Source: Mesoterricola sediminis (lineage in GTDB: Bacteria; Acidobacteriota; Holophagae; Holophagales; Holophagaceae). From it: a stretch of DNA of 64,000 nt. Both the position numbers and the translations under genes were made by a program. Shown one piece after another: positions 1-64,000 of this stretch. The stretch covers positions 868,001 through 932,000 of the forward strand of contig NZ_AP027081.1 of NCBI RefSeq assembly GCF_030295425.1, in the 5' to 3' direction. Positions within the stretch are counted from its first letter, which is position 1. Every line of letters starts with the position of its first letter. Below the pieces are notes generated by a model. The model ran no database searches, was not told the DNA's origin, and saw nothing but the letters and a program-made list of their open reading frames with translations.

Positions 1-857
1 CCCTCTACCTCCGCATCGCCCCGGAGCTCTACCTCAAGCGCCTCATCGTGGGCGGCTTCGAGCGGGTCTTCGAGGTGAACCGCAACTTCCGGAACGAAGG
101 CGTCTCCATGCGCCACAACCCGGAGTTCACCATGCTGGAGAGCTACGCCGCCGGCGACGATCTCCGGGACGTCATGGTGCTCACCGAGAACCTCTTCCAG
201 GAGATCGCCACCCTCATGGGCGGCGTGGAGCGGCCCTGGGGCGAGAACCCCGACGGCACGCCGCGGGTCATCAGCTACGCGACCCCCTTCCGCCGCATGA
301 CCCTGAAGGACGCCACGGCCCAGTACGGCCGCATCGACCGGGCCCGCCTGGAGGATCCCGCGGAGGTGCTGAAGCTGGCCCAGGAGGCCCACATCGAGGA
401 CGCGGAAAAGCAGACCACCGGCGCCCTCCTGGGGGCCCTCTTCGAGCACCACGCCGAGGAACACCTGATCCAGCCCACCTTCATCACCGAGTACCCGGTG
501 GAGCTGAGCCCCCTCACCAAGAACCTGCCCGGGGACGAGAAGTTCGTGGACCGGTTCGAGCTGTTCATCGGCGGCATGGAACTGGCCAACGCCTATTCGG
601 AGCTCAACGACCCCGTCGTCCAGATGGAGCGCTTCATGGCCCAGCTGGCGGAGCGCGAGGCCGGCAACGACGAGGCCATGCTGCTGGACGAGGACTTCGT
701 CGAGGCCCTGGAGCACGGTTTCCCGCCCTGCGGCGGCCTGGGCGTGGGCATGGACCGCATGGTGATGCTGATGACCAACAGCTCCACGATCCGCGACGTG
801 CTCCTCTTCCCCCTCATGCGGCCCATGGCCAAGGGCGCGGCGCCCGAGGAGGCCTGA
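1..857 (+). CDS. lysS: Lysine--tRNA ligase (class II), C-terminal part
   Basis: Attaches lysine to tRNA-Lys in the cytoplasm. The reading frame is open from nucleotide 3, so the gene begins upstream of the window and about 284 C-terminal residues are visible. Class II aminoacyl-tRNA synthetase features are clear: motif 2 is present as FERVFEVNRNFRNEG followed by the HNPEFTMLE block, and motif 3 as GGLGVGMDRMVMLMT near the end. The sequence between them (TEYPVELSPLTK, GGMELANAYSELNDP) is typical of bacterial LysS rather than AspRS or AsnRS. It ends in TGA and is followed by a long perfect inverted repeat. The first TTG/GTG-type start inside the window is only an artefact of truncation. Confidence 0.97.
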   Translation, partial: LYLRIAPELYLKRLIVGGFERVFEVNRNFRNEGVSMRHNPEFTMLESYAAGDDLRDVMVLTENLFQEIATLMGGVERPWGENPDGTPRVISYATPFRRMTLKDATAQYGRIDRARLEDPAEVLKLAQEAHIEDAEKQTTGALLGALFEHHAEEHLIQPTFITEYPVELSPLTKNLPGDEKFVDRFELFIGGMELANAYSELNDPVVQMERFMAQLAEREAGNDEAMLLDEDFVEALEHGFPPCGGLGVGMDRMVMLMTNSSTIRDVLLFPLMRPMAKGAAPEEA

Positions 858-878
858 GGCGGGGCCAACCCTGGAGCG

Positions 879-919
879 GGATCAGGCGGCGCGCCCACGA
901 CGGGCGCGCCGCCTGATCC
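879..919. terminator. 18-bp perfect inverted repeat between convergent genes
   Basis: An 18-base arm (879-896) is perfectly complementary to 902-919 with a 5-base loop (acgac). It lies between the stop of lysS (plus) and the stop of the DUF2063 gene (minus), so it can act as a bidirectional transcription barrier. There is no T-tract, so it is a strong GC hairpin rather than a textbook intrinsic terminator. Confidence 0.7.
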
Positions 920-922
920 GTC

Positions 923-1762
923 TCAGGGGAGGCCCGGGTCCGCGTCGGGGCCGCGGGGGAGGCGGGTGGCGTCGGTGAAGCCGGCCAGGGCGCCCCAGGC
1001 CCGGAGCTCGGCGAGGAAGGCGAGGGCCGCGGGGCCGTCCCGGAGGCCCAGGGCGGCCACCACCTCGCCGATGGGCTCGTTCTGGGCCCGCACGAGGAGG
1101 GCGGTGGCCCCCTCCGTGAGCTCCCGCCAGCGGACCGCGCCGTCGGGGCCGCGGGCCGCCACGAGGCGGCAGGCCCCCGGCGGGGGCTCGGGCCGGTCCA
1201 GGGTGGCCTCCAGCACCCGGTGGGCGTAGGCGAGCACCTGGGTGGCGGGGGCGAGGACGGCCACGTCGCCGGGACCGGGCGCCGGGCGGAGGTGCCCGGG
1301 CAGGGGCCCGTCGGGGCCGTGCTCCACCAGGAGCTTCACCAGTTCCGAATGGGCGAGCTCCAGCAGGGCGGGCCACCGGTCCTGGCCCCAGCCGGAGGCG
1401 GCGAGCCAGCCCAGGAAGGTGGCCGCCAGGTCCCGGTGGAAGGGCCGGACGCAGCTGCGGGAGGCGAGGAAGGCGGACCGGCATGCCTCCAGGGCCCCGT
1501 CCCGGGCCAGCAGGGCCAGGGTGAGGGGGTAGGCGTCCTCCAGGGGCTCCCAGAGGGCCGCCCGCACCCCGTCCCGGTAGAAGAGGAGGCGGGCCTTGAA
1601 GCGGTGGAAGGCCTCCCGGTCCGCCCGGGGCAGGCCCCGGGCCGCGGCGAAGGCCCGGGGATCGGCCTCGAAGGCGGCCGTGTCCGGGTCCAGGGCCAGG
1701 TCCGCCAGGGCCCGCTGCAGGGCGAGGACGGGGTCAGGCGGTGGCGGCGAGGGCCTGGTCAT
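923..1762 (-). CDS. DUF2063 family protein, BufC/HvfC-like partner of the MNIO enzyme
   Basis: Putative RiPP-recognition partner of the DUF692 enzyme encoded just upstream; DUF2063 proteins accompany MNIO enzymes in bufferin-type loci and are thought to present the precursor peptide. The protein is 279 aa. An N-terminal helical region (about 10-100) with FHRFKARLLFYRDGV and an EDAYPLTLALL stretch resembles the DUF2063 domain, and WPALLELAHSEL lies near the middle. The C-terminal half (about 190-270) looks like a small winged-helix-type domain. The start chosen is the ATG at 1762, which overlaps the end of the MNIO gene by 29 nt and gives translational coupling. The track-length frame upstream of this Met has no family similarity. 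Family assignment is fairly secure; exact role is inferred from neighbours. Confidence 0.8.
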   Translation of the reverse strand: MTRPSPPPPDPVLALQRALADLALDPDTAAFEADPRAFAAARGLPRADREAFHRFKARLLFYRDGVRAALWEPLEDAYPLTLALLARDGALEACRSAFLASRSCVRPFHRDLAATFLGWLAASGWGQDRWPALLELAHSELVKLLVEHGPDGPLPGHLRPAPGPGDVAVLAPATQVLAYAHRVLEATLDRPEPPPGACRLVAARGPDGAVRWRELTEGATALLVRAQNEPIGEVVAALGLRDGPAALAFLAELRAWGALAGFTDATRLPRGPDADPGLP

Positions 1763-2570
1763 AGGCCTCCTGCAGGCGGGCCCGCTCCGCCAGGAGCTCG
1801 GGCAGCGGGGGGATGTGGTTGTCCCGCTCCAGCAGGACGGGGACGGGGCGCCCGATGCGGGCCAAGGCAAAGGCCATGAGGTCCACCACCGGCAGGGGGA
1901 CCGGGGCGCCGTGGGTGTCCACCACGAGGCCCTCCCAGGTGTGGTGGCCGGCCACGTGCATCTGGGCGACCCGGTCCAGGGGCATGGCCTCCAGCCAGCG
2001 GAAGGGGTCGAACCCGAAGTTGAGGGCGTTGACGTAGACGTTGTTCACGTCCAGGAGCCAGCCCACGTCGGCCCCCTCCAGCACCTCGGCCAGGAACTGG
2101 GCCTCCGTCAGGTCGGCGTGGCCCAGCTCGCCGTAATAGGTGATGTTCTCCAGGAGGAGGGGCACGGGGAGGGCCGCCCGCAGGGCCCGGGACCGGGCGG
2201 CGGCGTGGCGGGCCGAGTCGCGGGTGAAGGGCATGGGCAGGAGGTCCAGGGTGGTGGCGCCGTCCACGGCGGTGAAGCAGAGGTGCTCCGAGTGCCAGGG
2301 GCTGCCCGTGGCCTCCAGGAAGGCGCCCAGCTGGTCCAGGTAGGTCCCGTCCAGGGGATCGAAGCCGCCCACGCCCAGGGAGAGGCCGTGGGAGATCACG
2401 GGGCGGCGGGCCAGGGCCCGCCGGATCAGGTCCGCCTCGGCGCCGCCGCCGCCGATCACGTTCTCCGGGGCGATCTCCCAGAAGGGCACGTCCAGGTCCC
2501 GGGCGGCGGCCTCCCCCAGGAAGGGGAGGCGCAGCCCGAGGCCGACGCCGGTCGGCGCCTCGCCGTTCAT
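1734..2570 (-). CDS. Multinuclear non-heme iron oxidative enzyme (MNIO, DUF692), BufB-like
   Basis: A TIM-barrel metalloenzyme of the DUF692/MNIO family (MbnB, TglH, BufB), which uses two or three iron ions to oxidise cysteine residues of ribosomal peptides. The 278-aa protein has the usual family length and metal-ligand motifs: SHGLSL (His61), WHSEHLCF (His93, Glu95, His96), LLLENITYY (Glu141), LLDVNNVYVNALNFG (Asp174), MHVAGHH (His205, His209), VDTHG (Asp218, His220) and LLERDNHIP (Glu248). The start ATG at 2570 overlaps the stop of the precursor gene as ATGA, and its own end overlaps the DUF2063 start by 29 nt. The three genes therefore form one cassette. Substrate is almost certainly the Cys-repeat peptide upstream; the product chemistry cannot be read from sequence. 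Confidence 0.92.
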   Translation of the reverse strand: MNGEAPTGVGLGLRLPFLGEAAARDLDVPFWEIAPENVIGGGGAEADLIRRALARRPVISHGLSLGVGGFDPLDGTYLDQLGAFLEATGSPWHSEHLCFTAVDGATTLDLLPMPFTRDSARHAAARSRALRAALPVPLLLENITYYGELGHADLTEAQFLAEVLEGADVGWLLDVNNVYVNALNFGFDPFRWLEAMPLDRVAQMHVAGHHTWEGLVVDTHGAPVPLPVVDLMAFALARIGRPVPVLLERDNHIPPLPELLAERARLQEAYDQALAATA

Positions 2571-2827
2571 GCGCCGTTCCGGGCGCAGGACCGCCCGCAC
2601 CGGTGCCCGCAGCGCGGGGCGGTGGCGCACCGGCGCCCGCAGCGGGGGAAGGTGGCGCAGCGGCGTCCGCAGCGGGGCCGCACGGCGCAGGTGCGGCCGC
2701 AGTGGGCCGCCAGGGTGTCCGGGGCCTTGGCCGCGGGCGTGATGTCCCGGGCGCCCAGATCGGGGTTGACGGGGAGGGTGGAGCCGGCGGCGAAGAGGGC
2801 CGCCGCGCCGAGAAGCTGGGTGATCAT
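2567..2827 (-). CDS. Exported Cys/Arg-rich repeat peptide, probable MNIO-modified RiPP precursor
   Basis: A small protein of 86 aa. Residues 1-20 (MITQLLGAAALFAAGSTLP) look like a short Sec signal or leader. Residues 43-86 hold nine cysteines (43, 47, 53, 57, 63, 67, 73, 77, 81) in tandem decapeptides: CGRTCAVRPR, CGRRCATFPR, CGRRCATAPR, then a degenerate CGHRCGRSC. Every pair is CxxxC with a five-residue spacer. The core is strongly basic (12 Arg). The ATG at 2827 has a GGAG ribosome site six bases upstream; the stop overlaps the MNIO start (ATGA). Exported Cys-rich precursors followed by MNIO and DUF2063 genes are the arrangement of bufferins, proposed copper-handling RiPPs, but I see no DUF2282-like or EGKC repeat sequence, so this looks like a different precursor type. 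Modification and metal binding are inferred. Confidence 0.8.
   Translation of the reverse strand: MITQLLGAAALFAAGSTLPVNPDLGARDITPAAKAPDTLAAHCGRTCAVRPRCGRRCATFPRCGRRCATAPRCGHRCGRSCARNGA
2585..2701 (-). repeat. Tandem 30-bp repeats encoding CxxxC decapeptides
   Basis: Within the precursor gene, about three and a half copies of a 30-bp unit (shared core on the plus strand: gtggcgca, cggcg, ccgcagcgggg) encode the CGRRCATxPR decapeptides. The two inner copies differ at only a few bases, which suggests recent duplication or homogenisation. Confidence 0.75.
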
Positions 2828-2854
2828 GGAGGTCTCCGGGCGAACTGCGCCGCG

Positions 2855-2981
2855 CCGGCCTCTGGGAGGCCGGAAGGACGGGCAGGAAGGGGATGCTGGG
2901 GCCGGCACAGGGGACGGGGCTGGGTCCAAGGCGGGTGCGCCGGGCGCTCCCAACTCTTCGGTCCCGCCCCTCCGGGACTGA
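2855..2981. other. Two hairpins in the leader of the RiPP cassette
   Basis: Between the preceding terminator and the precursor start there are two inverted repeats: 2855-2861 with 2867-2873 (7 bp, loop of 5) and 2958-2966 with 2973-2981 (9 bp with one wobble, loop of 6). They could form structures in the 5' leader of the minus-strand cassette. I recognise no known riboswitch or metal-regulator site here. Confidence 0.3.
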
Positions 2982-3010
2982 AGCGGAAAGGTGCGGAGAC
3001 CCGCGTACGC

Positions 3011-3036
3011 CAAAGGCCGCGGGCGAACCCGCGGCC
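3011..3036 (-). terminator. UUCG-tetraloop terminator of the exported repeat protein gene
   Basis: A perfect 9-bp stem (3015-3023 with 3028-3036) reads, on the minus strand, as a stem closed by a TTCG loop and followed by TTT. It lies 28 bases after the stop of the gene at 3065-3946 and separates it from the RiPP cassette. Confidence 0.75.
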
Positions 3037-3064
3037 GATGCCTGGGGCGGGATCGCCCCGCCGC

Positions 3065-3946
3065 TCACTTGCCCTGGACGGCCTTTTCGTCGGAGTCGGC
3101 CCGGGCCTGCACGGGCCAGTCGAGGACGGCCTGGTTCAGCCGCTCCCAGTTGGCCTTGAGGGGCACGCGCTCCGTGGTGAAGGCCATGCCCTTGGGCACG
3201 AGGCGGACCAGGTGGTCCGCGCCGGCCCGGTAGTAGGCGAGGCGGGTGCGCTGGCCCTTGCGGTTGGACTTGAACGCGAAGAGCCAGTGGCTGCGCGCGC
3301 CGGAGCCGGCGGACTTGAGGTCCTGGAGGTCCGCCGCCATGGTGGTGACGCCGTGGGCGCCGACGATCACCACGTGCCTGAAGCCGGGGCGGGTCCAGGC
3401 CAGCTGCTCCGTGCCGTTGCCGAGGAAGTCGCCCACCGCGGCCAGGAGGTCCCCGTCCACCTTGAGCTCCGTGTTGTCGGCCGGGATGCTGTCCTCGTGG
3501 GCGGGCGCCGTCCCTTCCGCGTGGCGCTCGGCCACGAAGCCCTGGACGGGCCGGCTGAGGCGGGCGCCGTTGGTGAGCAGGCCCCAGGCCTTGGTGCCCT
3601 CGGCGGCGTAGATCAGGTCGCTGAGGCCCGACCCGGTGAGGTCCACGGCGGCCACGAAGGTGCCGCCGTCCTCGCGGAGGTCCGGGAGGTCGGCGGAAGC
3701 GGCGGCGTCGGGGCCGGTGAAGACCGGCAGGTCGCGGGCGGCCGCGGCGCCGGGGCCCTCCACGCGGAGCTTGCCGGAGGCGAGCCCCGCGAGGCGCTGG
3801 AGGGGCGGGAGGGGATGGATGATGTCCTTCTTCTCGCCGCTCTCCTGCGGGGTGAAGACGCCGTAGGGCAGGGCGTGGGCGAGGGGGTCGGCCGACAGGG
3901 ACAGGCCCGCGGCCAGGGCCACGGGGGCCCAGTTGAAGCGATGCAT
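3065..3946 (-). CDS. Exported protein with FG-GAP/VCBS-like repeats, function unknown
   Basis: A 293-aa protein with a probable Sec signal peptide (residues 1-25, ending SADPLAHA). Two segments, VDLTGSGLSDLIYA and VGDFLGNGTEQLAW, resemble the Asp/Gly-rich loops of FG-GAP or VCBS repeats found in beta-propeller surface proteins, so a periplasmic or extracellular propeller is likely. No catalytic motif is visible. The ATG at 3946 is preferred over an upstream in-frame start because it has a GAGGAG ribosome site and begins the signal peptide. The gene is single, flanked by hairpin terminators. It sits directly upstream of the RiPP cassette but is separated from it by a terminator, so a functional link is only a possibility. 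Confidence 0.7.
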   Translation of the reverse strand: MHRFNWAPVALAAGLSLSADPLAHALPYGVFTPQESGEKKDIIHPLPPLQRLAGLASGKLRVEGPGAAAARDLPVFTGPDAAASADLPDLREDGGTFVAAVDLTGSGLSDLIYAAEGTKAWGLLTNGARLSRPVQGFVAERHAEGTAPAHEDSIPADNTELKVDGDLLAAVGDFLGNGTEQLAWTRPGFRHVVIVGAHGVTTMAADLQDLKSAGSGARSHWLFAFKSNRKGQRTRLAYYRAGADHLVRLVPKGMAFTTERVPLKANWERLNQAVLDWPVQARADSDEKAVQGK

Positions 3947-3978
3947 GATGGAACTCCTCGGAATGATTTTCTGAACGA

Positions 3979-4013
3979 AAGCGGCGCGCCACACCCTAGT
4001 GCGCGCGCCGCTT
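3979..4013 (-). terminator. Hairpin terminator after the prolyl oligopeptidase gene
   Basis: An 11-bp perfect stem (3979-3989 with 4003-4013) with a 13-base loop lies 36 bases after the peptidase stop. On the minus strand it is followed by tttcgttc, a weak T-rich tail. Confidence 0.6.
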
Positions 4014-4048
4014 GGGAAGTTCAGGAACCGGTCCCGGGAATCGGGGGG

Positions 4049-6124
4049 CTATTTGAGCTTCTGCTCCATGAAGTCGAACTGCAGGGCCAGGAAGTGGGCC
4101 GTCTGGCGGTTGTCGGCGCCTGAGCCGTGCCCGCCCTCGACGTTCTCGAAGTAAAGGACGTCATGGCCCATGTCCTTCATCTTGGCGAACATCTTCCGGG
4201 CGTGGGCCGGGTGCACCCGGTCGTCGCGGGTCGTGGTCATGAAGAGGGTGGGGGGATAGTGGCCGTCGGCCTTCACCAGGTGGTAGGGGGAGAAGGTCTG
4301 GACGAAGGCCCACTCCTCGGGCTTGTCCGGGTCGCCGTACTCGGCCATCCAGGAGGCGCCGGCCAGGAGGTGGCTGTAGCGCTTCATGTCCAGCAGGGGG
4401 ACCTGGCAGACCACGGCGCCGAAGAGCCCCGGGTACTGGGTCAGCATGTTGCCGACCAGGAGCCCGCCGTTGCTGCCGCCGCGGACGCCCAGGTGCTTCG
4501 GCGCGGTGACGCCGCGCTTGACGAGGTCCTCGGCCACCGCGGCCAGGTCCTCATAGGCCTTGTGGCGGTTGGCCTTGAGGGCGGCCTGGTGCCAGCGGGG
4601 GCCGTACTCGCCGCCGCCGCGGATGTTGGCCAGCACGTAGACGTAGCCCTTGGAGAGCCAGGCGCGGCCGAGGGGCGCGTTGTAGCCGGGGATCTGGGAG
4701 ACCTCGAAACCGCCGTAGGCGTAGAGGTGGGTGGGGTGGGAGCCGTCGAGCTTCATGCCCTTGGGGGCCACCATGAAGTAGGGGACCCGGGTGCCGTCCT
4801 TGGAGACCGCGAAGTGCTGGGTGGTCTCCAGCTTCGAGGCGTCGAAGAGGGCGGGCAGGGCCTTCAGGCGCTCGGGGGCCTTGCCGGCCGCCACGAGGCT
4901 GAGGGTGGTGGGCGTCTGGAAATCGGAGGTCACGAGCCAGCAGTCGTCGCTGGTGTCCGCGTCCACGGGGCGGAGGGCGAGGGTGCCGATGGCCGGCGCC
5001 CAGGTCAGGGGCTTGCGGGTCCAGCCGTCCTTGCCGTGGCGCACCTCGACGAGGCGGTTCTTGACGTCCTCGTTCAGGTGGAGGATGGCGCGGTGGCGGG
5101 TCCAGGCGACGCCGGCGAGGCTGGAGGCGGGGGTGGGCTCGAAGAGGACGTCGAAGGTCCGTTCGCCCTTCAGGAAGGCGTCGGCCTTGATGACCAGGAG
5201 GCTGCCGCCCGCGTAGGTGTGGCCCCCGACCGTCCAGGCGGTGCGGGGCTGGACCACGAACCACTCCCGGTGGAAGCCGGCGTGGGCGTCGGCGGGGACG
5301 TCCAGCTTCGTGCGGCTGCCGTCCTTGTTCAGGAGGAAGTATTCGTTGGTGAAGAAGGTGGGGGTGCGGATGAGGAGGTCCCGCTCGAAGCCGGGGGTGT
5401 CATCGTGGTTGGCCGAGGCCGACATGTCCGTCTCGAGGCCCTCGAACACGACCTCGGCGGAGGCGAGGGGGGTGCCCCGCTTCCAGCGCCGGGCCTGGCG
5501 GGCGTAGCCGGAGGTGGTGAGGGTGCCCTTGCCGAAATCGGTGCCGACGAAGAGGGTGTTCGCGTCCACCCAGTCCACGTTGGTCTTGGCGAGGGGCGTC
5601 TGGAAGCCGCCCTTCACGAAGGCCTTGGCCTCCACGTCGAACTCCCGCACCTCCACGGCGTCGGAACCGCCGGGGGAGAGGCTGACGAGGCACAGGCGGG
5701 CCTGGGGCCGGAGGAACTGGGCGCCCTTGAACACCCAGCCCTTCTTCTCGGCTTTGCCGAGGGCGTCGATGTCCAGGACGGTCTCCCAGCGGGGCTCCGC
5801 CTTGCGGTACTCGGCGAGGGTCGTGCGGCGCCAGAGGCCGCGGGGATGGTCGGCGTCCTGCCAGAGGTTGTAGAAGTAGTTGCCGGCCTTGGTGACCATG
5901 GGGATCCGGGCCTTGGAATCCAGGATCTTCAGGAGGTCCGCCTCGAGGGCCTTGTACTCGGCGGTGCCCTCCAGCTTGGCGGAAGTCTGGGCGTTCGCCT
6001 CCTTGACCCAGGCCAGGGACTTCTCGCCCATGACGTCCTCGAGCCATTGGTATTTGTCGTCCTGGGCATGCAGGGTGGTCACGAGGGACACACCCAGGAG
6101 GAGGTTGGTGAGGGTCGATGGCAT
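4049..6124 (-). CDS. Prolyl oligopeptidase family serine peptidase (S9A), exported
   Basis: Cleaves short peptides after proline; the N-terminal signal peptide (residues 1-20, ending TTLHA) indicates a periplasmic enzyme. The protein is 691 aa, normal for the S9A family. Residues about 25-400 form the beta-propeller half, beginning with the family's KYQWLEDV block. The C-terminal alpha/beta-hydrolase half carries the nucleophile Ser551 in GGSNGG, the acid Asp634/635 in RDDRVHP, and His666 in EGGHGSG, in the expected order. The start ATG is preceded by a strong AGGAGG site at a six-base spacing. It is transcribed alone and ends at a hairpin. Exact substrate preference is not predictable; the family assignment is secure. 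Confidence 0.95.
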   Translation of the reverse strand: MPSTLTNLLLGVSLVTTLHAQDDKYQWLEDVMGEKSLAWVKEANAQTSAKLEGTAEYKALEADLLKILDSKARIPMVTKAGNYFYNLWQDADHPRGLWRRTTLAEYRKAEPRWETVLDIDALGKAEKKGWVFKGAQFLRPQARLCLVSLSPGGSDAVEVREFDVEAKAFVKGGFQTPLAKTNVDWVDANTLFVGTDFGKGTLTTSGYARQARRWKRGTPLASAEVVFEGLETDMSASANHDDTPGFERDLLIRTPTFFTNEYFLLNKDGSRTKLDVPADAHAGFHREWFVVQPRTAWTVGGHTYAGGSLLVIKADAFLKGERTFDVLFEPTPASSLAGVAWTRHRAILHLNEDVKNRLVEVRHGKDGWTRKPLTWAPAIGTLALRPVDADTSDDCWLVTSDFQTPTTLSLVAAGKAPERLKALPALFDASKLETTQHFAVSKDGTRVPYFMVAPKGMKLDGSHPTHLYAYGGFEVSQIPGYNAPLGRAWLSKGYVYVLANIRGGGEYGPRWHQAALKANRHKAYEDLAAVAEDLVKRGVTAPKHLGVRGGSNGGLLVGNMLTQYPGLFGAVVCQVPLLDMKRYSHLLAGASWMAEYGDPDKPEEWAFVQTFSPYHLVKADGHYPPTLFMTTTRDDRVHPAHARKMFAKMKDMGHDVLYFENVEGGHGSGADNRQTAHFLALQFDFMEQKLK

Positions 6125-6203
6125 GGATGCCTCCTGGAAGGGGAGACCTTCAGCCTCGCATTGTGAGGTCTTGGATTCAACCCCCTGGGTGCCCGGACGG
6201 CCC

Positions 6204-8351
6204 TCATCGGTCCTTGGCCTCGGTTGGGGCGGCCGGGTAGCGGGGCAGGCTCCAGACGGGGTAGAAGGTCACCACGTGCCGGTCGGCGGGGTCGTACACG
6301 CAGAGGGCGCTGCGGGTCTCGACCCGCTGGCCCGTGCATGCGTCCACCACATGTCCGATCGGCGCGTCGAAGGTCCGGCCGAAGAGCTTCCGGCCCTGGA
6401 AACTGTCCAGGACGTGGCTGGCCTGGGTCATGGCCTCGGCGGCTCGCTCCGCGATCCAGGCCCGGGTGGCGCCCTTGGGGAACCAGCCCCGGGTGGGGTC
6501 GGCGCCGTGGGCGTGGCCCTGGAGGATGTGGTCCAGGCCGATGGTGCCGTAGGGGGCCGGACGGGAGGTCTTCTCCTCCGCGGCGGGCTGGGCCGGGGTG
6601 GGCGGAGGCTTCGGTGGGTTGATGGCCGGGGTGGCCTGGGCGCGGGCGGGCTTCTCCGCCTTCCGGGCGGCGGCTTCCTCGGCCAGCAGGCGGAGGTGGA
6701 CCGACAGGAGGCTGTTCCGGCCCGCGAGCCGGAGGACGAACACGTCCGGTCCCGCTTCGACGATCTCCACGGGCTGGCTGCCCTCGTCCAGGGCCCACCA
6801 CTGGGCGTCGTTGCCGTCCAGGCGCCCGAGGCCCGAGGGGCGGGAGGTGCAGAAGGCGAGGGTGCCATCCTGGCAGCAGGCCAGGCCTGACACCACCTTG
6901 TCCGCCAGGGCCCGGGCGGGGAGGGGCACCAGCTCGCCTCCCCTCTTGCGCTTCCCGTGGGGGCGGCCCGGATGCAGGTGGTGCAGGACGCCCCCCTGGA
7001 GGACGACGAGGCGGCCGCCCTTGTCCTGGGCCAGGGCCGGCACCGGGCCCTCCGCCTTGAAGGGGCAGGCCTCGAGGGGGAGGCGCCGGGGGCCTTCCGT
7101 CCCCAGGACCACGAGCCCCCGGGTGGTGGCGGCCAGGCCGAACCGGGAGCTGCCCGGGGCGACGGGGCCCAGGGCGAGGACCCGCTCGCCGTCCTGGGCG
7201 GCGAAGATTCGCGCCGTGGCGAAGGTCCCGTTCTCCCGGGGCAGGGTCAGGTCGATGCCGCCGCCCCCTTCGCCGACGGTGAGGGTCTCCAGCCGCGACG
7301 CCGGCAGGCCCGGCCCGGCGACCCCGCCCTTGAGGGTCGCCACGGGGTTGGCGGCGCGGTTGGCCAGGGCGTCCCGTCCGCAGGAGAAGAGGATGCGGCC
7401 CGAGGCGGGCAGGGTGCACCAGAGGCCGTCGTCGTGGGGCCCCAGGGCGCCCACGGGCTCCGGGAAGGTGAAGATCCAGTAGCTCTCGGGGGCCATCTTG
7501 ACGAGGGTCTTCCGGTCCTCCATGAGGAGGCTGAGCAGGCTGGCGCCGGGGACGATCCCCAGGGGGCGGCCCCGGTCCAGGCCGTCCAGGGGGACCTCCG
7601 TGACGGGCACGGGCACCGTGCCCTTGGGGAGCTGGGCATACCAGCCCTCGCGCCCCACCTCCAGGCCCAGTTCGAGGGGGCCGGCGAGGACGAGGGTGCG
7701 CCCCGGGGGGGTCTTCGTGGGCTTGTCCGGCCGCAGGCGCAGGTCCAGCTTGCCCCCCGAGTGGACGGCCCCCTGGAAAAGGTTGGCGGGATCCTCCAGG
7801 GCGCCGGGGGGGAGCTGGGTGCCGACCAGGTGGGCCCCGTCGAAGCAGCAGCCGGTGAGGGTGCAGGCGCTCAGATCCACGCCGGCCAGGTCCGCGTTGG
7901 CGAAGGTGCAGCCGCTGAGGTCCCGGCCGGCCAGGGTCTGGCCCGGGAAGAAGAGGGCCTGGGCGAAATCCTGGTCCTTCACCAGATCCTGGAGGAAGAA
8001 GCCGCGCCCGTCCAGGCGCAGGCCCACGAGGGGGTTCGCCTCGGTGGCGGCTTTCTCGTCGGCCGATGACGGGCGGAGGGGCGCTTTCCGGGTGGCCCCG
8101 GCGGCCGCCGCCCGGTCCAGGGCCTGGACGTAGCCGAGGAGGGAGGCGTCGCCGGCGGCCTTGAGCTGGGCGGTCAGGGCGGCGAGTTCCTCGGCGGTGT
8201 GGTGGAGGGTGTTGATCCAGTGGACGGGCCCGGAGGCGCCCTGGAAGGTGAAGCCCGCGGCCACGAACACGAGGTCGGCGCGGAGGGCGGGGCCCGGCGC
8301 GGCGAGGGCCAGGGCCAGGACGAGGGGGGACAGGGAACGGCGGAGCGGCAT
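6204..8351 (-). CDS. Large exported protein: pentapeptide-like repeats, propeller-like centre, toxin-like C-terminus
   Basis: A 715-aa protein starting at ATG 8351 with a signal peptide (residues 1-25, ending PALRA). Around residues 135-180 are pentapeptide-repeat-like units (LSGCTFANADLAGVDLSAC). The middle (about 300-560) contains repeated short beta-rich segments such as GGRLVVLQGGVLHHL, consistent with a propeller. After an Ala/Pro/Lys-rich linker (about 565-605, ATPAINPPKPPPTPAQPAA), a compact tail begins DHILQGHAHGAD and ends VVTFYPVW. This tail has the H-x-x-x-G-H and late aromatic pattern seen in BECR-fold (EndoU/barnase-like) toxin domains, but the similarity is faint. I do not recognise the protein as a whole. 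It is followed on the same strand by the peptidase gene, 79 bases away. Confidence 0.6.
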   Translation of the reverse strand: MPLRRSLSPLVLALALAAPGPALRADLVFVAAGFTFQGASGPVHWINTLHHTAEELAALTAQLKAAGDASLLGYVQALDRAAAAGATRKAPLRPSSADEKAATEANPLVGLRLDGRGFFLQDLVKDQDFAQALFFPGQTLAGRDLSGCTFANADLAGVDLSACTLTGCCFDGAHLVGTQLPPGALEDPANLFQGAVHSGGKLDLRLRPDKPTKTPPGRTLVLAGPLELGLEVGREGWYAQLPKGTVPVPVTEVPLDGLDRGRPLGIVPGASLLSLLMEDRKTLVKMAPESYWIFTFPEPVGALGPHDDGLWCTLPASGRILFSCGRDALANRAANPVATLKGGVAGPGLPASRLETLTVGEGGGGIDLTLPRENGTFATARIFAAQDGERVLALGPVAPGSSRFGLAATTRGLVVLGTEGPRRLPLEACPFKAEGPVPALAQDKGGRLVVLQGGVLHHLHPGRPHGKRKRGGELVPLPARALADKVVSGLACCQDGTLAFCTSRPSGLGRLDGNDAQWWALDEGSQPVEIVEAGPDVFVLRLAGRNSLLSVHLRLLAEEAAARKAEKPARAQATPAINPPKPPPTPAQPAAEEKTSRPAPYGTIGLDHILQGHAHGADPTRGWFPKGATRAWIAERAAEAMTQASHVLDSFQGRKLFGRTFDAPIGHVVDACTGQRVETRSALCVYDPADRHVVTFYPVWSLPRYPAAPTEAKDR

Positions 8352-8466
8352 CACCGGGGACCTCGGGCGGGGAAAGGGGAGCGGCCGGGGGGCAGGGGGC
8401 GGGCCTCCGGCTCCGACCCAGGATGTGGCCGCAGGCCGGGGCGGTTCCCCGGGACCGGGTACGCGG

Positions 8467-8505
8467 CCTGGGCCCCACGCCGGCGCGTCCGGCGTGGGGC
8501 CCAGG
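8467..8505 (-). terminator. 17-bp perfect inverted repeat after accC
   Basis: Perfect arms 8467-8483 and 8489-8505 enclose a five-base loop (cgcgt), 13 bases beyond the accC stop. There is no T-tract. It probably ends the ribH-nusB-accB-accC transcript. Confidence 0.7.
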
Positions 8506-8518
8506 GGCTGGGCGGCGC

Positions 8519-9949
8519 TCAGGCTTCGGCGGCCTCGGCGCGCTCCTTCTCCAGGTCCGCCAGGAAGCCCTCCAGCCACTTGGTGCTGAAGGCGCCTTTG
8601 ACGAAGTCCGGGTGCTCGATGATGCGGTGGTGCAGGGGGGCGGTGGTGCGGATGCCCTCCACGACGAGGGTGTCCAGGGCGCGGCGCATGCGGGCCAGGG
8701 CCTCGGTGCGGTCGCTCCCGTAGGCGATGAGCTTGGCCACCATGGAGTCGTAGTAGGGCGGGATCGTGGCCTCCTGGTGCATGGCGGTGTCCATGCGGAT
8801 GCCGGGGCCGCCGGGGAAGTGGAGGGCGGTGATGCGGCCGGGGCAGGGCGTGAACTTCCACGGGTCCTCGGCGTTGATGCGGCACTCCACGGCGTGGCCG
8901 CGCAGGACGATGTCGTCCTGGCTGTACGAGAGCTTGCGGCCCGCGGCGATGCGGATCTGCTCCTTGACGATGTCGACGCCCGAGACCATCTCCGTCACGG
9001 GGTGCTCGACCTGGACCCGGGTGTTCATCTCCATGAAGAAGAAGTCGCCCCGGGCGTCCAGCAGGAACTCGATGGTGCCCGCGTTGAAGTAGCCGACGGC
9101 CTTGGCGGCGCGCACGGCCGTCTCGTGGATGCGGCGGCGGAGCTCGGGGGTCAGCGCGGGGCTGGGGCTCTCCTCGATCAGCTTCTGGTGCCGGCGCTGG
9201 ATGGAGCACTCGCGCTCGCCCAGGTGGATGATGTTGCCGAAGAGGTCGCCGAGGATCTGGACCTCGATGTGCCGGGGCTCCAGGAGGTACTTCTCCATGT
9301 AGACGGAGTCGTCGGTGAAGGCGGCCTTGGCCTCGGTGCGGGCGGTGTTGTACTGGTCCGCCATCTCCTCCGGGGAGTTCACGATGCGCATGCCGCGCCC
9401 GCCGCCGCCGGCGGAGGCCTTGACGATGACCGGGTACCCGATCCGCTCGGCCCAGGCGAGGGCGTCCTCGACGGTCTCGACGACGCCGTCGCTGCCCGGC
9501 ATGAGGGGCACGCCCGCGGCCTGCATGGTGGCCTTGGCCTGGGCCTTGTTGCCCATCATGCGGATGATCTCGGCGTTGGGGCCGATGAAGGTGATGCCGC
9601 AGGCGTGGCACACGTCCACGAAGTGGGGGTTCTCGCTGAGGAAGCCGTAGCCGGGGTGGATGGCCTCGGCCCCGGTCACCTCGGCGGCGGCGATCACCTG
9701 GGGGATGTTCAGGTAGGAGCGGGCGGACGCCGGCGGTCCGATGCAGATGTCCTCGTCCGCGAACCGCACGTGGAGGGCGTTGCGGTCGGCCTCGGAGTAG
9801 ACGGCGACCGTCTGGATGCCGAGTTCCTTGCAGGCCTGGATGACCCGGAGGGCGATCTCGCCCCGGTTGGCGATGAGGATCTTGCGGAAGGGCGGCTCGC
9901 CGGAACGGGCGGCGGGCTTCCGCTGGGCGGTGCGGCGGACGGGGCTCAT
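8519..9949 (-). CDS. accC: Acetyl-CoA carboxylase, biotin carboxylase subunit
   Basis: ATP-dependent carboxylation of the biotin on AccB, the first half-reaction of malonyl-CoA synthesis for fatty acids. The 476-aa protein has the full biotin carboxylase layout: preATP-grasp [28 protein letters not shown], the glycine-rich ATP loop [14 protein letters not shown], the ATP-grasp block [33 protein letters not shown], and [14 protein letters not shown]. It is about 25 residues longer than the E. coli enzyme because of a basic N-terminal extension ([17 protein letters not shown]). Its ATG lies four bases after the accB stop, so the two are co-translated. accA and accD are not in the window. Confidence 0.97.
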
Positions 9950-9953
9950 GACG

Positions 9954-10517
9954 TCAGCGCACCCGCACGGCGAAGAGGCGCTCGCCGTACTCCACGGGCT
10001 GGCCGTTCTCCACCAGCACGGCCACGACCTCGCCGGCCACGTCGCACTCGATCTCGTTCATGAGCTTCATGGCCTCCACGATGCAGAGGGTCTGGCCGGG
10101 CTTGACGAAGTCGCCGGGCTGGACGTAGCTGGGACCGTTGGGGGTCGGGCTCCGGTAGAAGGTGCCGACGATGGGGCTGGTGATGTGGTGGATGCCCGGA
10201 TCCTCCGCCTTGGCGCCGGCGGGGGCCTCGGCGGCGGGCTGGGCCGGCGCCACCAGGGTGTGGGTGGGCATCGCGGGCACCGGCATGGCCGGGGCCGCGG
10301 CCTGGGCCGGGGCCGCCGCGGCGGGCACGCCGCCCTTGCGGATGCGGAACTTGACGGAACCCGACTCCATCTCGAACTCGTCGATGTGCTCGCGGGCGAC
10401 GAGGCCGATGAGGGCCTTGATGTCCTCCATGCCCAAGGCCAGGGGCTGGGCGGAGGGTGTCGCCTGCGCGGGCTTGGAGGCAGTACGGGCAGGTGCGGGC
10501 TTCTTGGCTGCGGTCAT
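9954..10517 (-). CDS. accB: Acetyl-CoA carboxylase, biotin carboxyl carrier protein
   Basis: Carries the biotin that shuttles CO2 between biotin carboxylase and carboxyltransferase. The protein is 187 aa: an N-terminal helix-forming segment ([19 protein letters not shown]), a long Ala/Pro linker (about 60-105), and a C-terminal biotinyl domain with the biotinylation site EAMKLMNEI (target Lys in AMKLM). I chose the ATG at 10517 because it has GGAG at a six-base spacing. An in-frame GTG at 10553, overlapping the nusB stop as GTGA, would add 12 residues and cannot be excluded. It lies between nusB and accC in one operon. Confidence 0.96.
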
Positions 10518-10549
10518 GTCGACTCCAGGTTCGGCCGGGATGCCCGGCT

Positions 10550-11020
10550 TCACTGCTCCTCGGCGGGCTCGGCCACGGCGGCCTTGCGGCCCCGGCCCTT
10601 GGCCCCCGTCTCGTTGGGTCTGAATTCCTTGCTGGCGGCGTCCAGGATGCCGTTGACGAACTGCGTCCCTTCCTGGTCGCTGAATTCCTTGATGATCTCC
10701 AGCGCCTCGTTGATGACGATGGGGAAGGGGATCTCCTTCAGGAACATCAACTCGTAGACGCCGAGGCGCAGGAGGTTGCGGTCCACCACGGCCATGCGGT
10801 GGATCTTCCAGTGCTCGGCGAAGCGGGTCAGCGCCGCGTCGATCTCGTCCAGATGGCCGTGGACGCCGTCCACCAGGCGCCGGGCGTAGTAGAAGGCGTC
10901 CCGGTTCAGGTCCTGGATGGCGTTGAACCCCGCGAAGACCTCGTCGGGGAGGTACTCCGTGACGTCCATGGCGTAGAGCATCTGGAGGGCGTACTCGCGC
11001 CCCCGGCGGCGGACGCCCAT
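10550..11020 (-). CDS. nusB: Transcription antitermination factor NusB
   Basis: RNA-binding, all-helical protein that forms the boxA-recognising NusB-NusE pair in rRNA antitermination. At 156 aa it has the expected size, with the family N-terminus RRRGREYALQMLYAMD and the conserved C-terminal block IVINEALEIIKEFSDQEGTQFVNGILD. The tail (about 135-156) is Lys/Arg/Ala-rich and variable. Its ATG overlaps the stop of ribH by one base (TGATG). The ribH-nusB pairing is one of the commonest bacterial gene neighbourhoods and supports both calls. Confidence 0.96.
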   Translation of the reverse strand: MGVRRRGREYALQMLYAMDVTEYLPDEVFAGFNAIQDLNRDAFYYARRLVDGVHGHLDEIDAALTRFAEHWKIHRMAVVDRNLLRLGVYELMFLKEIPFPIVINEALEIIKEFSDQEGTQFVNGILDAASKEFRPNETGAKGRGRKAAVAEPAEEQ

Positions 11021-11508
11021 CAGTGGCCCCCCTGGACCTTGCCGCCCATGACGTGCAGGAGGTCCACGGTCTCGAGCAGGCTCTGGGCGGCTTCCCAGCC
11101 CTTGTTGCCCATCTTGGTGCCGGCGCGGTCGATGGCCTGCTCCACCGTGTCGGTGGTCAGGACCCCGAAGATCACGGGGATGCCGGCGTCCAGGGCCACC
11201 TGGGCGGTGCCCTTGGTGACCTCGGCGGCGATCATGTCGAAGTGGGGCGTGCCGCCCCGGATCACAGCGCCCAGGACGATGACGCCGGCGTAGGCGCCGC
11301 TCTTGGCGGCCCGCTTGGCGACCAGGGGCAGCTCGAAGGCTCCGGGCACCCGGATGAGGTCGATCTGGGCCTCGCTGCCGCCGTGGCGGATGATGCAGTC
11401 GGTCGCCCCTCCGATGAGGCGGTCGACGATGAACTCGTTGAATCGTGCGGCGACCAGGGCGAACCGGTCGCCCTTTTCCACACGTAGCTGGCCCTCAAAG
11501 ATCCCCAT
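11020..11508 (-). CDS. ribH: 6,7-dimethyl-8-ribityllumazine synthase
   Basis: Condenses 5-amino-6-ribitylaminouracil with 3,4-dihydroxybutanone phosphate in the penultimate riboflavin step, as an icosahedral or pentameric assembly. The 162-aa protein shows all family blocks: [45 protein letters not shown] (His in the active site) and [17 protein letters not shown]. The start ATG at 11508 is preceded by a GGGGGG stretch. The other riboflavin genes are not in the window, and I see no FMN riboswitch in the 50 bases upstream. It is the first gene of the ribH-nusB-accB-accC operon. Confidence 0.97.
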
Positions 11509-11558
11509 GGGAACCCCCCGAAAGGTGGTTGAACCGACTACTCTACCACAGTTCGGGC

Positions 11559-12797
11559 TCAGAGGTGCAGGGCCGTCGCCAGGGCGCCGGTGCCCCAGGG
11601 GACCAGGTGATCGATCTGGTCCCGGCCCAGGGTGATGCCGAAGAGGCGCCACACGGCCAGGGAGTAGACGTCGGGCAGGTAGTGCCCCCACATCTTCACG
11701 GGCAGCTCGCCCACCTCCAGGGTGGGGGACATGGCCAGCATGAGCATGTATTCGATGAGGAAGCTGGCGTTGGAGGCGATGCGGCCGGAGTAGCCCAGCC
11801 CCGCGCGCTGCTCGAGGATCCGGGCCTCGTGGATGCAGGAGCCGAACTCGCTCTCCACCAGGTCGCCGTGGGTGGTGAGGATCACTTCGGCGCGGAAGGT
11901 GCGCTCGCCGCTCTCCACGAAGTCCGGGAACTGGTCCCGGAGCTCGTCGGCGCTGAAGCCCTTGCCCGCGTGGCGCGTCCAGTCCCAGTCCCGGGCGAGG
12001 TCCACCAGCTCCCCCACGGGGGGGAGGCGCAGGTCCACCAGGAGGTTGATGTCGTTGTAGCGCCCGCGGTGCTCCTCCCGCTCCACGGCCACCACGGAGG
12101 GATGGACGAGGATGGCGCGCTCCATGGCGGCGAGCTCCTCGGGGGTGCCCACGAACTTGATGCCGATGCCGTCGTCGATGCGCAGGTCCTCGGGCTTGAA
12201 CACGAGCACGCCGTCCCGGAAGGTGCGGCTCACGAGGCGCTCGGCCTGGTGGTAGTCCTGGGTCATCTCCTCCCGGGAGGAGAGGAGCTGGGAAAGGGGG
12301 ATGCCGAAGGCGCGCGCCCGCTCCTGGGCCAGGGCCCGGGCCCGCTCGTTGATGGCCCCTGCCAGGCGGTCCGCGACGCGCCGGCTGCACTTCTCCGCGA
12401 TGCGGCGCAGGCGCTTGATGCGGGCCATGCCGAGGATGGAGCCGTCCTCCCGCAGGCCGAGGATGACGTCCGAGGGCGTGCCGGGGAAGAAGTCCTCGGG
12501 GAAGTGCCGGTACAGGTCGAAGAGCTCCTCCTCCCGGGCCGTGGGCTCCGGCGTGCACCGCACGATGGCCTCCCGCAGCTCGTCCTTGCTGGTGAGGCGG
12601 CGGAGCGCCACCGGGCCGGGATGGATGGCCTGCTTGATGCCGGTGAGGAGGTCCCGGACCACCGGGGCCGTGATCAGGTTCTCGAAGGTCACCACCTGGG
12701 TCAGGAAGCGGCCGTCGTTCCGGTGGGGGCAATCGGCGAACCAGCGGGTGGCCAGCTCGAAGAGTTCCTTCCGGTGGGTGATGCTTGTCAAGTGCAT
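11559..12797 (-). CDS. Conserved hypothetical protein, possibly RelA/SpoT-fold-like
   Basis: A 412-aa cytoplasmic protein that I do not recognise with confidence. It has no signal peptide or membrane segment. The stretch from about residue 200 to 270 ([20 protein letters not shown], then [19 protein letters not shown]) has the alternating pattern of the RelA/SpoT nucleotidyltransferase core, where an Ile-Gly-Ile/Arg strand is followed by a helix and a Tyr-x-x-Ile strand. The catalytic residues of true synthetases are not obvious. The C-terminal third contains [21 protein letters not shown] and a conserved-looking hydrophobic segment [12 protein letters not shown]. The ATG at 12797 has only a weak ribosome site. 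Neighbours (ribH operon downstream, agmatine genes upstream) give no functional clue. Confidence 0.55.
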
Positions 12798-12886
12798 GGG
12801 ATACCCGGGATCGCCCCCCGATGTTACTCCTGTCCGGCCGACTTGGCGAAAGGAAGGGCGGCACCCCGGGGCCCGCCCCGTCCGGG

Positions 12887-13918
12887 TCAGGCCGGCTGCT
12901 GCTGGCTCATGCAATGCATGGCGCCGAAGCCCCAGATGAAGTCCCCGCTGTAGATGCCCACGACCTCCCGGTCGGGGAAGACCTTGGCGAGGGTGTCCAG
13001 GGCGTGGCGGTCGTGGGGGTCGTTGAAGACGGGGCAGAGGACCAGGCCGTTGGCGATGTAGAAGTTGCCGTAGCTGGCGGGAAGCCGCACGCCCCGGTAG
13101 TACAGGGGACCGGGCATGGGGAGCTCGATGACCTCCAGGGGGTGCCCGTCCGCGTCGGTGGCGGCCTTCAGGCGGCGCAGGTTCTCCGCCAGGGGCGCAT
13201 GGTTGGGGTCGTCCTTGCGGGGTTCCACCACCGTGACGACGGTGCGGGGGGCCACGAAGCGGCTCAGGTCGTCCACGTGGCCGTGGGTGTCGTCGCCCTT
13301 CACGCCGTCCCCCAGCCAGATGACCTTCCGGATGCCCAGGTGCTCGGCGAAGGCCCGCTCGTACGCGTCCCGGGTCATGCCCGGGTTGCGGACCTGCACG
13401 TCGCTGAGGAGGCACTCCTCGGTGGTGAGGAGGGTGCCCCGGCCGTCGGCGTCGATGCTCCCACCCTCCAGGACGAGGGGCTGGTCGCCGCGGCGTCCGC
13501 GGATCACGGGGGCCCCGGCCACCTGGGCCATGAAGGGGGCCACCTCCCGGTCCCGCTGCCAGTTGTCGTACTTGGCCCAGGCGTTGAACGTCCAGGCCAC
13601 GGCCTTCAGCCGGTCGCCGTCCTTCACGAAGGTGCAGCCGGAATCCCGCATCCAGATGCGGTCGGTGGGGCGGATGTGGAAGCGGATGTTCTCCAGGGGC
13701 GCGTGGGCGCGGGCGAGGAAGGCCTGGGCCCGGCGCTGGGCGGCCTCGTCCTGGACGAGCAGGTCCACCCGCTCGCGGCGGGCCAGGTGGCGGAGGATCT
13801 CCGCGTACACGAAGGGGATGGCGTGGAAGCGCCCGGGCCAGTCCATGCGGTTGTGGGGCCAGGCGAGCCACGTGGCCGCATGGGGCTCCCACTCCCCGGG
13901 GAAGCGAAGGTCGGTCAT
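12887..13918 (-). CDS. aguA: Agmatine deiminase
   Basis: Hydrolyses agmatine to N-carbamoylputrescine and ammonia. The 343-aa protein belongs to the Porphyromonas-type peptidyl-arginine deiminase (guanidino-group-modifying) family. Visible signatures are [16 protein letters not shown] at the N-terminus, [36 protein letters not shown] (catalytic His/Asp region) and the nucleophile Cys336 in [10 protein letters not shown] at the very C-terminus. It starts eight bases after the stop of the N-carbamoylputrescine amidase gene, so both steps of the agmatine-to-putrescine route are co-transcribed. Substrate assignment rests on this pairing as well as the motifs. Confidence 0.95.
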
Positions 13919-13925
13919 GGCGGCC

Positions 13926-14828
13926 TCAGTCGATGAAGCGGCGGGGAAGGTCCCCGTAGGCGTCGATGCGCCGGTCGCGGAAGAAGGGCCAGTTGCGGCG
14001 CACGTCCTCCAGATGGCGGAGGTCCACCTCGCCGACGAGGATCTCTTCCTTGTCGTGGCTGGCCTCGAGGAGGATGCGGCCGAAGGGGTCGGCGAGGAAG
14101 GTGCCGCCCCAGAATTCCAGGCCCTTGCCCGGCGCCGCCTGGCCCCGGATGTCGCCGGTCTCGAAGCCGCAGCGGTTCACGCCGGCCACGTAGATGCCGT
14201 TGGCCACCGCGTGGCCCCGCTGGACCGTGCGCCAGGCGTCGTGCTGGGCCTCGCCGAAGGCGGCCTTCTCATCGGGATGCCAGCCGATGGCGGTGGGGTA
14301 GAAGAGGATGCTGGCGCCCTGGAGGGCCGTGAGGCGGGCGCCCTCGGGGTACCACTGGTCCCAGCACACGAGGGTGCCCACCTTGCCGAACCGGGTGTCG
14401 TGGGCCCGGAAGCCCAGGTCGCCGGGGGTGAAGTAGAACTTCTCGTAGTAGAGGGGATCGTCGGGGATGTGCATCTTGCGGTAGATCCCGGCGATCTCGC
14501 CGTCCGCCTCCTGCACCACCATCGTGTTGTGGTAGAGGCCCGGGGCCCGGCGCTCGAAGAGGGAGGAGAGGACGACCACGCCGCGCCGGCGGGCGACCTC
14601 CCCCAGGGCCGCCGTCGCGGGGCCGGGGATGGGCTCGGCCAGGTCGAAGAGGGCGGCGTCTTCCCGCTGGCAGAAGTACTGGGTCTGGAAGAGTTCCGGT
14701 AGGCAGATCACCTGCGCGCCCCGGGCGGCGGCCTCCTCGACGAAGGCGAGGGCCTTCCGCAGGTTCTCCTCCGGCTCGGGACCGCAGGACATCTGGATGA
14801 GACCGACTTTGTAGGACGTGGGGGCCAA
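13926..14828 (-). CDS. aguB: N-carbamoylputrescine amidase
   Basis: Nitrilase-superfamily amidohydrolase that converts N-carbamoylputrescine to putrescine, CO2 and ammonia. The 300-aa protein carries the Glu-Lys-Cys triad: Glu45 in LPELFQTQYFC, Lys118 in YRKMHIPDDP and Cys155 in LVCWDQWYPE. The specificity-region sequence AFGEAQHDAWRTVQRGHAVAN is typical of plant/bacterial AguB. No ATG gives a complete N-terminus. I chose the TTG at 14828, which has GAGG six bases upstream and yields the expected approximately 12 residues before IQMSCG. It precedes aguA and lies 38 bases after the hydrogenase-like operon on the same strand, so read-through from that operon is possible. Confidence 0.92.
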   Translation of the reverse strand: MAPTSYKVGLIQMSCGPEPEENLRKALAFVEEAAARGAQVICLPELFQTQYFCQREDAALFDLAEPIPGPATAALGEVARRRGVVVLSSLFERRAPGLYHNTMVVQEADGEIAGIYRKMHIPDDPLYYEKFYFTPGDLGFRAHDTRFGKVGTLVCWDQWYPEGARLTALQGASILFYPTAIGWHPDEKAAFGEAQHDAWRTVQRGHAVANGIYVAGVNRCGFETGDIRGQAAPGKGLEFWGGTFLADPFGRILLEASHDKEEILVGEVDLRHLEDVRRNWPFFRDRRIDAYGDLPRRFID

Positions 14829-14866
14829 GGCAAACCTCGCGAAGCACTCCGAGGATAGCAGGTCGG

Positions 14867-15646
14867 CTACCCCCGGCCCCCGTCCCCCACCTTGTCCAGC
14901 AGGCGGAGCAGGCCGTCCAGGATGGTGAGGGGGTGGGGCGGGCACCCCGGGATGAAGAGGTCCACGGGGAGCCCCATGCCGGGCGCGCCGCAGAGCTGCT
15001 CCTCCTGGTCCAGGTAGGGGCCGCCGGAGAGGGCGCAGGCCCCCACGGCGATGACGAGCTTGGGGTCGGGGGTGGCGTCCAGGGTCTTGCGCAGGCCCGC
15101 CTCCATGTTGCGGGTGATGGGGCCGCAGATCACGACGGCGTCCGCGTGGCGGGGACTGGCCACCACCTGGATGCCGAAGCGGCCCAGGTCCCAGCCGACG
15201 GTGCCCAGCACGTTCACGTCCACCTCGCAGCCGTTGCAGCCGCCGGCGCTGACCACGCGGAGCTTGAGGCTGCGGCCGAAGAGGGCCAGGGCCCGGGCCT
15301 CCAGGGCCTCGGCGAGCGCGTACGAGGAGCCTGAGCGGACGACCAAGTCTGCGGACGTGCGCGTGGCCAGGCGGTACTCCCCGCTGAAGACGAGGGCCGT
15401 GTCCCGGGGGCAGACGTCCGTGCACTCGGTGCAGAAGAGGCAGCGGCCCAGGTCCACGGCCAGGCCCTCCTCCAGGGTGATGGCCCGGGTGGGGCAGGCC
15501 CGGGCGCAGGCGTCGCAGCCGGTGGGGCATTCCTCGGGCCGGAGGACGGGACGGCCCCGGAAGCGGTCCGGCAGGGCCGGGGCCTCCACGGGGAAGCGGT
15601 TGGTGCGGTGCCCCTGCCGGAGCCGGGAGGCCAGGATCTTGAGCAT
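14867..15646 (-). CDS. Fused ferredoxin and NuoB/HycG-like small subunit of a group-4 hydrogenase-related complex
   Basis: Electron-transfer subunit of the membrane complex encoded upstream. The 259-aa protein joins two normally separate subunits. Residues 36-85 are a two-cluster ferredoxin (Cys40, 44, 47, 51 and Cys69, 72, 75, 79), like HyfH/HycF; the first motif is CxxxC rather than CxxC. Residues 125-259 are a NuoB/HyfI-like domain with the proximal cluster ligands Cys137 and Cys140 (GGCNGC), Cys204 (VGACALSGGPY) and Cys235 (PGCPPHP). The ATG at 15646 overlaps the large-subunit stop (TGATG). It is the last gene of the operon. Confidence 0.85.
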   Translation of the reverse strand: MLKILASRLRQGHRTNRFPVEAPALPDRFRGRPVLRPEECPTGCDACARACPTRAITLEEGLAVDLGRCLFCTECTDVCPRDTALVFSGEYRLATRTSADLVVRSGSSYALAEALEARALALFGRSLKLRVVSAGGCNGCEVDVNVLGTVGWDLGRFGIQVVASPRHADAVVICGPITRNMEAGLRKTLDATPDPKLVIAVGACALSGGPYLDQEEQLCGAPGMGLPVDLFIPGCPPHPLTILDGLLRLLDKVGDGGRG

Positions 15647-17157
15647 CAGAGGTCGAATCCGCAGTAGGAGAGGTTGAAGCTCTTGTTGCACAGGGGGAAG
15701 TCGGAGATGCCCTCGCCGCGCAGGGCGAGGGCGAGGCCCGGCCAGTTGCGGAAGGAGGGGTCCACCAGCTTGTGGAAGGCCACGTGGCCGGACCAGTCCG
15801 TGGCCAGGAGGTGGGTGACGGCGCCCCGCCAGCCCTCGGTGACCCCCACCGCCAGGTGCTCGGGCGGGAGGCTCGGGGGGGCCGGGACGGCGCAGGGGCC
15901 GGCGGGCAGCTCTTCCAGGGCGTCCAGGGCCCAGGCGAGGAAGGCGCAGCTGGCCTGGATCTCCCGCCAGCGCACGCGTGCACGGGCGGCCACATCGCCC
16001 AGGTCGTCGCAGGCGGGCTCGATCTCCGCATCCCCGTAGGGCCCGAAGGGGTGGTCGCGCCGCACGTCCAGGGGGATGCCGCAGGCGCGGGCCGGTGGGC
16101 CGACGAGGCCCAGATTCTCGGCGTGGGCCCGCAGGACGCGGCCCGTGCCCTCGAGCCGGGCCAGCACGGACGGGGTGGCCCACATCAGCTCCACCGCGTC
16201 CCGGGTGCCGGCCTCGGTCGCGATGAGCCGGGCGCGCAGGTCCCGGATCCGGGCCGGCTCCACGTCGAAGCGCACCCCGCCGGGGCGGAAGAGGTCCCGG
16301 CCCAGGCGGCTGCCGCAGAGGACGGCCGTCATGTTCAGCCAGTCGCCCCGGAGGCGGCCGCAGTAGCTGGCCGTGGGCAGGAAGCCCACGTCCCCGGCGA
16401 TGGCGCCAAGGTCGCCGGTGTGGTTGGCCAGGCGCTCCAATTCCAGGGCCAGGCCCCGGATGAGGTTGGCCCGGACGGGCACCTGGAGGCCCGCGAGGCC
16501 CTCCATGGCCAGGCAGTAGGCCCAGGCGTGGCCGGCGGTGGTGTCGCCGGCGGCGGTTTCGATGTGCTTGAGGGTGAGGGGATGGGGGCCCCCGGGCAGG
16601 GTGCGCTCCAGGCCCCGGTGCTGGTAGCCCAGGCTGATGTCGAGGCTGACCACCGTCTCGCCCACGCACTGGAACCGGAAGTGGCCCGGCTCGATGACGC
16701 CGGCGTGGACGGGGCCCACCCCCACCTCGTGGACCTGGCGGCCCTCGATGCGGTGGAAATCCACCACGGCGGGCTCGACCGGATCCGGGCGGCCCCAGGG
16801 GTCCTCGGCGGGGGACCACGGGCGGTGGTGCCGCACGGGCCGGAACCACGGGTGCCCGAGGGCCTTCAGGCCGCGCTGCTCGCAGATCTCCCGCTCGAAC
16901 AGGTGGGCCTCGGGCACGGTCGGCGTGAGGGAGGGGAAGGTCCGGGCGGGGAAGGTGGTGCGCAGGGCCTGGAAGGCCGGGCTGCCGGGGACGGTGAGGA
17001 GGGCGAAGCCGGTCATGTCCCGGGCCGCGGCGAGGCAGACGAGTTTCGCGCCGTCGGCGCAGGCGCCGGTCACGGCCTCCTGGAAGGCGGGGAAGGGCAG
17101 CCGGGGCACGGCGGCCAGGGGGAGGGCCCCGCCGTTGGGAAGGGTCGCGGGGGTCAT
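15646..17157 (-). CDS. Hydrogenase-related large subunit (HyfG/NuoCD-like) without Ni-Fe cysteine motifs
   Basis: A 503-aa homologue of group-4 hydrogenase large subunits. Residues 1-120 correspond to the NuoC-like part, and about 140-503 to the NuoD-like part (VHEVGVGPVHAGVIEPGHF, LGYQHRGLER, NHTGDLGAIAGDVG). At the place where [NiFe] enzymes have CGxC, this protein reads HIETAAGDTTAGHAWAY (199-213). At the C-terminus the expected DPCxxC is replaced by LCNKSFNLSYCGFDL (Cys490 and Cys499). It therefore should not bind Ni-Fe and resembles the energy-converting hydrogenase-related (Ehr) subunits. There is no C-terminal cleavage extension and no hyp maturation gene nearby. Overlaps on both sides (ATGA, TGATG) place it in the operon. 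Confidence 0.85.
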   Translation of the reverse strand: MTPATLPNGGALPLAAVPRLPFPAFQEAVTGACADGAKLVCLAAARDMTGFALLTVPGSPAFQALRTTFPARTFPSLTPTVPEAHLFEREICEQRGLKALGHPWFRPVRHHRPWSPAEDPWGRPDPVEPAVVDFHRIEGRQVHEVGVGPVHAGVIEPGHFRFQCVGETVVSLDISLGYQHRGLERTLPGGPHPLTLKHIETAAGDTTAGHAWAYCLAMEGLAGLQVPVRANLIRGLALELERLANHTGDLGAIAGDVGFLPTASYCGRLRGDWLNMTAVLCGSRLGRDLFRPGGVRFDVEPARIRDLRARLIATEAGTRDAVELMWATPSVLARLEGTGRVLRAHAENLGLVGPPARACGIPLDVRRDHPFGPYGDAEIEPACDDLGDVAARARVRWREIQASCAFLAWALDALEELPAGPCAVPAPPSLPPEHLAVGVTEGWRGAVTHLLATDWSGHVAFHKLVDPSFRNWPGLALALRGEGISDFPLCNKSFNLSYCGFDL

Positions 17158-18587
17158 GGCCGGCCCTCCGCCAGGGCCGCGGCCCGGGTCAGCAGGTTCA
17201 TGAGGGGGCCGGGCACCCAGAGCCCCAGCACGAGGGCGAGGAGGAGGGCGCCGGCGATGGGGGCCGTGAGGCCGACGGTGTCCTGGTAGCGGGTCCGCAC
17301 CGCCGCCGGGTCCGGGTCCCCCTGGAGCACGGGCAGGATGACCGAGCCCATGGCCACGAAGACGCCGGCGAGGAGGGCCAGGAAGAGGGCCCCCGCCAGG
17401 ACGTGGCCGCCGCCGAGGGCCGCCGAGCCGATGCCGAAGATGGAGGTGAAGGGGGCGAAGGGCGGGGTGCCGGTCACCGCCAGGAAGCCCAGGAGGAAGA
17501 ACCAGCCCGAGACCGGCAGCCGGCGGATGGCCCCCGTCATCTCCCCCAGGCTCTTGGAGGAGAAGGAGCGGACGATGTTGCCGGAGCCGAGGAAGAGGGC
17601 GCTCTTGACCAGGGCGTTGGCCGCCACGTGGAAGAGGGCGAAGAAGACGGCCTTGCCCCCGATGCCCATCCCGAAGGCGAGGATGCCCATGTGCTCCACG
17701 CTCGAATAGGCGAGGAGCCGGCGCAGGTCCCCCTGGCGGATCATGAAGGCGCAGGCCCAGGCCATGGAGAGGAGGCCCGCGGCGACGAGCAGCTCCCGGG
17801 CGAAGTCCCCCAGGCCGGCGGCGGAGACGATGGCGTACATGCGCAGGAGGGCGAGGAAGGCCATGGTGGTGCCGCCCCCGGCCAGGAGGGTGCCCACGAT
17901 GCCCGGAGTCTCGCCGTAGGCGTCGGGCTTCCAGGTGTGGAGGGGGGCGAGGCCCATCTTGGTGCCGTAGCCCGCCAGCACGAGCACGAAGCCCGCCTTG
18001 AGCCAGGGCGCGGACATGGACGGGGCGTTCGCCACGAGGCGGTCCATCCAGATGGGCTCGCCCATGCCGCCCAGCTGGGCCGCGTAGGCCAGGAAGAAGG
18101 TCCCCAGCAGCGCCAGGGCCATGCCCACGCTGCAGATGAGGAGGTACTTCCAGGTGGCCTCCAGGCTGCGCCGGTTCTTGTTGTAGTAGAGGAGGGGCGT
18201 GGTGGCCAGGGCCATGGATTCCATGCCCACCCAGAGCACGCCAGGGTGCCGGGCGGTGGCCACCAGGGAGGCCATGGAGAGGAACCCGAGCATGGCCGCG
18301 CCGAAGACGCCGAAGTCCCGCTCGGTGCGGAGGGCCAGGTAGGCCGGGGCGTAGCAGGCGCAGATGGTGAAGACGGCGCTCACCACCAGGAGCATCCAGG
18401 CTCCCAGGGGATCCAGGCGGAACCAGGCGCCGGGGGAGAGGCGGTGCGCGTGGGCCACGGCCCAGAGGACGAGGCCCAGGTGGAGGAAGGCGGCCACGGG
18501 CAGCACCTTCGCGCGGTGCATGCCGGGCCGCATGGACCAGACCAGGGCCGCGGCGAGGAGGGGCACGCAGATGAGGGCGGCGATCAT
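17154..18587 (-). CDS. hyfF: HyfF-like proton-translocating antiporter-type membrane subunit
   Basis: A 477-aa integral membrane protein of the NuoL/M/N (Mrp antiporter) family with about 14 hydrophobic helices. Characteristic features are the GMESMALATTPLLYYNKN region, the lysine-containing helix KAGFVLVLAGYGTKMGLAPL with HTWKPDAYGETP, and LLAYSSVEHMG. These are the proton-channel residues of this family. The TMs end with a Leu/Gly-rich C-terminal helix. It ends overlapping the large-subunit start (ATGA). By analogy it couples electron transfer in the peripheral arm to ion translocation. It is somewhat shorter than E. coli HyfF. Confidence 0.88.
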   Translation of the reverse strand: MIAALICVPLLAAALVWSMRPGMHRAKVLPVAAFLHLGLVLWAVAHAHRLSPGAWFRLDPLGAWMLLVVSAVFTICACYAPAYLALRTERDFGVFGAAMLGFLSMASLVATARHPGVLWVGMESMALATTPLLYYNKNRRSLEATWKYLLICSVGMALALLGTFFLAYAAQLGGMGEPIWMDRLVANAPSMSAPWLKAGFVLVLAGYGTKMGLAPLHTWKPDAYGETPGIVGTLLAGGGTTMAFLALLRMYAIVSAAGLGDFARELLVAAGLLSMAWACAFMIRQGDLRRLLAYSSVEHMGILAFGMGIGGKAVFFALFHVAANALVKSALFLGSGNIVRSFSSKSLGEMTGAIRRLPVSGWFFLLGFLAVTGTPPFAPFTSIFGIGSAALGGGHVLAGALFLALLAGVFVAMGSVILPVLQGDPDPAAVRTRYQDTVGLTAPIAGALLLALVLGLWVPGPLMNLLTRAAALAEGRP

Positions 18588-18590
18588 GGC

Positions 18591-19226
18591 TCAGTCCTTC
18601 AGGTGCGCCAGGCGGTGGGTGTCCTGGCTGTCGAAGGCGGTCGTGATGTGGTTGATCACGATCCCCATGACGAAGATGCCGACCACGAGGTCGAGGAGCA
18701 CCCCGCTCTCCACGAGCAGGGGCATCTCCTTCACCAGCAGGAGGCTGAAGAGGTAGACGCCGTTCTCCAGCACCAGGTAGCCCACCACCTGCAGCAGGGC
18801 GCGCTTGCGGGTGGTCAGGAGCAGGAACCCGGTGAAGAGGGCCATGATCGAGGCGGGGACGAACAGGGTGCCCAGGTTCCCCGGCTGCAGGGGCAGGCGC
18901 CGCGCCAGCAGGAAGGCCAGGCCCGTGCCGGCGGCGGCCATGATGAGGGTGGCCGTGTAGCCCACGTAGGGCTCGGGCTCCCGCTCCTGGCGCATGCGGT
19001 CCTGGGCCCGGTGGAGCATGACGGGGATGAGGACGCCCTTGATGCCCGCCGTGCCCGCCGCCATGAGCAGGGCCAGGAAGGTCCAGTGGGGGTGCATGAG
19101 GAGCAGGATGAGGGCCAGCAGGAGCCCCTGGACGGCCGCGAGGCTGATGCACTTGTCGACGCGGTTGCTGGCCACCAGCATGAAGTTGATGAGCATGATC
19201 GCGGCGAGCAGGAGGTTCGGGGTCAT
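18591..19226 (-). CDS. hyfE: HyfE-like membrane subunit
   Basis: A 211-aa membrane protein with about six to seven transmembrane helices, matching HyfE in length and position (between the hyfC-like and hyfF-like genes). Hydrophobic segments include LLLAAIMLINFMLV, FVPASIMALFTGFLLL and VLLDLVVGIFVMGIVINHI; HyfE is distantly related to NuoK/MrpC. The last residues (HRLAHLKD) end three bases before the hyfF-like start. Assignment relies on size, hydrophobicity and operon order. Confidence 0.82.
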   Translation of the reverse strand: MTPNLLLAAIMLINFMLVASNRVDKCISLAAVQGLLLALILLLMHPHWTFLALLMAAGTAGIKGVLIPVMLHRAQDRMRQEREPEPYVGYTATLIMAAAGTGLAFLLARRLPLQPGNLGTLFVPASIMALFTGFLLLTTRKRALLQVVGYLVLENGVYLFSLLLVKEMPLLVESGVLLDLVVGIFVMGIVINHITTAFDSQDTHRLAHLKD

Positions 19227-19230
19227 GGGA

Positions 19231-20151
19231 TCAGGCCTGGAGGAGGAGCAGGAGGAAACCGAAGGTGCCCGAGACCAGGGCGGCGATGAGGGCCTGGGAG
19301 ACGCGCCGGAGCTTCAGCCGGGCCATGACCGACTCGGTCACGCCCACGGCGGCGGCGAGGAGGACCATGCCGCCGAGGAAGGCGGGCCAGTCGATCCACC
19401 AGGGCCCGCGCAGGGGCAGGCACAGCTTGACCACGAGGGCGCCCAGGACCCACAGCTTGAGGCTGGCGCCGTAGAGCACCAGGGCCAGGGGCGGCCCCGA
19501 GTGGTCCAGGACCATCACCTCGTGGATCATGGTCAGCTCCAGGTGGGTGTTGGGGTCGTCGAAGGGGATGCGGCAGTTCTCGACGAGGAACACGATGGCC
19601 CAGGCGGCCAGGACCAGGGCCAGGGGGCCCCCCGCCAGGCGCCAGCCCTGGCCCGCGGCCGTGAGCATGGGCCCCAGGGAGACCTGGCCCGAAAACCGGG
19701 CGAGGGCGGCCAGGCCCATGAAGAGGGCCGTTTCCGCCAGGACGGCGAAGGTGGCCTCCCGGGCGGCCCCCATGCCCTCGAAGGAGGAGCCCGTGTCCAG
19801 GGCGGACAGGATCACCAGGAAGCGGGCGGCGCCGAAGAGGTAGGCGAAGACGATGGCGTCCCCGGCGAACCCCAGGGGGGCGCGGGGACCGCCCATGGGC
19901 AGGAGGAGGGCGGCGGCCACGGGCACGGCGAGGGAGGCGGCGGGTCCGGCCAGGAAGGCCCGGGTGGTGGTGGCGCTGAACACCGGCTGTTTGCGCAGCA
20001 GCTTGGCCAGGTCGAAGTAGAGCTGGAAGACCGGCGGGCCAACCCGCCCCGCGAAGAGGGCCTTCACCTTGTTGATGAGGCCGGGCAGCAGGGGGGCCAG
20101 GGCCAGGGTGAGGCCGAGCTGGGCGAGGAGGAGCAGGAGGGTCCGGGTCAT
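19231..20151 (-). CDS. hyfC: HyfC/HycD-like (NuoH-family) membrane subunit
   Basis: A 306-aa NuoH-family membrane anchor. The family signature is present as GLINKVKALFAGRVGPPVFQ (first cytoplasmic loop), FDLAKLLRKQ, and the conserved acidic motif ENCRIPFDDPNTHLELTMIHE that contacts the quinone/peripheral arm in complex I relatives. There are about eight hydrophobic helices. The ATG at 20151 overlaps the stop of the hyfB-like gene (ATGA); the stop lies four bases before the hyfE-like start. Confidence 0.92.
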   Translation of the reverse strand: MTRTLLLLLAQLGLTLALAPLLPGLINKVKALFAGRVGPPVFQLYFDLAKLLRKQPVFSATTTRAFLAGPAASLAVPVAAALLLPMGGPRAPLGFAGDAIVFAYLFGAARFLVILSALDTGSSFEGMGAAREATFAVLAETALFMGLAALARFSGQVSLGPMLTAAGQGWRLAGGPLALVLAAWAIVFLVENCRIPFDDPNTHLELTMIHEVMVLDHSGPPLALVLYGASLKLWVLGALVVKLCLPLRGPWWIDWPAFLGGMVLLAAAVGVTESVMARLKLRRVSQALIAALVSGTFGFLLLLLQA

Positions 20152-22094
20152 GCCAGCGTCCAGGCCAGGAGGGCCACGAGGGTGAGCACCACGTAGAGCA
20201 GGTAGATGGGGAGGTGGCCCGCCTGCAGGAAGCGGAGCCGGGAGAGGGCCCAGGCCAGGAAGGCGGCGCCGGGCTTCAGGCCCCGCTCCAGCAGCGTGTC
20301 CGGGGCCTGCATCTGGTAGCGGGCGTTGCGGGGGAAGAGCCCCTGGATGCGGGGCAGCCGCTCCACCGGCGCCAGGAGCCAGCGGAAGGCGTCCGTGAGC
20401 ATCTGGGAGAAGGAGGTGGCGGTGTACTGGATGCGGGCCGTGGGCCGCGCGTAGCCGCAGTCCCAGGTCCCGGCCGTCCGCCCCGGGAGGCGCAGGGCGA
20501 TGCGCCAGGCGGCCCAGGCCACGGGAAGGGCGGCGGCGGCCACGAAGGACAGGTGCCCCAGGGGCGCGAGGCTGCGCAGGGGCGGCAGGCCGGGGGCCAG
20601 GGCCTCCGCGGCCCGCTGGAGGGCGGGCGCCAGGAGCAGGGGGCAGAGACCCAGGAGTAGGCAGACGCCCAGGAGCAGGGTCATGGGGCCGGTCATGGAG
20701 GACGGTGGTTCGTGGGCCCGGAGGGCGACCTCGGTGCGGGGTTCGCCCAGGAAGACCACGCCGCAGGCGCGGGTGAAGGTGGCCAGGGCCAGGGCCCCCA
20801 TGACGGCGAGCCCGGCCAGGATGGCGATGGCGCCGACCCAGCCGCCGGCCTGGAGGCTGTGGAAGGCCCCCAGGTAGAGGAGCCACTCCCCGGCGAAGGC
20901 GTTGAGGGGGGGCAGGGCGCTCAGGCCGAAGGCGCCGGCCGTGAAGCACAGGGCCGTGCGGGGCATGGCCCGGGCCAGACCGCCCAGGCGCTCCATGTCG
21001 CGGGTCCCCGTGGCGTGCAGGACCGTGCCCGCGCCCATGAAGAGCAGGGGCTTGAGGAGGGCGTGGTTCAGCAGGTGGAAGAGGGCCCCGGCGCCGCCCA
21101 GGAGGACGAGGGCGGGCAGGCCCAGGGACTTGCCCGCCAGGGCCAGGCCCAGGCCCAGGGCCACGATGCTCACGTTCTCGATGCTGGAGTAGGCCAGCAT
21201 CCGCTTGAGGTCCCGCTGGGCCAGGGCGAAGGCCAGGGCCATGACGCCGGAGACGGCGCCCACGCAGGTGAGCAGGCCGCCCCACCACAGGGGGGGATCG
21301 GGGAACCAAGCAACCAGACGGATGATGCCCAGGAGGCCCATCTTGAGGAGGAGGCCGGAGAGCATGGCGGACACGTGGCTGGGGGCCGCGGTGTGGGCTC
21401 CGGGAAGCCAAACGTGCAAGGGGCCGATGCCGGCCTTGAGGGCGAAGCCGGCCAGGAGGAGCAGGAAGGCCCAGGTGCCCGCCGGGGTCGCGGCGAAGCC
21501 CGCCGGCAACGGTCCGAGGGCGAAGGAGCCCGTGGCCCGGGCGAGGAGGGAGAAGCCGGCGAAGAGGAGGAGCACCCCCGTGTGGGAGGCCACCAGGTAG
21601 ACCCAGCCGGCTTCCCGCACGGCCGCATCCTGGTCGCTGGCCGTGATCATGAGGAAGCCCGTGAGGGCCATGGTCTCCCAGGCGAAGAGGAAGAGGATGG
21701 CGTTGGCGGCGGCGGTGAGGGCAATGAGGGAGCCGGCGGCGAGCCCGAAGAAGAACCGGAGCCGGGGCGCGGTGGCCGCGTGGGCCGGCCCGTCCCAGTA
21801 GCCCTCGGCGTAGCGGGACAGGCAGGCGGGAACGAGGGCGACGGGGGCGAGGACGAAGGCGCCCAGGGGATCGCCCCCCAGGGCGAGGCGGGCGCCGGGG
21901 AGGGCCCAGCCCAGGTCCAGGCGCCAGCCCTGGCCGGCGTAGAGGACGCCGCCGGAGACCGCCAGGCCGGCCAGGGCCGCCGCCGCGAGCATGCCCGTGG
22001 CGATCCGGCCGCCCTGGCGCGCCCCCAGCAGGCCCGGGACGCCCGAGAGGGTGGCCAGGAGCAGGGCACAAATGTACAGGCAGGGAAGCAGCAT
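20148..22094 (-). CDS. hyfB: HyfB-like proton-translocating antiporter-type membrane subunit
   Basis: A 648-aa NuoL/M-family membrane protein and first gene of the complex. It shows ETMALTGFLMI, the lysine helix LLAGFALKAGIGPLHVWLPG with HTAAPSHVSAMLSG, and RMLAYSSIENVS, as in proton-pumping modules. The C-terminal portion carries GTWDCGYARPTARIQYTA, a typical HyfB/HycC tail. The start ATG at 22094 follows a weak ribosome site. An extended -10-like element (TGATAGACT on the minus strand, 22161-22169) lies about 70 bases upstream and could be the operon promoter. A second antiporter-type subunit (hyfF-like) is in the same operon, giving two potential ion channels. Confidence 0.9.
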   Translation of the reverse strand: MLLPCLYICALLLATLSGVPGLLGARQGGRIATGMLAAAALAGLAVSGGVLYAGQGWRLDLGWALPGARLALGGDPLGAFVLAPVALVPACLSRYAEGYWDGPAHAATAPRLRFFFGLAAGSLIALTAAANAILFLFAWETMALTGFLMITASDQDAAVREAGWVYLVASHTGVLLLFAGFSLLARATGSFALGPLPAGFAATPAGTWAFLLLLAGFALKAGIGPLHVWLPGAHTAAPSHVSAMLSGLLLKMGLLGIIRLVAWFPDPPLWWGGLLTCVGAVSGVMALAFALAQRDLKRMLAYSSIENVSIVALGLGLALAGKSLGLPALVLLGGAGALFHLLNHALLKPLLFMGAGTVLHATGTRDMERLGGLARAMPRTALCFTAGAFGLSALPPLNAFAGEWLLYLGAFHSLQAGGWVGAIAILAGLAVMGALALATFTRACGVVFLGEPRTEVALRAHEPPSSMTGPMTLLLGVCLLLGLCPLLLAPALQRAAEALAPGLPPLRSLAPLGHLSFVAAAALPVAWAAWRIALRLPGRTAGTWDCGYARPTARIQYTATSFSQMLTDAFRWLLAPVERLPRIQGLFPRNARYQMQAPDTLLERGLKPGAAFLAWALSRLRFLQAGHLPIYLLYVVLTLVALLAWTLA

Positions 22095-22263
22095 GGAACC
22101 GCCGAAGCCGGCCCCAGGGCCAAGCGTGAGCGCGAAGGTCCTTCCAGGGGTCGTGGACCCAGTCTATCAGGTCGGAGGCCGCGGGTTGGCGGCGGCGCCC
22201 GTTGCGCCCAGAATGGGGAATGCCCGATCGCCGCGTCCGCCGTTCTCCGTCCCGGAGGCGGCC

Positions 22264-23238
22264 ATGAGTCCCCATCGTCCCCCGCGCCGCATCCAGCGGC
22301 CCCGGCGCTACCTGCGGGTCGCCCGGAAGCGGACGCTCCACTTCCTCCAGGGCCACCTGGACCCCCGGGAGCTGCCGGAGAACCTGGGCAAGGCCCTGGG
22401 CAAGACGCTGGACCTGCTCCCCCTGGACGCCGAACTCCTCACGCGCCAGGGCACGGACCGGAGCCAGGCCCTGAACCGCCAGCTGGCCTGGTCCATGGCC
22501 TTCATCGCCGGCGCCGTGAACGCGGGCGGCTTCCTGGCCGTGAAGACCTACACCTCCCACATGTCGGGCAACGTCTCCAAGCTCGCCGACGAGCTGGCCC
22601 TGGGCCGCATGCGCCTGGCCTGGGGGGCCGCGGAGATCATCCTCTGCTTCCTCCTGGGGGCCTTCACGGCCGGAACCCTCATCAACCTCGGCCGGCGCAT
22701 GAAGTTCCGCAGCCCCTACGCCCTCAACCTCACCCTGGAGGCCGGCCTGATGCTCGTCTTCGGGCTCATGGGCGCCACCCTCAGCCACCGCCGGGAGTTC
22801 TTCCTGCCTGCCACGACGGTGCTGCTGAGCTTCATGATGGGCATGCACAACTCCGTGGTGACCTCCATCTCCAACGCCGAGGTGCGGACCTCCCACATGA
22901 CCGGCAACCTCACGGATTTCGGCATCGAGCTGAGCCGCCTGGTCTATCCCAACGTCTTCCACCGCCGCGGCGTGGACCCCATCAAGGCCAACCGCAGCCG
23001 CCTCAAGCTCCACGGCCTGCTCCTGGCGAGCTTCTTCGGGGGCGGGGTGGCCGGGGCCGTGGGCTTCAAGCACGTGGGGTTCAAGGTGACGATCTTCCTC
23101 GCCCTCTTCCTCCTGGCCCTGGCGATCCGGCCCCTGGTCCGGGACCTGCGGGTCCGCCTGCGGGCCATGGGCGGCCTCCCCGACTACACCAACGCCCGCG
23201 CCCTGGCCCGGGACCTGGTCATCCGCGGCCGCCGCTGA
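22264..23238 (+). CDS. DUF1275 (YoaK-like) membrane protein
   Basis: A 324-aa membrane protein of the DUF1275/YoaK family, whose function is not established. The family signature NAGGFLAVKTYTSHMSGNVS appears after the first hydrophobic helix, followed by HNSVVTSISNAEVRTSHMTGN, the second half of the internal repeat. About six helices are predicted. A basic, cytoplasmic N-terminal extension of about 75 residues (PRRIQRPRRYLRVARKRTLH) precedes the first helix, which is longer than usual for the family. The ATG at 22264 has GGAGG upstream. The gene is divergent from the hydrogenase-like operon and convergent with the lysine operon. Confidence 0.88.
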   Translation: MSPHRPPRRIQRPRRYLRVARKRTLHFLQGHLDPRELPENLGKALGKTLDLLPLDAELLTRQGTDRSQALNRQLAWSMAFIAGAVNAGGFLAVKTYTSHMSGNVSKLADELALGRMRLAWGAAEIILCFLLGAFTAGTLINLGRRMKFRSPYALNLTLEAGLMLVFGLMGATLSHRREFFLPATTVLLSFMMGMHNSVVTSISNAEVRTSHMTGNLTDFGIELSRLVYPNVFHRRGVDPIKANRSRLKLHGLLLASFFGGGVAGAVGFKHVGFKVTIFLALFLLALAIRPLVRDLRVRLRAMGGLPDYTNARALARDLVIRGRR

Positions 23239-23244
23239 GGCCGG

Positions 23245-23286
23245 CCCGGCATCGAGGGGCAGGCGCGGCTGCCGCCCGATGCCGGG
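23245..23286. terminator. Inverted repeat between convergent DUF1275 and asd genes
   Basis: A 10-bp stem (23245-23254 with 23277-23286) encloses a GC-rich loop that can form a second small stem. It lies between two convergent stop codons, consistent with bidirectional termination. There is no T-tract. Confidence 0.5.
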
Positions 23287-23299
23287 GCCTTCGTTCCGT

Positions 23300-24355
23300 T
23301 CACGAGCAGATGGCCTTCCGGGCCACGGCCAGTTCGGCGTTGAGGATGGAGCCGCCGGCGGCGCCGCGCTCGGTGTTGTGGCCGAGGAGGGCGAACTTGA
23401 TGCCCAGGACGGGGCAGGGGCGGACCCGGCCCACGTGCACGGACATGCCGCCGTCCATCTCCACGTCCCGGCGGACCTGGGGGCGGTTCTCGGCGGTGTG
23501 GACGCGCACGGCGACGGCGGGGGCGCTGGGCAGGCCCAGCTGCTGGGGCAGGGGCTTCCAGGCCGCCAGCACCTCCCGCACCTGGTCGGGGGTGGGGTCG
23601 CCCTTGAGCTTCACGCTGACGCTCTCGGAGTGGCCCTCGAGCACGGGCACCCGCCAGCAGAGGGCGGAGACCGTCATGGGATCGGAGACGGCGAGGCCGT
23701 TCTCCACCTGCCCCAGGAGGCGGCCCGTCTCGACCTCCACCTTCTCCTCCTCGTTCCGGATGTGGGGGAGGACGTTGCCCATGATGTCCAGGCTGGCCAC
23801 GCCGGGGTAGCCGGCGCCGCTCACGGCCTGCATGGAGGTCATGAGGACCGTCTCCACGCCGAAGGCCTCGTGGAGGGGCGCCAGGGCCATGACGAGGACG
23901 GTGGTGGTGCAGTTGGGGTTGGTGAGGATGGAGCCCTTCCAGCCGCGCCGCTGGCGCTGGGTGGGGAGAAGGGCCAGGTGGCCGGGGTTCACCTCGGGCA
24001 CCAGGAGGGGCACGTCCAGGTCCATGCGGTAGGTGGCGGCGTTGCTGAAGACGTGGACGCCGGCCGCGGCGAAGGCGGGCTCGATGTCCTTGGCGGGACC
24101 GCTGTCCAGGGCGCTGAACGCCACGGCGCAGGCGGCCTTCTCCGGCTCGGAGGGGAGCAGGACGCGGTCGCCGAGACCCCCGTAGGGCTCGCCGTCCAGG
24201 CGCCATTCGCAGGCCTCCCGGTAGGTCTTGCCGGCGCTGCGGTCGCTCGCGGTGAGGGCGGCGATCTCGAACATGGGGTGATCGGCGAGGCGGCGCACGA
24301 AGCGCTGCCCCACCACGCCGGTGGCGCCGAGGACTGCGACGGGAATCCTGCTCAT
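23300..24355 (-). CDS. asd: Aspartate-semialdehyde dehydrogenase
   Basis: Reduces aspartyl phosphate to aspartate semialdehyde with NADPH, the second step from aspartate to lysine. The 351-aa protein has the N-terminal dinucleotide-binding motif AVLGATGVVGQRF, the nucleophile Cys149 in NPNCTTT, the QAVSGAGYPGV loop and the EGHSESVSVKL active-site histidine region. The NPNCTTT and GYPG sequences resemble the archaeal/fungal-type branch rather than the E. coli type. The ATG overlaps the dapE stop (ATGA). It is the last gene of the eight-gene lysine operon. Confidence 0.95.
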   Translation of the reverse strand: MSRIPVAVLGATGVVGQRFVRRLADHPMFEIAALTASDRSAGKTYREACEWRLDGEPYGGLGDRVLLPSEPEKAACAVAFSALDSGPAKDIEPAFAAAGVHVFSNAATYRMDLDVPLLVPEVNPGHLALLPTQRQRRGWKGSILTNPNCTTTVLVMALAPLHEAFGVETVLMTSMQAVSGAGYPGVASLDIMGNVLPHIRNEEEKVEVETGRLLGQVENGLAVSDPMTVSALCWRVPVLEGHSESVSVKLKGDPTPDQVREVLAAWKPLPQQLGLPSAPAVAVRVHTAENRPQVRRDVEMDGGMSVHVGRVRPCPVLGIKFALLGHNTERGAAGGSILNAELAVARKAICS

Positions 24356-25386
24356 GGGTGCTCCTGGAGGAAATGCAGGGCGAGGCGGAGGTTCAGGTCC
24401 GCGCCGGCCCCTAGGTCGGTGAAGGTCAGATGTTCGTCGGCCGTGTGGGCCACGGTGATGGAGCCCGGGCCCGCGAGCGCCACGGCGCCGGTGGGGGCCA
24501 GGGCCCGGAGGACGGGGGCGTCGGACCCGAAGGGCACCGGCGCCATGGGGAAGCCGGGCAGGGCCGGGAAGAGGCAGGGGGCCTCGTCCACCTGCACCTC
24601 CACCTCGGAGCCCGCCGGGCCCAGGGCGGCGACGGCCTCGGCGAAGGCCGAGCCGGGCACGGTGCGGATGTTGAGGAGGGCTTCGGCGCGGTCGGGCACG
24701 ATGTTGACGGCCTCGCCGCCCCGGATGACGCCCAGGTTCCAGACCTCGGGGCCCAGGTCGGGGTGCCGGCCCGGGGCCAGGGCGCGGATCCCGCCGATCC
24801 AGTCCACCAGGTCCAGCACGGCGCTGTGGCCCCGCTCGGGGCTGCCGCCGTGGGCGGCCCGGCCCCGGCAGCCCAGGCGCAGGTTCCGGACGCCCCGCTG
24901 GCCCGCGGCCACCTGGAGCTCCGTGGGCTCGCCGTTGATGACGGCCCGGCAGGACGGGAAGCGGTCCTGCCAGTCCCGGAGGGCCTGCTGGGCGCCGACG
25001 CTGTCCGTCTCCTCCCCGGCCACGCCCAGCCAGGCCACGCCCCGGTCGCGGAGGCGGGCGGCGGCCAGGAGCTGGGCCACGATCTGGCCCTTGGCGTCGC
25101 AGGCGCCCCGGCCGTGGAGGGCCCCCGCTTCGCGCCGGGGGGGGATGAAGGGGGGCACCGTGTCCAGGTGGGTGCTGAAGAGGATGCGGGGCTCCCCCCA
25201 GGTGGCGAGGACGTTGCACCGCCCCGGCGCGAAGGGGGCCACGTCCACCCGGGCGCCCAGGGCCTCGAGGAGGGGCCGGAGCACCGGGAGCAGGGCGGCC
25301 TCCTGGCCCGTGGTGGTGTCCACGGCGCAGAGGGCCTCCAGGACGAGATCCGGCTGGGCCAGGGGATCGACAGGTCGAACGTCCAT
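24352..25386 (-). CDS. dapE: M20 family deacylase, probable succinyl-diaminopimelate desuccinylase
   Basis: Zinc-dependent amidohydrolase that by context removes the succinyl group from N-succinyl-LL-diaminopimelate. The 344-aa protein has the M20 metal ligands: His73 and Asp75 (STHLDTVP), Asp97 (GRGACDAKG), the catalytic Glu125-Glu126 (GEETDS), Glu153 (NGEPTE) and a late HTADEH. The dimerisation (lid) domain lies at about 165-280. I chose the ATG at 25386, two bases after the lysA stop; a GTG at 25401 would add five residues. The presence of dapD and an aminotransferase in the operon supports the succinyl route. M20 enzymes are hard to separate by sequence, so the specificity is inferred. 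Confidence 0.85.
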   Translation of the reverse strand: MDVRPVDPLAQPDLVLEALCAVDTTTGQEAALLPVLRPLLEALGARVDVAPFAPGRCNVLATWGEPRILFSTHLDTVPPFIPPRREAGALHGRGACDAKGQIVAQLLAAARLRDRGVAWLGVAGEETDSVGAQQALRDWQDRFPSCRAVINGEPTELQVAAGQRGVRNLRLGCRGRAAHGGSPERGHSAVLDLVDWIGGIRALAPGRHPDLGPEVWNLGVIRGGEAVNIVPDRAEALLNIRTVPGSAFAEAVAALGPAGSEVEVQVDEAPCLFPALPGFPMAPVPFGSDAPVLRALAPTGAVALAGPGSITVAHTADEHLTFTDLGAGADLNLRLALHFLQEHP

Positions 25387-25388
25387 CC

Positions 25389-26531
25389 TCAAGCTTCCCA
25401 CACTTCCCGGGGAACGGGATGGGACAGGAAGGGGGCCATGGCCTCGGTGAAGCCGTAGGCGCCCGCCATGCCCAGGGCCACGAGGTCACCCGGGACCAGC
25501 TCCGGCAGCGCCACGTCGCCCAGGCGGTCCAGGCTGGTGCACAGGGGCCCGGCGAGGGTGGCGGGGCGCAGGGGGCCGGACTTGCCGACGGCCCGGGCGG
25601 GAAAGGGCTGGCCGGTGAGGAGGGGCCGGAGCAGGTGATTGACGCCCCCCTCCAGGATCGCGAAGCGCACCCCGCGGCTCTCCTTCACCCGGGTGACCCG
25701 GGCCAGGTAGACGCCCGCCGGGCCCGCGAGATAGCGGCCCGGCTCCAGCACGAGCTGGCCCGTGAACCAGGGGTGGGCCCCCAGGAGGGTCTCCAGGCCC
25801 CGGCCCAGGGCCTCCACGTCCAGCTCCGCCTCGCCCTCGGCGTAGGGGATCCCCAGGCCTCCGCCCAGGTCCACCTGTTCCAGGGGGACGCCGAGCCGCG
25901 CCTGCAGGTCCCGGGCCATGGCCAGGACGTGGGCGTGGGTGGCCAGGAGGCGGGAGGCGTCCCGCTCGTTGCTGGCCGCGAACACGTGCAGGCCGCGGAT
26001 GGCCACGCGCCGCAGGCCCTGGGCCCGCGCGAGCAGGGCGGGCAGGTCCTCCTCGTCCACCCCGAAGGCGGAGGGCCCGGTGCCGCCGATGATGCGGCTG
26101 GCCTCCTCCACCCCGGCGGCGGGGTGCACCCGCAGGTTCACGGCCACGGGGCCCGTGGCGAAGCGCTCCAGGCGCTCCAGGTCCTCCCAGCCCTCGGCCT
26201 GGATGCGGACGCCCAGCTCCAGGGCCAGGCGCAGCTCCTCATCCCGCTTGCCGGGCCCGGCGTAGAAGATGCGGCCCGGGGCCAGGTCCCGCACCCGGGC
26301 CAGCTCCCCGGCCGAGGCGCAGTCGAAGGCCGCGCCCAGGGCCGCGAAACGGGCCAGGAGTTCGGGGTGGGGATTGGCCTTCACCGCGTAGGCGAGGCGG
26401 ACCCGGGCCGGCAGGGCGGCCCGGAGCCGCCGGTACTGGGCCTCGGCCGCGCCGAGGCTGTAGGCGAAGAGCGGCGTGCCCCCCTCCGCGAGGCGGAGCA
26501 GGGCGGCGTCGTCCAGGCTGAAGAGGTTCAT
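25389..26531 (-). CDS. lysA: Diaminopimelate decarboxylase (fold-type III PLP)
   Basis: By context, decarboxylates meso-diaminopimelate to lysine, the last step of the pathway. The 380-aa protein has the PLP lysine Lys51 in AYAVKANPHPELL, the glycine loop VDLGGGLGIPY, the phosphate-binding EPGRYLAG, and the partner-subunit Cys in GPLCTSLDRLGD. It is shorter than typical LysA (about 415 aa), and the usual HIGSQ motif is replaced by HVFAASNERD, which is closer to other fold-III decarboxylases. Lying between the aminotransferase and dapE genes with an ATGA overlap makes LysA the likeliest role. A relaxed or altered substrate range is possible. Confidence 0.88.
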   Translation of the reverse strand: MNLFSLDDAALLRLAEGGTPLFAYSLGAAEAQYRRLRAALPARVRLAYAVKANPHPELLARFAALGAAFDCASAGELARVRDLAPGRIFYAGPGKRDEELRLALELGVRIQAEGWEDLERLERFATGPVAVNLRVHPAAGVEEASRIIGGTGPSAFGVDEEDLPALLARAQGLRRVAIRGLHVFAASNERDASRLLATHAHVLAMARDLQARLGVPLEQVDLGGGLGIPYAEGEAELDVEALGRGLETLLGAHPWFTGQLVLEPGRYLAGPAGVYLARVTRVKESRGVRFAILEGGVNHLLRPLLTGQPFPARAVGKSGPLRPATLAGPLCTSLDRLGDVALPELVPGDLVALGMAGAYGFTEAMAPFLSHPVPREVWEA

Positions 26532-27658
26532 GCGGTCCTCCAGAAGGGCGCGAGGCGCGCCACGCCTTCCCGGATGCGCCCGGGGTCGCCCGCGTAGCTG
26601 ATGCGGACGTGGCCGCGCCCCCGTTCCCCGAAGGCGTGGCCGGGCACGACGATGACCCGGCCCTCGTCCCGGAGGCGGAGGCAGAAGGCCATGGGATCGG
26701 CGCCCGGCGGCAGGGGCTGCCAGTGGTAGAAGCCTCCGGCGCCCGGCGCGGGGGCCGCGCCGAAGGCCTCCGCCCAGGCGCCGGAGAAGGCCTCCCACCG
26801 GACCTGGAGGTGGGCCCGGGCCTCCGCGAGCACGGCGCCGGAGGCCCGGAGCAGGGCCAGGGCGGCCAGCTGGGACGTGCGGGCCGGCGCGGTGACCATG
26901 TAGGCGTGGACGAGCCGGGCCGGCGCCAGCAGCTCGGGCGCGCCGAGGGCCCAGCCCACCCGCAGGCCGGGGGCCCCCCAGGCCTTGCTGACGGAGCCCA
27001 GGACGACGCCCCCCGCCGTCACGTCCCGCAGGCCCGGGGCGCGCGGCCCCAGGTGCAGGTCCCGGTAGACCTCGTCCGAGACGAGGAGGACGCCCCGGGC
27101 TTCGCAGGCGGCGGCGACCGCGGCCAGGGCCTCCCGGGAGGCGCCGGCCCCGGTGGGGTTGCCGGGGTGGTTGACGAGGGCGAGCCGGGCCCGGGGGGCG
27201 CGGTCCAGGGCCTCCGCGAAGGCGCCGGGGTCCAGCGAGAAGTCCGGGGCGAGGGCGTAGGGGACGGGGACGGCCCCGGCCATCCGCGCGAGGGCGGGGT
27301 AGGCCAGGAAGCCCGGATCGGGGACGAGCACCTCGTCCCCGGGGCCCGCCCAGGCCTGGACGAGGGCGAAGAGGGCGCCCTGGCTCCCGCAGGCCAGGAG
27401 CACGCGGGCCGCGGGCTCGCCGTGGAAGGCCCCGACGGCCTCCTGGAGTTCGGGAAGGCCCGCGTTGGGGCCGTAGGCGCAGGGTCCCGCCACCGAGGCC
27501 AGGGCCTCGGCGGCCGGGGCCGGCAGGTCCCAGCCCGGCTCCCCCAGGCCCATGGGGACGGCGTCGGCGGGGGCGCCCTCCGCGATGGCGCGGATGGGGC
27601 TGGGCCGGAGGTGGGAGAGCCGGTCGGCGGGGGCCGGTCCGGCGCCGGTCCCGCTCAT
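26528..27658 (-). CDS. dapC: Class I aminotransferase, probable succinyl-diaminopimelate transaminase
   Basis: A fold-type I PLP enzyme of 376 aa, by context converting N-succinyl-2-amino-6-ketopimelate to N-succinyl-LL-diaminopimelate with glutamate. Key residues are visible: the NHPGNPTGAG block (Asn167), SDEVYRDL (Asp195, Tyr198), and the PLP lysine Lys225 in GSVSKAWGAPGLRVGW. A conserved Arg near the C-terminus (GHVRISYAG) would bind the carboxylate. The start overlaps the dapD stop and the stop overlaps the lysA start (ATGA at both). The symbol is given from operon context; many such aminotransferases have overlapping substrates. Confidence 0.85.
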   Translation of the reverse strand: MSGTGAGPAPADRLSHLRPSPIRAIAEGAPADAVPMGLGEPGWDLPAPAAEALASVAGPCAYGPNAGLPELQEAVGAFHGEPAARVLLACGSQGALFALVQAWAGPGDEVLVPDPGFLAYPALARMAGAVPVPYALAPDFSLDPGAFAEALDRAPRARLALVNHPGNPTGAGASREALAAVAAACEARGVLLVSDEVYRDLHLGPRAPGLRDVTAGGVVLGSVSKAWGAPGLRVGWALGAPELLAPARLVHAYMVTAPARTSQLAALALLRASGAVLAEARAHLQVRWEAFSGAWAEAFGAAPAPGAGGFYHWQPLPPGADPMAFCLRLRDEGRVIVVPGHAFGERGRGHVRISYAGDPGRIREGVARLAPFWRTA

Positions 27659-28464
27659 CGCAGGGCCTCCTCGAGGGCCGTGGCGGCGTCGGTGCGCGCG
27701 TCGCGGTACTTGACGATGCAGGGCGCGCTCACGCAGAGGCGGCGGTTGAGGGCGAAGGCCCCGGGCCCGGGCCGGGAGCCGGGGACCACGACGGCGCCCT
27801 CGGGCACCACGCGGCTCAGCTCCCGCTCGTTCACCAGGTCGAAGATCCGGGTGGAGGCCGTGAGGAGGACCCCGGGGGCCAGGACGGCCCGGCGGGAGAC
27901 GACCACCCCCTCGAAGAGGCCGCAGAGGCCGCCCACGAAGGCCTCGTCCTCCACCACCACGGGGAGGGCCCCCGCCGGTTCGAGGACGCCGCCCACCTGG
28001 ACGCCGGCGGACAGGTGGACGCGCTTGCCCACCTGGGCGCAGCTGCCCACCAGGGCGTGGCTGTCCACCATGCTGCCCTCGTCCACGAAGGCCCCCACGT
28101 TGACGTAGGCGGGGGGCATGATCACCACCCCCTTGGCCACGTGGGCGCCTCGCCGCACGGCGGATCCGCCGGGCACGAGCCGGACGCCGTCCTCCAGGGC
28201 GAGGGCGCGGGGCGGGAAGGCCTCGCGGTCGAAGCTGGGCCCGGGCCAGCCGGGGATCTCCCGGGTGGCGGAAACGCGGAAGCCGGCGAGGATGGCGGTC
28301 TTGACCCAGGGGTTGGCCCGCCAGGTCCCGTCCTCGGATCGTTCGGCCGCACGGACCGTTCCGGCCTCCAGGGCATCCAGGAAGGCGGGGAAGACCCCGG
28401 GGAGGTCCGGGTCGGCCAGGATCGCCTCCAGGGGCCGGTCATAGAAGGCGCGCAGGCCGGTCAC
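27655..28464 (-). CDS. dapD: 2,3,4,5-tetrahydropyridine-2,6-dicarboxylate N-succinyltransferase
   Basis: Transfers succinyl from succinyl-CoA to tetrahydrodipicolinate; a left-handed beta-helix trimer. The 269-aa protein has an N-terminal helical region (about 1-95) and hexapeptide repeats from about 100 to 230, including VNVGAFVDEGSMVDSHALVG and CGLFEGVVVSRRAVLAPGV, typical of DapD. The C-terminal segment SAPCIVKYRDARTDA is also characteristic. It begins with GTG at 28464, overlapping the dapA stop as GTGA; this start gives the usual family length. Its presence defines the succinylase branch of lysine synthesis in this organism. Confidence 0.95.
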   Translation of the reverse strand: MTGLRAFYDRPLEAILADPDLPGVFPAFLDALEAGTVRAAERSEDGTWRANPWVKTAILAGFRVSATREIPGWPGPSFDREAFPPRALALEDGVRLVPGGSAVRRGAHVAKGVVIMPPAYVNVGAFVDEGSMVDSHALVGSCAQVGKRVHLSAGVQVGGVLEPAGALPVVVEDEAFVGGLCGLFEGVVVSRRAVLAPGVLLTASTRIFDLVNERELSRVVPEGAVVVPGSRPGPGAFALNRRLCVSAPCIVKYRDARTDAATALEEALR

Positions 28465-29339
28465 GCGGCACCTCCCGCGGGCAGCAGGCTGGCCAGCCGA
28501 TCCCGGGTGGCCTGGGAGGCGGACGTGAGGGGGAGGCGAAGGGTGCTGCCGCAGAGGCCCAGGCGCTCGAGGGCCGCCTTGAGGGGGATGGGGTTGCTCT
28601 CCGCGAAGAGGGCGTCCATGAGGGGGAGGAGGGCCTGGTGGAGGGCGATGGCCTCGGCGCGGCGCCCCTCGAGGGCGGCCCGGACGAGGGCGGCGGTCTC
28701 CCGCGGCACGGCGTTGCCGAGCACGCTCACCAGGCCCGAGGCGCCCACGGCGATGGAGGGGAGGGCCAGGTTGTCGTCGCCGGAGAGGAGGATCTTCCCC
28801 GGCGGCAGGGTGCGGGCGATCTCGGCGATCTGGGCCAGGTTGCCGCTGGACTCCTTCACGGCGGCCACCTGGGGGTTCTCCCAGAGGCCCGCGAGGGCGG
28901 CCGGGGTCAGGTTGAGCCCCGTCCGGCCCGGCACGTTGTAGGCGATGAGGGGCAGGCCGGGGGCGGCCCAGGCCACGGCCTCGTAGTGGGCCCGGAGGCC
29001 TTCGGGGGTGGGCTTGTTGTAGTAGGGCGTCACCACGAGGGCGCCCCGGGCGCCCTGGGCCTGGGCGCGGCGGGTCCACTCGGCTGTCTGTCGGGTGGCG
29101 TTGGAGCCGGTGCCCACGACGACGCCCATGGGGCCCGCCGACTCCAGGCAGGCCTCCACCAGCGCGTCCCGCTCGGGGTCGAGGATGGTGGCGGCCTCGC
29201 CGGTGGATCCGAGGACGACGACGCCGTCGGCGCCGCCGGCGGCCACGTGGCGCACCAGGCGCCGGAAGGCGGGGAGATCGACGTCCCCGGTGGAGGTGAA
29301 GGGGGTGGCGAGGGCCACCCAGAGGCCGGTGAAGGTCAT
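28461..29339 (-). CDS. dapA: 4-hydroxy-tetrahydrodipicolinate synthase
   Basis: Condenses pyruvate and aspartate semialdehyde, the committed step to lysine. The 292-aa TIM barrel carries the Schiff-base Lys162 in AAVKESSGN, Tyr134 in YNVPGRTG, Thr46 in GSTGE and Tyr107 in TPYYNKPT. The family opening GLWVALATPF is present. A Glu/His lysine allosteric site cannot be judged reliably from the sequence. Both ends overlap neighbours (ATGA with dapB, GTGA with dapD). Confidence 0.97.
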   Translation of the reverse strand: MTFTGLWVALATPFTSTGDVDLPAFRRLVRHVAAGGADGVVVLGSTGEAATILDPERDALVEACLESAGPMGVVVGTGSNATRQTAEWTRRAQAQGARGALVVTPYYNKPTPEGLRAHYEAVAWAAPGLPLIAYNVPGRTGLNLTPAALAGLWENPQVAAVKESSGNLAQIAEIARTLPPGKILLSGDDNLALPSIAVGASGLVSVLGNAVPRETAALVRAALEGRRAEAIALHQALLPLMDALFAESNPIPLKAALERLGLCGSTLRLPLTSASQATRDRLASLLPAGGAA

Positions 29340-30067
29340 GACAGGTCTCCGAAGAGGGGGTCGAGGGTTTCGGCCGCGCAGGCGTCGAAGGTGTGGAGCC
29401 CCTTCCGCCCCTTCAGCCAGCGCGCCGCGCGGAGGGCGCCCTGGGCGAAGACCAGGCGGCTCCGGGCCTGGTGGGTGAGGGTGAGGGTCTCCGCGGGGCC
29501 GTCCAGGCCCACGGTGTGGGTGCCGAACTCGGCGCCGGCGCGGAGGACGGCGAGGCTGAGCTGGTGGGGGGCGGCCGTCCCCGAGGTGGTCTCCGTCTTG
29601 CGGGGGCAGCCTTCCATGAGGGCGGCCGCGAGGCGGCGCGCGGTGCCGCTGGGCGCGTCGGCCTTGAGGCGGTGGTGATGGTCGAGGAGGTAGGGGTCCA
29701 GCTCCGGATCCAGGGCCGCGAAGCGCCCCAGGACCTTGGCGAGGCGGGCCATGAGGGCCACGGCCAGGCTGAAGTTGGGGGCCGTGAGCACGCCGATGCG
29801 GTCCCCGACCCGGGCCGCCAGGTCCGGGAGCTCCCAGCCCGTGGCGCCGATGACGAGGCCGCTGCCCGTGGCCAGGGCCCATTCCAGGTGCGCGGGCACG
29901 GCCGCGGCGGTGCTGGCGTCCAGGGCCACGTCCACCGGGGGCGGGTCGGCGGGGCCGTCCACGGTCCAGACCACCTCCAGGTCCGGCGCGGCGGCCGCCG
30001 CCTGGGCGATGGCGGCGCCGAGGCGCCCCTGGCCGAAGATGCCGATCGTCGTTCGGACCGCGCTCAT
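29336..30067 (-). CDS. dapB: 4-hydroxy-tetrahydrodipicolinate reductase
   Basis: Reduces the DapA product with NAD(P)H. The 243-aa protein has the Rossmann opening IGIFGQGRLGAAIAQ, the GATGW region, APNFSLAVALM and the catalytic motif DHHHRLKADAPSGTA with its His and Lys. It is slightly shorter than E. coli DapB (273 aa), with a compact N-terminal cofactor domain that lacks much of the usual region between the first strand and the GATG loop. It is translationally coupled to lysC (ATGA). Confidence 0.95.
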   Translation of the reverse strand: MSAVRTTIGIFGQGRLGAAIAQAAAAAPDLEVVWTVDGPADPPPVDVALDASTAAAVPAHLEWALATGSGLVIGATGWELPDLAARVGDRIGVLTAPNFSLAVALMARLAKVLGRFAALDPELDPYLLDHHHRLKADAPSGTARRLAAALMEGCPRKTETTSGTAAPHQLSLAVLRAGAEFGTHTVGLDGPAETLTLTHQARSRLVFAQGALRAARWLKGRKGLHTFDACAAETLDPLFGDLS

Positions 30068-31404
30068 GCCAGCCCCCCTTCGATGAGGGCGCCGTGGAGG
30101 CGCTTCACGGCCTCCTTCGCGTCCTCCTGCCGGACCACGATGCTGAGGTTGATCTCGTTGGCGCCCATGCTGATCATCTCCACGTTCACGTCCCGGAGCG
30201 CCCCGAAGGCCAGGCCCGTGATGCCCGCGGTGTGCTTGAGGCGCTCCCCCACGACCGCCACGATGGCGCGGCCCGTCGCGATGCCCACGGTGGCGAAGGT
30301 CTCCAGGTCCGCCACGAGCGGCCCGAGCGGGGCGTCCCCCTCCACCGTGAGGGAGACGCTCACCTCGGCGGTGGAGATGAGGTCCACGCTCACCTTGTGG
30401 CGGGCGAAGACGTCGAAGAGCTTGGCGAGGAAGCCGCTCTGGTTGAGCATGCGCGCCGAGGCCACGGTCAGGACCGAGACGGGCCCCCGGTGGGCCAGGG
30501 CGGTGACGGGGCGGCCCGTGCGCACCTCGGCGGTGATGGTGGTGAAGCGCCCCTGGGGGCGCCGGGCGTGGCGCACCGTCACCGGGATGCCCTTCTCCAC
30601 CGCCGGCTGGATGGTGGCGGGGTGGAGCACCTTGGCGCCGAAGGCGGCCAGCTCCGCGGCCTCCGCGAACCCCAGCTCGGCGATGGGCTGGGCCGCCGTG
30701 ACGATGCGGGGGTCGGCGGTGAGCACCCCCTCCACGTCGGTCCAGATCTGGATGTCCTCCGCCCCGAGGGCGGCCCCGAAGAGGGCGGCGCTGAAGTCGC
30801 TGCCGCCCCGGCCGAGGGTCGTGGTGAGGCCCTGGGGCGTGGCGCCGATGTAGCCCTGGGTGACGACGATGCGGCCCGGGCCCAGCTGGGGGGCCAGGAG
30901 CTCGGCACAGCGCGCCTCCAGGTCCGGCAGGGGGCGGGCGCAGCCGAAGACGGCGTCCGTGTGCAGGACGGTCCTGGCGTCCACCCAGGCCGCCCCGGCG
31001 AAGGCGGCGAAGATCCGGGTGCTGAGCCGCTCCCCGAGGCTGGCGATGGCGTCCATGCTGCGGGGCGAGAGCTCCCGGAGGAGGGCCACGCCCCGGAGGA
31101 GGAGGTCCAGTTCGCGGCCGAGGTCGTCCAGGGCGGCCTGGAGGCTGGCGGGGACCCCCGCGGGCAGCAGGTCCTGGGCGATGCCCCGGTGCCGGTCCAG
31201 CAGGGCGGCGTGGAGCTCCAGGGCCCCGGCCAGGTCACCCTGCTCGGCGCGGGTGGCGGCCTCGAAGAGGGCGTCGGTGGTCCGGGCCGTGGCCGACAGG
31301 ACGATGAGGGGGGCGCGGTCCGCCGCCGCGCGGGCCAGGGCGGCCACCTCCCGCATGGCCGAAGCGTCCTGGACGGAGGTGCCGCCGAACTTCATGACGA
31401 TCAT
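30064..31404 (-). CDS. lysC: Aspartate kinase (lysine-sensitive type), first gene of the lysine operon
   Basis: Phosphorylates aspartate at the entry to the lysine/threonine/methionine pathways. The 446-aa protein has the kinase motif VMKFGGTSVQD, the GERLSTRI block, GRGGSDFSAALFG, and WTDVEGVLTADPRIV, followed by two ACT domains (about 300-440; LTVASARMLNQSGFLAKLF and VAVVGERLKHTAGITGLAF), which typically bind lysine. The start ATG at 31404 has GGAGG at a seven-base spacing. It is preceded by a lysine riboswitch, so both RNA-level and probably allosteric feedback apply. Confidence 0.96.
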   Translation of the reverse strand: MIVMKFGGTSVQDASAMREVAALARAAADRAPLIVLSATARTTDALFEAATRAEQGDLAGALELHAALLDRHRGIAQDLLPAGVPASLQAALDDLGRELDLLLRGVALLRELSPRSMDAIASLGERLSTRIFAAFAGAAWVDARTVLHTDAVFGCARPLPDLEARCAELLAPQLGPGRIVVTQGYIGATPQGLTTTLGRGGSDFSAALFGAALGAEDIQIWTDVEGVLTADPRIVTAAQPIAELGFAEAAELAAFGAKVLHPATIQPAVEKGIPVTVRHARRPQGRFTTITAEVRTGRPVTALAHRGPVSVLTVASARMLNQSGFLAKLFDVFARHKVSVDLISTAEVSVSLTVEGDAPLGPLVADLETFATVGIATGRAIVAVVGERLKHTAGITGLAFGALRDVNVEMISMGANEINLSIVVRQEDAKEAVKRLHGALIEGGLA

Positions 31405-31410
31405 CGGGCA

Positions 31411-31515
31411 CCTCCGGGAAGGGCCTGGTCGTTCCTTGGGGTGGGGTGGGTTTCCATAGGGCTCTCCATGCATCCGGATGAAGACCCTTGACCCCTTCCC
31501 GGCCAGCCGGCCGGG
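31411..31515 (-). promoter_or_regulatory. Expression platform between the lysine riboswitch and lysC
   Basis: On the minus strand, CCCGGCC (31515-31509) can pair with GGCCGGG (31504-31498). Alternatively, GGGAAGGG (31500-31493) can pair with CCCTTCCC (31423-31416), which directly abuts the GGAGG ribosome site (31415-31411) of lysC. The two hairpins share bases 31500-31498 and exclude each other, and the first shares bases with the outer strand of the aptamer helix. This suggests that lysine binding favours the second hairpin and hinders translation. No T-tract is present, so control is more likely translational. The pairing is seen; the switching model is inference. Confidence 0.5.
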
Positions 31516-31703
31516 TCGTCGTCCTCAGGCACTCCGTGGAGGGGTCGCCTCCACGACAGCCGCCGGGTATTAGCCCGTACGTCCAGGGGTTGGCGCAAAT
31601 GGGGCGCTTCCCCTTCGGCGATCCTCCCCTTTCGGGCGAGATCACCGGGGCCATCCCCCTCCCTCGCCGTACTGATGGGGATCGCTCCTCCATCGGTCCG
31701 ACC
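31514..31703 (-). ncRNA. Lysine riboswitch (L-box) aptamer
   Basis: The minus-strand leader of lysC matches the L-box consensus in order. It has GGAGGAGCGA near 31691-31682, an AGTA in the second helix, the highly conserved CGAAAGGGGAGGATCGCCGA (31634-31615), then GGCTGTCG (31562-31555), and the closing segment GGAGTGCCTGAGG (31535-31523). The junction core aligns closely with the B. subtilis lysC riboswitch (GAAAGGGGAGCGTCGCCGAAG). The outermost helix appears to pair GGTCG (31703-31699) with CGACC (31518-31514) and CCGATGG with CCTGAGG, with internal mismatches. Location directly before an aspartate-kinase-led lysine operon supports the call. Confidence 0.9.
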
Positions 31704-31744
31704 ACGGTGGCACATTTCCGGGCGGCATGCAACATACTTGAAGC

Positions 31745-32224
31745 ATGTCCAAGGCCCCCTCCACCGCCGCCACCCGCCTTTTGAAGGAGCGCAAGATCCC
31801 CTATGCGGAGCACTTGTACCCCTACGAAGACCACGGGGGCACGGCCGTGGCGGCCCGGACCCTGGGCGTCGACGAGCACGCTGTCATCAAGACCCTGATC
31901 CTGGAGGACGAGGGGGGCAAGCCCCTGGTCGTCCTCATGCACGGCGACCGGGAGGTGAGCACGAAGGCTCTCGCCCGGCAAATCGGCTGCAAAACCGTGC
32001 AGATCTGCAAGCCGGAGGTGGCCCAGAAGCACTCGGGCTACCTGGTGGGAGGCACCAGCCCCCTGGGCACCCGGAAGGCCATGCCCGTCTACGTGGAAGC
32101 CTCGATCCTCGCCCTGGACCGGGCCTGGATCAACGGCGGGAGCCGGGGTTTCCTCGTGGGCGTCGCCCCCGCGGACCTGGCGCAGGTCCTGCCCCTCGTC
32201 CGGGTCGAAGCGGCCCTCGCGTAG
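31745..32224 (+). CDS. ybaK: YbaK/EbsC-type aminoacyl-tRNA deacylase
   Basis: Trans-editing enzyme that hydrolyses mischarged tRNA, classically Cys-tRNA(Pro). The 159-aa protein is a single YbaK domain. It has the N-terminal STAATRLLKERKIPYAEHLY, the conserved lysine in HAVIKTLILE, the GDREVSTKALAR stretch, and GYLVGGTSPLGTRKAMPVYV with the GGTSP loop that marks the YbaK subgroup rather than ProX. The ATG at 31745 is divergent from the lysine operon leader. The stop codon lies inside the loop of a perfect hairpin that may terminate the transcript. Confidence 0.93.
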   Translation: MSKAPSTAATRLLKERKIPYAEHLYPYEDHGGTAVAARTLGVDEHAVIKTLILEDEGGKPLVVLMHGDREVSTKALARQIGCKTVQICKPEVAQKHSGYLVGGTSPLGTRKAMPVYVEASILALDRAWINGGSRGFLVGVAPADLAQVLPLVRVEAALA

Positions 32225-32232
32225 GCGAGGGC
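32213..32232 (+). terminator. Hairpin containing the ybaK stop codon
   Basis: Perfect 8-bp arms (32213-32220, 32225-32232) enclose gtag, which contains the stop codon. There is no T-tract. Confidence 0.45.
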
Positions 32233-32301
32233 GGGGTGAACCTCCGGGCGCTCCGTCGTGGCGGGGCGGCCAGGACCGGACGCCCCATCCCGGACGCGGC
32301 G

Positions 32302-34149
32302 TCAGGCCAGGGCCGGCAGGAGGATGCGCACCGCCGTACCGCCCTCGGGGGGGCAGTCCAACTGCAGGGAGCCCCCATGGGCCAGGGCGGTCTCCCGGGC
32401 CCGGGTGAGGCCGAGGCCACCGCGCTGGGCGTCGGGGCCGGTGGTGAAGAAGGGCTCCAGGACCCGCTCCCGGAGGGCCGGGGGAATGCCGGGGCCCTCG
32501 TCCTGCACCTCGAGGATCACCCGGGTGCGCATGGGGCCGGGCAAGCTTCCGGGCCGGTGGGCCCGGGGGAAGAGGAGGCGGGTGGCGAGGCGGATGGGGC
32601 CCCGTCCCCCCATGGCCTCCCGGGCGTTCTCCACGAGGGCCCCCAGGGCCGCGCGCATCTGGGCCGGGTCCAGGGCGACGGGCGGCAGGTTGCCGGCGGG
32701 CTGGAAGCTCACGGGGCACTCCGGCCCGGCCAGGATCCGGGCCATGGGCAGGAACCGCTCCATGAACAGATCGGGATCCAGAGGCTGGGCGGCGGGCAGG
32801 TCCTGGGCGGCCAGGTCCCGGGCCTGGGCGAGGGTGGCGGCCGCGGTCTCGAGCAGGTTCGTGGCCCGGTCCAGGGCGGCGGGTTCGGCCTTGCCGCTCC
32901 GCAGCTCCCGGAGGGCCTCCAGGGCATCCTGGAGGGGGCCGAGGGTACGCCAGGCGAGGGCCTGGGTGGCGAGGCGGGCGCCGGCCATCTGGCGGCGCTC
33001 CAGCTCCCGGTCCCGGCGCCAGGCCTCCTCGACGATCTCCTGGATGGAGCCCCGGTAGCCCTCCATGCCGCGATCCACGCTCCACCGGGTCCAGACCCAG
33101 CTCCCGTCCCGGCGCCGCATGCGGGCGCTGAACCCCACGTTGAGGCTGCGCTCCAGGGCCTCCTGGAAGAAGCGCACGTCGTCGGGGTGGAGGAGGGCCA
33201 CCAGGTCCGCCAGGTCCTCGGGCGCCTTCTCCAGGCCGAGGATGCCCGGGCCGGCGTCGGGCATGATCACCCGCTCCCCCTGCAGCACCCAGGGCACGAT
33301 GCGGGCCGCCAGGGCCGCCGCGGTGAAGGCGGAGCGGCCTCCGCCGACGCCCTTCAGCAGCTCCTGGGGGGTCTCCCGGGGCGCGGCCTCCTGGAAGCTG
33401 AGCACGCGGCCCACGGTCTCCGGGCCGATCTTGTGGGGCCGGCTGGATTCGCGGATGGTGCGGTTCCCGGGCAGGGCCAGGACGCCGCCGGCCTCCCGAT
33501 CCGACTGGTTCTTGAGCAGGCGGACCTCCTCCAGCAGGGCGCTGGCGTCGCCGAACTGGCCGTCCAGGTACTGCACCACCCCGTCCAGCTGCATGGGGGC
33601 CATGACGAACTCGGGGATGCCGCACATGGACAGGAACTTGCGGTTGTAGGCCGAGATCCGGCCCGCGAGGTCGACGACGAGGATGCCCTCGGAGGTGCTC
33701 TCCAGGGCCGCCCGCAGGAGGGCCGCGACCCGCGCGTGGGAGGCCTCGGCCGCCTTGCGCGCGGCGGCCTCCCGCGCCTCCTCCAGGGCCCGGCTCACGA
33801 CGGGGGCCAGGCGCGGCAGGTTGGTCTTGAGCACGTAGTCGGTGGCGCCCCGGCGGAGGCACTCCACGGCCCGCTCGTCGCCGATGTGGCCCGACAGGAA
33901 GATGAAGGGCAGGTCGGGGGCCGTGCGGCGCGCGATCTCCAGCGCCTCGTCCCCGCCGATGTCCGGCAGGCTGTAGTCCACCAGGAGGACGTCGTAGTTC
34001 CAGGGGTCCTGGAGGGCGGAAAGGTAGGCGTCCCGCCCATTCACCCAGGCCAGGTCGCAGTCGACATAATCGGAGGCCAGCGTGGCCTTCACCAGCTCCA
34101 CGTCCAGGGGCTGGTCCTCCAGGTACAGGATGCGGGTGGGCCGGTTCAT
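32302..34149 (-). CDS. Response-regulator/PAS/HATPase hybrid signalling protein lacking the H-box histidine
   Basis: A 615-aa cytoplasmic signalling protein. Residues 5-120 are a REC domain with phosphoacceptor Asp58 (VLLVDYSLPD) and Lys108 (YVLKTN). Residues 140-255 form one PAS-like domain, and about 285-375 another (HPDDVRFFQEAL). The region where a dimerisation/phosphoacceptor helix should be (386-412, ARLATQALAWRTLGPLQDAL) has no histidine. Residues 460-615 form a HATPase with N box ALVENAREAM (Asn508), DEGPGIP, PFFTT and GGLGL. It either uses another phosphoacceptor or acts as an ATP-binding pseudo-kinase. Its ATG overlaps the stop of the Ser/Thr kinase gene (ATGA), so the two are co-expressed. 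Confidence 0.85.
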   Translation of the reverse strand: MNRPTRILYLEDQPLDVELVKATLASDYVDCDLAWVNGRDAYLSALQDPWNYDVLLVDYSLPDIGGDEALEIARRTAPDLPFIFLSGHIGDERAVECLRRGATDYVLKTNLPRLAPVVSRALEEAREAAARKAAEASHARVAALLRAALESTSEGILVVDLAGRISAYNRKFLSMCGIPEFVMAPMQLDGVVQYLDGQFGDASALLEEVRLLKNQSDREAGGVLALPGNRTIRESSRPHKIGPETVGRVLSFQEAAPRETPQELLKGVGGGRSAFTAAALAARIVPWVLQGERVIMPDAGPGILGLEKAPEDLADLVALLHPDDVRFFQEALERSLNVGFSARMRRRDGSWVWTRWSVDRGMEGYRGSIQEIVEEAWRRDRELERRQMAGARLATQALAWRTLGPLQDALEALRELRSGKAEPAALDRATNLLETAAATLAQARDLAAQDLPAAQPLDPDLFMERFLPMARILAGPECPVSFQPAGNLPPVALDPAQMRAALGALVENAREAMGGRGPIRLATRLLFPRAHRPGSLPGPMRTRVILEVQDEGPGIPPALRERVLEPFFTTGPDAQRGGLGLTRARETALAHGGSLQLDCPPEGGTAVRILLPALA

Positions 34150-36560
34150 GGCGTCCCTCCAGAGAGACCGCCCAGGCGGGAGGCGATGGCGGGGTCCTGG
34201 GGACCCCGCAGGGCCGCGCGCGCGAAAACGCGGGCGGCAGGCAGGAGGCTCTGGCGGCGGCCGGGTTCGCGCTCCATGCGCCGCAGGAGGGCGAGGGCCT
34301 TGACCGCGCTGGGGCCCGGGGCCGCGGGGAAGGCGCGCAGGGCCTCGCCGGCGGCGGCCTCCGCGGCGTCCAGGCTGGGGCGGTCGTCCAGGCCCTGGGC
34401 CCGTTCATAGTCGGCCCGGGCCAGCCAGAGGCGGGCTTCCGATTCCCGGTCCCGCCAGCTGTTCCGGGCCTGCTTCAACCGCTCCAGGCCGTCCTCCAGG
34501 GTCGGGCGGGGATCCCGGCCCTGGCCGGCCTCCAGGCTCGCCTTGAGCAGGAGGGCCCCGGTCAGGTGGTCCCTCAGGAAGAAGGGCCCGGATTCGGCGG
34601 TGCGCAGGGCCTCCACGAGGGGCGGCCAGGGATCGCGGCCCCGGCGCACGGCGAACTGGGCCTGGGTGAGGTGGAGCAGCATGCGCTGGGCCCGGGTGCG
34701 GGGGCGGCCGTCCTCCTTCATCCGGGTGTCCGCATAGGCGAGGGCCGCCTCGACTTCGGGGCCCGGGTCCTCGCCGCGCAGGAGGAGCCGCCGCGCCTGG
34801 AGGACGTGGCCCGCCAGGAAATCCTCCTGCAGGTCCGGGTCGGAGGGGTCCAGGCGGAGCCCCTGGTGGACCCAGCCGTGGATGAGGGCGAGGCCCTCGT
34901 CGGTGGGTCGCCCCTCCTCCAGGAGGAATTCGGTTTGGGCCAGGGCGGCCCGGGCGAGGGCATGGCTGTACTTGGCACCGCTGGGCCAGCTGGCGGCGCT
35001 CTGCCGGGCCAGGGCTACCGCCTGGGCGAAGGCCTCCCCGGCGCCGTCCGGATCCCCCGCCCGGTACCGTTGGCGCCCCAGGGCGCAGAACAGGTGGGAC
35101 GCCCAGCCCTGCGGCGCCCGGATCGCTCCGTCGGGGATCAACGGCAGGGTCTGGACGGCCGCCGCCAGGTCCCGCTGCTCCGCGTGGCGGATCAGGGTCC
35201 GCAGGGGATCCAGGGAGCTGACCGGCACGGGCTCGTCCGCCGGAACCAGCCCCGGGGCCGCGGCGTCCAGCCCCTCAAGGAGGGCGCCCAGGCGGGCCTC
35301 GTTCACTTGCCGCTGGAAGGCCTCATCCATATCGCCGGGCCGCCGGGCCTGCTGGAAGGCCTGGGCCGCGCCGCGGTAATCCCCCAGCGCCATCCGGTAC
35401 CGGCCCACGGCGTACCACCCCGCCCGCAGGAAGGGGTCCCTGGCGCCGGGCATGCGGCGCAGGAGCGCCTCCAGGCGCGCCTTCACGTGGGCCCGGGCGG
35501 GTCGCATGTCATGGGGGGGCAGGGCCTCCTCGGCGTGGAAGGCGTCGACGGCCCCCTCCATCTCCCGGAGCGTCGTCACGCTCTGATCGTGGGCGGCGAG
35601 GAGGGCGCGGCGGTCCGCCCAGTGGAGGGCCGCGGCCACGGTCGTGACGGCCAGGAGGGTGGAGGCGGCCGCGGCCAGGACGATCCGCCCATGGCGGGGC
35701 AGGCGGGACAAACCGGGCCGCCGGTTGGGTACCCAGGCCTGGACCGGCTCCCGGTGCTGGAAACGCCACAGGTCCTCGGCCAGGGCGGCGGCCGTGGGGT
35801 AGCGCCGGGCGGGGTCCCGGGCGAGGCAGGTGCGCAGGATGAGCTCCAGGTCCCGGGGCAGCCCGGTCTTCGTCCGGCGGGAGTCCCGGAGGCCCGGCGG
35901 GGGTGGGGGCACGCCGACGAGGCAATAGTAGAGGGTGCCCCCGAGGGCGTACACATCCGTGGGCGGGCCGACCTGCTCCCGGGCCCCTTCCAGCTGCTCC
36001 GGGGCCATGTAGGCGGGGGTGCCGAGAACGGTCTGGCTCTGGGTCAGGGCCGGCTCGTCCATGGACACGGCCAGGCCGAAGTCGCAGATGTAGGGGATCC
36101 ATCGCCCGTCCGCATGGCGTTCCAGGAGGATGTTGGAGGGCTTCAGGTCCCGGTGGATCAGGTGGACGCGGTGGGCCGCGTGGACCGCCTCGGCCACCTG
36201 GGCGAGGATCCCCACGACCTCCGGGACGCTCAGCTGGCGAGCCACCTGTTCCAGGTTCGGGCCCCGGATGAGCTGCATGGCGATGCGCAGGTTGGCGTCC
36301 GACGACTCGATGTCGTAGATCCTGCAGATGTTGGGGTGGACGACCCGGGCCTGGATCTGGGCCTCGTGGACGAAGCGGATCATGGCCGTGGGGTCCAGGT
36401 CCCGCAGGTTCTTCAGGGCCACCGTCCGGCAGAGGACCACGTCCCAGGCCTCCAGCACTTCGCCCATCCCCCCCTTGCCGAGCAGGGGGCCCCGCACGTA
36501 GCGGCCCTCCCGGGGCAACTCAGGGCGAAGCCAGGGGGGCTGATTCGGCGTCCGGGACAT
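34146..36560 (-). CDS. Membrane-anchored Ser/Thr protein kinase with TPR-like C-terminal region
   Basis: A Hanks-type kinase of 804 aa. The kinase domain (about 20-275) has the glycine loop LLGKGGMGEV, Lys50 (TVALKNL), Glu66, HRDLKPSN (Asp138), CDFGLA (Asp160) and GTPAYMAPEQLEG. A single transmembrane helix (about 291-313) follows, then about 490 residues of helical, Ala/Leu/Arg-rich sequence with TPR-like pairs (YRMALGDYRGAAQAFQQAR, YRAGDPDGAGEAFAQAVALA), presumably outside the cytoplasm. I chose the ATG at 36560; a TTG at 36587 would add nine residues. It is coupled to the REC-PAS-HATPase gene. The long leader region upstream is AT-rich. Confidence 0.92.
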   Translation of the reverse strand: MSRTPNQPPWLRPELPREGRYVRGPLLGKGGMGEVLEAWDVVLCRTVALKNLRDLDPTAMIRFVHEAQIQARVVHPNICRIYDIESSDANLRIAMQLIRGPNLEQVARQLSVPEVVGILAQVAEAVHAAHRVHLIHRDLKPSNILLERHADGRWIPYICDFGLAVSMDEPALTQSQTVLGTPAYMAPEQLEGAREQVGPPTDVYALGGTLYYCLVGVPPPPPGLRDSRRTKTGLPRDLELILRTCLARDPARRYPTAAALAEDLWRFQHREPVQAWVPNRRPGLSRLPRHGRIVLAAAASTLLAVTTVAAALHWADRRALLAAHDQSVTTLREMEGAVDAFHAEEALPPHDMRPARAHVKARLEALLRRMPGARDPFLRAGWYAVGRYRMALGDYRGAAQAFQQARRPGDMDEAFQRQVNEARLGALLEGLDAAAPGLVPADEPVPVSSLDPLRTLIRHAEQRDLAAAVQTLPLIPDGAIRAPQGWASHLFCALGRQRYRAGDPDGAGEAFAQAVALARQSAASWPSGAKYSHALARAALAQTEFLLEEGRPTDEGLALIHGWVHQGLRLDPSDPDLQEDFLAGHVLQARRLLLRGEDPGPEVEAALAYADTRMKEDGRPRTRAQRMLLHLTQAQFAVRRGRDPWPPLVEALRTAESGPFFLRDHLTGALLLKASLEAGQGRDPRPTLEDGLERLKQARNSWRDRESEARLWLARADYERAQGLDDRPSLDAAEAAAGEALRAFPAAPGPSAVKALALLRRMEREPGRRQSLLPAARVFARAALRGPQDPAIASRLGGLSGGTP

Positions 36561-36796
36561 TCCGTGTGGGGACCTCAGGCCGGGCAAAGGGTGTAAAGAC
36601 GTGTTTACGGTCCAACTATACTGCCGATCCAGGCGTTCGAATATAAATTACTTTTGAAGTCGACTCGGAAAATGTCGACGCCCGGGTAAACAATCGCCTC
36701 AGATTTTGATGTGTTCAATGTTACGCGCCAAGTCTGATTAAAAAATGGGGAGAGTATATAAACACTGAATAAATCCTGGAGCCCCGGGTGCCCGCG
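36561..36796. other. AT-rich intergenic region upstream of the kinase gene
   Basis: About 235 bases much richer in A/T than the surroundings, with no credible ORF. It contains a GTAAA/TTTAC inverted repeat (36593-36608 area), two copies of gtcgac 18 bases apart near 36660-36680, and AATTTATATTCG on the minus strand (36639-36650). A possible minus-strand promoter is TTCGAA (36636-36641) with TATAGT (36615-36620), but the 15-base spacing is short. Probably a regulatory region for the kinase operon; the plus-strand side ends in the cytochrome terminator. Confidence 0.45.
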
Positions 36797-36833
36797 GCAA
36801 AAAAAACCGGACAGCTGGGAGCTGTCCGGTTCT
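36797..36833 (-). terminator. Intrinsic terminator of the multihaem cytochrome gene
   Basis: A perfect 12-bp stem (36805-36816 with 36820-36831) with a three-base loop is followed on the minus strand by eight T residues (36806-36799). It lies 31 bases after the cytochrome stop and is a textbook Rho-independent terminator. Confidence 0.92.
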
Positions 36834-36862
36834 CCTGGAGGCCGGCGGGTGCCGGGTCCGGC

Positions 36863-38551
36863 CTACTTCTCGTCGGGGTCGCCGTGGGTGGGCAGGCCCT
36901 CCATCGGCTCGAGGGGGTGCTCCTCGTGCTGGTGGTGGGGGGTGATCTTGCCGTCGAGGAAGGCCCAGTTGACCGGGTAGACCTCGGGGTCCAGGAACAC
37001 GAAGTAGAAGTGCCAGACGATGATGGCGAGGGTGGCCAGGATCGCCTCGTAGTAGTGGACGGTGATGGAGACGTCGACGATCCAGCGGGGCATCCAGCGG
37101 GTGAAGTACATCTTGAACCAGATGAGTCCGCCCGTGGCGCCCATCAGGATCGTGCCCCACACCACGGCCCAGTACTCCATCTTCTCGGGGTAGCCGAAGC
37201 GCTTGAACTGGGGCTTGGGGGAGCCGGGCACGAGGAGGTACTTGAACTGGGCCAGGATGTCCGTGGCGTCCTTCAGTTCGGGGAGCATGTCCTTCACGAA
37301 CTTCCGGCCGTCGCGGGTGAAGATGTAGAACAGGTGGATGAAGCCGCCGGTGATCATCACCACGGCCGCGACGCGGTGGCCGATGCGGCGGACCACCTCG
37401 CTGGAGCCCATGCACCAGCCCAGCCAGCTGTTGGGGTACTTCAGGGCGAAGCCGCTGACCACGAGGAAGATGAAGCTGGAGGCCAGCATCAGGTGCTGGA
37501 TGCGGGCCGCGACGTTCATGCGGACGACAGTGCGGTTGGGATCGCGCAGGGAGGCCATGGCCTTCCGGCGGAGGAGCAGGAAGTTGTGGACGGCCATGAA
37601 GCCGATCGTCCCGAAGATGATCGACATGTAGATGGCCCGGACCCAGTGGTCCACCTTGGAGCTGAGGTCGGCGACGGCCTTCTTGTCCTGGTGGATCTTG
37701 CCGAAGCTGAACTTCTCGTTGGCGTTGGGGTGGCACTTGCCGCAGGTGGCGACGAGGTTGGCCTTGTTGATGGTGGAGCGCTCGTCGGAGGCGGGCAGCA
37801 CCAGGTGGTAGCCGTGGCAGCTGGCGCAGTTGGCCGCGTTGGGGGAGCCCATCTTGGCGGCCATGCCGTGGTAGCTCTCGAAGAAGGTGGTGACGCGGTC
37901 GTCAGGCAGGTCGAACTTGGCGTTCATGCGGGAGGAGCCGTGGCACCGGCTGCACACCTGCTGGGAGACCTTGATGGGGCTGGCGCTCTTGAGGCTCTCC
38001 AGGGCGTGGTCCGAGTGGCAGTCCGTGCAGACCGGGGCCTCCAGGACGCCGGCGGCCGTGGCCTTGCCGTGCACCGAGGCCTCGATGTCCTTCACCACCT
38101 CGGGGTGGCACATGCCGCAGGTGGTGTGGAGGTTCTCGCGCCGAACCGGGGATCCGACCGCGGTGGCCTTCATGATGTCGTGGGTGCCGTGGCACTCGGC
38201 GCAGCTGGCCGCGCCGGTGTTGCCGGCCTTGCGGGCCTTGCCGTGGGCGCTGGCCTCGTAGGTCTTGGCGGGCTTTTCGTGGCAGGAGGCGCAGGCGACC
38301 GGCGAGGACTTCTTGCCCGGGTGGGTGCCCAGGTCGACGTCCGCGTGGCAGCTGGTGCAGCCGTTGCCGCCGTGGATGGAGGCTTCGAATTTGCCCTTGT
38401 CCACGAAGGGCGCCTGGGGGCCCTTGGCATGGGCGGCGGGCTTCCGGCCGTGGCAGGCGAAGCAGGCGTCATCCGGGCCAGCGGGTTGGGCGGCGAAGGC
38501 CAGGCTGGACACCATGACCAGTAAGGCGGAACGTACGATTCCCAGGTTCAT
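36863..38551 (-). CDS. Nine-haem cytochrome c fused to a cytochrome b-type membrane domain
   Basis: A probable periplasm-facing quinol or electron-carrier oxidoreductase of 562 aa. A signal peptide (about 1-21, ending SSLAFA) is followed by nine CxxCH haem-c sites within residues 28-310 (CFACH, CTSCH, CASCH, CAECH, CGMCH, CTDCH, CSRCH, CASCH, CGKCH). Several extra His residues could be distal ligands. The C-terminal 240 residues form about five transmembrane helices with His residues positioned as in b561/formate-dehydrogenase-gamma-type cytochrome b (NFLLL, RIGHRVAAVVMITGGFIHLFY, HYYEAILATLAIIVWHFYFV). Such fusions move electrons between the quinone pool and periplasmic cytochromes. The ATG at 38551 has AAAGG upstream; a TTG one codon earlier is less likely. 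Single-gene transcript with a strong terminator. Confidence 0.9.
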   Translation of the reverse strand: MNLGIVRSALLVMVSSLAFAAQPAGPDDACFACHGRKPAAHAKGPQAPFVDKGKFEASIHGGNGCTSCHADVDLGTHPGKKSSPVACASCHEKPAKTYEASAHGKARKAGNTGAASCAECHGTHDIMKATAVGSPVRRENLHTTCGMCHPEVVKDIEASVHGKATAAGVLEAPVCTDCHSDHALESLKSASPIKVSQQVCSRCHGSSRMNAKFDLPDDRVTTFFESYHGMAAKMGSPNAANCASCHGYHLVLPASDERSTINKANLVATCGKCHPNANEKFSFGKIHQDKKAVADLSSKVDHWVRAIYMSIIFGTIGFMAVHNFLLLRRKAMASLRDPNRTVVRMNVAARIQHLMLASSFIFLVVSGFALKYPNSWLGWCMGSSEVVRRIGHRVAAVVMITGGFIHLFYIFTRDGRKFVKDMLPELKDATDILAQFKYLLVPGSPKPQFKRFGYPEKMEYWAVVWGTILMGATGGLIWFKMYFTRWMPRWIVDVSITVHYYEAILATLAIIVWHFYFVFLDPEVYPVNWAFLDGKITPHHQHEEHPLEPMEGLPTHGDPDEK

Positions 38552-38669
38552 CAAAGGACCTTTCCATCCGAAAATCTGAAACGCCAGTGTATGGCCTTTT
38601 GGCTGTTGCGGAAATCACTTCTCCGAAAACTTGTTGATCATGAGACCGTGGCCAGACGGAGGAACACGA

Positions 38670-39488
38670 ATGCCGATGGTGCTCGATCCCGGGGAACAGG
38701 TGGACCTTCCATCCTATGTGCGCCGCATCGGCTACCGGGGGCCGCTCGAGGCCAACCTGGCCTGCCTGGAGGCCCTCTGCCTGGCCCATGTGGCAATCAT
38801 CCCTTTCGAGAACCTGGATCCCCTCGCCGGGGTGCCCGTCGAGCTCGACCCCGCGGCCCTGGCCGCCAAGCTCGTGGACCGGCGGCGCGGGGGCTACTGC
38901 TTCGAGCAGAACCTCCTGTTCGGCGCCATCCTGGAGCGCCTGGGCTTTCCGGTGGCCCTCCGGGAGGCCCGGGTGGTCCGGGGGGCCCCCGAGGGGGTGA
39001 CCCTCCCCCGGACCCACGGGGTGCTGGAGGTGGAAGCAGACGGACAGGCGTGGCTCGTGGACGTGGGCTTCGGGTCCGATGGCCTGCTGGGCCCGGTGCC
39101 CATGGCGGGCGCGCCCGTCCGCAGGTTCGATGAAACCTGGCAGCTGGAGCCGGGGGAAGGGCCCCGCCGCCTCCGCGCCGATCTGGGCGGGGGCTGGGCC
39201 GGGATCTACGACCTCCAGCCCGGGCGCGTCCTCCTCGTGGACTGGAAGATGGCCAGCCACTTCACCGCCACCTACCCGGAAAGCCGGTTCCGGCTGACCC
39301 TGACGATGCAGAGGACCGCGCCCGGGGGGCGCCGGGCCCTCCGGGGCCTCACCTGGCAGGCCCCGGGGGCGCCGCCGCGGCCGGTTGCCCTGGCCGACCT
39401 GCCGGCCCTGGCCCGGGCCGAGTTCGGCCTCGATCTGACGCCTGAACAGCTGGCCGTCATCTCTAAAATCTACAAGGATGCCGTTTAG
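38670..39488 (+). CDS. nat: Arylamine N-acetyltransferase
   Basis: Acetyl-CoA-dependent N-acetylation of arylamines and hydrazines. The 272-aa protein has the NAT triad: Cys77 in RRGGYCFEQN, His116 in PRTHGVLEV and Asp131 in LVDVGFGSD. The early IIPFENLDPLAG block is also typical. The ATG at 38670 follows GGAGG at a seven-base spacing; longer in-frame starts upstream have no such site. It ends just before a promoter-like element and a strong terminator. Physiological substrate is unknown. Confidence 0.95.
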   Translation: MPMVLDPGEQVDLPSYVRRIGYRGPLEANLACLEALCLAHVAIIPFENLDPLAGVPVELDPAALAAKLVDRRRGGYCFEQNLLFGAILERLGFPVALREARVVRGAPEGVTLPRTHGVLEVEADGQAWLVDVGFGSDGLLGPVPMAGAPVRRFDETWQLEPGEGPRRLRADLGGGWAGIYDLQPGRVLLVDWKMASHFTATYPESRFRLTLTMQRTAPGGRRALRGLTWQAPGAPPRPVALADLPALARAEFGLDLTPEQLAVISKIYKDAV

Positions 39489-39495
39489 GGAATGC

Positions 39496-39526
39496 TTGCC
39501 CTGGCGGGGAGGGATTCTGCTAGGAT
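39496..39526 (+). promoter_or_regulatory. Possible promoter for the greA-like gene
   Basis: TTGCCC (39496-39501) and an extended -10 TGCTAGGAT (39518-39526) begin eight bases after the NAT stop. The 19-base spacing is long, but the extended -10 compensates. Predicted transcription would start near 39533, directly before the terminator hairpin. Confidence 0.4.
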
Positions 39527-39535
39527 TTGGGGTCC

Positions 39536-39566
39536 GCGCCTCGCCCCCGAGGCGCCCCTTTTTTTT
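39536..39566 (+). terminator. Intrinsic terminator after nat, within the greA leader
   Basis: An 8-bp GC-rich stem (39536-39543 with 39548-39555), four-C loop, and eight T residues (39559-39566). It ends the nat transcript. Because a promoter-like sequence lies just upstream of it, it could also attenuate greA transcription. Confidence 0.9.
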
Positions 39567-39632
39567 ATAAGGCTGTTCCCCACCACCGTCCCGGCCGGGA
39601 CCCCGCTCCCGGCCCTCCGCAACGGAAAGCAC

Positions 39633-40100
39633 ATGCCCAAGCACGTCCTGGCCAAGCTCGAAACCGAACTGAAGGCCCTCAAGCAGGCCCTCCTGGTGGA
39701 CATCCCCCGCGAGATCGCCTCCGCGGCCTCCCAGGGGGACCTCTCGGAGAACGCCGAGTACGAGCAGGCCCTCGCCAAGCGCGACATGTACCAGAACAAG
39801 GTCGTCCTCCTCGAGAAGCGCATCGCCGAGGTGGCGAGCCTCGACCTGGACCGCCTGCCCCGCAACAAGGTCGCCTACGGCACCCGGGTGACCCTCCTGG
39901 ACCTTGACTCCGAGAAGGAAGTCACCTACAAACTGGTCCTGCCCGAGGAGTTGGGGGATTCCCCCGAACACTTGAGCATCAGTTCGCCCATCGGGATGGC
40001 CCTGGTGGGTCTGGAGGAAGGGGCCGAGGTGAAGATCAAGATTCCCGCGGGAGTCAAGCGCTTCGAGGTCCTCGGGCTGACCACCGTCCATCAGCAGTGA
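39633..40100 (+). CDS. greA: GreA-family transcript cleavage/elongation factor
   Basis: Rescues backtracked RNA polymerase by stimulating transcript cleavage. The 155-aa protein has the N-terminal coiled coil (about 1-75) with the tip acidic motif GDLSENAEYEQA, and a C-terminal FKBP-like domain with SPIGMALVGLEEGAEVKIKIP. The ATG at 39633 is preceded by GGAAAG. The C-terminal domain is a little divergent from E. coli GreA (TYKLVLPEELGDSPEHLSIS), but the tip motif is intact, so activity is expected. Confidence 0.93.
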   Translation: MPKHVLAKLETELKALKQALLVDIPREIASAASQGDLSENAEYEQALAKRDMYQNKVVLLEKRIAEVASLDLDRLPRNKVAYGTRVTLLDLDSEKEVTYKLVLPEELGDSPEHLSISSPIGMALVGLEEGAEVKIKIPAGVKRFEVLGLTTVHQQ

Positions 40101-40172
40101 CGGAGGTCCGGGCGCTGCGCGCCCGCATGCTCCACAATGGAAGGAGAGGACGGTCCGGTGGAAGGAGACTCG

Positions 40173-41417
40173 ATGAACAAGACCAAGCGCGACCAGCACT
40201 GCTCCTTCTGCGGCAAGGCGCCCCACGAGGTCGAGCAGCTTCTCGCCGGGCCCAACGCTTACATCTGCAATGAATGCGTTGAGGCGGGCCAGCTCCAGCT
40301 GCGCATGAGCCGCCAGGGCAAGCCGACGGGCAAGCATGAGCCCCGCCTGGCCCGCCCCAAGGAGATCAAGGCCTTCCTCGACGACTACGTCATCGGCCAG
40401 GACGGCGCCAAGAAGCGCCTCGCCGTCGCCGTCTACAACCACTACAAGCGGATCCTCACCCCCCAGAAGAGCCTGGGCGGGACGGAGGTGGAGCTGGCCA
40501 AGTCCAACATCCTGCTCATCGGCCCCACGGGCACCGGCAAGACCCTCCTGGCCCAGACCCTGGCCCGGATGCTGGACGTGCCCCTGGCCATGGCCGACGC
40601 CACCACCCTCACCGAGGCCGGCTACGTGGGCGAGGACGTGGAGAACATCCTCACCAAGCTCCTCCAGGTGGCCAACTACGACGTGGAGCGGGCCCAGCGG
40701 GGCATCGTCTTCATCGACGAGATCGACAAGATCGGCCGCAAGAGCGAGAACCCCAGCATCACCCGGGACGTCAGCGGCGAGGGCGTCCAGCAGGCCCTCC
40801 TCAAGCTGGTGGAGGGCACCGTCGCCAACGTGCCCCCCCAGGGCGGCCGCAAGCACCCCCACCAGGAGTTCATCCAGCTCGACACCTCCAACGTCCTCTT
40901 CATCTGCGGCGGCGCCTTCGTGGGTATCGAGGAGACGATCAAGCAGCGTGTCCGGGCCAAGGCCGTGGGCTTCGGCGCCAAGGTCACGGGCCGGAACGAC
41001 AAGGACAACCTCCTGTCCCTGGTGGAGCCCGAGGACATCATCAAGTTCGGCCTCATCCCCGAGCTCGTGGGCCGCCTCCCCGTGGTGGCCACCCTCCAGC
41101 CCCTGGACCGGGAGGCCCTCGTGGCCATCCTCACCCAGCCCAAGAACGCCGTCACCAAGCAGTTCGCGCGCCTCTTCGAGATGGACGACATCGAGCTCAC
41201 CTTCGAGCCCGGCGCCCTGGACACCATCGCGGACCAGGCCCTGGCCCGGAAGCTGGGCGCCCGCGGCCTCCGCTCCATGCTCGAGCAGATCCTCCTGGAG
41301 CCCATGTTCGAGATGCCCAGCGAGGAGCGGACGGGCAAGGCCACCCTCCACCTGACCCGCGCCCAGGTGGAGAAGGAGCTGGGCGTCAAGAGCCTCCCCA
41401 TCCCCGCCGCGGGCTGA
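40173..41417 (+). CDS. clpX: ATP-dependent Clp protease ATP-binding subunit ClpX
   Basis: Hexameric AAA+ unfoldase that feeds substrates to ClpP. The 414-aa protein has the N-terminal C4 zinc finger (CSFCGK at 11-16 and CNECVE about 25 residues later), Walker A GPTGTGKT, Walker [10 protein letters not shown], the pore region before [14 protein letters not shown], the IGF-type loop FGAKV (expected ClpP contact), and the sensor-2 [10 protein letters not shown]. The ATG at 40173 has AAGGAG at seven bases; an ATG at 40137 would add 12 residues without family similarity. clpP is not adjacent; lon follows 63 bases downstream. Confidence 0.97.
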
Positions 41418-41480
41418 ACCGGGTCCCGCCGGTCCGGGCCGCGCCTCTGGCATGATGGGGGGAACAGCCCGGCAGGCGCC

Positions 41481-43790
41481 ATGACCGAACCGACCCCCAA
41501 GACCCTCACCCTCCCCGCCATCCCCGTCCGGGAGATGGTGCTCCTGCCGGGGGCCCGCGTGCCCTTCATGGTGGCCCGGAGCGCGTCGGTGCGGACCCTG
41601 GAGCTGGGCATCAAGCTCGGGGACCACCTCGTGCTGCTGGGGCAGCGGAACCCCAAGGAGGACCAGCCCAAGCAGGAGTCCCTGCACGCCATCGGGGCCC
41701 TGGCCCTGGTGGAGTCCCTCATCGAGGTCGCCGACGGCCACTACCGGCTGGGGGTCCTGGGCGTCGCCCGGGTCCGCCTGGGGCGCTACCTGGACGACGG
41801 GGACGTGGTGAAGGCCGAGGTGGAGGTCCTGGCCGAGCCCGCCGCGGCGGGGGAGGCGGCGCTGCGGGAGGCCTTCCACGGCGCCGTGGAGCGCTTCCTG
41901 GCGCGCAGCCCCGAGGCGGCCGGCTCCTTCGTGCTCGACCCCGACATGGCCCTGGGCCAGGCCGTGGACGCCGCGGCCGCGGCGCTCCTCCCGGACGTGC
42001 GCGACAAGCAGGCCGTCCTCGACCAGGCCGAGATCGAGCCCCGCCTCCACACCTTCCTGAAGATCCTCGAGACCCTCGCGGCCCGGTCCCAGGCCGACAA
42101 GGCCGGCGAGATGGACGCGCTGGTCAAGGAGCACAAGGCCTTCGTGCTGGGGGAGAAGATGCGCGGCCTCCCCGACGGGCGCAAGGACGAGATCGCCCAG
42201 CTCCGGGAGCGGGTCCTCAAGGCCGAGATGGGCGACGAGGCCGAGGCCAAGGCCCTGGAGGAGCTGGACCGCCTGGAGGCCATGCCCCCCCAGAGCGCCG
42301 AGGCCACCGTCAGCCGCACCTACGTGGACTGGCTCCTGGCCCTCCCCTGGCGGAAGACCGCCGACGACCGCCTCGACCTGGACGAGGCCGAGCGGATCCT
42401 GGACGAGGACCACGCCGGCCTCGAGAAGGTCAAGGCGCGGATCCTGGAGCACCTGGCCGTCATGCGCCGGCTGCGGGACCTGGGATCCGGCGCCCTGCGG
42501 GGGCCCATCCTCTGCCTCGTGGGCCCTCCGGGGGTGGGCAAGACCAGCCTCGCCAGGTCCATCGCCCGCGCCCTGAACCGGCCCTTCCTGCGCTTCTCCC
42601 TCGGCGGCGTGCGGGACGAGTCCGAGATCCGGGGCCACCGCCGCACCTACATCGGGTCCATGCCCGGGCGCATCATCTCCCTCCTCAAGAAGGGGGGGGT
42701 GCGCAACCCCCTCATCCTCCTCGACGAGATCGACAAGATGGGCTCCGACTGGCGGGGCGACCCCAGCTCCGCCCTCCTGGAGGTGCTGGACCCCGAGCAG
42801 AACGCGGCCTTCCAGGACCACTACCTGGACGTGGGCTTCGACCTGTCCCAGGTGCTCTTCCTGGCCACCGCCAACGTGCGGCACCAGATCCCCCTGCCCC
42901 TGGACGACCGGCTCGAGATCATCGAGCTCAGCAGCTACACCCTGGGCGAGAAGAAGGCCATCGCCACCCGCCACCTGGTGCCCCGGGCCCTGGAGCGGCA
43001 CGGCATGGGCGGCCTGGGCGTCGCCTTCGAGGAGGGGGCCCTGGAGGACCTCATCCAGGCCTACACCAAGGAGGCCGGAGTCCGGCAGCTGGAGCGGGAG
43101 CTCTCGGCCGTGCTGCGGAAGCTGGCCCGTCAGACCCTCCAGGACGGGGAGGGCCCCTTCGATCCCGTCGTCACCCGCGCGCGCCTGCCGGAGCTCCTGG
43201 GCCCCGAGCGGTTCCTGGAGAAGCCCCTGGGCCCCGAACCGCCGCCGGGCGTCGTCAACGGCCTGGCCTGGACCCCCACCGGCGGCGACCTCCTCACCAT
43301 CGAGGCGGCGCGCCTCCCGGGGAAGGGGACCCTCCGCCTCACCGGGAAGCTGGGCGAGGTGATGCAGGAGAGCGCCAACCTGGCCCTCTCCTACGTGCGC
43401 ATGCGGGCCGAGGCCCTCGGCCTGGAGCCGGGCTTCCTGGAGACCACGGACCTCCACGTGCACCTGCCCGAGGGGGCCATCCCCAAGGACGGGCCCAGCG
43501 CGGGCATCACCCTGGCCATGGCCCTGATCTCGGCCCTGACGGGCATCCCCGCCCGGGGCGACGTGGCCATGACCGGGGAGCTCACGCTGCGGGGCATGGT
43601 CCTCCCCATCGGCGGCCTGAAGGAGAAGCTGCTGGCCGCCCACCGCATGGGCTGCCGCTCGGCCATCATCCCCGCCGGCAACGCCCGGCACCTGGGCGAG
43701 CTACCCGCCGAGGTCCGGGAGCAGCTGGAGATCCACCTGGTGGAGCGCATGGACGAGGTCCTGCCCCTGGCCCTCTCCCGGATGCCCTGA
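41481..43790 (+). CDS. lon: ATP-dependent protease Lon
   Basis: Soluble AAA+ Ser-Lys protease for damaged and regulatory proteins. The 769-aa protein has the N-terminal substrate-binding domain (PAIPVREMVLLPGARVPF), Walker A GPPGVGKTS, Walker B ILLDEIDKM, and the C-terminal proteolytic domain with Ser673 in PKDGPSAG and Lys716 in GGLKEKLL. The S-K spacing of 43 matches E. coli Lon. It lies directly downstream of clpX, and its stop is four bases from the stop of the convergent zinc-ribbon gene. Confidence 0.97.
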   Translation: MTEPTPKTLTLPAIPVREMVLLPGARVPFMVARSASVRTLELGIKLGDHLVLLGQRNPKEDQPKQESLHAIGALALVESLIEVADGHYRLGVLGVARVRLGRYLDDGDVVKAEVEVLAEPAAAGEAALREAFHGAVERFLARSPEAAGSFVLDPDMALGQAVDAAAAALLPDVRDKQAVLDQAEIEPRLHTFLKILETLAARSQADKAGEMDALVKEHKAFVLGEKMRGLPDGRKDEIAQLRERVLKAEMGDEAEAKALEELDRLEAMPPQSAEATVSRTYVDWLLALPWRKTADDRLDLDEAERILDEDHAGLEKVKARILEHLAVMRRLRDLGSGALRGPILCLVGPPGVGKTSLARSIARALNRPFLRFSLGGVRDESEIRGHRRTYIGSMPGRIISLLKKGGVRNPLILLDEIDKMGSDWRGDPSSALLEVLDPEQNAAFQDHYLDVGFDLSQVLFLATANVRHQIPLPLDDRLEIIELSSYTLGEKKAIATRHLVPRALERHGMGGLGVAFEEGALEDLIQAYTKEAGVRQLERELSAVLRKLARQTLQDGEGPFDPVVTRARLPELLGPERFLEKPLGPEPPPGVVNGLAWTPTGGDLLTIEAARLPGKGTLRLTGKLGEVMQESANLALSYVRMRAEALGLEPGFLETTDLHVHLPEGAIPKDGPSAGITLAMALISALTGIPARGDVAMTGELTLRGMVLPIGGLKEKLLAAHRMGCRSAIIPAGNARHLGELPAEVREQLEIHLVERMDEVLPLALSRMP

Positions 43791-43794
43791 CCCC

Positions 43795-44514
43795 TCAGGC
43801 GTCGTACCAGGCCTGGCAGGGATCGCAGCGGTAGGCCCACTTCTGCCGCCGGGTGAAGACCGCCTTCAGGGGCTGGGCGCAGCGGGGGCACTTGGCGGGC
43901 TTGGGCGCCGGGGGGCGCGGGGCCCCGTCGGGGGACGCCGCCGGGGGCCGCGGGGCGGGGGGCAGGGGCTCGCCCAGGGCCCGGGGGGCCGCGGGACGCT
44001 CGTCCTGCCACGTGCCGCACACGGCGCAGACCCGCGAGCCGCGCTGGGTCTTCTTGACGGGGCCCTTGCAGGCCTTGCAGACGCCGCCTTCGGGCACGCC
44101 GGCCTCGTCGCTGGAGTAGGTCAGGCCGCAGCGCTCCGAGCAGGAGACGAAGGTGCCGTAGGCGCCGGCGCGCACCGCCAGCTGGCCCTTGCCGCACTTG
44201 GGGCAGGGGCCGAGGCCCTCGGGCCGGGCCGCCTCCGCCTTCGGGCGCTCAGGCGCGGGGCGGGCCCCCTCGGCCGCGCCGCAGTCGGCGCAGACCCGGC
44301 CGCGGCCCGTCGTCTGCATGCGGCCCGTGCCGCAGGCGGCGCACCGGGCCTGGGGGTTGCCCCGGTTGTCGGCGTCGTAGCCGAAGGCGCAGCCCGCGTT
44401 CTTGCACTTGGTGAAGAACTGGCCCTTCCAGTAGCGGAGCACGACGGGGGATCCGCACCGGGGGCAGGGTTCCTCCATCACGGGCTGGGCTTCGCGTTCC
44501 TCGGTCGATGGCAT
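43795..44514 (-). CDS. Multiple zinc-ribbon protein related to topoisomerase C-terminal fingers
   Basis: A 239-aa protein made of about five C4 zinc-ribbon units in tandem. They are CPRC with KCKNAGC, CAACG with CADC, CPKC with CSERC, CKAC with CAVC, and CPRC with CDPC at the C-terminus. The units with GQFFTKCKNAGCAFGY and YGTFVSCSERCGLTY resemble topoisomerase I C-terminal zinc fingers, which bind single-stranded DNA. Pro/Ala-rich linkers separate the last two. No catalytic domain is present. The ATG at 44514 has GGAG at seven bases. A nucleic-acid-binding role is inferred from the fingers only. Confidence 0.75.
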   Translation of the reverse strand: MPSTEEREAQPVMEEPCPRCGSPVVLRYWKGQFFTKCKNAGCAFGYDADNRGNPQARCAACGTGRMQTTGRGRVCADCGAAEGARPAPERPKAEAARPEGLGPCPKCGKGQLAVRAGAYGTFVSCSERCGLTYSSDEAGVPEGGVCKACKGPVKKTQRGSRVCAVCGTWQDERPAAPRALGEPLPPAPRPPAASPDGAPRPPAPKPAKCPRCAQPLKAVFTRRQKWAYRCDPCQAWYDA

Positions 44515-44556
44515 GGGCGGGCTCCTGACCGACCCAGTATAGGACACCCGCCCCGG

Positions 44557-44925
44557 TCAGAACTTCACCCGGAGCCCCGCGCGCACGTAGTTGTCCGTGA
44601 CCACCGCCGCCTCCAGCGCGATCGTGACCGTCTGGAAACGCCGGCGCCAGGGGCGGGGCAGGGCGTAGCTGATGCCCGCGTGGGCGGCCGCGTTCAGGAG
44701 GCAGAGCTGGGTGATCTGCCGGGCGCTGGGGTGGCGGGGCAGGAGGGGGTTGCGCTCGTAGCGGCCCCCGTCCTCGATCTGGCGGCTCTGGCTGCAGTCC
44801 ATGGCCACGACGGCGACGTACGAGAGCTCCCAGAGGGTGTCCTGCCGGGTCCAGGGGTCCCGGGCGGCAGAGCATGGGGCGGCGAGGCAGAGCAGGAGCA
44901 GGCCCCGGGCGAGGCGCAGGCGCAT
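44557..44925 (-). CDS. Small exported or membrane-associated protein, function unknown
   Basis: A 122-aa protein with a signal peptide (about 1-20, ending APCSA). The mature part has two moderately hydrophobic stretches (LWELSYVAVVAMDC, FQTVTIALEAAVVTDNYV) and ERNPLLPRHPS between them, a layout seen in small uncharacterised conserved proteins of proteobacteria and relatives. AGGGA lies upstream of the ATG, and a clear promoter lies about 30 bases further. I do not recognise a function. Confidence 0.65.
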   Translation of the reverse strand: MRLRLARGLLLLCLAAPCSAARDPWTRQDTLWELSYVAVVAMDCSQSRQIEDGGRYERNPLLPRHPSARQITQLCLLNAAAHAGISYALPRPWRRRFQTVTIALEAAVVTDNYVRAGLRVKF

Positions 44926-44955
44926 GGGCGGGTCCCTTCGGGGAGGTGGGGCCCA

Positions 44956-44983
44956 AATATGAATTAATAATAGCTTCCGTCAA
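44956..44983 (-). promoter_or_regulatory. Promoter of the small exported protein gene at 44557-44925
   Basis: On the minus strand TTGACG (44983-44978) and CATATT (44961-44956) are separated by 16 bases of A/T-rich sequence. The -10 lies about 30 bases before the ATG. Confidence 0.55.
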
Positions 44984-45122
44984 CCCTCGGATGGGCACGT
45001 CCGCGCGCAACGGCGCGATCCGGAAGGGCGGGCGGACGTATGCAACCCATGGCGCCGATGAAGTTGGAAATGGGTTCGCCGCTGCGGTTCCCCGGGGGGC
45101 GGGGCCTTGCGATGATGGACGG

Positions 45123-48100
45123 ATGTCCTTCGCGCACCTCCACCTCCACACCGAATACTCCCTCCTGGACGGCCTCACCCGGATTCCGGACCTCATCAAG
45201 AAGTGCAAGGCCACCGGCATGTCCTCCGTGGCGGTGACCGACCACGGGAACATGTTCGGCATGATGAAGCTGTTCGACGCCTGCGAGAAGACGGCGGACA
45301 AGGACGGGAACTGGGGCGTCAAGCCCATCCTCGGGTGCGAGGTCTACGTGGCCCCGCGCTCGCGCCACGACCGCAAGCTGGACAACGCCGCCCTCAACGC
45401 GGAGGGCCTGGAGGACTGCCTCGATCCCTCCGGCCAGAAGGACGCGGGGTACCACCTCGTGCTCCTGGCCAAGAACCCCGTGGGCTTCGCGAACCTGTCC
45501 AAGCTCGTCTCGAAGGGCTTCACGGAAGGGTTCTACTACAAGCCCCGCGTGGACAAGGAGCTCCTGCGGGAGAACAGCGAGGGCCTCGTGGCCCTCTCGG
45601 CCTGCCTCGGGGGCGAGGTCCAGGCGCGGCTCCTCTCGGGCAACCTGGACGCCGCGGAACGCGTCTCCCGCGAGTTCCGGGACATCTTCGGCGACGACTT
45701 CTACCTGGAGATCCAGGACCAGGGCTTCGAGGCGGAGCGGCTGATCATCCCCAGCCAGCTCGAGCTCTCCCGGCGGACGGGGATCCCCCTGGTCGCCACC
45801 AACGACGCCCACTACCTCAACCACGACGACGCGGACCTCCACGACACCCTGCTGTGCATCGGCACCAAGCGGCTCAAGAGCGACCAGCGCCGCATGCGGT
45901 TCTCCACCGACCAGTTCTACGTGAAGTCCCCCGAGGAGATGGCCGCGGTCTTCCCGGACCACCCGGAGTTCCTCGAGCGGACCCTCGAGATCGCCTCCAA
46001 GATCACCCTCTTCCCCATCACCCGGAAGCCCATCACGCCCCAGTTCCCCGTGCCCCAGGGCCACACCCTCGAGAGCTACTTCGTGGAGGTCGCCCGGACC
46101 TGCTTCGAGCGGCGCATCGACGAGTGCAGGCCCCTCTGGCAGAAGGGGGCCCTCAAGCACGCCGAGGAGAAGTACCGGGCCCGCCTGGAGTTCGAGCTGG
46201 ACACCATCCTCAAGATGGGCTTCCCCGGCTACTTCCTCCTGGTCTGGGACTTCATCGCCAAGGCCCGGGACATGGGCGTCCCCGTGGGCCCCGGGCGCGG
46301 CAGCGCGGCCGGGAGCATCGTGGCCTGGTCGATGAAGATCACCGACATCGACCCCATGCAGTACGACCTCCTCTTCGAGCGGTTCCTGAACCCCGAGCGC
46401 ATCTCCATGCCCGACGTGGACATCGACTTCTGCCGGGACGGGCGCCAGCGGGTCATCGACTACGTGACCGAGGCCTACGGCAAGGACCGGGTCAGCAACA
46501 TCGTGACCATCAACCAGCTCAAGACCAAGGCCGTCATCAAGGACGTGGCGCGGGTCTTCGAGAAGGACTTCGCCTTCGCCAACAACCTGACGAAGCTCGT
46601 GCCCCAGGAGCCCGGCAAGCCCATCACCGTGGGCCAGGCCCTGGAGCAGAGCGAGAAGCTCAAGGAGCTGTACGACTCGGACGCCGAGGTGCGCAACATC
46701 CTCGACATCTCCGCGAGGCTGGAGGGCCTGGCCCGGAACACCGGCGTCCACGCCGCCGGCGTCATCATCGCCCCGGACGACCTCACCCGTTTCGCCCCCC
46801 TCTCCAAGGACAAGGACGGCAAGGTGATGGTGCAGTACTCCATGACCGAGGCCGAGCGCGCGGGCCTGCTCAAGATGGACTTCCTGGGCCTGGAGACCCT
46901 CACCCAGATCGCCAAGACCCAGGGCTACATCGCCCAGACCCAGGGCCACCCCCTGGACATGAACCAGATCCGCGCCTTCGACGACAAGCGGACCTTCGAG
47001 CTCTTCTCCCAGGGCGACACGGACGGCATCTTCCAGTTCGAATCGAACGGCATGAAGAACCTCCTCCGGGCCCTGCGCCCCGACCGGTTCGACGACCTCA
47101 TCGCCCTCAACGCCCTCTTCCGCCCGGGCCCCCTCGGGGCCGGCATGGGCGACACCTACGTGAACCGCCGGCACGGCCGCGAGGCGGTGACGTACATGTT
47201 CCCGACCCTCGAGCCCATCCTCGCGCCCACCTACGGCGTCATCCTCTACCAGGAGCAGGTGATGCAGATCGCCAGCCTCGTGGCGGGCTACAGCCTGGGC
47301 GAGGCCGACATGCTCCGCCGGGCCATGGGCAAGAAGGACAAGGAGAAGATGGCCAAGGAGAAGACGAAGTTCATCGAGCAGGGCGTGCTCCGGGGCTACG
47401 ACCGCGCCAAGGTCTCCGAGCTCTTCGACCTGATCGAGTACTTCGCCGGCTACGGCTTCAACAAGAGCCACTCGGCCGCCTACGCCCTCGTGGCCTACGA
47501 GACGGCCTACCTGAAGGCGCACTTCCGCACCGAGTTCATGGCGGGCCTCCTGTCCACCAAGGCCCAGCGCACCGACGACGTCGTGAAGTACATCCAGAAC
47601 TGCCGCGAGATCGGCATCGCCGTCCTGGGTCCCGACATCAACGCGAGCCAGCTGGACTTCACCATCACCGGGCCCAGCGAGATCCGCTTCGGGTTCGCCG
47701 CCATCAAGGGCCTCGGCGAGGCGGCCCTCGAGGCCATCCTCGCGGCCCGGGAGCAGGAGGGCGGCTTCAAGGACTTCTTCCACGCCCTGAAGTCCACCGA
47801 CCTCCAGAAGGCCAACCGCCGCGTGTGGGAGGCCCTGATCAAGGCCGGGGCCTTCGACTCCATGGAGCCCAACCGCGCCGCCCTCGTCGAGGGCCTGCCG
47901 TCCGCCATGGAGAACGCAGGGAAGGGCGGCATCGACCTGGGCATGGTCAGCCTCTTCGACGAGGCCGAGATGGCGAGCCTCGCCGACAACTGGGCCGTGC
48001 CCGAGGACGTGGAGCCCTGGAGCCGGAAGGAGCGGCTGCGCTACGAGCGGGAGTCCCTGGGCCTCTACGTGTCGGGCCATCCCCTGGAGGAGTTCAAGGA

Positions 48101-48740
48101 CGCCATGCAGGTCCACACCGCAGGGTCCATCACCGCGGTCCGCGAGGGCGTGGCCGCCGGGCGGATCCGGGACCGGGAGGAGGTGACCCTCGGCGTCATG
48201 GTCACCAACGTCCAGTTCAAGACGAACCAGAAGGGGGAGGCCTGGGCCATCCTCAACCTGGAGGACCTCACGGACAAGATCGAGGGCCTCCTCATGGCGA
48301 GCTTCTTCAACCCCGTCACCCGGAAGAAGATGCGCCCCTTCGAGCTCTACCGCGACCTGGCCCTCCCCGACGCCCTGCTCCGCGTGACCGGCGAACTGCG
48401 GGTGGAGACGGCCAACGGCGGCAACGGCGGGGGCGAGGAGGACGAGGAGGAGCAGACCACCATCAAGCTTTTCGTCACCGCCCTGGAACCCCTGGACGAC
48501 TACCAGGGCAAGGGCTTCAACGGCGCCCTCGTGCGGGTCCCGGCCGGCGACTACCCCGATCGCCTGGTTCCCCTGCTGCGCATGTATCCCGGCAGCCTGC
48601 CCCTGCACCTGGAGTACCGGGGCCCCCAGGGCACCGTCGCCCGGGTCCGGGCCGGGTCCGACCTGCGGGTCCGCTTCGATCCCGATCTTTCCGAGAAGGT
48701 GGCCAAGGAGGCCGGCTGCGCCCTCAGCTGGACCTACTGA
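45123..48740 (+). CDS. dnaE: DNA polymerase III subunit alpha
   Basis: Catalytic subunit of the replicative polymerase. The 1205-aa protein starts with the PHP domain (FAHLHLHTEYSLLDG, VTDHGNMFG), continues with the polymerase catalytic region (GPGRGSAAGSIVAWSMKITD, PDVDIDFCRDGRQ with the catalytic aspartates), the GYGFNKSHSAAYALVAY block, the helix-hairpin-helix region (FGFAAIKGLGEAALEAI), and a C-terminal OB fold (VTLGVMVTNVQFKTNQKGEA). The length and order are those of DnaE1. An acidic low-complexity stretch (GGEEDEEEQ) lies near residue 1105. Start ATG chosen at MSFAHLH; upstream in-frame starts add unrelated sequence. Confidence 0.97.
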   Translation: MSFAHLHLHTEYSLLDGLTRIPDLIKKCKATGMSSVAVTDHGNMFGMMKLFDACEKTADKDGNWGVKPILGCEVYVAPRSRHDRKLDNAALNAEGLEDCLDPSGQKDAGYHLVLLAKNPVGFANLSKLVSKGFTEGFYYKPRVDKELLRENSEGLVALSACLGGEVQARLLSGNLDAAERVSREFRDIFGDDFYLEIQDQGFEAERLIIPSQLELSRRTGIPLVATNDAHYLNHDDADLHDTLLCIGTKRLKSDQRRMRFSTDQFYVKSPEEMAAVFPDHPEFLERTLEIASKITLFPITRKPITPQFPVPQGHTLESYFVEVARTCFERRIDECRPLWQKGALKHAEEKYRARLEFELDTILKMGFPGYFLLVWDFIAKARDMGVPVGPGRGSAAGSIVAWSMKITDIDPMQYDLLFERFLNPERISMPDVDIDFCRDGRQRVIDYVTEAYGKDRVSNIVTINQLKTKAVIKDVARVFEKDFAFANNLTKLVPQEPGKPITVGQALEQSEKLKELYDSDAEVRNILDISARLEGLARNTGVHAAGVIIAPDDLTRFAPLSKDKDGKVMVQYSMTEAERAGLLKMDFLGLETLTQIAKTQGYIAQTQGHPLDMNQIRAFDDKRTFELFSQGDTDGIFQFESNGMKNLLRALRPDRFDDLIALNALFRPGPLGAGMGDTYVNRRHGREAVTYMFPTLEPILAPTYGVILYQEQVMQIASLVAGYSLGEADMLRRAMGKKDKEKMAKEKTKFIEQGVLRGYDRAKVSELFDLIEYFAGYGFNKSHSAAYALVAYETAYLKAHFRTEFMAGLLSTKAQRTDDVVKYIQNCREIGIAVLGPDINASQLDFTITGPSEIRFGFAAIKGLGEAALEAILAAREQEGGFKDFFHALKSTDLQKANRRVWEALIKAGAFDSMEPNRAALVEGLPSAMENAGKGGIDLGMVSLFDEAEMASLADNWAVPEDVEPWSRKERLRYERESLGLYVSGHPLEEFKDAMQVHTAGSITAVREGVAAGRIRDREEVTLGVMVTNVQFKTNQKGEAWAILNLEDLTDKIEGLLMASFFNPVTRKKMRPFELYRDLALPDALLRVTGELRVETANGGNGGGEEDEEEQTTIKLFVTALEPLDDYQGKGFNGALVRVPAGDYPDRLVPLLRMYPGSLPLHLEYRGPQGTVARVRAGSDLRVRFDPDLSEKVAKEAGCALSWTY

Positions 48741-48861
48741 ACGGGCCCCTCACCTGCGGGCGGGCAGGGCCAGGAAGGCCTGGCGCGCTCGCCACGGTCC
48801 CGCTGGTCTGTCGCCCCGGTGGCAGGATCCAACCCAGGCGCCCTCACCGGACGGACCCCCC

Positions 48862-49341
48862 TCAGTGGAGCTCGATGAACGTCTGGCCTTCGTTCTGGAA
48901 GCCTGCGACGTTGATGGTCGCGCCCTTGGTGGCCCCGACCACGAGGCGGGGCGCAGTCGCCGTCAGCCTCCCGTTGCTCGTGGAGAAGCCCTGCTTCACA
49001 TTGACCGTGAAGTCGGACATGCGGGTCTGCTGGGCGTGGAAGCCCAGGGTGAGGGCCACGCCCTTGTTCAGCACCTTGGGCGAGGGGCAGACTTCGATGT
49101 AATAGCTGTACCGGGGCTTCAGCGTGAACTTGTCCTTGGTGGAGACGAGGGTCGCGAACGCGACGTCCTGGCTGCTGTTCCAGATCCGGACGAGGCCGAC
49201 GGGAACCAGGAGGTCGTCGATGCTGAGGACCCACGCCTGGCCCGAGGCGTTGGTGATACGGGAAAGGGGGTAGGTGGGGTTGGCGAAGGCCGAGGCGGCG
49301 GCCATCAGCCCCAGGGCGAGGAGGCGGGGGCGGGGGGGCAT
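48862..49341 (-). CDS. Exported hypothetical protein
   Basis: A 159-aa protein with a signal peptide (about 1-20, ending AASAFA). The mature part is rich in short beta-strand-like segments (AWVLSIDDLLVPVGLVRIW, YSYYIEVCPSP, FTVNVKQGFSTSNGRL), so a small beta-sandwich is plausible. It has one cysteine. GGAG lies five bases before the ATG, and an AT-rich promoter precedes it. I do not recognise the family. It is divergent from the exported oligoendopeptidase gene. Confidence 0.65.
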   Translation of the reverse strand: MPPRPRLLALGLMAAASAFANPTYPLSRITNASGQAWVLSIDDLLVPVGLVRIWNSSQDVAFATLVSTKDKFTLKPRYSYYIEVCPSPKVLNKGVALTLGFHAQQTRMSDFTVNVKQGFSTSNGRLTATAPRLVVGATKGATINVAGFQNEGQTFIELH

Positions 49342-49371
49342 GGGAGCTCCGTGGCGGGAAGGGCCGAAACG

Positions 49372-49399
49372 AATATAATTTATTAATGGAATCTCGCAA
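49372..49399 (-). promoter_or_regulatory. Promoter of the exported protein gene at 48862-49341
   Basis: On the minus strand TTGCGA (49399-49394) and TATATT (49377-49372) have a 16-base spacer, with the -10 about 30 bases before the ATG. Layout and AT-rich spacer are the same as in front of the gene at 44557-44925. Confidence 0.5.
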
Positions 49400-49465
49400 G
49401 CCAGGAGCTTCGTGCCGCGCCGGCCCTCCGGGTCCCGTAGACTGGATCCAATCCAAGGAGGGTCC

Positions 49466-51373
49466 ATGCTTCCCCGTTCCAACGCGCTGATCCTGACAGC
49501 CCTGATCGTTTCCGGAGCCCCGATGACCGCGAATCCGCCCGCCATTCCCGACTACGCCCTCACCGAGCGCGCCCAGGTTCCGGAGGCCTTCAAGTGGAAG
49601 GCCTCCGACCTCTTCGCCGACGAGGCGGCCTGGAGGCGGGAGTTCGCGGCGGTCAAGGCCCTCGTGCCCACCCTGGACACCCTGGCCAAGGGATGGACCG
49701 CCTCGCCCAAGGCCATGGGGGACTTCGTGGCCCGCCTCGACGAGATCGAGGTGCGGGGCACGCGGCTCATGCAGTACGCCAGCCTCCAGGGCGACATGGA
49801 CCTGGGGGACCCCCGGTACCAGAAGATGAAGGGCGAGATCCAGGCCGTGCTCGTGGAGACGGGGGCCCGCCTGGCCTTCATGGGGCCCGATATCCTGGCC
49901 CTCGGGCGGGAGAAGCTGGAGGCCTACGTGGCCGCCGAGCCTCGTCTGGCCGCTCGCAAGGTGGGCTTCCTGCGCACCCTCCGCATGAAGGACCACATCA
50001 TGGCCGAGGGCGAGGAGCGGGTGGCGGCCACCGCCGGGCTCTTCATGGACGCCCCCGCCGACGCCGCCGGCATGCTCAACAACGTGGACATGCCCCACCG
50101 CAAGGTGAAGCTCTCCACCGGGGAGGAGATCGTCCTGAACACGGCCGCCTACAACAAGCATCGCGCCTCGGCGGTGCCCGCGGACCGCCGCCTGGTCATG
50201 GAGGAGCACTTCAAGGAACAGGCCCAGTACCGCAACACCTTCGCCAGCCTCCTGGACGCCAGCGTCAAGTCGCACGTGTTCAACGCCCGCATCCGGAAGT
50301 ACGGGTCCTGCCTGGACGCGGCCCTCTACCCCGAGGCCATCGACCCCGCCGTCTACCGGAACCTCGTCTCCACCGTGAAGGCCCACCTGGGCCCCCTCCA
50401 GCGCCTCATGAAGCTCCGCGCCCGCATGCTGGGGCTGCCCGAGATGCGGTACGGCGACGTGTACGCCTCCGCGGTGAAGTCCGTGGACCGCAAGTTCACC
50501 TACGAGGAGGCCCGGGACCTCGTCCTCAAGGCCACCGCGCCGCTGGGCCCCGAGTACGCCGGTGGCATCGGCCAGGCCTTCACCAAGGGCTGGGTCGACA
50601 TCTATCCCAACAAGGGCAAGCAGTCCGGGGCCTACTCCTCCGGCGTCCACGGCGTGCATCCCTTCGTGAAGATGAACTACGACGGTTCCTTCCACGAAGT
50701 GTCCACGCTGGCCCACGAGCTCGGCCACGCCATGCACTCCTGGCTCTCCGACGCCGCCCAGCCCTGGCCCATGGGCGAATACCCGATCTTCCTCGCGGAG
50801 ATCGCCAGCACGTTCAACGAGAACCTGCTGATGCACCACATGATGGACACCATCAAGGACGACACCCTCAAGCTCTACCTCCTGGACAGCTACCTGGAGA
50901 CCCTGCGCGGGACCCTCTTCCGCCAGACCCTCTTCGCCGATTTCGAGCTGGCCATGCACGAGCACGTGGAGAAGGGGCAGTCCCTGACCGCCGACTGGCT
51001 CGACGCGAAGTACCTCGAGCTGACCCGCCTCTACTACGGTCACGACGCGGGCGTGATGCGCGTCGACGACTACATCAAGACGGAGTGGTCCTCGATCCCG
51101 CACTTCTACTACAACTTCTACGTCTACCAGTACGCCACCGGCATCGTGAGCTCCATGGCCCTCTCGGAGGCCGCCCTCAAGGATCCCGCGGCCCGGGACC
51201 GCTACCTGGCCTTCCTGAAGTCGGGCGGGAGCCGCTTCCCGCTGGAGACCTTGAAGTCCGCCGGGGTGGATCTGGCGACGCCGGCCCCCGTCGAGGCCGC
51301 CCTCAAGGCCTTCGACGACATGGTGGGCCGCATGGAGGCCCTCCACGCCCGCATCCAGGCCGGTACCAAGTGA
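49466..51373 (+). CDS. pepF: Oligoendopeptidase F (M3B), with signal peptide
   Basis: Zinc metallopeptidase cleaving short peptides. The 635-aa protein carries the HExxH motif as His417-Glu418-His421 in LAHELGHAMHS, with the third ligand region in EIASTFNENLLMHH. The N-terminal helical domain (YALTERAQVPEAFKWKASDLF) is typical of the family. A hydrophobic N-terminus (about 1-22, ALILTALIVSGAPMTA) looks like a signal peptide, unusual for classical cytoplasmic PepF, so it may work in the periplasm. The ATG at 49466 has AAGGAGG five bases upstream. The next gene follows after about 50 bases. Confidence 0.95.
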   Translation: MLPRSNALILTALIVSGAPMTANPPAIPDYALTERAQVPEAFKWKASDLFADEAAWRREFAAVKALVPTLDTLAKGWTASPKAMGDFVARLDEIEVRGTRLMQYASLQGDMDLGDPRYQKMKGEIQAVLVETGARLAFMGPDILALGREKLEAYVAAEPRLAARKVGFLRTLRMKDHIMAEGEERVAATAGLFMDAPADAAGMLNNVDMPHRKVKLSTGEEIVLNTAAYNKHRASAVPADRRLVMEEHFKEQAQYRNTFASLLDASVKSHVFNARIRKYGSCLDAALYPEAIDPAVYRNLVSTVKAHLGPLQRLMKLRARMLGLPEMRYGDVYASAVKSVDRKFTYEEARDLVLKATAPLGPEYAGGIGQAFTKGWVDIYPNKGKQSGAYSSGVHGVHPFVKMNYDGSFHEVSTLAHELGHAMHSWLSDAAQPWPMGEYPIFLAEIASTFNENLLMHHMMDTIKDDTLKLYLLDSYLETLRGTLFRQTLFADFELAMHEHVEKGQSLTADWLDAKYLELTRLYYGHDAGVMRVDDYIKTEWSSIPHFYYNFYVYQYATGIVSSMALSEAALKDPAARDRYLAFLKSGGSRFPLETLKSAGVDLATPAPVEAALKAFDDMVGRMEALHARIQAGTK

Positions 51374-51424
51374 GGCCGGGGCGGGGGCGCGGTATCCTGT
51401 TCCCCGGCATGTGAGGCCCCCGTC

Positions 51425-52591
51425 TTGCTCTTCATCATCTTCATCCTCTTCGTCCTCCTCCTGCAGGTGTTCCACCGGCGGCTCCTCCACCGGCTCCTGC
51501 CGGAGGGGGCCGACCGGTGGGTCACGTCCGCCCTGCTGCTGATCCACCTGCCCCTGGCCCTCTATGTGGCCGCTCGGCTGACAGGGCTGGCCGGCTTCCT
51601 CCCCTGGCTCCGCTTCCTGGCGCGGGGGGGGGTCTACTTCCAGCTCCTGACCGTGATGAACCTGCTGCTGTGGGGCCTGTCCGCCCTGCTCTGGCGGACC
51701 CGCCATGGCCGCCGGGACCCCGGCGGGCCGGAGGACCCGGCCCGCCGGCGCTTCCTGCGCCAGACGACGGCCCTGGGGACCGCCTTCGCGGCCGCTGGCG
51801 TCCTGTATGGGCGGCGGGAGGCCTTTTCGGATCCGGAGGTGGTCCACCTGGATCTGCGCTTCCCGGACCTGCCCCCCGGCCTGGATGGCATCCGCATCGC
51901 CCAGATCAGCGACCTGCACACGGGTCCCCTGGTCAAGCCGGCGGTCGTGGCCCGGTGGCGCGCCCTCGTCCAGGCGGAGCGGCCGGAGCTCCTGCTGGTC
52001 ACCGGGGACATCGTGGACAGCCTGCCCGAGGAGGCGCAGACCGTGGCCGACGCGTTCCGGGACTTCCCGGCGCCCCTGGGCCGCTTCGCCATCCTGGGCA
52101 ACCACGACTACTTCACCGATCCCCGGCCCATCTGGGCCACCCTGGAGGCCGGCGGCTTCCGGCTCCTGGAGAACCGCTGGGAGCTCGTGCGGCGGAACGG
52201 GGATGACCTCGCCCTGGTGGGCCTCCAGGACCCCATGGCCCGCCATGGCCACTTCCGGGACATCCGCTTCGGCCCCGGCCCCCTGCCGGAACTCGCAGTG
52301 CGGGGCCTGCCCCCGGGGACCTGGCGCCTGTGCCTGTCCCACCGGCCCAGCGATTGGAACCTGGCCCGGAAGACCGGCGCCCGCCTGACCCTGTCCGGCC
52401 ACACCCACGGGGGCCAGGTGAACCTGATCCCCGGCGTGAGCAGCGCCCTGCTCGTGGGTCCCTACACCGCCGGCCTCTACCGCAAGGGCGGGGACGCCCT
52501 CTACGTGAACCGCGGCCTGGGTGTCGTCGGCATTCCCGTGCGGCTCGGGGCCCCGCCCGAGATCACGATCCTCACCCTGAGGCGCGGCTGA
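51425..52591 (+). CDS. Membrane-anchored metallophosphoesterase
   Basis: A calcineurin-like phosphoesterase of 388 aa. The N-terminal part has about three transmembrane helices (residues 1-15, 32-50, 70-90), then a basic RRRFLRQ and another hydrophobic stretch (115-128). The catalytic domain begins at about 140 with SDLHTG (Asp163, His165), GDIVDS, GNHDYF, and GHTHGGQVN near the end, a complete two-metal set. This is the YkuE-like branch. The start is TTG at 51425; no ATG gives the first helix. Substrate is unknown (lipid or nucleotide phosphoesters are possible). Confidence 0.9.
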   Translation: MLFIIFILFVLLLQVFHRRLLHRLLPEGADRWVTSALLLIHLPLALYVAARLTGLAGFLPWLRFLARGGVYFQLLTVMNLLLWGLSALLWRTRHGRRDPGGPEDPARRRFLRQTTALGTAFAAAGVLYGRREAFSDPEVVHLDLRFPDLPPGLDGIRIAQISDLHTGPLVKPAVVARWRALVQAERPELLLVTGDIVDSLPEEAQTVADAFRDFPAPLGRFAILGNHDYFTDPRPIWATLEAGGFRLLENRWELVRRNGDDLALVGLQDPMARHGHFRDIRFGPGPLPELAVRGLPPGTWRLCLSHRPSDWNLARKTGARLTLSGHTHGGQVNLIPGVSSALLVGPYTAGLYRKGGDALYVNRGLGVVGIPVRLGAPPEITILTLRRG

Positions 52592-52598
52592 AAACCGC

Positions 52599-52626
52599 TT
52601 GCCTTTTCCCCGGGATCAGGTAAGAT
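52599..52626 (+). promoter_or_regulatory. Promoter of tRNA-Glu
   Basis: TTGCCT (52599-52604) and TAAGAT (52621-52626) are separated by 16 bases, and the tRNA begins 20 bases after the -10. Confidence 0.6.
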
Positions 52627-52645
52627 CAAGATTCGTCACGACCGT

Positions 52646-52720
52646 GGCTCCATCGTCTAGCGGTTAGGACAGCGCCCTCTCACGGCGTAAACCGGGGTTC
52701 GATTCCCCGTGGGGCTACCA
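52646..52720 (+). tRNA. tRNA-Glu (anticodon CTC)
   Basis: A 75-base cloverleaf. The acceptor 5' strand is GGCTCCA, the D region TCGTCTAGCGGTTAGGAC, and the anticodon stem GCGCC/GGCGT with loop CTCTCAC gives anticodon CTC (GAG codons). The T arm is CGGGG-TTCGATT-CCCCG, and the 3' CCA is encoded. The first acceptor pair is G-U. It closely follows the E. coli tRNA-Glu pattern. Confidence 0.95.
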
Positions 52721-52737
52721 AAGAAATGATTGAAGTT

Positions 52738-52770
52738 AGAAGCCGGAGAAACCCTCCGGCTTCTTCTTTT
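52738..52770 (+). terminator. Intrinsic terminator after tRNA-Glu
   Basis: An 11-bp perfect stem (52738-52748 with 52754-52764), five-base loop, followed by a T-rich run (tctttttt). Confidence 0.9.
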
Positions 52771-52958
52771 TTCGCGCCTCCTCAGCAGATTTCCTCAGTT
52801 GGGGTACCCCGGGATGGGGCGAGGGGGTGCGCGGGTCCGCGATGGGATGAGAGGGCGACTCCAGACCCGTGAAGCGTGGGGATTGGGAATTGAATAATCG
52901 TTTATAGCTGCTTCCTTGGTGAAGGGGTGGGTGGCGCTCATCGGCCTCTCTACAAGAC

Positions 52959-53822
52959 TTGGCTCCATTAATCAAAAGGCCTAAATCAATCACGCTTATT
53001 GATTGCTGGAGTCAAGTGGCGGCTATCCAGGACTTTTTCTTTCAGCACCCGGTTTTTCGCCGGGAGGAATTGGTCCGCCATCTGGAAGCACAGAAAGGCC
53101 GAGGGCTATCAGCCAATACCGCGCGAGAACTGCTGCGTTATCACCAAGTCCGGGGGCACTTGCTCGCGGTCCGGCGCGGCCTGTATGCATTCGTCCGGCC
53201 CGGGTTCTCACCGGCAAGCAGCCCCGTTGACACCTACCTGGTGGCCTCAAAGGGTGTCCCGGATGGGGTCCTGGCCTACCATTCAGCCCTTGAACTTCAT
53301 GGGTTGGCGTATTCCACTTTTGAGACCATCCAGGTGGTTACCAAGCGGATCTTGCGGACATGGCACTTCCGCGGCATTGATTTTCGTCCGATCAAGGCAG
53401 CCCAAGCGTTGGGCGACGAGGCCTTGACCCTCGGCGTCCAGACGATGGATCGAAGTGGCCAGGACATCCTGGTTACCACTCCGGAACGGACGTTCGTGGA
53501 TGTGCTTGACCGGCCAGACCTGGGAGGAGGATGGGAGGAAATCTGGAGATCCCTGGAAGGCCTGAGCATCCTGTCCTTTGGTGAAGTCGTTGCTTATGTG
53601 AAGCGACTCGCCAATGCGACCACGGCGAGCCGGGTCGGTTATTTTCTGGAGCAGCACCGGGACCTTTTATCCGTGGATGAAACAGTACTGGCTTCGCTTG
53701 AAAGGCTGCGCCCGACCGGTGTTCACTACATGGATCCCCGTGAAGGCGGCCACTTGGCCCAGCGCTGGAACCTGATCGTCCCGGACCGGGTAGCATCGAG
53801 GCGTTGGGAGGAACCGCAGTGA
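52959..53822 (+). CDS. AbiEi-type antitoxin/transcriptional regulator
   Basis: Antitoxin and autorepressor of a type IV (AbiE) toxin-antitoxin/abortive-infection system. The 287-aa protein has an N-terminal winged-helix segment (FFFQHPVFRREELVRHL, LLRYHQVRGHLLAVRRGLYAF) and the AbiEi core (VLAYHSALELHGLAYSTFETIQVVT; later TTPERTFVDVLDRPD). The longest frame starts at TTG 52959 with a weak ribosome site. A GTG at 53016 with GGAG upstream gives the more usual N-terminus and may be the real start. Its TGA overlaps the toxin GTG. Base composition is clearly lower in GC than the neighbours, suggesting transfer next to the tRNA. Confidence 0.85.
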   Translation: MAPLIKRPKSITLIDCWSQVAAIQDFFFQHPVFRREELVRHLEAQKGRGLSANTARELLRYHQVRGHLLAVRRGLYAFVRPGFSPASSPVDTYLVASKGVPDGVLAYHSALELHGLAYSTFETIQVVTKRILRTWHFRGIDFRPIKAAQALGDEALTLGVQTMDRSGQDILVTTPERTFVDVLDRPDLGGGWEEIWRSLEGLSILSFGEVVAYVKRLANATTASRVGYFLEQHRDLLSVDETVLASLERLRPTGVHYMDPREGGHLAQRWNLIVPDRVASRRWEEPQ

Positions 53823-54816
53823 AGCTCTCCTTTGACCGGCTTCTGCAGGAGGCCAATGCCACCGGCTTTCGACCCGAGTCTCTGGAAAAAGTGCTTCGCC
53901 TCATTGGGCTTCTCAACGCGATTTTCCGTCTTCCTGACCTTGCCTCCAGGCTGGTGCTGAAGGGGGGGACGGCCCTCAATCTATTTCTCTTTGACCTCCC
54001 CCGGCTGTCGGTGGACATCGACCTGAACTACATCGGCTCAGGCGATCTCAAGGTCATGGAGGAGGAAAGGCCATGGCTGGAAACCAGACTCCGTGCGGTA
54101 TTCGAAGCCGATGAATTCACCGTCCGGCGAACACCGACGGAACACGCGGGAGGAAATGGATGCTCCGATACGTCGGAGCCCAGGGCCAGGGAGGCAACCT
54201 CGAGGTGGATCTGAACTGGATCCACCGTGTCCCTCTTGAGCCCATTCAACGTCTTGACTCACGACCGCTGGGCTCCTTCATCGCGAAGAGCGTCCCAACG
54301 TTGGATCTGCATGAACTCGCTGGCGGAAAACTGGCTGCGCTCCTGGACCGTTCGGCATCCCGCGATATCTTCGATGCCTGCGGCCTCTTTGAACACCCCG
54401 ACCTCGATTTGGAAAAGCTGCGGCTCGCCTTTGTGGTGATGGGCGCCATGAGTCGCACCACGGACCTGAGAAAAGTCCATTCCGGCGGCACCACCATCGA
54501 CAAACAGGATTTCCGGAATTCGGTGGAACCTCTGCTACGAGTTCGAGGACCCGAGTTGGACTTGGAGGCGATGCAGGAAACCTGCCGCCACGGATTGTCA
54601 AAACTTCTGCCTTTGCGCTCGTCAGAAACCGCATTCCTGGATGCCCTTTGGGATCGTGGTGAAATCCATCCTGAGTACCTGACGACGGATGCTGGGACAC
54701 AGGGTCGAATCCTGAGCATGCCCATGCTGCTGTGGAAGGCCCAGCACGTGGGGCGTCCCAAAGGCACCTCCTTGGCAGGACGCAACAAACCATCCAAGAG
54801 GAACGTCAGGAGGTAA
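53819..54816 (+). pseudogene. AbiEii-type nucleotidyltransferase toxin, frameshifted
   Basis: Nucleotidyltransferase toxin partner of the AbiEi gene. The first frame, from GTG 53819, encodes the MNT-fold active site (LVLKGGTALNLFLFDLPRLS, then DIDLNY) and stays in register to EFTVRRTPTEHAGG. The rest of the family sequence (LRYVGAQGQGGNLEVDLNWI, TLDLHELAGGKLAALLDR, RDIFDACGLF) continues in another frame to the stop at 54816. One base added to the AAA at 54154-54156 would restore GGKWMLRYVG and a single protein of about 332 aa. So there is either a real one-base deletion or a homopolymer sequencing error. The first frame alone ends at 54214. Confidence 0.8.
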
Positions 54817-54934
54817 AAGATCCTCTTCCCCTGTGAGCGGCATCACATCCTGGTCCGAGGCGGGCCGTCTGTAGCCCCTGCTACGTCCGGGGGGGGCGAA
54901 ACGCCGAAGAATGGGCAGATCCAGGAGTGGTTCC

Positions 54935-57451
54935 ATGTCCCATGTCATCGCTGAGCTGTGCGACGCCCCGGAGGGCCGCCGGGAGGTCCTGCAGGGCAAC
55001 ATCGCCTTCGCGGTCGGGTGCGTCCGCGCGGGCTACCATGCCGCGGACGGCTACCCGGGGACGCCCAGTTCCGAGGTCATCGACGACGGCCTGGCCCACG
55101 TGCAGGACCGCATGGCCGTGGGCTGGTCCGTGAACGAGGCCACGGCCGCGGCGGTGGGCTTCGGGCACACCCTGGCCGGGCGGGACTGCGTGGTGACCAT
55201 GAAGATCCCCGGCCTCTTCCAGGCGGGGGACGTCTTCACCAGCGGCGCCAGCTTCACCCAGGCGCGGGGGGCCCTGGTCTACTACATCGCCAGCGATTTC
55301 ACGCCCAGTTCCACCCAGCACGTGGTCGATCCCCGGCCCCTCTTCGAGAGCTGCTTCCTGCCGGTGCTCGAGCCCCGGAACCACCAGGAGATGCTGGAGG
55401 CCCCGGCCCTGGCCGCCGACCTGGCCCGGACCTACCGGACCCAGGTGGTGGTCATGCCCAGCGGCGCCCTCTGCCACAGCGAGGGCTCCGTCCGGCTCAC
55501 GGCGAGCCGCCAGGTCGAGCCCGTGGCCATGCCCGCCAGTCTCCGGGATTTCAACGTCCTGCCGAACATGTGCGTCAAGTCGTACCAGCGGGTCCTGGCC
55601 GAGCGCATGCCGGCCCTGGTCCGCATGGTCGAGGAGAGCCCCCTCAACCGCTGGGACCGCGGGGCGGGGCGCCTCGGCGTCCTCACGTACGGGGTCTGCG
55701 ACCTGTACGTCCGCGAGGTGATGGCCGCCACGGGGGCGGACCTGGACGTGCTCTCCCTGGGCTTCAGCCATCCGCTGCCCATGGACCTCATCCGCCGCTT
55801 CTGCGCCTCCGTGCGGGAGGTCGTGGTCATCGAGGACGGCTACCGGTTCCTGCAGGAGGCCTGCGAGCGCGCGGGCCTGACCGTGCGGGGGAAGGCGCCC
55901 TACAGCCCCGTCACCGAATGGAACCCCGCCAGCATCGCCGCCTGCCTTGGCCTTGAGGTGCCCCGGGTCGACGCCGGCCTTCCCCCCGTCAGCCGTCCGC
56001 CCCTCCTCTGTGCCGGCTGCCCCTACCGCCCCTTCGTCCAGGAGGTGCTCGCCCTCCGGAAGCGGGGCAAGCTGGACGCGGTCTTCGGCGACATCGGCTG
56101 CAACGCCCTCCTGTACTTCATGGACGCCATGGACACGGGCCTGGCCATGGGGGCCAGCGAGAGCAAGCGCATCGGCTACGTCCTCTCCCGCCCGGAGCAG
56201 GCCGGGCGGTGCATCAGCGTGATCGGGGACAGCACCGAGTGCCATTCGGGCATGGACGCCACCCGCAACACGGTCTACCGGAAGGTGCCGGGGGTGAAGG
56301 TGGTCCTGGACAACGAATGGACGGCCATGACCGGGGGCCAGCCGTCCCCCACGTCCCCCGCCAACCTGGCCGGCGAAGCCCCCGGCTTCGACTTGCCCGC
56401 CTCCCTGGCGGCCCACGGGTCAAGGGTGGAGGTGCTCGGCGCCTACGACCGGAAGGCCCTCCGGGAGGGCCTGCGCAAGGCCCTGGCGGCGGCCGAGGCG
56501 GGGGCCTTCACCACCCTGGTGATCCGGGACGGGGCCTGCCTCAAGAAGTCCAAGCCCAGCCGCCAGCGGGTCCAGGTGGACCCGGCGGACTGCAAGCGCT
56601 GCAACCTGTGCCTGGTCTGCCCCGGCCTCGCGCTGGGGGAGGGCGGGGTCCCCGCGGCCACCAACCTCTGCTCCGGCTGCGGCGGCCACACCCCGGCCTG
56701 CGTCCAGATGTGCCCCACCCACGTGCTCAAGCCCGTGGACGTGGCGGCCCTGGGCCTGCCCGCGGGCGGCAGCTTCCCGGCCGCGCCGGCCGAGGTCTCC
56801 GTGCCCGCCCTCGGCGAGCTGCCGGCGCGCCTTTCGGTGGCCATCCGCGGCGTGGGCGGCCAGGGCAACCTGTTCTTTGGCCGGGTGCTTGCCCAGCTGG
56901 CAAGCCTCGCCGGGTACGGCGAACGCAACATCGTGAAGGGCGACACCCACGGCATGGCCCAGATGGGCGGCCCGGTCATCAGCACCTTCAGCTGCGGCGA
57001 GGTGCACAGCCCCGTCCTCCTGCCAGGCACGGCGGACTGCCTCATCGTCATGGAGCAGAGCGAGGTGCTCCGGCCCGGCTTCCTGGAGCTGCTGCGCCCG
57101 GGCGGCACGCTGGTGCTGGCCGCGACGCGCATCGTGCCCGAGGGGATGGACCCCGCGGACTATCCCTCCCAGGAGGCCCTCCGCGCCCGCCTCGCGGCCT
57201 ACCGGCTCATCGAGGTGGACCCCCTCGGCCGGGCCCTGGACCTGGGGGACCCCACCGGCCGGATCAGCAACGTCGTCCTCATGGGCATCCTGAGCACCCT
57301 GGCGCCCTTCGACCGGTTCCCCGCCGAGCTGTGGTGGAAGGCCCTCCAGAAGGTGAACCCCAAGGCCGCCGTCTGGGCCGCCAACTACGCGGCCTTCAAC
57401 GCGGGCCGGGCCCTGGAACCCCTCGCCGTCGCCGGTGCGGCGGCCGAGTGA
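54935..57451 (+). CDS. Indolepyruvate ferredoxin oxidoreductase, alpha and beta subunits fused
   Basis: Oxidatively decarboxylates aryl 2-oxoacids (indolepyruvate, phenylpyruvate) to acyl-CoA with reduction of ferredoxin. The 838-aa protein combines an IorA-like part with an IorB-like part. The pyrimidine domain starts with AAGYPG-type AADGYPGTPSSEVIDD. The TPP domain has GDIGCNALL and GDSTECHSGMDATRN. A ferredoxin region follows (CKRCNLCLVC, then CSGCGGHTPACVQMCP). From about residue 640 comes the gamma/IorB domain (RGVGGQGNLFFGRVLAQLA, KGDTHGMAQMGGPV). Separate iorA and iorB genes are the norm. Start ATG 54935 has AGGAG at seven bases. The first ferredoxin motif is irregular. Confidence 0.88.
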   Translation: MSHVIAELCDAPEGRREVLQGNIAFAVGCVRAGYHAADGYPGTPSSEVIDDGLAHVQDRMAVGWSVNEATAAAVGFGHTLAGRDCVVTMKIPGLFQAGDVFTSGASFTQARGALVYYIASDFTPSSTQHVVDPRPLFESCFLPVLEPRNHQEMLEAPALAADLARTYRTQVVVMPSGALCHSEGSVRLTASRQVEPVAMPASLRDFNVLPNMCVKSYQRVLAERMPALVRMVEESPLNRWDRGAGRLGVLTYGVCDLYVREVMAATGADLDVLSLGFSHPLPMDLIRRFCASVREVVVIEDGYRFLQEACERAGLTVRGKAPYSPVTEWNPASIAACLGLEVPRVDAGLPPVSRPPLLCAGCPYRPFVQEVLALRKRGKLDAVFGDIGCNALLYFMDAMDTGLAMGASESKRIGYVLSRPEQAGRCISVIGDSTECHSGMDATRNTVYRKVPGVKVVLDNEWTAMTGGQPSPTSPANLAGEAPGFDLPASLAAHGSRVEVLGAYDRKALREGLRKALAAAEAGAFTTLVIRDGACLKKSKPSRQRVQVDPADCKRCNLCLVCPGLALGEGGVPAATNLCSGCGGHTPACVQMCPTHVLKPVDVAALGLPAGGSFPAAPAEVSVPALGELPARLSVAIRGVGGQGNLFFGRVLAQLASLAGYGERNIVKGDTHGMAQMGGPVISTFSCGEVHSPVLLPGTADCLIVMEQSEVLRPGFLELLRPGGTLVLAATRIVPEGMDPADYPSQEALRARLAAYRLIEVDPLGRALDLGDPTGRISNVVLMGILSTLAPFDRFPAELWWKALQKVNPKAAVWAANYAAFNAGRALEPLAVAGAAAE

Positions 57452-57464
57452 TCCGCCGCCGGCC

Positions 57465-57493
57465 TTGACATCCCGGTGCCGCCCGGGAGGATA
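57465..57493 (+). promoter_or_regulatory. Promoter for the Crp/Fnr regulator gene
   Basis: A perfect TTGACA (57465-57470) with a 17-base spacer and AGGATA (57488-57493). Transcription would start about 10 bases before the ATG at 57512. Confidence 0.55.
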
Positions 57494-57511
57494 GGAAGCA
57501 CCGAGCCGGCC

Positions 57512-58237
57512 ATGACCTTCCACTTTCCCGTCTTCGAGGGACACTGCGCGTCCTGGGAATCCGTCCTGCACCTGGGACGGCGGGTGGACTATCCGCGGGG
57601 CGCCCTCGTCCTGGACATGGAAGTGCCCGCCGACGGGGTCTGGTACATCAAGGAAGGCCAGCTGGACACCGTGCTCTACACCCTGGAGGGGCCCGAGAAG
57701 GTCATCTACGCGGTGGGGCGGGGGTGCCTCTTCGGGGAGGCCTGCGCCTTCACCACCGGCATCACCGGCGAGGCGACCGTTTGGGCGCGGACGCCCTGCA
57801 CCCTCTACTTCTTCCGGCGGGAGATCGTGGAGGAGGTCATCGCCCGGGAACATCCGGCCCTGATCCTCGAGATGGTGGGCCTCCTGGGCCGGATCGTGCG
57901 CATGTACTCCGTCTGGCTCCAGGACAGCCTGACCCTCGACTACTTCCAGCGGGTCTGCCGCATCCTCGTCTACTTCATCCACTGGAAGGGCGCCGTGCCG
58001 GGGCCCGGCGGCGACGTGCGCATCCAGGCCGACCTGGCCCAGAACGACCTGGCCCGCCTCCTGGGGGTGCACCGGGTCACCGTGGCCAAGGCCGTGGCCC
58101 GGCTCCGGGAGGAGGGGGTGCTCCTCCAGTTCACCCGCACCCTCCTCCACGTTGCCGATTACGCGGGGCTCTGCGCGCGGGCCGGCCTGCCGGAGGTCCG
58201 GCGACGGCCGATTGGGCGCGCGGGGGGCAAGCCATGA
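57512..58237 (+). CDS. Crp/Fnr family transcriptional regulator
   Basis: A 241-aa regulator. The N-terminal cyclic-nucleotide-binding-like beta-roll (about 10-115) has VWYIKEGQLDTVLYT and GCLFGEACAFTTG, but the cAMP phosphate-binding residues of Crp are not all evident. There is no Fnr-type cysteine cluster near the N-terminus. A dimerisation helix follows, then a winged helix-turn-helix near 180-225 (LARLLGVHRVTVAKAVARL). The ATG at 57512 has its own promoter. It ends overlapping the next gene (ATGA), so the membrane protein downstream is probably functionally linked. Effector unknown. Confidence 0.88.
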   Translation: MTFHFPVFEGHCASWESVLHLGRRVDYPRGALVLDMEVPADGVWYIKEGQLDTVLYTLEGPEKVIYAVGRGCLFGEACAFTTGITGEATVWARTPCTLYFFRREIVEEVIAREHPALILEMVGLLGRIVRMYSVWLQDSLTLDYFQRVCRILVYFIHWKGAVPGPGGDVRIQADLAQNDLARLLGVHRVTVAKAVARLREEGVLLQFTRTLLHVADYAGLCARAGLPEVRRRPIGRAGGKP

Positions 58238-59001
58238 GGCCGGGGGCCCCGCCCCCGCGGGTGGACCTGCCCCAGCGGCTCATCGACGCCCTCTTCCGGC
58301 GGGTGGCGCGGGACCTCACCCTGGCCATGGCCCTGCTGGAACTGGCCATCGTCCTCGGGCGCCTGCCGGGATTCCAGGCCGGAACGACCCCCCCGGTCCT
58401 CCTCGTCGGGCCCTTCCTGGCCTTCCTGGTTTGTCTGTCGGGGGCCTCCCTCCTGGCCTTCGGGAGGCCGGACCGCCGCATGGCGGACGCGGTGATCTGC
58501 GCGGGCAACGCCAGCCTCTCCCTGGTGTTCGGCACCATGTCCCTGTGGTACGCGGACCCGATCCGGCTCTTCGTGTTCGCGATCCTCCTCCTCATGGCCG
58601 GGGTCTTCCAGCGCAGCCGGACCCTGTACGCGGTGAACCTGGCCGTCACGGTGGCGGCCCTCGCCTTCGGCCTGCGCGGCGCGCCCATGCCCCGGTCCTC
58701 GGCGGGCATCGCCTACGCCGTCTTCTTCGCGGCGGCGGCGGCGGGGCTCATCGCCCACCTGCTCCTCACCGCCCTCGTGAAGCGCCTCCACCGGGCCCTG
58801 GTGCGGGCCCGGAGCGCCCGCCAGGAGGTGGCCGTGCTCCAGGGGCTCATCCCCATCTGCGCCCATTGCAAGAAGATCCGAAACGACGGCGGGTTCTGGG
58901 AGCAGGTAGAGAGCTACATCGCCAGCCGCACCGCCGCCTCCTTCTCCCACGGGGTCTGTCCGGAGTGCCTGGAACGGCACTATCCGAAGCCGCGGCGGTA
59001 G
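58234..59001 (+). CDS. Membrane protein with C-terminal four-Cys signalling motif
   Basis: A 255-aa protein with about six transmembrane helices (residues 28-190), a short coiled-coil-like segment (LVRARSARQEVAVLQG), and a tail LIPICAHCKKIRNDGGFWEQ with SHGVCPECLERHYP. This C-x2-C/C-x2-C tail is common at the end of bacterial sensor and response-regulator proteins, usually after coiled coils, and is probably a metal-binding module. No kinase or output domain is present. Its ATG overlaps the regulator stop. A sensor or anti-regulator role for the Crp/Fnr protein is inference. Confidence 0.65.
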   Translation: MRPGAPPPRVDLPQRLIDALFRRVARDLTLAMALLELAIVLGRLPGFQAGTTPPVLLVGPFLAFLVCLSGASLLAFGRPDRRMADAVICAGNASLSLVFGTMSLWYADPIRLFVFAILLLMAGVFQRSRTLYAVNLAVTVAALAFGLRGAPMPRSSAGIAYAVFFAAAAAGLIAHLLLTALVKRLHRALVRARSARQEVAVLQGLIPICAHCKKIRNDGGFWEQVESYIASRTAASFSHGVCPECLERHYPKPRR

Positions 59002-59010
59002 GTTGGCTGG

Positions 59011-59039
59011 TTGGCCTCCCGGCGGGGGGTTGCTATCAT
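59011..59039 (+). promoter_or_regulatory. Promoter of the M16 peptidase pair
   Basis: TTGGCC (59011-59016), 17-base spacer, TATCAT (59034-59039). The start codon is 50 bases further. Confidence 0.55.
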
Positions 59040-59088
59040 CCAAGCGATACCCTCCCATGAGATCCTCGATTCTTTACAGGAGTCCCGC

Positions 59089-60438
59089 ATGAGATCACCT
59101 TCCCTGGTCCTCCTGCTCGCTGGCCTTACCCTGGCCGCGGGCGGCCCCGCGCGTCCCGCCTGGCGCATCCCCGTCACGGTGAAGCAGCTCCCCAATGGCC
59201 TGACCGTCGTCGTCTCCGAGGACCACGCCCTCCCCACCCTCGGGGTGAGCGTCGTCTACCGGGTGGGGATGCGCCTGGAGCCCAAGGGCCGGACCGGGTT
59301 CGCCCACCTCTTCGAGCACATGATGTTCGAGGGGACGCCCGTGGCGCCCAAGGGCACCTTCGACCGGGTCATCCAGGGGGGCGGCGGCCGCAACAACGGC
59401 AGCACCCGCTACGACTTCACCAACTACATCGAGAGCGCCCCGGCGTCGGCCCTGGAGCCCATCCTCTGGCTCGAGGCTGACCGCATGAAGGACCTGGACT
59501 TCTCCGAGAAGAACCTCCAGAACCAGCGGGACGTGGTGAAGGAGGAGATCCGCGTCAACGTGAAGAACCGCCCCTACGGCAGCTTCTGGCTGGACCTCCC
59601 GGCCGCGGCCTACGCCCGGTGGGAGAACGCCCATGACGGCTACGGCTCCTTCGAGGACCTGGACCACGCCGCGGTCCAGGATGTGAAGGCCTTCCACGCC
59701 ACCTTCTACAGCCCCGCCAACGCCGTGATCGCCGTCGCCGGCGACGTGAAGGCCGAGGAGGTCTTCGCCCTGGTCGAGAAGCACTTCGGCGCCATCCCCA
59801 GCCAGCCGAAGCCCGCGGTGCCCGACCTGAAGGAGCCCCTGAACACGAAGGAGGTCCGGCAGGTGAAGACCGACCCCCTGGCCCGGGTTCCGGCCCTGGC
59901 CGTGGCCTGGAAGATGCCTGAGCGGGGCAGCAGGGACCACGCCCCGGCCGCCGTCCTGGCCGAGATCCTGGCCGGGGGCGACGCCTCCCGCCTCTACCTG
60001 TCCCTGGTGAAGGGCAAGGAGTACCTCCTCAACGTCCAGGGCGGCCTGAACCCCCTGGGCGGCCCGTGGGACTTCGACGGCCAGACCCTCATGACCCTCT
60101 TCTCCCTGTACAAGCCCCAGGTGGACGTGGACAAGATCCTCGCCGAGGTGGACGCCCAGGTGGCGGCCGTGGCCGCCGAAGGGGTGGGGAAGGCCGAACT
60201 GGAGCGCACCCGGACCAAGATGGTGTCCGACTTCTACGCGGGCCTGGAGACGCCGCTGGGCCGCGCCGACGCGCTGGCCAAGAGCCAGGCCCTGTGGGGC
60301 AGCGCCGAGGCGCTGAACACCATCCCGGCCCTGATCGAGGGGGTGACCCCCGCCGATCTCAAGCGGGTGGCCGCCACCTACTTCACCCGGGCCAACCGGG
60401 TCGTCATCGACTACCACACCGCCGCGCCGAAGCCCTGA
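59089..60438 (+). CDS. M16 family zinc peptidase, catalytic partner
   Basis: Exported pitrilysin-type peptidase of 449 aa with a signal peptide (about 1-24). The inverted zinc motif HxxEH is His73-x-x-Glu76-His77 in FAHLFEHMMFEGT, and the downstream acidic ligand region is NQRDVVKEEIRVN. It is the catalytic half of a two-gene system. The ATG at 59089 has AGGAG at six bases; a longer in-frame start at 59011 overlaps the promoter and adds no signal-like sequence. The second M16 gene starts 11 bases after its stop. Confidence 0.93.
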   Translation: MRSPSLVLLLAGLTLAAGGPARPAWRIPVTVKQLPNGLTVVVSEDHALPTLGVSVVYRVGMRLEPKGRTGFAHLFEHMMFEGTPVAPKGTFDRVIQGGGGRNNGSTRYDFTNYIESAPASALEPILWLEADRMKDLDFSEKNLQNQRDVVKEEIRVNVKNRPYGSFWLDLPAAAYARWENAHDGYGSFEDLDHAAVQDVKAFHATFYSPANAVIAVAGDVKAEEVFALVEKHFGAIPSQPKPAVPDLKEPLNTKEVRQVKTDPLARVPALAVAWKMPERGSRDHAPAAVLAEILAGGDASRLYLSLVKGKEYLLNVQGGLNPLGGPWDFDGQTLMTLFSLYKPQVDVDKILAEVDAQVAAVAAEGVGKAELERTRTKMVSDFYAGLETPLGRADALAKSQALWGSAEALNTIPALIEGVTPADLKRVAATYFTRANRVVIDYHTAAPKP

Positions 60439-60448
60439 GGAGACGCCC

Positions 60449-61855
60449 ATGAGCACCCGAACCACGCTGATCGCCCTCCTCCTCGCCTCGGGCTGCGCCG
60501 CCTTCGCCGGCCAGGACGAGAAACCCCTGCCCAAGGAGCTGCCGCCCTACGGCGCCGACCGGGCCATCCCTCCCATCGACCTCACCCGCAAGACCCTGGC
60601 CAACGGCATGGAGGTCTGGATCGTGAAGCGCCCGGGCCTGCCGCGGGTCGCCAGCTACCTGGCGGTCCGGGGCGGCGACGCCTCCGATCCCGCGGACCGC
60701 CAGGGCCTGTCCAGCTTCATGGCCGGCCTCCTCGCGGAAGGCACCGCCCGGCGCAGCTCCCGCCAGATCGCCGAGGAGATCCAGGCCATCGGCGGCGAAC
60801 TGGCCGCCGGGGCCGGCCCGGACGCCGTGCTGATCCACGGCACCGCCCTGAGCAGCGGGCTGGGCACCCTCGTGAACCTGCTGGCCGACGTGGCCCGCCA
60901 CCCGGCCTTCCCCGCGAAGGAGGTGGAGCTGTCCAAGGCCAACGCCCTCCAGGGCCTCCAGGCCCAGGAGGCCCAGCCGGGCTTCAAGGCCAACCGCGCC
61001 TTCTTCGCCGCCCTGTTCGGGGAGCACCCCTACCGGTTCACCGCCATCACCCCCGAGCTGGTGAAGCAGGTGACCCCGGAGCAGCTGCGCGCCCTCCACG
61101 GCGAGCGGTTCCAGCCCGGCCGGGCCCTCCTCGTGCTGAGCGGGGACCTGCAGCCGGCGGCGGCCCTCAAGGCCGTCGAGGCGGCCTTCGGGGACTGGAA
61201 GGCCACGGCCCCCGACCTCAAGCCGGTGCCCCCGGCCCCCACCGCCGCGGCGCGCCAGATCGTCCTGGTGCCCCGCCCCGGCTCGGTGCAGTCCACCCTG
61301 CGCGTGGGGCGCCCCGCCATCCCCTTCAACCACGCCGACTACGTGCCCTTCCAGCTGGCCAACATCATCCTGGGCGGTTCCTTCCACAGCCGCATCACCC
61401 GGAACATCCGGGAGGACAAGGGCTACACCTACTCGCCCGCGGCGCGCCTGCGCAGCCTGCGGGAGGGCGGGGCCTACCTGGTGCAGGCCGACGTCCGCAA
61501 CGACGTCACGGCGGCCACCCTGAACGAGATCTTCTACGAGATGGACCGCATGGCCTCCACGGACGTGCACGAGGAGGAGCTGGTCAGCGCCAAGCGATAC
61601 ATGGCCGGCACCTTCCTGGCCCAGAACGAGATGCTCCAGGCCCTCACCGGGACCCTGGCCACCTACTGGATCAACGGCCAGCAGCCCGAGGCCCTCTCGG
61701 CCTTCATCCCCAAGGTCAACGCGGTGACCGCCGCCGACATCCGGCGCGTGAGCCGCACCTGGCTGGCCTCCAAGGACCAGACCGTGGTCGTGGTGGGGGA
61801 TCCGGCGAAGGCCAAGGCCGAGCTGGAGCAGTACGGCCTCGTCACGGTGAAGTAG
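60449..61855 (+). CDS. M16 family protein lacking the zinc motif, non-catalytic partner
   Basis: A 468-aa exported M16 homologue (signal peptide about 1-20, ASGCAAFA; the Cys could also suggest a lipoprotein). At the position of HxxEH it reads GLSSFMAGLLAEGT, so it cannot bind zinc there. The C-terminal half retains SRITRNIREDKGYTYS, the Arg/Tyr pair that completes the active site of the partner in heterodimeric M16B enzymes. GAGGAG precedes the ATG. Together with the upstream gene it forms a typical active/inactive M16B pair. Confidence 0.92.
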   Translation: MSTRTTLIALLLASGCAAFAGQDEKPLPKELPPYGADRAIPPIDLTRKTLANGMEVWIVKRPGLPRVASYLAVRGGDASDPADRQGLSSFMAGLLAEGTARRSSRQIAEEIQAIGGELAAGAGPDAVLIHGTALSSGLGTLVNLLADVARHPAFPAKEVELSKANALQGLQAQEAQPGFKANRAFFAALFGEHPYRFTAITPELVKQVTPEQLRALHGERFQPGRALLVLSGDLQPAAALKAVEAAFGDWKATAPDLKPVPPAPTAAARQIVLVPRPGSVQSTLRVGRPAIPFNHADYVPFQLANIILGGSFHSRITRNIREDKGYTYSPAARLRSLREGGAYLVQADVRNDVTAATLNEIFYEMDRMASTDVHEEELVSAKRYMAGTFLAQNEMLQALTGTLATYWINGQQPEALSAFIPKVNAVTAADIRRVSRTWLASKDQTVVVVGDPAKAKAELEQYGLVTVK

Positions 61856-61870
61856 CCGCCGGCGCGGAGC

Positions 61871-61906
61871 CCGGGCCCCTGGACGCCTGCGCGTCCAGGG
61901 GCCCGG
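61871..61906. terminator. 16-bp perfect inverted repeat between convergent genes
   Basis: Arms 61871-61886 and 61891-61906 pair perfectly around a four-base loop (ctgc), between the M16 gene and the convergent SRPBCC gene. No T-tract. Confidence 0.7.
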
Positions 61907-61924
61907 TGCTTGCCGGCGCCGCCC

Positions 61925-62380
61925 TCAGCCCAGGATCCGGGCGATGGCCTCGCGCCGGTAGGCGAAGATGCGGTCGATGTCCCGGCGGACCCACAGGGCC
62001 GTCACGATCCGCCCGAGGAGGCCCCAGCCGATCTTGTAGCGCACCTGGTCCTCGATGCGGGTGCCGCCGCCGGGCAGATCCTGGAAGCGGTGGGTATGGT
62101 GCCAGAGGGCGTAGGGCCCCACCAGCTGGCGGTCCACGAAGCGGCTGCCCTCCTCCCAGGTCTCGATGAGGGTCCGCCACCGCAGGGGCAGGCCCCGGAC
62201 GGAGAGGCGGTAGTCGAAGACGGCCCCTTCGCCCCGGGGGAGGGGACCGGGGGTGAGGACGCGGAAGCGCAGCCAGGGCGGGGTCAGGCGCTCCAGGTTG
62301 GCGGGGTCGGAAAAGAAGGCGAACACCTCCGCGCGGGGCCGGGCGATGTCCTGGCGGCTGATGAAGATCTCTTCGCGCAT
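61925..62380 (-). CDS. SRPBCC (START/Bet v1-like) family protein
   Basis: A 151-aa single-domain protein with the SRPBCC ligand-binding fold. It opens with RPRAEVFAFFSDPANLERLTP, the typical first strand and helix, and has LPLRWRTLIETWEEGSRFVD and WHHTHRFQDLPGGGTRIEDQ in the expected strands. The long C-terminal helix (DIDRIFAYRREAIARIL) closes the cavity. No catalytic residues can be assigned. It lies 19 bases after ackA on the same strand, so co-transcription is likely. Confidence 0.88.
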   Translation of the reverse strand: MREEIFISRQDIARPRAEVFAFFSDPANLERLTPPWLRFRVLTPGPLPRGEGAVFDYRLSVRGLPLRWRTLIETWEEGSRFVDRQLVGPYALWHHTHRFQDLPGGGTRIEDQVRYKIGWGLLGRIVTALWVRRDIDRIFAYRREAIARILG

Positions 62381-62399
62381 GGTTCCCTCCGGGCCCGGC

Positions 62400-63569
62400 T
62401 CAGCGCACGGTTTCGCGGGCGATCATCAGCTCCTCGTTGGTGGGCACCACGGTGACCACCACGCGGCTGTCGGGGGTGGAGATGATGCGCTCGCCCTTGC
62501 CCTGCTCGTTGGCCTCGGGATCCAGCTTCACCCCCAGGAAGGTGAGCTTGCTGCAGACCTTGGCCCGGACGAAGCTGCTGTGGGTGCCGATGCCGGCCGT
62601 GAAGGTGATGGCGTCCACGCCGTCCAGGACGGTGGCGTAGCTGCCGATGAACTGGCGCACGTTGTAGGTGAGCAGGTCCCGGGCGAGGCGGGCGCGCTCA
62701 TTGCCGCGGTCCGCGGCGAGCTCGATCTCCCGGAAGTCGGAGGAGACCCCGGAGATGCCCAGCAGGCCGGACTTCTTGTTGAGGAGGGTCGTGATGGCGT
62801 GGTAGTCCAGGTGCTCGTATTCCATGAGCATCTCCACCACGCTGGGATCGATGGTGCCGCAGCGGGTGCCCATGATGACGCCCTGGAGGGGGGTCATGCC
62901 CATGCTCGTGTCCATGCTCTTGCCGTTGAGGACCGCGCAGATGCTGGTGCCGTTGCCGATGTGGCAGGTGATGATCCTGAGGCTCCGCAGGGGCCGGCAG
63001 AGGAGGATGGCGGTGCGGGCCGCCACGTAGGCGTGGGAGGTCCCGTGGAACCCGTAGCGGCGGATGCCGTACTTCTGGCTCAGCTCGTAGGGGATGCCGT
63101 AGGTGCGGGCGAAGTCGGGGATGTCGTGGTGGAAGGCCGTGTCGAAGACCGCCACGTGGGGCACGTCGGGGAAGGCCTCCATGGCGCAGCGGATGCCCAG
63201 GGCGTTGGCGGGGTTGTGGAGGGGGGCGTACATCGCGAAGGATTCGATGTCCCGGAGCACCTCCTCGGTCACCAGGACCGAATCGCCGTACTTGGGTCCC
63301 CCGTGGACCACCCGGTGGCCCACGGCGTGGATGGGCGTCTCATGCAGGACGGCGGTCCGCAGCCGCTCCAGGATCGCCTCCAGGGCCTCCCGGTGGCTGG
63401 GCAGGGTCAGGGTCTCCTTCTTCCGCTCCCCGGCCAGGGTGCAGTCCAGCCCCGCCTCCGCCAGGCCGATCCGCTCGGCCTGCCCTTCGGCGATGGAGGC
63501 CTCCTTCGTCATGTCGAAGAGGTTGAACTTGAGGCTCGAGGAGCCGGCGTTGAGGACCAGCACGAACAT
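62400..63569 (-). CDS. ackA: Acetate kinase
   Basis: Interconverts acetyl phosphate and acetate with ATP formation. The 389-aa protein has the family start FVLVLNAGSSSLKFNLFD, HRVVHGG, FDTAFHHDIP, YGFHGTSH, THIGNG-type CHIGNGTSICAV, DTSMGMTPLQGVIMGTRCG and FTAGIGTHSS. The start ATG at 63569 has GGAGGGG about six bases upstream. pta is not in the window. The order here is MscS-family channel, ackA, SRPBCC gene. Confidence 0.96.
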   Translation of the reverse strand: MFVLVLNAGSSSLKFNLFDMTKEASIAEGQAERIGLAEAGLDCTLAGERKKETLTLPSHREALEAILERLRTAVLHETPIHAVGHRVVHGGPKYGDSVLVTEEVLRDIESFAMYAPLHNPANALGIRCAMEAFPDVPHVAVFDTAFHHDIPDFARTYGIPYELSQKYGIRRYGFHGTSHAYVAARTAILLCRPLRSLRIITCHIGNGTSICAVLNGKSMDTSMGMTPLQGVIMGTRCGTIDPSVVEMLMEYEHLDYHAITTLLNKKSGLLGISGVSSDFREIELAADRGNERARLARDLLTYNVRQFIGSYATVLDGVDAITFTAGIGTHSSFVRAKVCSKLTFLGVKLDPEANEQGKGERIISTPDSRVVVTVVPTNEELMIARETVR

Positions 63570-63626
63570 GGGGCACCCCTCCAGCGGACGTGGGGCCATT
63601 ATGCCCGCCGCGCGGCCGGTGTCGAG

Positions 63627-64000
63627 CTACTTCCCCGGGACGAGGCGCCGGACCGGCTGGGCGAAGGCCAGGCCCCGGTCCAGGAAGGCCTGGCGGAGCG
63701 CGACGTTGATGGCCTGCTGGATGTCCATGTAGAGGTTGTAGTCCGGGTCGAGCACGAAATAGACCACCTCGAAGACGAGGGCCGATTCCCCGAACTGGAA
63801 GAAGTGGGCCCGGTCGAAGCGGACCCGGTCCTGGGCCAGGATGACGTCGCGGACCTGGCCGGGGATCCACGCCACGTCCGCGGGGGCCGTCTCGTGGCCC
63901 ACGCCGAAGGTGAAGACCACGCGCCGTTCCGACATGCGGGAGTAGTTGCGGATGCGGCTCTTCAGGAGGTCGTTGTTGGAGACGACCACCAGCTCCCCCG
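63627..64000 (-). CDS. MscS-family mechanosensitive channel, C-terminal part
   Basis: The last 124 residues or so of a small-conductance mechanosensitive channel; the frame remains open to the window edge, so the N-terminus lies beyond 64000. The visible part begins in the beta domain (GELVVVSNNDLLKSRIRNY, the conserved PN/SN-N motif after the pore helix) and continues through the alpha/beta C-terminal domain (FFQFGESALVFEVVYFVLDP, YNLYMDIQQAINVALRQAF). It ends VRRLVPGK. The ackA gene starts 57 bases downstream on the same strand. Confidence 0.88.
   Translation of the reverse strand, partial: GELVVVSNNDLLKSRIRNYSRMSERRVVFTFGVGHETAPADVAWIPGQVRDVILAQDRVRFDRAHFFQFGESALVFEVVYFVLDPDYNLYMDIQQAINVALRQAFLDRGLAFAQPVRRLVPGK

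Follow-up and report, generated by a model that had tools for sequence, protein, structure and literature searches.

A three-gene cassette on the minus strand

The 64,000-nucleotide stretch of the Mesoterricola sediminis genome that we analysed (hereafter the window) contains, at 923-2827, a cassette of three genes that all lie on the minus strand. These encode a Cys-rich precursor peptide of 86 amino acids (2567..2827), identified as an open reading frame with orthologues that are full length in genomes G001 and G005 and partial in G002 and G003; an HvfB-like oxidative enzyme of the MNIO family (PF05114/DUF692) of 278 amino acids (1734..2570), identified by family models and alignment; and an HvfC-like partner of the PME1 class with DUF2063 and RRE-type parts, 279 amino acids long (923..1762), identified by Pfam and a structure model. 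An ATGA overlap joins the precursor stop to the MNIO start, the partner reading frame begins 29 nt inside that of the MNIO, and third-position GC values of 94, 98 and 97% agree with coding in all three genes (GC of the window, 71%). A preliminary description of this DNA had proposed three translationally coupled genes in the BufABC order (precursor, MNIO, DUF2063 partner); all three genes, their order and the overlaps expected of coupling were found, and the strand can now be added. The genome is a single contig of 4.52 Mb, and the cassette, at 0.87 Mb, carries its sole MNIO gene.

The MNIO matches PF05114 with 277 bits (E 1.3e-82). Among all MNIO family models it scores best against HvfB (251.6 bits, below the cut-off of 360 bits of the HvfB equivalog NF003818), followed by 235.1 bits for BufB, and it reaches none of the NCBIfam equivalog cut-offs. 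In a 28-sequence alignment, His61, His96, Glu141, Asn177, His205, Asp218, His220, Glu248 and Asp250 are invariant, and the equivalents of HvfB Asn175, Asp242 and His244 and of FonB Asp249 are present, so that the catalytic residues are retained, and so are those of the metal site, as had been claimed. We considered whether the absence of a His at residue 17 (GLRLPF) indicates a broken metal site, and rejected this because 3BWW and Pseudomonadota enzymes also lack that His. The partner scores 29.7 bits against DUF2063, just above the cut-off of 27.2. Its structure model (28 homologues, mean pLDDT 94) has as its best Foldseek matches 3DEE (NGO1945, the N. gonorrhoeae PME1 protein; E 6.9e-6) and 8HI7_A (TglI, the partner chain of TglHI; E 2.2e-5). 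As these are the best matches of the model, the assignment of the third protein as the partner, also made in the preliminary description, is firm.

No DoxX gene adjoins the cassette, in agreement with the reported absence of an adjacent DoxX-like BufD. The sole DoxX match in the genome lies unlinked at 3.86 Mb, and we therefore rejected DoxX as a distant operon member. This absence is ordinary, because the characterised fon cluster consists of A, B and C only. We identified no copper gene or known copper-regulated promoter beside the cassette, and a consensus scan found no sigma-70 promoter or terminator consensus near it. The intergenic region upstream of the precursor (2828..3064, minus strand) holds a stretch at about 2904-2930 (..AAACcCTGTCCCC in orthologues) that is partly conserved across five genomes; we treat it as a lead only, to a possible regulatory site. 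In the window, G005 and G001, the cassette has upstream of it a gene (3065-3994, minus strand, in the window; 54-79% identity) for a protein with a signal-like N-terminus. As this protein matches no Pfam family above cut-off, we left the gene out of the system; no homologue was found beside the Lys-type cassettes described below.

An arginine-rich precursor and its lysine-rich relatives

The precursor contains 9 Cys and 13 Arg, arranged as a hydrophobic, Sec-like N-terminus followed by a core of CGRRCAxxPR decapeptide repeats. The core runs from Cys43 (2570..2701, minus strand) as CGRTCAVRPR CGRRCATFPR CGRRCATAPR CGHRCGRSCARNGA, with four CGRxC pairs and one extra Cys, all nine Cys being followed by Gly or Ala. 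At a lag of 10 residues, 20 of 34 positions are identical, a value equalled by 0 of 20,000 shuffles (maximum 16), which confirms the Arg-rich decapeptide repeat noted earlier. A core dN/dS of 0.27-0.35 among the orthologues argues that the sequence of the core is maintained and, with the presence of orthologues at the same locus in other species, that the precursor is a real gene. The predicted pI (10.6-11.2) and charge (+10 to +12) are high in the three full-length orthologues. The N-terminus of the window precursor lacks a basic n-region (MITQ), and its predicted export is based on its hydrophobic appearance and its homology to the Lys-type leaders.

This precursor matches none of the Pfam and NCBIfam precursor models. 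Neither it nor its orthologues match the HvfA models NF050137 and NF050188, which recovered a control precursor from locus L051 at E 7e-43, and no EGKCG repeats were found in them; DUF2282 of Pfam (Buf1 precursors) and the 6/12-Cys BufA2 of NCBIfam (Buf2 precursors) likewise fail to match the window precursor. The earlier statement that the peptide belongs to neither the DUF2282 nor the EGKC type thus stands for the core, which fits no curated model, but the peptide is not wholly unrelated to known sequences. A profile built from the three full Arg-type precursors (window, G001 and G005) finds, via the N-terminus, 22 Lys-type precursors in the family (E 1e-4 to 8e-3), every one of them just upstream of an MNIO gene. 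Leader and enzyme are therefore homologous to those of the oxazolin-like line, while the core differs.

We placed these relatives by an MNIO scan of 84,980 species, one genome per species, which returned 38 other Holophagaceae or Acidobacteriota MNIO loci at 58-73% identity. Leaving out contigs that start at the MNIO gene, nearly all have an upstream precursor with a similar leader (e.g. MITKLIGAATLFAAGSLMAG...) and Lys-rich, GSCGK-like repeats. The Lys-type cassettes (Geothrix and relatives; L003-L037 and others) share with the window the homologous leader, an MNIO 58-70% identical and the gene order. They differ in their core of D/E-G-S-C-G-K repeats, rich in Lys, Asp and Glu, in keeping the GLRR motif of the enzyme in nearly all cases, and in occupying a different locus in the same genus. 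Two of the GSCGK precursors of Geothrix and its relatives (L003-L039) were run against NCBIfam and hit no model above cut-off; the pattern is consistent across the family.

Arg-type precursors were found in five genomes, all of one genus. They are full length in the complete genomes of the window species, G005 (core RRCGGRRCASVPRCGGRRCAGVPR...) and G001 (core LCGGRRCAGVPRCGGRRCAGIPR...), and partial in G002 and G003, where they end at contig edges. Close homologues lacking any MNIO gene, raised in the preliminary description as an objection to its reading, did not turn up: all three complete copies precede an MNIO gene, and the other two are the truncated ones. In these two draft genomes, contigs break inside or at the Arg-type repeat (starts of L002/L085, ends of L102 and L103), so Arg-type precursors may be under-counted in draft assemblies. 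The DNA pattern of the core was not found outside the genus among 396 Acidobacteriota genomes, nor on viral contigs; plasmids searched at the protein level with the G001 precursor gave no match, and phages yielded no MNIO relatives. We rejected the profile matches outside the genus, in G075 and G076: they are unrelated tandem repeats (SCGYGFASVP), and neither genome encodes an MNIO.

The Arg-type cassettes of the window, G005, G001 and G002 share a conserved neighbourhood, that is, the same locus in four species. Beside them lies a gene that, from its protein, we take to be lysyl-tRNA-synthetase-like (84% identical in G005). A separate Lys-type cassette is retained in four of the five Arg-type genomes, all but that of the window species, which has the Arg-type alone; the Lys-type cassettes of G001 and G005 sit at another locus, mutually conserved. 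In an IQ-TREE phylogeny of 62 MNIOs, the four recovered Arg-type enzymes group together in a single clade (100/99) within the Holophagaceae part of the tree. Its nearest groups are the enzymes of the Lys-type cassettes and two enzymes linked to a radical-SAM protein; within the clade, the branch of the window MNIO is the longest (0.56). These data are most simply explained by an old duplication, after which the genus retained the Arg-type and the window species lost the Lys-type copy.

Two further arrangements were seen among the relatives. A hybrid cluster is present in L119 (G005:C1:526000-535000, about 529.3-531.6 kb, minus strand) and in L036 of Geothrix fermentans (about 3.4-6.6 kb), with genes for a GSCG-type precursor, a radical SAM/SPASM protein, an MNIO, a DUF2063 protein and a YceI-like protein. 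The SbtM thio(seleno)oxazole maturase is among the best models for the radical SAM protein (111 bits, below cut-off), whose gene occurs in 2 of 77 family genomes, adjoining an MNIO gene in both. One precursor may here be the substrate of two maturases, one dependent on oxygen and the other not. A different MNIO cassette is found within the genus at L087 (G004:C197:10871-14659), where the precursor weakly matches BufA2 (29.5 bits, cut-off 60) and the MNIO has Asp at the position of FonB Phe250, as reported for the BufA2 (Cys-Lys) type.

Class assignment and enzyme-substrate fit

The cassette has the features of a captophorin, a PME1-dependent MNIO RiPP cassette: a PF05114 MNIO with its metal and catalytic residues, a Cys-rich precursor directly before it and a DUF2063 and RRE partner directly after it. 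The MNIO score, the tree and the precursor N-terminus place it in the oxazolin/captophorin (HvfABC/FonABC) lineage and not among the strict bufferins. Of the earlier proposal of a distinct bufferin-like family, an MNIO-type RiPP cassette in BufABC order therefore survives, whereas the bufferin placement does not, as the HvfB model outscores BufB and the enzyme is nested in a Holophagaceae clade with precursors of the GSCGK-repeat (EGKCG-like) type. The Buf1 (DUF2282) and Buf2 (BufA2, Cys-Lys) bufferins do resemble the cassette in gene order, DUF2063-RRE partner and Cys-rich precursor with a signal-like N-terminus, but their precursor types do not fit and the window enzyme lacks the Asp at the Phe250 position.

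With the Lys-Cys (EGKCG) captophorins fontiphorin (FonABC), oxazolin (HvfABC) and gonophorin (NgoABC), the cassette shares the precursor-MNIO-DUF2063/RRE order, the Sec-like N-terminus, the repeated Cys with a small residue after each and the conserved metal site. It differs from them in its CGRRCAxxPR repeat, with almost no acidic residue at position 1 and with Pro at position 2 of the motif, and in its enzyme, as set out below. The CxxxxC precursor family of the MNIO landscape paper (PMC12452194), which we compared by its published description, also has signal-peptide precursors with paired Cys and a DUF2063 partner. However, the window pairs are CxxxC (CxxxC and CxxxxC in the orthologues), and neither the Lactamase_B_2 gene of about half of those clusters nor the DoxX of their core lies beside the window cassette. 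The same paper reports hundreds of unclassified signal-peptide precursors, and individual Arg-type members may already be in its supplementary tables. This kind of system is thus known and abundant, and has recently been unified as captophorins. As far as the tools and literature examined show, what is new is the Arg-Pro repeat substrate, confined to a single genus among the genomes searched, the coexisting Lys-type paralogue and the matching change in the enzyme.

That change concerns residues modelled in FonB (PMC13097082). There, the substrate Glu at position 1 of EGKCG lies between Arg15, thought to exclude positive charge, and Arg16, thought to favour Glu, and Phe250, beside the catalytic Asp249, meets positions 3 and 5; FonB accepts Arg at position 3 as well as Ala at position 5 and refuses Pro at every position tested, and mutagenesis has shown that its GLRR-motif residue Arg16 affects the tolerance of substrate charge. 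In our alignment, nearly all Holophagaceae enzymes and every Pseudomonadota enzyme sampled have Arg at the Arg16 position (the second Arg of GLRR); each of the four Arg-type enzymes has Leu or Pro there (Leu15 in the window MNIO, codon at 2526..2528, minus strand). The Phe250 position is Asn in the Arg-type enzyme. The loss of Arg16 counts as a single clade-level event, and L035, L039 and L091 also lack that Arg, yet have no Arg-type precursor. On the substrate side, each of the 27 Cys in the three full Arg-type precursors has Gly or Ala as its next residue (about 1e-4 by chance for each precursor) and 24 are preceded by Arg or His, with an acidic residue at position 1 for one Cys and Pro at position 2 for 11. 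Set against the tolerance of FonB, the Cys of G-R-R-C-A obeys its rules and that of x-P-R-C-G breaks the Pro rule.

Proposed pathway, alternatives and significance

We propose, with a probability of about 0.72, that the cassette encodes a RiPP pathway of the captophorin type (oxazolin/fontiphorin-like), in which the substrate has become an arginine-type one and the product likely binds Cu(I). It would probably be an old, specialised paralogue of the family's Lys-type cassettes that makes 5-thiooxazoles (-4 Da per Cys) for copper. We infer the chemistry, the reacting cysteines, export, the metal and the physiological role by analogy with HvfBC (PMC13419390) and FonBC (PMC13097082). The DUF2063-RRE partner (C) would hold the precursor by its N-terminal leader and allow the Fe(II)/Fe(III) state, and a Cys thiolate would bind the iron of the mixed-valent MNIO (B). 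O2 would then drive the four-electron oxidation of core Cys to 5-thiooxazole; each Cys would lose 4 H, giving a mass shift of up to -36 Da with all nine sites modified. Sec would next export the peptide, which would bind or sequester a soft metal, with Cu(I) as the most likely one. 5-Thiooxazole is what every characterised PME1-dependent MNIO cassette makes, and binding of copper is general among the products (PMC13097082). Against this reading stand the 11 of 27 Cys with Pro at position 2, given that FonB refuses Pro: an enzyme without the second Arg of GLRR, facing a substrate without an acidic residue three positions before Cys, would have to tolerate a Pro placed two residues ahead of Cys or act on just the second Cys in each pair. 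The single-event nature of the Arg16 loss and its occurrence in L035, L039 and L091, the scores below the NCBIfam equivalog cut-offs and the lack of a recognised copper gene or copper-regulated promoter beside the cassette also count against it. A bolder version, in which the Arg-type is a functionally separate metallophore class with changed specificity (Arg16 lost, Pro accepted), no cross-processing with the Lys-type in one cell and an arginine-lined product for a different metal, metal-oxyanion or stress, seems to us doubtful.

The Pro contexts also bear on an alternative that we consider unlikely, in which the machinery works but installs a different modification or modifies half of the Cys, the free thiols forming CxxxC metal sites or disulphides. 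The alternation of x-P-R-C-G with G-R-R-C-A and the departure of the pocket from FonB at the Arg16 and Phe250 positions would fit it, but every Cys keeps a small following residue, the catalytic Asp and iron ligands are unchanged, and a product other than 5-thiooxazole would be without precedent among characterised PME1-type MNIOs. It is quite improbable that the core reflects compositional drift alone, from Lys to Arg in a GC-rich genome, with an ordinary oxazolin equivalent as product. The base composition of the window and its genes and an MNIO without a single Lys are what such drift would give; however, the Lys-type paralogues of G001 and G005 keep 21-22 Lys with 1-2 Arg, and exchanging Lys for Arg accounts neither for the new repeat period and Cys spacing nor for the lost acidic residues and the added Pro. 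Because four of the five Arg-type genomes also keep a Lys-type cassette, GC bias fails to explain the arginines, and we rejected it as their source.

Two further readings concern the role of the peptide and the state of the locus. Its basic character (charge about +10) would suit a secreted cationic peptide acting mainly on another target, such as membranes or nucleic acid, with the MNIO merely tailoring it; we find this highly improbable, as a strong positive charge (+8 to +9) is found in the Lys-type paralogues too, the products of related systems handle copper, and we recognised no gene for immunity or export next to the cassette. We give even less credence to a decaying copy, in which substrate and enzyme drift out of function. 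The long branch of the window MNIO and the lack of another MNIO in its genome point that way, but the low core dN/dS, the retained Cys, the invariant metal-site residues, the absence of any stop or frameshift and the same locus in four species argue for maintenance.

On the proposed pathway, the four genomes that carry both cassette types, together with a window species that carries the Arg-type alone, form a natural experiment on the choice of Cys by MNIO enzymes, since the position at which all four Arg-type enzymes have changed is the one shown by mutagenesis in FonB to affect tolerance of substrate charge. The main text of the published MNIO surveys we examined makes no mention of Acidobacteriota. 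MNIO metallophores, which have been studied mostly in Pseudomonadota, would extend to an Acidobacteriota family.

Follow-up and report, generated by a model that had tools for sequence, protein, structure and literature searches.

At 2567..2827 on the minus strand of a 64,000-nt stretch of Mesoterricola sediminis DNA, which as a whole we call the window, lies an open reading frame for an 86-residue peptide rich in Cys and Arg (MITQLLGAAALFAAGSTLPVNPDLGARDITPAAKAPDTLAAHCGRTCAVRPRCGRRCATFPRCGRRCATAPRCGHRCGRSCARNGA, read from 2827 to 2567). The question raised by this locus is whether the peptide is the precursor of a modified product, as the original prediction proposed, and, if so, which of its Cys are modified and by what chemistry. 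Among the papers on MNIO (DUF692) iron enzymes that our literature search returned, none mentions Holophagaceae or Mesoterricola.

The precursor gene and its neighbourhood

The TGA of the precursor gene overlaps the ATG of a gene for an HvfB/BufB-like MNIO (DUF692; MbnB_TglH_ChrH) at 1734..2570 on the minus strand, which matches Pfam PF05114 with an E-value of 1.3e-82 and the NCBIfam HvfB family with 251.6 bits. The nearest solved structure by sequence is PDB 3BWW (E 1.2e-45), and a genome-wide search returned this MNIO as the single copy in the 4.5-Mb genome. Adjoining and overlapping the MNIO gene is a gene at 923..1762, also on the minus strand, for a PME1 (HvfC-like) partner with a DUF2063 domain and an NGO1945 C-terminal, RRE-type domain; it passed the cut-off for PF09836 (29.7 versus 27.2 bits), fell slightly below that for PF22106 (NGO1945_C; 24.5 versus 27 bits) and matched NCBIfam HvfC at 8.8e-17. 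An MNIO, an adjoining PME1 and a Cys-rich precursor just upstream, the features of captophorin-type clusters, are thus all present, in the usual A-B-C order and with overlapping genes, and the peptide can be taken as the precursor in an MNIO/PME1 RiPP cluster.

Genomes of five further species of the genus (G001-G005) were available for comparison, and the leader and repeat core of the precursor were found in four of them. Three copies are complete, those of the window (86 residues), G004 (94 residues) and G001 (93 residues), while in two draft genomes the contig ends inside the repeat, as is expected for tandem repeats. Among the three complete copies the core has a dN/dS of 0.26-0.32, with differences mostly at third codon positions, which points to purifying selection on the peptide. 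Residues 1-42 (2702..2827, minus strand; MITQLLGAAALFAAGSTLPV...) form a hydrophobic leader related to that of lysine-type precursors from Holophagaceae (MITKLIGAATLFAAGS), and on this likeness we regard it as a putative Sec signal and the peptide as probably exported. The window leader has no basic residue among its first 15, whereas G001 and G002 have Lys4. Just upstream of the ribosome-binding site is a hairpin, CCGGCCTC-CCA-GAGGCCGG (2855..2873, minus strand), and in four congeners this position is taken by another hairpin, GTGCGGC....GCCGCGC. The hairpin is little stronger than shuffled-sequence controls and is a putative element; an Rfam search gave no match.

A further gene upstream (3065..3946, minus strand) encodes a secreted, mostly beta protein and is kept near the precursor in five species. 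Of the six species of the genus, five have the block formed by this gene, the precursor, the MNIO and PME1, located between AccC and LysS wherever the congeneric contigs extend far enough; in G002 and G005 it is distributed over separate contigs, and no Arg-type MNIO could be retrieved from G002. The gene was found in six of 100 genomes, all of this genus, and its product contains the motifs DLTGSGLSDLI and DFLGNGTEQLA. AlphaFold models this product poorly (mean pLDDT 51), and its PDB matches are weak beta-propellers. We doubt that it is an obligate partner of the cluster, as G003, the one congener lacking the Arg-type cluster, has the gene alone, beside a MutS-like gene. G003 also carries, at locus L124 (C197), a divergent MNIO (45% identity); the putative precursor upstream of it (KHDCAGKNSCKGQGGCKSSDMGCKAKNSCKGKGGCKSS) is of another kind, with a Cys-Lys-type core. 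A prolyl oligopeptidase (4049-6124, minus strand) was considered as a Pro-Arg processing protease and rejected as lying outside the cluster, because in four congeners it is missing at that place and AccC flanks the upstream gene instead. A second secreted-type open reading frame (6204-8300, minus strand) lies between AccC and the cluster in the window species alone. No copper-linked genes (DoxX, sigma/anti-sigma) adjoin the cluster, and PADLOC gave no match.

Architecture of the repeat core

The repeat had been placed at 2585-2701, an interval whose exact ends, read on the minus strand, are the codons of Cys43 and Cys81. It comprises, as claimed, three decapeptide units, CGRTCAVRPR (2672..2701), CGRRCATFPR (2642..2671) and CGRRCATAPR (2612..2641), and nine Cys at spacings of 4, 6, 4, 6, 4, 6, 4 and 4, and runs on into a degenerate fourth unit with a C-terminal extension (CGHRCGRSCARNGA; 2570..2611, all on the minus strand). 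Tandem Repeats Finder reported a 30-nt array of 2.7-3.9 copies. When the core was shuffled 100,000 times using its own residues, none of the shuffles had all of the 4/6 spacings and none placed Gly or Ala after every Cys. Outside this locus, a search of the genome with the repeat returned nothing beyond short GC-rich matches, and a tblastn search of plasmids with the core gave two weak matches at chance level. Dispersed 30-nt tandem DNA repeats in genomes G029 and G006 (loci L133-L136) would translate to CGYGVASVPS, which resembles the CG..CASVPR unit of G004; we judged these to be unrelated tandem DNA repeats, probably non-coding minisatellites.

Other parts of the original description did not hold. 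The DNA repeats, said to be nearly identical, are just 63%, 70% and 83% identical between units, and many amino acids common to the units are encoded by different codons; given this divergence and the selection on the protein, expansion by recent duplication of near-identical DNA finds no support. The repeat is older than the species split, with both G001 and G004 having two 11-residue units (CGGRRCA..PR) and then two 10-residue units. These two complete homologues therefore contain both CxxxxC, in units 1-2, and CxxxC, so that the latter is not an invariant spacing. Arg does not sit on each side of most Cys: it precedes six of the nine, and Gly or Ala always follows. Nor could the description of Cys81 as odd be confirmed, as homologous cores likewise have nine Cys and end in ...PRCG. 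The window tail aligns with a gap to RCGHRCASVPRCGGRG of G004 and, the alignment being ambiguous, is best read as unit 4 lacking about six residues (CASVPR) plus a short extension that contains Cys81. Repeat number, which it had been suggested should be compared among relatives, does vary (three units and a tail versus four units and a terminal CG), and spacing is kept in part, so a constant number with no conservation of spacing is not what the congeneric homologues show.

On the evidence of these sequences, what is kept is Gly or Ala after each Cys together with alternating GRRCA and xPRCG sites. The nine window pentamers are AAHCG, GRTCA, RPRCG, GRRCA, FPRCG, GRRCA, APRCG, GHRCG and GRSCA, none of them EGKCG, and the residues after successive Cys are G, A, G, A, G, A, G, G and A. 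The GRRCA context appears with the variants GRTCA, GHRCA and GRSCA. G001 and G004 show strict G/A alternation over all nine Cys, from which the window core departs at its C-terminus only.

Lysine-type relatives and changes in the enzyme

With the MNIO as query, a scan of 84,980 species genomes yielded 80 loci. About half are from Holophagaceae of the Acidobacteriota (Geothrix and uncultured members), the others mostly from Nitrosomonas, Chromatiaceae and Alteromonadales. Almost all carry a lysine-type precursor, that of Pseudomonadota having EGKCG repeats and that of Holophagaceae a KDGSCGKGSCGSKD-like core. Among the 504 Cys pentamers of the 80 lysine-type precursors, Pro does not occur, Arg occurs four times and Gly follows the Cys in 492, whereas the Arg-type cores contain no Lys and 12-14 Arg (12 in the window). 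Separate lysine-type MNIO clusters are also present in G001, G002, G004 and G005, with an all-lysine core read in three of the four and that of G005 masked; since the two types share genomes, the Arg core is not an effect of GC content or base composition. Judged from sequence, the whole is a genus-restricted Arg/Pro version of the known Lys/Gly repeat design. Two MNIO-PME1 pairs, L122 (G004, at about 0.53 Mb) and L074 (Geothrix fermentans, NZ_KE386810.1), are preceded by a radical SAM/SPASM-like protein with no Cys-rich precursor directly upstream, and their MNIOs are long-branched sisters. They possibly represent a different MNIO pathway lacking an obvious substrate gene and, the upstream frame being radical SAM-like and no precursor, were dropped from the Arg-type enzymes in the comparison below.

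The Arg-type MNIOs (window, G001, G004 and G005) form one clade within Holophagaceae with support of 100/98, flanked on both sides in the tree by lysine-type enzymes, for which reason the lysine-type core looks ancestral; the tree has a long window branch and leaves the exact sister group of the clade uncertain. His61, His96, Glu141, Asp174, His205, Asp218, His220, Glu248 and Asp250, which we take to form the metal site, are at least 97% conserved among 92 enzymes, and the conserved catalytic residues of the window MNIO, including Asp250 (Asp249 of FonB, the fontiphorin enzyme), are intact. Arg-type enzymes depart from residues kept in at least 90% of other MNIOs at positions 15, 119 and 131 only. 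At position 15 they have Leu or Pro, whereas 83 of the 85 others have Arg or Lys and the remaining two, both lysine-type, have Gly and Ser. The Leu15 codon (2526..2528, minus strand) corresponds to Arg16 of FonB, the second Arg of an "LRR" motif, a match that relies on residue numbering and on the GLGLRR motif common to both, as the alignment itself did not include FonB. Phe250 of FonB is replaced by Asn in the Arg-type clade, and is no marker of it, as most Holophagaceae MNIOs likewise have Asn.

In fontiphorin biosynthesis, Arg15 and Arg16 of FonB flank the substrate Glu; Arg15 bars Arg at substrate position 1, while a productive contact with the Glu has been proposed for Arg16 (PMC12668002, PMC13097082). 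The Arg-type cores lack this Glu at nearly every site, with one EGLCG in G001. This suggests that the Arg/Pro core and the lost second Arg are matched, although, as the clade of four enzymes represents a single evolutionary event, the match is suggestive and no proof.

Proposed chemistry and comparison with known systems

Characterized MNIO-PME1 systems convert Cys to 5-thiooxazole (-4 Da), over many repeats, and their products bind copper (PMC12668002; PMC12452194); a Microbulbifer peptide is related to these products (PMC12538549). For the FonBC pair, a single-position series found Gly and Ala to be the only residues tolerated after Cys, and Pro anywhere in the pentamer or Arg at position 1 to be rejected (PMC12668002). 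With all of the genetic parts present and Gly or Ala after each Cys, thiooxazole chemistry is the best-supported reading of the window cluster, and we put the probability that it makes a captophorin/oxazolin-like RiPP, with a core switched from Lys/Gly/Ser to Arg/Pro, at roughly 0.7. The RRE domain of PME1 would bind the leader, and the MNIO would oxidize Cys to 5-thiooxazole in iterative fashion from repeat to repeat, the Gly or Ala after each Cys favouring the reaction. Loss of the residue equivalent to FonB Arg16 may fit the enzyme to an Arg-rich substrate, as the published partner of that Arg is the missing Glu. Exported by Sec, the peptide could then buffer the periplasm against stress by chelating a thiophilic metal, of which copper is our best guess by analogy. 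Counting against this explanation, the window pentamers include Pro and Arg at position 1, both rejected by FonBC, and the second Arg is also lost in the two lysine-type relatives with Gly and Ser. The start of the window leader, devoid of basic residues, and the lack of adjoining copper-linked genes weigh against it as well.

The original prediction had one enzyme installing the same modification several times. Repeated modification by one enzyme is established for fontiphorin, oxazolin and gonophorin (PMC12668002/PMC13097082), but the repeat here is not uniform, and as only one of its two alternating Cys contexts fits the published enzyme rules, it is in question whether all Cys are modified alike. 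By analogy, the Cys in GR(R/T/S)CA are the likeliest modified sites; those in PRCG would be either modified by an enzyme with relaxed rules or left as thiols. A refinement of the captophorin-like explanation, and no exclusive alternative to it, is that only the former become thiooxazoles and the latter stay free thiols or disulfides, each decapeptide then offering one heterocycle and one thiolate in a mixed metal site. The two contexts alternate in three species, Pro is absent from all 504 lysine-type pentamers and not tolerated by FonBC (PMC12668002), and in bufferin 1 modification is confined to the central Cys, the outer ones being joined in a disulfide (PMC12452194). The window MNIO is unlike FonB and may accept Pro, however, and the alternation could stem from duplication of units, so we advance this division of the Cys tentatively, with the odds against it. 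Its combination with an MNIO retuned by loss of the second substrate-contact Arg, together producing a cationic mixed-ligand metal peptide that would differ from known EGKCG, Cys-Lys and DUF2282 products, is put at slightly lower odds.

The dense Cys, in closely spaced pairs that could bind metal directly, would also suit a metallothionein-like Cys/Arg peptide that is little modified or unmodified, the MNIO acting on something else; we consider this unlikely given the overlap with the MNIO gene, the A-B-C order kept in the genus, a leader common to other MNIO-linked precursors and a genome without a second MNIO. A secreted antimicrobial or signalling peptide, the former also having been predicted, would agree with a strongly cationic core of 12 Arg and no Lys, yet exporter, protease, immunity and regulatory genes are absent from the conserved cluster and the nearest characterized relatives serve copper protection (PMC12668002, PMC12452194), making this role improbable and its antimicrobial form unsupported. 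That the region is a non-coding 30-nt minisatellite, its frame open by chance in DNA of 78% GC with other frames also open, is scarcely credible when frame, leader and cluster position are the same in five species and the core is under the selection described above. Equally hard to credit is a Cys-Xaa-Xaa-Xaa target of a radical SAM enzyme, as the match to NCBIfam TIGR04117 (15.6 bits, E 0.013) lies far under the 50-bit cut-off and the conserved cluster has no radical SAM gene.

If the captophorin-like reading is right, the locus bears on how thiooxazole-forming MNIOs choose their Cys, the published account of which comes from mutation of one enzyme, FonB, and an EGKCG peptide. Here nature has apparently performed the matching experiment, pairing an Arg/Pro-rich core with loss of the Arg proposed to touch the substrate Glu, whereas in sister clusters of these genomes the core is still of the lysine type and both Arg are retained; substrate-enzyme specificity thereby becomes directly testable by swaps of cores and of one residue. 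It would also show how far the sequences of this copper-peptide class can drift, which matters for genome discovery because searches for Lys-Cys, Cys-Lys or DUF2282 motifs might miss the Arg type.

Among known systems, methanobactin (MbnABC) shares the MNIO fold and Cys heterocycle chemistry, but the window MNIO matches MbnB very weakly (18.7 bits against a cut-off of 325), a DUF2063 protein takes the place of MbnC and the leader is probably a signal. The window MNIO and PME1 are related to BufB and BufC of the bufferins Buf1 (DUF2282) and Buf2 (6/12 Cys), from which the precursor differs in its nine Cys and repeat core; it had no Pfam match to DUF2282 up to an E-value of 1. The CxxxxC family (Antoine et al. 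2025, PMC12452194) is alike in MNIO and PME1, and also in signal peptide should the putative one here be real; two CGGRRC (CxxxxC) units are present in the congeneric homologues, whereas the window peptide has CxxxC and no Lactamase_B_2 neighbour was seen at its cluster. The lysine-type systems of Holophagaceae and Geothrix have a homologous leader and supply the closest non-Arg MNIOs (about 60-69% identity; PME1 41-50%), but their cores are all-lysine without Arg, their MNIOs keep the LRR and their neighbourhoods differ. The oxazolin, fontiphorin and gonophorin systems (HvfABC, FonABC and NgoABC), captophorins of the Lys-Cys, EGKCG kind, show the same precursor-MNIO-PME1 order with HvfB- and HvfC-like proteins, and likewise short repeats, a small residue after each Cys and a probable Sec leader. 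In contrast, the Arg-type cores lack the EGKCG motif, contain 12-14 Arg and no Lys, and alternate GRRCA and xPRCG sites with Pro, and their enzymes replace FonB Arg16 with Leu or Pro and Phe250 with Asn. By the way it would work, the window system may best be regarded as an analogue of captophorin and oxazolin.

Follow-up and report, generated by a model that had tools for sequence, protein, structure and literature searches.

Can one polypeptide carry electrons from the quinone pool to the periplasm? The question is raised by a gene in a 64,000-nucleotide stretch of the Mesoterricola sediminis genome (hereafter, the window), in which the initial annotation recognized nine CxxCH motifs ahead of a five-helix cytochrome b-like domain, and this architecture is confirmed by the motif count, a match to PF01292, and the AlphaFold2 model. 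An AAAGG-like site lies ahead of the ATG start codon, and the gene encodes a protein in which a signal peptide is followed by nine CxxCH motifs and then by five predicted membrane helices. The gene, its exported part, and its end are marked by the following features:

36863..38551, minus strand: coding sequence of the fused nonahaem cytochrome c/cytochrome b (CbcL-like), 562 aa (open reading frame, motif and Pfam evidence)
38492..38551, minus strand: predicted signal peptide, residues about 1–20 (model helix 3–20; hydrophobic segment 3–21)
37667..38491, minus strand: predicted periplasmic nonahaem c domain, residues about 21–295 (nine CxxCH; Pfam Cytochrome_C7, Cytochrom_c3_2)
36800..36836, minus strand: intrinsic terminator with a 17-pair stem, a 3-base loop, and a U run, just after the stop codon (fold)

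The CxxCH motifs, at residues 30, 65, 87, 117, 145, 175, 200, 242, and 270, are far above chance for the composition of this protein: when its residues were shuffled 2,000 times, the mean was 0.04 motifs and the maximum one, and no other stop-to-stop frame of the window has two or more. The domain search of both halves, suggested along with the initial annotation, produced cytochrome c7/c3-type matches (Cytochrome_C7, Cytochrom_c3_2) and then PF01292 above its cut-off. Structurally, the c domain overlays multihaem proteins of the hydroxylamine-oxidoreductase type with VIA Z of 6.5–7.5, which is middling; chain 28pb_A matches a part of it by sequence (both as a single sequence and as a profile) and is not among the Foldseek or VIA fold matches of the fused protein. 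Among nine candidate distal histidines of the c domain, seven are present in all 55 aligned proteins, His60 in 49, and His77 in 46; for the c domain of CbcL from Geobacter sulfurreducens, the available excerpts report ten conserved extra histidines and bis-His coordination of all haems (PMC9129911/PMC6295460).

The protein has no second copy in its own genome at E 1e-3, the sole match being itself. Besides the fused gene, the genome contains four further PF01292 matches. As second copies, the PF01292 matches at L003 (a cytochrome b561/molybdopterin oxidoreductase fusion), L002 (a small cytochrome b561-like protein), and L005 (a bc-type cytochrome b) were rejected, the last two being identified from their translations.

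In agreement with the initial annotation, no iron–sulfur or molybdenum subunit was found among the six neighbours tested (response regulator/histidine kinase, protein kinase, N-acetyltransferase, GreA, ClpX, and Lon), and the same six include no catalytic partner and no c-cytochrome, MtrB-like, mtoAB-like, or conduit gene. The strong terminator noted earlier is indeed present (hairpin at about 36800–36836, −29.7 kcal/mol, z −6.0), but by itself it does not establish expression as a single gene, as had been claimed. It is absent from the output of the consensus scan, probably as the U run is taken up into the stem; the consensus scan also gave no sigma-70-type promoter. Since the neighbouring gene upstream points the other way, the fused gene is likely transcribed alone. 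In a same-genus genome (G390), the fused gene again follows a kinase-like ORF on the same strand, and on its other side about 1 kb separates it from greA–clpX–lon (L064); an ORF within this 1 kb has no similarity to the N-acetyltransferase of the window at 1e-10.

The membrane half and its histidines

The PF01292 match covers residues 345–522 (40.4 bits vs. the Pfam cut-off of 30.1). The AlphaFold2 model, of moderate confidence (mean pLDDT 72.5, pTM 0.53) and built without haems, has an N-terminal signal helix (residues 3–20) and five long C-terminal helices (296–336, 347–371, 385–409, 454–478, 489–519), four of which were recovered as membrane helices by a simple hydropathy scan. Among solved structures, the top sequence match of the membrane half is FdnI (1kqf_C), with E of 5.9e-7 for the single sequence and 1.4e-19 for the profile. 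Foldseek with the model gave nothing at E 1e-3, the top hit being 1kqf_C at 1.5e-3, and the VIA overlay on the same chain has Z 8.2 over 183 residues with rmsd 6.0, such a Z alone being middling for helical proteins. Identity to FdnI is low (22% and 17% in the two fold searches). By its domain, sequence, and fold matches, the membrane half is homologous to this cytochrome b subunit. The top NCBIfam model is the formate dehydrogenase gamma subunit (TIGR01583); this assignment was rejected, as the score of 55 bits is below the cut-off of 115.85 bits and the six neighbours include no Mo or Fe–S genes.

We take His18, His57, His155, and His169 of FdnI to be the ligands of its two haems b. Their counterparts, and two further invariant histidines, are located as follows:

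36995..37666, minus strand: five-helix membrane domain, residues 296–519, the last four helices FdnI-like (Pfam, sequence and fold matches, model)
37493..37495, minus strand: H353, aligned to FdnI H18, putative haem b ligand on the cytoplasmic side (55/55 aligned proteins)
37376..37378, minus strand: H392, aligned to FdnI H57, putative haem b ligand on the periplasmic side (55/55)
37055..37057, minus strand: H499, aligned to FdnI H155, putative haem b ligand on the periplasmic side (55/55)
37010..37012, minus strand: H514, aligned to FdnI H169, putative haem b ligand on the cytoplasmic side (54/55, one gap)
37586..37588, minus strand: H322, invariant, in the first (extra) helix, which has no counterpart in FdnI (55/55)
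37334..37336, minus strand: H406, invariant, aligned to FdnI A67 (55/55)

The initial annotation had made its reading depend on the haem-b histidines of the membrane half, and these are kept, with His in 54–55 of the 55 proteins at the four FdnI positions. The same four positions are His in each of eight b-type ORFs of related loci, none of which has more than one CxxCH; four of these ORFs (L033, L040, L046, L049) are truncated at the edge of the locus and may belong to fused genes, and the other four have a stop upstream and hence are separate genes. The separate FdnI-like ORFs are L020:8536–9342 (plus strand), L022:7156–7869 (plus), L022:9205–10545 (plus), and L043:3429–4343 (minus). We thus see no sign of a lost haem-b site, and haem binding is predicted. 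The low identity to FdnI could be taken to point to a degenerate membrane anchor lacking haem b, with the protein being only a membrane-tethered nonahaem shuttle, but the conservation of the four ligand positions both in the fused proteins and in the b-type ORFs, four of them cut by the locus edge, makes this hardly credible.

After export of the c domain, the first helix (296–336) would return the chain to the cytoplasmic side, leaving the remaining four helices in the FdnI topology; in the FdnI orientation, His353 and His514 would be near the cytoplasm, and His392 and His499 near the periplasm. Positive charge in the stretch following helix 1 (five Lys/Arg, one Asp/Glu) and in the loop between helices 3 and 4 (nine Lys/Arg, five Asp/Glu) fits this proposed topology; the helix 4–5 loop (three Lys/Arg, no Asp/Glu) and the C-terminal tail (two Lys/Arg, ten Asp/Glu) conform less well to the positive-inside rule. 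In the proposed topology, both His322 and His406 are directed towards the cytoplasmic side.

Relatives and the history of the fusion

At the threshold of 1e-20, the protein has matches in 192 of 396 Acidobacteriota genomes, its own genome and matches to one half included. A single alignment over both halves, that is, from residue 170 or earlier to residue 515 or later, was found in at least 136 of the 396 genomes and at least 34 of the 39 genomes of its own family, these being lower bounds counted among 150 matches from 141 genomes. Thus, of the earlier suggestion that a single-gene quinone-to-periplasm conduit would be unusual, the conduit stands as the likeliest reading, given the retained haem-b histidines and no catalytic partner among the six neighbours, and the rarity is not supported. 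In three of the listed genomes (G357, G064, G269), the match contains an in-frame stop.

The scan of genome contigs yielded 18 loci, the nearest being 80% identical (Holophagaceae UBA692), followed by 48% in two Verrucomicrobiota MAGs and 37–39% in five Geothrix genomes; no Geobacter locus is among the 18. Two further genomes of the same family have proteins with 58% and 53% identity. In the plasmid collection, the fused protein has no match at 1e-10; at E 1, there are 110 records, 30 of which all match from residue 260 or later and, where annotated, are mostly formate dehydrogenase cytochrome b subunits. Side-by-side fused paralogues occur in L007, L008–L012, L014–L016, and L018, an 11-CxxCH form of about 620–638 aa being followed by a longer one (about 722–730 aa) that has an additional hydrophobic segment at its C-terminus; L007, from an Akkermansiaceae MAG, has a divergent pair whose shorter member carries nine CxxCH.

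The alignment and the trees comprise 55 proteins including that of the window (L022, L023, duplicates of the window gene, and ORFs shorter than 530 aa were excluded); some ORFs, L017 and L026 at the least, are truncated where their contigs end, and the start codons of the relatives were set by rule, not by evidence. The trees are quick ones, built without bootstrap, with long branches flagged for L019, L007, L021, and L017. Both the c-half and the b-half trees split a group of 11 long proteins, namely, ten with the extra C-terminal hydrophobic segment (tandem or divergent paralogues) and L019, from the 44 others. The phylogeny of the two halves, also suggested earlier, is concordant around the window protein: in both trees it groups with L006, L025, L026, and L027, four proteins from its own family, with the support of 93 for the c half and 96 for the b half, which argues that the two halves share their history there, and that the fusion is an old, common trait and no local accident. 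The two nine-haem proteins from Verrucomicrobiota fall within the clade of the window protein by the c half and outside it by the b half.

The number of CxxCH motifs varies: 38 of the 55 proteins have 11, 13 proteins have nine, three have 13, and one has 19. Two internal motifs seen in 48 of the 55 are absent from the window protein, L006, L025, L026, L027, and the two Verrucomicrobiota proteins; six proteins from other families (L029, L030, L032, L038, L039, L041) instead lack the first and the third motifs. Nine haems apparently have been reached by two routes, which suggests that this count is no single shared derived trait.

Proposed role and its rivals

The initial annotation held that the two functions usually reside on separate subunits. 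This does not agree with published data on the CbcL/MtoC/MtrH family of fused multihaem-c/cytochrome-b proteins, taken here and below from the available parts of the cited papers: CbcL of G. sulfurreducens has the same order in one polypeptide, with nine c haems in its N-terminal half and an FdnI/HydC-like di-haem b domain in its C-terminal half, and homologues, two of them from Acidobacteria, were catalogued across many phyla in 2018 (PMC9129911, PMC6295460). According to the same excerpts, CbcL has six helices, two b haems, bis-His coordination of all c haems, and an apparent potential of −194 mV, forms a redox complex with, and transfers electrons to, PpcA, and is required for low-potential acceptors (PMC9129911).

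We suggest, with a probability of about 0.6, that the protein is a five-helix member of this family acting as a menaquinol oxidase that feeds periplasmic and then outer-membrane cytochromes. Starting from the sequence, its motifs, the homology and fold resemblance, the conserved histidines, and the other cytochrome genes, we infer haem binding, the quinone chemistry and its side, the direction of electron flow, and the partners in the following way. The c domain would be exported, menaquinol would be oxidized near the cytoplasmic-side haem b (His353/His514), and electrons would cross to the periplasmic-side haem b (His392/His499). From there they would pass to haem 9, the c haem closest to the membrane, travel along the c-haem chain, and exit to periplasmic cytochromes, which would hand them on to an OmcA/MtrC-type outer-membrane cytochrome encoded elsewhere. 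We take the quinol site of FdnI to lie on the cytoplasmic side; if it does so here, the outward flow would oppose the membrane potential, and no energy would be conserved.

This role is supported by the nine CxxCH and PF01292 in one chain, the FdnI relationship with its retained ligand positions, the positive charges after helix 1 and between helices 3 and 4, and the concordant trees, as well as by the precedent of CbcL, which has the same architecture, and by the presence in the genome of NapC/NirT-domain, OmcA/MtrC-type, and small multi-CxxCH proteins. Paired CxxCH patterns occur at 14 places of the genome after grouping, the fused gene included; the genes named below come from the places read, a set that leaves aside those near 525 kb and 961 kb. 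The protein with a NapC/NirT domain and N-terminal hydrophobic segments is ImcH-like by reading, but has five CxxCH and two hydrophobic segments vs. seven and three, respectively, described for G. sulfurreducens ImcH in the accessible text (PMC6295460). There are also NrfH-like and, by reading only, NrfA-like genes, several small multi-CxxCH proteins, an OmcA/MtrC-type protein that has ten CxxCH in about 900 residues (L058:5350–8049, minus strand), and a flavocytochrome c (L061:3572–5317, minus strand), that is, a fumarate-reductase-type flavoprotein with an N-terminal four-CxxCH domain. The N-terminus of the OmcA/MtrC-type protein has a lipoprotein-like stretch followed by a collagen-like GTN repeat, and the flavocytochrome c is a possible alternative electron sink. 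The genome thus has components for extracellular or fumarate respiration, but they are unlinked. Weighing against the proposed role are the lack of an outer-membrane or periplasmic partner among the six neighbours, five helices instead of six, the moderate, haem-free model with no Foldseek match at E 1e-3, the charges of the helix 4–5 loop and the C-terminal tail, the ImcH-like protein falling short of the ImcH counts, and the flavocytochrome c as another destination of electrons.

The latter points to a different use of the same quinol oxidase, as a CymA-like hub mainly serving periplasmic reductases, e.g., the fumarate-reductase-type flavocytochrome c, and the several small multi-CxxCH proteins and the absence of a conduit gene among the six neighbours agree with that; nevertheless, we consider it rather unlikely, as the genome encodes the OmcA/MtrC-type protein, and the studied family members, in the available excerpts, are tied to extracellular acceptors or donors (PMC9129911, PMC6295460). 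The protein might also run in reverse, as a quinone reductase drawing electrons from outside, similarly to MtoC of Fe(II)-oxidizing bacteria. Cultured members of this lineage are known as heterotrophs, and no mtoAB-like gene is present among the six neighbours, which makes the reverse mode very improbable. In its favour, MtoC belongs to the same family, and the 2018 survey, in the part available, found no feature telling quinol oxidases from quinone reductases (PMC6295460).

Returning to the menaquinol oxidase, a more specific version is conceivable as a long shot: the protein would represent a compact five-helix branch widespread in Acidobacteriota, in which His322 and His406 serve either one more haem b, the third, or a quinol/proton site of a distinctive kind in a potential-spending single-protein quinol oxidase. 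If so, the membrane potential would be spent to reach low-potential acceptors. These two invariant histidines are singled out as worth mutating.

Comparison with known systems

As far as the available excerpts go, members of the CbcL/MtoC/MtrH family have 3–23 CX2CH, mostly six helices, with five in four members, and conserved membrane histidines (PMC6295460). CbcL and its kin have been named good markers of extracellular electron transfer/respiration (PMC12977616), both CbcL and ImcH homologues are reported for Desulfuromonas (PMC4914508), and for a sediment with cable bacteria, where a Holophaga and a Geothrix are present, cbcL is reported among the inner-membrane/periplasmic genes that most MAGs encode (PMC11748539), again by the accessible portions of these papers. 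Among the records listed by literature searches on CbcL in Geothrix or Acidobacteriota and on its fused forms, on Mesoterricola, and on Geothrix multihaem cytochromes (for one of these searches, the first 20 of 491), there is no study of the gene considered here.

Judged from its sequence, the fused protein is a member of the CbcL/MtoC/MtrH family, with which it shares a CX2CH domain followed by a multi-helix HydC/FdnI-like b domain with conserved membrane histidines; by the available excerpts, many mtrH and mtoC genes adjoin c-cytochrome or MtrB-like genes, whereas none of these is among the six neighbours here. With G. sulfurreducens CbcL it has in common nine c haems followed by an FdnI-like b domain in one polypeptide, but CbcL has six helices vs. 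five here; for this reason, and as Geobacter CbcL was compared by its published description, we call the protein a family member and not a CbcL orthologue. The fused pair of Geothrix (L011, L012, L014–L016) belongs to the same branch and is 37–39% identical in the best segment, but has 11 CxxCH and is adjoined by another fused gene, whose product likewise has 11 CxxCH and carries the extra C-terminal hydrophobic segment. Escherichia coli FdnI (1kqf chain C) shares the cytochrome b fold and the four histidine positions; unlike the fused protein, it has no c domain and serves formate dehydrogenase. The picture of how CbcL-type proteins work is unchanged, and what is seen here is an already published kind with a modest structural variation, extended to a genome where the fused gene stands apart from the other cytochrome genes.
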